Shown here one piece after another: positions 1-5,410 of a stretch of 5,410 nt of DNA. The DNA is taken from contig JAVEEB010000189.1 of NCBI GenBank assembly GCA_030840665.1, forward strand, positions 1-5,410, written 5' to 3'. Source of the stretch: Frankiaceae bacterium (GTDB lineage Bacteria; Actinomycetota; Actinomycetes; JAVEEB01). Position numbers and translations under genes: made by a program. Each line of letters starts with the position of its first letter. The first letter of the stretch is position 1. The notes below the pieces were generated by a model, which searched no databases, was not told the DNA's origin, and worked only from the letters and a program-made list of their open reading frames with translations.

Positions 1-1267
1 CCGGCTCGTCAGCTGCGGTCGAGTGCCCGTTGGCCGCCGGGTCGGAGGCGGGGAACGACTCCTGGAGCGCCTCGTCGCGGTCGCCCAGCACGACGTAGTC
101 GGCGAGCGAGCCGCGGAACTGCTCCCGCGCCTCGGTCAGCAGCACCCGGTCCTGCGGGCGCTTCGGGCCGGCGATCGACGGGACGATCGTCGACAGGTCC
201 AGCTCGACGACCTGGGAGAACACCGGCTCCGCGGAAGGGTCGTGCCAGAGGCCCTGCTCCTTCGCGTACGCCTCGACCAGCGCGACCGTCTCGGCGGACC
301 GGCCGGTGAAGCGAAGGTAGGACAGCGTCTCGTCGTCGATGGGGAAGATGGCGCACGTGGAGCCGTACTCGGGGCTCATGTTGCCGATCGTCGCGCGGTT
401 CGCGAGCGGCACGTTGCCGACGCCCGGCCCGAAGAACTCGACGAACTTCCCGACGACGCCGGTCTTGCGCAGCATCTCGGTGATCGTCAGAACGAGGTCG
501 GTCGCGGTCGTGCCCTCCGGCAGGGCGCCGGACAGCTTGAAGCCGACGACCTTCGGGATGAGCATCGACACGGGCTGGCCGAGCATGGCCGCCTCGGCCT
601 CGATGCCACCGACGCCCCAGCCGAGCACGCCCAGGCCGTTGATCATCGTCGTGTGCGAGTCGGTGCCGACGAGCGTGTCGGGGTACGCCGCGCCGCCGCG
701 CGAGAAGACGACCGACGCCAGGTACTCGAGGTTGACCTGATGCACGATGCCGGTGTTGGGCGGCACCACGCGGAAGTTGTCGAACGCGGTCTGCCCCCAG
801 CGCAGGAACTGGTAGCGCTCCTCGTTGCGCCCGAACTCGAGGCCCGCGTTGATGGCGAACGAGTCGGAGCGGCCGAAGCTGTCCGCGACGATCGAGTGGT
901 CGATCACCAGGTCGACGGGCACCAGCGGGTTGATCTTGCGCGGGTCGCCGCCGAGGGCGACCATCGCCTCGCGCATCGCGGCCAGGTCGACGATGCACGG
1001 CACGCCCGTGAAGTCCTGCATGACGACGCGCGCCGGCGTGAACTGGATCTCCGTGTCGGGTTCGGCGGCGGGCGCCCACGAGGCGAGCGCGCGGATCTGC
1101 TCCGCGGTCACGTTGGCGCCGTCCTCCGTGCGGAGGAGGTTCTCGAGCAGGATCTTCAGGCTGAAGGGGAGCCGGTCCGCGCCGTCGACGGCCGACAAGC
1201 GCCAGATGTCGTACGACGAATCCCCGACCGTCAGCGTGCCCTTGGCCCCGAAGCTGTCCTGCGCCAT
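1..1267 (-). CDS. acnA: Aconitate hydratase, N-terminal part (3' end beyond left edge)
   Basis: This gene encodes the cytosolic 4Fe-4S enzyme that interconverts citrate and isocitrate in the TCA cycle. The frame is open for 422 codons from an ATG at 1267 to the left edge with no stop. It begins [15 protein letters not shown], like actinobacterial AcnA. Family landmarks are [14 protein letters not shown] (residues 33-46), QDFTGVP (84-90), VIDHSV (121-126, active-site DHS), the block [13 protein letters not shown] (201-213), and [12 protein letters not shown] (363-374). The cysteines that hold the Fe-S cluster lie further C-terminal and are outside the window, so this is an edge cut and not a broken gene. 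AGAGGG lies 9 nt before the ATG and supports this start; an ATG 8 nt upstream is in another frame. The gene is transcribed away from the carrier-protein cassette and probably has no functional tie to it. Confidence 0.96.
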
Positions 1268-1343
1268 GTGTCCATGCCCTCTCGACGTACGTGTGACCTA
1301 TTCTTCCGCACGCGCGGCGTCGACGCGTGGCGGGGACTCGGCT

Positions 1344-1370
1344 GCCCGGGTCAACGGACCATCCCCGGGC
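1344..1370. promoter_or_regulatory. 7-bp inverted repeat in the divergent promoter region
   Basis: GCCCGGG (1344-1350) and CCCGGGC (1364-1370) are perfect reverse complements separated by 13 nt. There is no T-rich run after either arm, so it is not a standard intrinsic terminator. Its place between two divergent genes suits an operator or a 5'-UTR hairpin of the aconitase mRNA. The arms are pure G and C, which in a GC-rich genome makes chance occurrence quite possible. Confidence 0.3.
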
Positions 1371-1379
1371 CGTAGGCCC
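1367..1379. promoter_or_regulatory. Short dyad, GGGCC-gta-GGCCC
   Basis: Two perfect 5-bp arms flank a 3-nt spacer. The left arm overlaps the right arm of the 1344-1370 repeat, so the two hairpins would be mutually exclusive in RNA. Function is unknown, and GC composition alone could produce it. Confidence 0.2.
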
Positions 1380-1385
1380 GATTGG

Positions 1386-1399
1386 CGCAACGCATTGCG
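1386..1399. promoter_or_regulatory. Dyad CGCAA-cgca-TTGCG, possible operator
   Basis: Perfect 5-bp arms CGCAA and TTGCG are separated by 4 nt. The A/T-containing arms are less easily explained by high GC than the other dyads here. The site lies about 130 bp upstream of the hydrolase start and about 120 bp upstream of the aconitase start, so a bound dimeric regulator could affect either promoter. I do not recognise the motif as any named operator. Confidence 0.25.
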
Positions 1400-1434
1400 G
1401 CCGTTCGGGGCCGGACGTGTGGACGCGCGCCGAC

Positions 1435-1440
1435 GATAGT
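1435..1440 (+). promoter_or_regulatory. Weak candidate -10 element for the hydrolase gene
   Basis: GATAGT resembles the sigma-70-type TAnnnT pattern in the most A/T-rich part of the upstream region (about 1435-1458), roughly 90 bp before the hydrolase start. No good -35 hexamer sits 16-19 nt upstream, so this is only a candidate. Confidence 0.2.
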
Positions 1441-1517
1441 TGATCAGACGGCAATTGCGACCTGCGAGCCACCGGCCTGCATCCGCCCGCGACCGGGCGG
1501 TCGATGGAACGCACGCC

Positions 1518-1525
1518 AAAGGGAG
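1518..1525 (+). promoter_or_regulatory. Ribosome binding site of the hydrolase gene
   Basis: AAAGGGAG lies 6 nt before the ATG at 1532. It is the strongest Shine-Dalgarno match in the cassette and decides this start over other options. Confidence 0.75.
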
Positions 1526-1531
1526 TGAGTC

Positions 1532-3373
1532 ATGCCGACGAGCCAACCGGCTGCGTCGTCGGCGAGGACCGGCCCGAGCGTCGCATCGAGCGAAGGTCTC
1601 AGCCGCCCGGTGTGGTTCGGCGACAGCGCACACCCTCTCTTCGGCTGGCTGCATGAGCCCAGCGAGACGTCCAACCGTGGTGGCGTCGTCCTCTGTGGCC
1701 CGCTCGCGAAGCAGTACGACACGACCTACTACACGCTGCGCCTGCTGGCCGAGGGTCTGGCCCGAGCGGGATTTTCCACGCTCCGCTTCGACTATCGGGG
1801 CACTGGTGACTCTGACGGGCTCGTCACCGACCCGTTCACCGTCGCGGCCTGGCACGCCGGCGTTGCCAGCGCAGCCGAACTACTGGACTCCCTGGGATGC
1901 CGGTCGGTCGCGATGGTCGGCCTGCAAGTCGGTGCACTCCTCGCTGCGCAGGGCGCTGCCAGCCGGTCGGCCGCGGGGGCTCCCGTCTCCGGTCTCGTGC
2001 TCTGGGACCCGCCGGCCTCGGGTGCGGCATTCCTTCGCGAGCAGCGGGCGTTCGGCGCGTTGGCGATGGGCGCCCGGCCCGGCGCGGACTCCTCCTTCGA
2101 ATCGCCGGCACAGTTGTGGACCGGGGAGATGGTCCGTGATTTGCGGCAGCTGATCATGCCGACGGCCGGCCTGCCGGCCGCGACGCTCGTGCTGAGCAGG
2201 GAGGGTGCCAATCTGGCGGCGCTCACCCGTGATGTCGCCGCGGCGACGGCGCTCGAGTGCGAGACGTTCACGGGACACGAGGACTTCTACGAACACGCCA
2301 AGGTCCCGCACGCGGCCGTGGATCGCATCGTGGACTGGTTCGACAGCCGGCCGTCGCCGTCGCCCCTGTTGCCCCTGTTGCCCGCACGCACAGAGACGTT
2401 CGCGGATACCGCTGTCGTCCACGCCGAGGACGGCACGCCGGTGACCGAACGCGCCGTCCGGCTCGGCCCCAACGACCTCTTCGGCGTCCTCAGCTCGGGC
2501 GCGGACGCGACAGGCCCGACGATCGTGCTCGTCGGCGGCTACGTCTACCCGCACACGGGGCCGGGTCGCACGTGGGTCCAGCTGGCACGCCAACTGGCGG
2601 CGACGGGCCATCGCGTGCTGCGACTGGATCTGAGCGGCATCGGCGACAGCGGGTTGCGACCGGGTCAGCTGCCGCAGCAGTACTTCGCGGCGGAGGGCGC
2701 GGAAGACATTGCGCACGCGGTGTCCGCAATCTCGCCGACCGATCCGCGCGACGTGATCCTCGTCGGCTTCTGTTCCGGTGCGTACGCCGTCATCGAAGCC
2801 GCCGCGATGCTGCGGCCCCGAGCGGTCGTGAGCGTGAACTACGTGCCGGAGTTCACGCCGCCCGAGCTCGTCGCCGGTGGGCCGGTTGACGAACGCCGGA
2901 ACGCTTTTGTGGCGCGCCCCCGCTGGATCGTGCGACTTCGCGAGCGCGGGCTGCTGCGCAGGCTTCGCGAAGTCGTCCCGGAATGGGGATGGCAGTTGCT
3001 CAACCGGCTGGGGATCGTTCCGTCACCGACGACGGGCTTCAAGGTCCTCCTCGCAGCGGGCGTTGCCACTCGCGCCCTGTCCGGTCCCGAAGACGCCGAG
3101 CTGTTCCTCGCTCGTGCCGGTCGGCAATTGGCGCGGATGGCGAAGACGGCACCTTTCTCCTTCACAGTCCTGGACGGTGTCGGTCATTCGGTCCTGTCCG
3201 TCATCGAGCGCCAGGCGGTCGTGACCGCCGTCATGCGCGAGGTGGCAGACCTGCTCGGGGACGGTGGCCCGGCAACGCCGACGGTCGACATTCCGGCCCG
3301 CCGGGTAGGCGGCAGCGCGGAGCCCGTCGAGGCCTTCGGGGACCTGCCGTCCGGCTCCAACACGGCCACGTAG
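1532..3373 (+). CDS. Tandem alpha/beta-hydrolase-fold protein, two-domain, unusual nucleophile elbows
   Basis: The 613-residue protein contains two alpha/beta-hydrolase domains in tandem, related by duplication. The equivalent blocks are LRFDYRGTGDSDG (84-96) and LRLDLSGIGDSGL (363-375). Domain 1 (about 25-272) resembles the hydrolases found with exosortase A systems and serine-peptidase-like S33 lipases. Its elbow is GLQVG (130-134), with Gln132 where a nucleophilic Ser is expected, so it may be non-hydrolytic. Domain 2 (about 287-575) has GFCSG (412-416), with Cys414 as in dienelactone-hydrolase elbows, plus a likely acid in GPEDAEL (Asp521) and a C-terminal GHS (His552). This domain is therefore probably the active half. 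A Pro/Leu-rich linker (273-284) joins the two. There is no signal peptide or membrane helix, so it is likely cytosolic. The substrate is unknown; release or transfer of a carrier-bound acyl group is a contextual inference. Confidence 0.87.
   Translation: MPTSQPAASSARTGPSVASSEGLSRPVWFGDSAHPLFGWLHEPSETSNRGGVVLCGPLAKQYDTTYYTLRLLAEGLARAGFSTLRFDYRGTGDSDGLVTDPFTVAAWHAGVASAAELLDSLGCRSVAMVGLQVGALLAAQGAASRSAAGAPVSGLVLWDPPASGAAFLREQRAFGALAMGARPGADSSFESPAQLWTGEMVRDLRQLIMPTAGLPAATLVLSREGANLAALTRDVAAATALECETFTGHEDFYEHAKVPHAAVDRIVDWFDSRPSPSPLLPLLPARTETFADTAVVHAEDGTPVTERAVRLGPNDLFGVLSSGADATGPTIVLVGGYVYPHTGPGRTWVQLARQLAATGHRVLRLDLSGIGDSGLRPGQLPQQYFAAEGAEDIAHAVSAISPTDPRDVILVGFCSGAYAVIEAAAMLRPRAVVSVNYVPEFTPPELVAGGPVDERRNAFVARPRWIVRLRERGLLRRLREVVPEWGWQLLNRLGIVPSPTTGFKVLLAAGVATRALSGPEDAELFLARAGRQLARMAKTAPFSFTVLDGVGHSVLSVIERQAVVTAVMREVADLLGDGGPATPTVDIPARRVGGSAEPVEAFGDLPSGSNTAT
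2351..2380 (+). repeat. Short tandem repeats encoding the interdomain linker
   Basis: CCGTCG occurs twice in direct tandem (2351-2362), followed by two perfect copies of the 9-mer CCCCTGTTG (2363-2380). They encode the linker segment SPSPLLPLLP between the two hydrolase domains. The repeat unit of 9 keeps frame, so slippage would change linker length without a frameshift. Confidence 0.6.
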
Positions 3374-3398
3374 GGAACACGGCGGGCTCGGTGGCCGT
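3362..3398 (+). promoter_or_regulatory. 8-bp inverted repeat spanning the hydrolase stop codon
   Basis: ACGGCCAC (3362-3369) and GTGGCCGT (3391-3398) are perfect reverse complements with a 21-nt loop that contains the TAG stop at 3371. No U-tract follows, so full termination is doubtful. It could be a partial attenuator or an mRNA-stabilising hairpin between the hydrolase and the carrier-protein genes. Confidence 0.4.
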
Positions 3399-3456
3399 TC
3401 AGGCCAGGGCCGAAAGTGCCGACGTGCCCTTGGCGGAATAGATGCCATCGATCATC

Positions 3457-3465
3457 AGAAAGAAG
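3457..3465 (+). promoter_or_regulatory. Purine-rich ribosome binding site of the carrier protein
   Basis: AGAAAGAAG sits 5 nt before the GTG at 3471. It is a weak but correctly spaced site. It supports the GTG because the nearby ATG at 3467 is in another frame and does not give the carrier-protein reading. Confidence 0.5.
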
Positions 3466-3470
3466 CATGC

Positions 3471-3719
3471 GTGAGAGACGAGATCAAGGGTGTTCTGGCG
3501 GCTCACGGGCGTCTTTCGATGCCGATTGACGCGCTTACGGACGACACCGACCTGTACGAGGCGGGCATGACCTCGCACGCCAGCGTCACCGTGATGCTCG
3601 CGATAGAGGACACGTTCGACATCGAGTTTCCGGAGCGTCTGCTGCGCAAGGCGACCTTCAGCTCCGTCGCGGCGATCCGGGACGCCGTGACGCAGTTGAC
3701 CACTGCGGCGCCGGCGTGA
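3471..3719 (+). CDS. Acyl/aminoacyl carrier protein
   Basis: This 82-residue protein has the four-helix phosphopantetheine-carrier pattern. Helix I is around 2-12, followed by DDTDLYEAGMTSHASV (24-39), and helix II is LAIEDTFDIEFPERLL (43-58). The final segment, TFSSVAAIRDAV (62-73), is typical of carrier proteins. Ser35 is the attachment site for 4'-phosphopantetheine. The usual Asp-Ser is here Thr-Ser (GMTS), a variant I associate with carriers that partner amino acid:[carrier protein] ligases rather than with fatty-acid ACP. It starts with GTG, and its TGA overlaps the start of the next gene by 4 bp (GTGA at 3716-3719), which implies translational coupling. The probable role is to carry the amino acid loaded by the ligase two genes downstream. 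A phosphopantetheinyl transferase encoded elsewhere would be needed to activate it. Confidence 0.95.
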   Translation: MRDEIKGVLAAHGRLSMPIDALTDDTDLYEAGMTSHASVTVMLAIEDTFDIEFPERLLRKATFSSVAAIRDAVTQLTTAAPA

Positions 3720-4888
3720 CCGTGGACGCGCCCACCGTGGCCGACGCCGCCGCGCTCCTCGACAGCGCCCGGCGAGTCGGCCTGGACGCCGCGGGTCCGC
3801 ACGCGGCGGACGTGGACAAGCACGCACGTTTCCCCGTCGAGACGATCAGCGCCTTGCGGGAGGCCGGGCTGATGTCTGCCCTCGTGCCCGCCGAATTCGG
3901 CGGGGCCGGCGCGACGCTGCGCACGGTCAGTGAGGTCGTCACGATCTTGGCGCGGCACTGCAGTTCCAGTGCGCTCATCTACGCGATGCACCAGAGCCAG
4001 GTCGCCTGCCTCGTCCGGCACTCTCAGCAGGAGTCCGTCCGCGAGGTGCTGCGCGGCATCGTGGACGGGCAGTTGCTCGTCGCCTCCGCGACGACGGAGA
4101 TCGGCATCGGCGGGGATGTGCGCAGCAGCACCTGCGCCGTCGAGCGCGATGGCGACAACTACCGGCTGCGCAAGCAGGCACCCGTCATTTCGTACGGCGC
4201 CTTCGCCGACCTCATCCTGGCAACGGCGCGGCGCGACGTCGACAGCGCTCCCCACGATCAGGTGCTCGTCATCTGCCCGGCGGACGGGGTCGTACTGGAG
4301 CAGACGGGGTCGTGGGACACGCTCGGTTTTCGTGGCACCTGCAGCAACGGCTATCTGCTGACGGCCGAGGGGGACGCGTCCCTCGTCATGGCCGACCCGT
4401 ACGCCGACATCAGCAGCCAGACGATGCTCCCGGCGGCCCATCTCCTGTGGGCCTCGGCGTGGCTCGGCATCGCCGAAGAGGCCGCCGACCGCGCGCGCCG
4501 ATTCGTCCAGGCCGCAGCCCGGGCCAAGCTCGGCACGACCCCGCCCGGCGCGCTGCGGCTCGCGGAGCTTTTCGCCGAACTGCAGCTGCTCCGTGACCTC
4601 GTCGACGGCGCGCTGCGGCGATTCGAAGCGATCGCCGACGACAGGGAGGCGCTGTCCGGTGCCTCCGTGACGGTCGCCTTGAACAGCCTCAAGGTGTCCG
4701 CCTCGTCGTTGGCCGTCGACGTCGTCAGCCGCGCCATGCTGATCTGCGGGATCGCGGGCTACCGCGAGGACTCGCCCTACTCACTCGGCAGGCTGCTCCG
4801 CGATGCCTTCGGGGCCGAGCTCATGGTCAACAACGATCGGATCAGCCACCACAACGCGCAGCTGCTGCTCGTCGCGAAAGACGCGTGA
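3716..4888 (+). CDS. Acyl-CoA dehydrogenase-like flavoprotein
   Basis: At 390 residues this has the full acyl-CoA dehydrogenase length and order: an N-terminal helical domain, a beta domain and a C-terminal four-helix bundle. Landmarks are LVPAEFGGAG (56-65), TEIGIGGDV (127-135) where related enzymes contact FAD and substrate, SWDTLGFRGTCSNGY (199-213), and the C-terminal block GRLLRDAFGAELMVNNDRI (358-376). By-eye alignment finds no Glu at the catalytic-base positions used by medium-chain enzymes (the YEG region) or isovaleryl-type enzymes (helix G). The chemistry is therefore uncertain: alpha,beta-dehydrogenation with another base, oxidation at the amino carbon, or a flavin monooxygenase-like role. 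Flavoproteins of this family oxidise prolyl groups on carrier proteins in pyrrole pathways, so a tethered aminoacyl substrate is reasonable here. An in-frame GTG at 3722 is an alternative start; 3716 is chosen for the overlap with the carrier gene. Confidence 0.92.
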   Translation: MTVDAPTVADAAALLDSARRVGLDAAGPHAADVDKHARFPVETISALREAGLMSALVPAEFGGAGATLRTVSEVVTILARHCSSSALIYAMHQSQVACLVRHSQQESVREVLRGIVDGQLLVASATTEIGIGGDVRSSTCAVERDGDNYRLRKQAPVISYGAFADLILATARRDVDSAPHDQVLVICPADGVVLEQTGSWDTLGFRGTCSNGYLLTAEGDASLVMADPYADISSQTMLPAAHLLWASAWLGIAEEAADRARRFVQAAARAKLGTTPPGALRLAELFAELQLLRDLVDGALRRFEAIADDREALSGASVTVALNSLKVSASSLAVDVVSRAMLICGIAGYREDSPYSLGRLLRDAFGAELMVNNDRISHHNAQLLLVAKDA

Positions 4889-4889
4889 C

Positions 4890-5410
4890 ATGGACTCGGC
4901 GACGTTCCGCGACAAGCTGTTCGACGCGGGAGTGCTCATCCCGACCGGCGTCGACGGCCTCTACGGCCGATCCGGGACTTTCGAAGACGTCGTGACCGCA
5001 CTGGGCGAGCTGGTGGGCCGCGTCTCCGCTGACAAGACGTGGACTCGGGTGCGCTTCCCGCCGCTGCTCTCCCGGACGTCGTTCGAGGGCACCGACTACC
5101 TGAGGTCCTTCCCGAACCTCACCGGGTCTGTGCACACGTTCATGGGGGACGACCGCAAGCACGCGGAGCTGCTGGCGCTCGTCGACGCCGGCCAGGACTG
5201 GAGCCCGGCGCTGGAGCCGGCTGAGGTGGTCCTCTCGTCGGCGGCTTGCCACTCGCTCTATCCGACGTTGCGCGGGACTCTGGCGGCGCCGACGGTTCGC
5301 TATGACCTGTCCGGCTATTGCTTCCGGCACGAACCGTCCGTCGACCCGGCGCGGATGCAGTCGTTCCGGATGCACGAGCTGGTCGTGCTCGGCGACACCG
5401 ACACGACGCA
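4890..5410 (+). CDS. Amino acid:[carrier protein] ligase, N-terminal part (3' end beyond right edge)
   Basis: The ATG starts 1 nt after the flavoprotein stop, with a weak GAAAG 9 nt upstream. The frame is open for 173 codons to the edge. It matches the class II seryl-tRNA-synthetase-like ligases known from rhizobia, which adenylate a small amino acid and load it onto a carrier protein instead of tRNA. Landmarks are GVDGLYGRS (20-28), FPNLTGSVHTFMG (74-86), SSAACHSLYP (116-125) and GYCFRHEPSVDPARMQSFRM (142-161), the last being class II motif 2 with its ATP-binding Arg146. Cys120 and Glu163 are likely ligands of the active-site zinc that binds the substrate amino group; the third ligand would lie off-window. 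Such a short lead before the catalytic core implies no tRNA-binding domain. The specificity (Gly or Ala in characterised members) cannot be read from this part. Confidence 0.92.
   Translation, partial: MDSATFRDKLFDAGVLIPTGVDGLYGRSGTFEDVVTALGELVGRVSADKTWTRVRFPPLLSRTSFEGTDYLRSFPNLTGSVHTFMGDDRKHAELLALVDAGQDWSPALEPAEVVLSSAACHSLYPTLRGTLAAPTVRYDLSGYCFRHEPSVDPARMQSFRMHELVVLGDTDTT

Follow-up and report, generated by a model that had tools for sequence, protein, structure and literature searches.

A conserved cassette built around a tRNA-synthetase-derived ligase, with a predicted route for loading and possibly oxidizing and transferring an amino acid

Amino acid:[carrier protein] ligases derived from tRNA synthetases are listed in part of a review (PMC9437257) as loading Gly, Ala and Ser, and the same text describes their biological role as unknown. 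A table in PMC10888616 records the ligase gene bll0957 together with bll0958 (acd) as up, in both RNA and protein, in a Bradyrhizobium phaR mutant. Among flavoproteins that act on carrier-bound amino acids, the desaturases CaeB1 (E372; portions of PMC8149447) and Bmp3 and AnaB (portions of PMC11177257) use a catalytic Glu, and ChmG, which has Met at that position, N-oxygenates a prolyl-carrier (PMC11177257). In the parts of the open-licence literature covered by our searches, we found no description of the gene cassette considered here and no assayed function for one of its members, DUF1839. From gene context, a section of PMC10318531 suggests that this family might have an acyl-CoA-dependent action on glycans of the cell wall.

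The window, which is the whole stretch of DNA that we analyzed, is one complete contig (C102) of 5410 bases from a draft actinobacterial genome (2.77 Mb, 503 contigs, 78% complete). To the left of the cassette lies the start part of an aconitase gene (acn, named from its sequence) on the minus strand at 2-1267. Four plus-strand genes follow, which encode a double alpha/beta hydrolase (HYD; 1532..3373), a stand-alone acyl or aminoacyl carrier protein (ACP; 3471..3719, GTG start), a flavoprotein of the acyl-CoA dehydrogenase fold (ACAD; 3716..4888, GTG start) and the N-terminal 173 residues of an amino acid:[carrier protein] ligase (LIG; 4890..5410, ATG start). The ACAD start and the ACP stop share 4 nt (GTGA), and a single nucleotide separates the ACAD TGA, ending at 4888, from the LIG ATG at 4890. 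LIG has no stop codon by position 5410, the last base of the contig, which ends inside the gene. A sequence-only reading of this DNA had proposed a compact carrier, flavoprotein and ligase cassette, with a tRNA-synthetase-derived ligase next to its carrier in an actinobacterium; the gene positions and family matches confirm the cassette, and the second point is borne out as well. None of the four window proteins matched known defence proteins at E-values up to 1e-10. We propose, at roughly even chances, that these genes belong to a conserved cassette that loads an amino acid onto a carrier, where it is likely oxidized, with N-oxygenation as the most likely reaction, before DUF1839 probably passes it to an amine, for example an amino sugar.

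The visible half of LIG matched PRK07080 (9e-66) over profile positions 20-189 of 318. Its 221.9 bits fall under the cut-off of 357, as expected because half of the protein is missing. Bradyrhizobium Bll0957 (PDB 3mey, 1.7e-32), in two sequence forms, was the sole solved ligase matched. LIG has the motif-2 Arg as well as Cys120 (codon 5247-5249) and Glu163 (codon 5376-5378), which align with residues that we take to be zinc ligands in Bll0957. The two zinc-ligand columns hold C and E in 53/53 ligase rows, a set that includes weak family members and at least one gene twice (L020, L071). The third zinc-ligand Cys and the motif-3 Arg lie past the contig end and are kept in all 52 other rows. A second ligase fragment was not found in the window's genome. 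From this homology, LIG is predicted to use ATP to activate a small amino acid, which it would then load onto the phosphopantetheine of ACP.

ACP scored 103.3 bits against PRK07081, above the cut-off of 72, and also matched PP-binding. Its phosphopantetheine site, Ser35 (codon 3573-3575), is a Ser in 41/41 aligned carriers. ACP and ACAD are also paired at three plasmid loci that have no ligase: at one from Rhodococcus (L086) an AMP-binding protein adjoins the pair, and at two from Streptomyces (L092, L096) adenylation-type enzymes lie nearby, L096 having an annotated flavin reductase in addition. These ligase-free loci, which keep ACP and ACAD together, suggest indirectly that ACAD works on a carrier-bound substrate. 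On an Acinetobacter plasmid (L093), a distant ACAD occurs alone beside a glycosyltransferase; the locus has no AMP-binding or adenylation enzyme, and no carrier was found in that stretch.

The chemistry of ACAD is harder to assign. The protein matched Acyl-CoA_dh_N, _1 and _2 above their cut-offs, its middle domain falling below the cut-off, and a fold search with its structural model (pLDDT 89.1) returned the acyl-CoA dehydrogenase fold. The closest named relative among the matches listed comes from a Frankiales MAG (82%), which makes an actinobacterial host very likely. In alignments to three solved dehydrogenases (8i4p, 7w0j and 3pfd), ACAD has Val371 opposite the Glu of their YEG motif. 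Val371 occupies what we take to be the position of the catalytic MCAD Glu376, and an Ala occupies the presumed position of the IVD Glu254. Across 35 family rows the first column has I, V or Y, the second has S, A, T, C or R, and neither is acidic in any row; the claim that the Glu is missing rests on these column counts together with the three alignments. The same rows have a constant His92 (in an AMH motif) and a constant N near the C-terminus, followed by R in 34. We also used other ACAD matches from the same genome as a control for the missing Glu, which was uninformative: one long match (L099) also lacks it and the other aligned poorly.

Because the catalytic Glu is missing and ChmG offers a precedent, we favor amine oxygenation of the aminoacyl thioester over alpha,beta-desaturation. 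A somewhat unlikely alternative is that ACAD is an unusual dehydrogenase that takes two electrons off the carrier-bound amino acid to give an imine or dehydroamino acid, perhaps with His92 or another residue as base. Dehydrogenases are indeed its top matches by sequence, VIA Z and Foldseek E-value (rank 1). An ACAD-family profile run against the PDB at E-values up to 1e-22 matched six chains, dehydrogenases by name, and stricter profile searches matched no PDB chain. Four of the five alignments shown end before the Glu position; the fifth is to 7p98, a dehydrogenase with Thr in place of the Glu, so that loss of this residue is compatible with dehydrogenation. Set against this are the non-acidic residues at both base positions in 35/35 rows, the use of the Glu by CaeB1 and the prolyl oxidases (portions of PMC8149447 and PMC11177257), and the fact that alpha,beta-desaturation is impossible if the substrate is glycine, which is listed for such ligases (part of PMC9437257). 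The fold does not separate an N-oxygenase from a dehydrogenase: KijD3 (3m9v) ranks 16 among the matches (E 5.9e-16) with a TM-score of 0.83, next to up to 0.82 for TdsC/DszC and 0.74-0.81 for the listed dehydrogenases. The sequence-only reading had ACAD act directly on the loaded amino acid, which implied dehydrogenation with a 2-Da loss. Its carrier-bound action gains indirect support from the ligase-free loci, whereas dehydrogenation sits poorly with the residues at the two base positions.

To examine conservation, we scanned 84,980 species genomes with exact peptide patterns from the ligase half, an approach that catches close relatives only, and obtained 11 loci. The order ACP-ACAD-LIG recurs in seven of them (L005-L011), two have ACP-LIG-HYD-ACAD (L012, L013), one has ACP-LIG without ACAD (L004) and one has the ligase alone (L014). 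Within the class, the ligase family occurs in 34 of 393 genomes, in 11 of them above the cut-off. Searches of 72,556 plasmid records gave ligase matches in 59 and flavoprotein matches in 67. All 11 ligase-bearing plasmid loci that we read, from 10 genera (annotated examples being Azospirillum argentinense, Rhizobium gallicum, Mycetohabitans, Caballeronia and Phyllobacterium), contain ACP, ACAD and ligase, although ACAD is there by choice in the six picked via the flavoprotein (five were picked via the ligase); DUF1839 and a GH2-like gene are also present in 10 of the 11. Before rows were counted, we removed repeat loci, rows with less than 60% model coverage (except those of the window and of contig C447, described below), carriers under 25 bits and other proteins under 60 bits. 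The conserved unit is therefore wider than three genes, and the cassette is found in three phyla. The neighborhood thus proved to be conserved in relatives, with the same order at 7/11 scan loci and the three genes at 11/11 plasmid loci.

Gene content varies between loci, so that the cassette is modular. Four loci have ligase and ACP with neither ACAD nor DUF1839 (L056-L058, L060), six have ACP, ACAD and LIG without DUF1839 (L006, L009, L012, L013, L070, L087), and the ligase stands alone at L064 and L069, as it does at L014. That the genes are chance neighbors, or belong to ordinary fatty-acid metabolism, is very improbable. The single families are common, and acyl-CoA dehydrogenase is the commonest name among at least 120 flavoprotein relatives, but the gene order is kept across three phyla and the ligase is present in every one of the 10 genomes that have DUF1839.

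Those 10 genomes emerged when we searched the 393 class genomes with the DUF1839 profile (PF08893). The search matched the window's own genome, on contig C447. This contig starts partway through a DUF1839 gene, which covers bases 2-508 (profile positions 147-312; 115.4 bits against a cut-off of 22.5), so the N-terminal half with its Cys is missing. An ATG in the frame of a GH2-like gene sits 2 nt past the DUF1839 stop. Both genes had escaped the sequence-only reading because the window's contig ends before them. We infer that C102 and C447 belong to one operon broken by about 0.9 kb, as estimated from the lengths in relatives; their order and orientation fit. Joining the contigs by flank synteny was unsupported. 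When the flanking acn and enoyl-ACP reductase genes were tested (30 genomes each), both best matches lay on one contig in seven genomes (G001, G003, G012, G017, G024, G025, G029) and within 10 kb solely in G003. Flank synteny being unhelpful, the link between C102 and C447 rests on cassette order.

The association of DUF1839 with the 16 genomes that have a strong ligase match gives a Fisher p of 3.7e-16, uncorrected for kinship; DUF1839 is absent from six of these 16. A draw of genomes from the whole phylum contributed three DUF1839 genomes that were already in the class draw and are thus not independent, and added one (G659) with a strong ligase and no DUF1839. C31, H147 and D158 of DUF1839 are invariant in 19/19 rows; in a wider set of 26 readable rows, the Cys is kept in 25 and the His in 26. 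A structural model of a relative's protein matched the fold of CcbD-like carrier-dependent amide synthases, and the DUF1839 profile matched none of CcbD, CtaG and AziU3 at E-values up to 1. Judged from this fold, DUF1839 would provide a transferase step on a catalytic Cys rather than an accessory function. The Cys would take the aminoacyl group, oxidized or not, from the carrier and pass it to an amine, much as CcbD joins carrier-bound proline to an amino-octose.

The tasks of the two remaining partners are guesses, and they form the weakest step of the proposed pathway. In the GH2-like protein, the nucleophile-like Glu is present in 24/24 rows and the acid/base Glu in 22/24, at positions that we assume to be the catalytic ones. 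Because these candidate residues are mostly kept, the protein cannot be called inactive. We saw no signal peptide on the GH2 sequences that were inspected by eye. The protein might work on an acceptor or a product that is a sugar or a glycoside.

HYD, a protein of 613 residues, matched Abhydrolase_6, Abhydrolase_1 and Hydrolase_4, and it also gave matches under the cut-offs to exosortase-A-associated hydrolases 1 and 2. Its C-terminal half has Cys414 (codon 2771-2773) in a G-x-C-x-G nucleophile elbow. This Cys is kept in 18/18 rows, in all of which the elbow of the N-terminal half has R, G, A or Q and no Ser. Such a Cys-type hydrolase might edit misloaded carriers or free a finished product. 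Another scheme would end in a free modified amino acid: like ChmF, HYD would cut it off the carrier, and it would go into a small molecule such as a siderophore or antibiotic, with DUF1839 in an accessory part. The invariant nucleophile and the ChmF precedent (portions of PMC11177257) speak for this idea, as do four loci with HYD and no DUF1839 (L006, L009, L012, L013). We nevertheless think it unlikely, since the 11 plasmid ligase loci include DUF1839 in 10 and HYD in four, and the DUF1839 fold predicts transfer and not an accessory role. HYD family members lie inside the cassette at L010, L050, L052, L053, L054, L059, L062 and L091. The sequence-only reading had raised the co-occurrence of carrier, flavoprotein and hydrolase with the ligase; the hydrolase is one of the cassette's members, though less constant (5/11, 7/18 and, for the plasmid loci with the ligase, 4/11).

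We then considered the genomic settings. Some flanking ORFs were scanned with Pfam at 11 of 29 loci, and other neighbors were judged by eye. Glycosyltransferases, a Bac_transf priming (sugar-phosphate transferase) enzyme or both flank the cassette at L005-L009 and L055. At L054, L059, L062, L065 and L067, no such polysaccharide genes were found in the one or two flanking ORFs scanned at each, and at three of these five the neighbor is either an mfd-like gene or one for a class-I tRNA synthetase. On the Rhizobium gallicum plasmid, nif/fdxB lies on one side of the cassette and an ACC deaminase gene on the other, and in Brevibacillus the cassette lies, judged by eye, among NRPS-like genes. These varied settings indicate that the cassette is portable. 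We gave up the idea of a universal exopolysaccharide module in view of the nif setting and the flanks without polysaccharide genes.

A narrower version, in which the aminoacyl group decorates a repeat-unit sugar while exopolysaccharide is assembled at the cytosolic face, would account for the six loci with polysaccharide genes, the GH2-like partner and the cell-wall glycan suggestion for DUF1839 (a section of PMC10318531). We doubt it, because 5 of the 11 flank-scanned loci have no such genes in the ORFs scanned, and the nif/ACC deaminase and NRPS-like settings fit it poorly. Inspection by eye of the ORFs on C102 and C447 revealed neither an amino-sugar gene nor a flavin-reductase gene. The proposed load-oxidize-transfer pathway may yield a small glycoconjugate or decorate a polysaccharide. 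Given the nif-adjacent setting on the Rhizobium plasmid and the polysaccharide genes in actinobacteria, its product may be relevant to plant association or to the cell surface.

Together, the conserved partners offer a concrete fate for the loaded amino acid, namely oxidation on the carrier followed by transfer to an amine by a protein of the CcbD fold. If true, this would give a purpose to tRNA-synthetase-like ligases whose role has been called unknown, and DUF1839 would gain a predicted biochemical function. A bolder and rather improbable extension is that the products are N-hydroxy-aminoacyl amides of amino sugars, made by a lincosamide-like assembly around a tRNA-synthetase relative from soil actinobacteria to rhizobial symbiosis plasmids, and that this is the missing role of these ligases.

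Bradyrhizobium Bll0957 (PDB 3mey) and its relatives belong to the same ligase family as LIG and share the same two visible zinc ligands, but here the ligase sits in a wider cassette with DUF1839, GH2 and a hydrolase, in an actinobacterium. The Dlt system (DltA/DltC) also places an amino acid on a carrier, for an envelope target; LIG is of another class than DltA, which is an adenylation enzyme, and the final Dlt transfer is made by membrane proteins. The butirosin enzyme BtrH, whose pathway uses other loading chemistry, is in a different Pfam family from DUF1839, and one L011 protein matched BtrH_N weakly, under the cut-off. As is proposed for DUF1839, BtrH, which has a papain-like fold, takes its acyl group off a carrier; the acceptor is an aminoglycoside (a section of PMC10318531). 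The lincosamide condensing enzymes CcbD and LmbD (PDB 7yn1, 9dkr) resemble DUF1839 in fold only, with no detectable sequence similarity, and their loading enzyme is an adenylation domain (part of PMC4351081) in contrast to the synthetase-derived ligase here. The chalkophomycin proteins ChmG, ChmI, ChmJ and ChmF likewise combine a stand-alone carrier, a loading enzyme, a Glu-less flavoprotein of the ACAD fold and an alpha/beta hydrolase; that system differs in its proline-specific adenylating enzyme and in a second ACAD that makes the pyrrole, and no DUF1839 is seen in it in the portions of PMC11177257 that describe it. Relative to these systems, the new elements are the wider cassette and the amine-transfer step predicted for it.

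The cassette, in the order carrier protein (ACP), acyl-CoA-dehydrogenase-fold flavoprotein (ACAD), amino acid:[carrier protein] ligase (LIG), DUF1839 and GH2, is found on the Rhizobium gallicum plasmid pRgalIE4872c (L051, 7551-14449), which is typed as conjugative. There it is flanked by nif/fdxB on one side and by an annotated ACC deaminase gene on the other. On a Cupriavidus metallidurans megaplasmid (L088), an extra DUF1839 gene adjoins the cassette on the opposite strand (15840-16796). Downstream of the GH2-like gene on C447, a contig of the window's own genome, positions 4057-9255 hold look-alikes of a fabG-type reductase, an enoyl-ACP reductase, a CAP-like secreted protein, a histidine kinase and a resuscitation-factor-like protein, all named by reading the sequence with no family search.

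Some relatives carry a gene for an AcpS-type phosphopantetheinyl transferase immediately upstream of the carrier, recognized by Pfam at L005 (8022-8519), by clustering with the L005 protein at L009 (7134-8549) and by annotation at L087 (7298-7675). No such gene was seen in the 5,410-nt contig that forms the window. The last of these loci, on a Priestia megaterium plasmid (L087, 2022-15845), has the order acpS-ACP-ACAD-LIG without DUF1839. Close to it are a comX-like pheromone system, ATP-grasp-type genes and alanine permease and racemase genes. This is a different use of the ACP-ACAD-LIG trio.

Ligases and carriers also occur in other arrangements. Two ligase genes lie about 10 kb apart in genomes G080 and G272 (L065 and L068), each with its own carrier, and only one of the two belongs to a DUF1839 cassette. 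At four further loci (L056-L058 and L060), the ligase and its carrier are on opposite strands in a stretch that includes a double hydrolase, and neither ACAD nor DUF1839 was found in these stretches. Small biosynthetic clusters in which an ACP-ACAD pair is accompanied by AMP-binding or adenylation enzymes lie on a Rhodococcus plasmid (L086), whose ACAD is 59% identical to that of the window, and on two Streptomyces plasmids (L092 and L096), the latter with an annotated flavin reductase.

In Brevibacillus (L011), a GH2 gene is on the opposite strand, with its end some 6 kb from the carrier on the upstream side. The cassette adjoins apparent NRPS genes, a second carrier and a protein that weakly resembles, at a score below the cut-off, BtrH_N.
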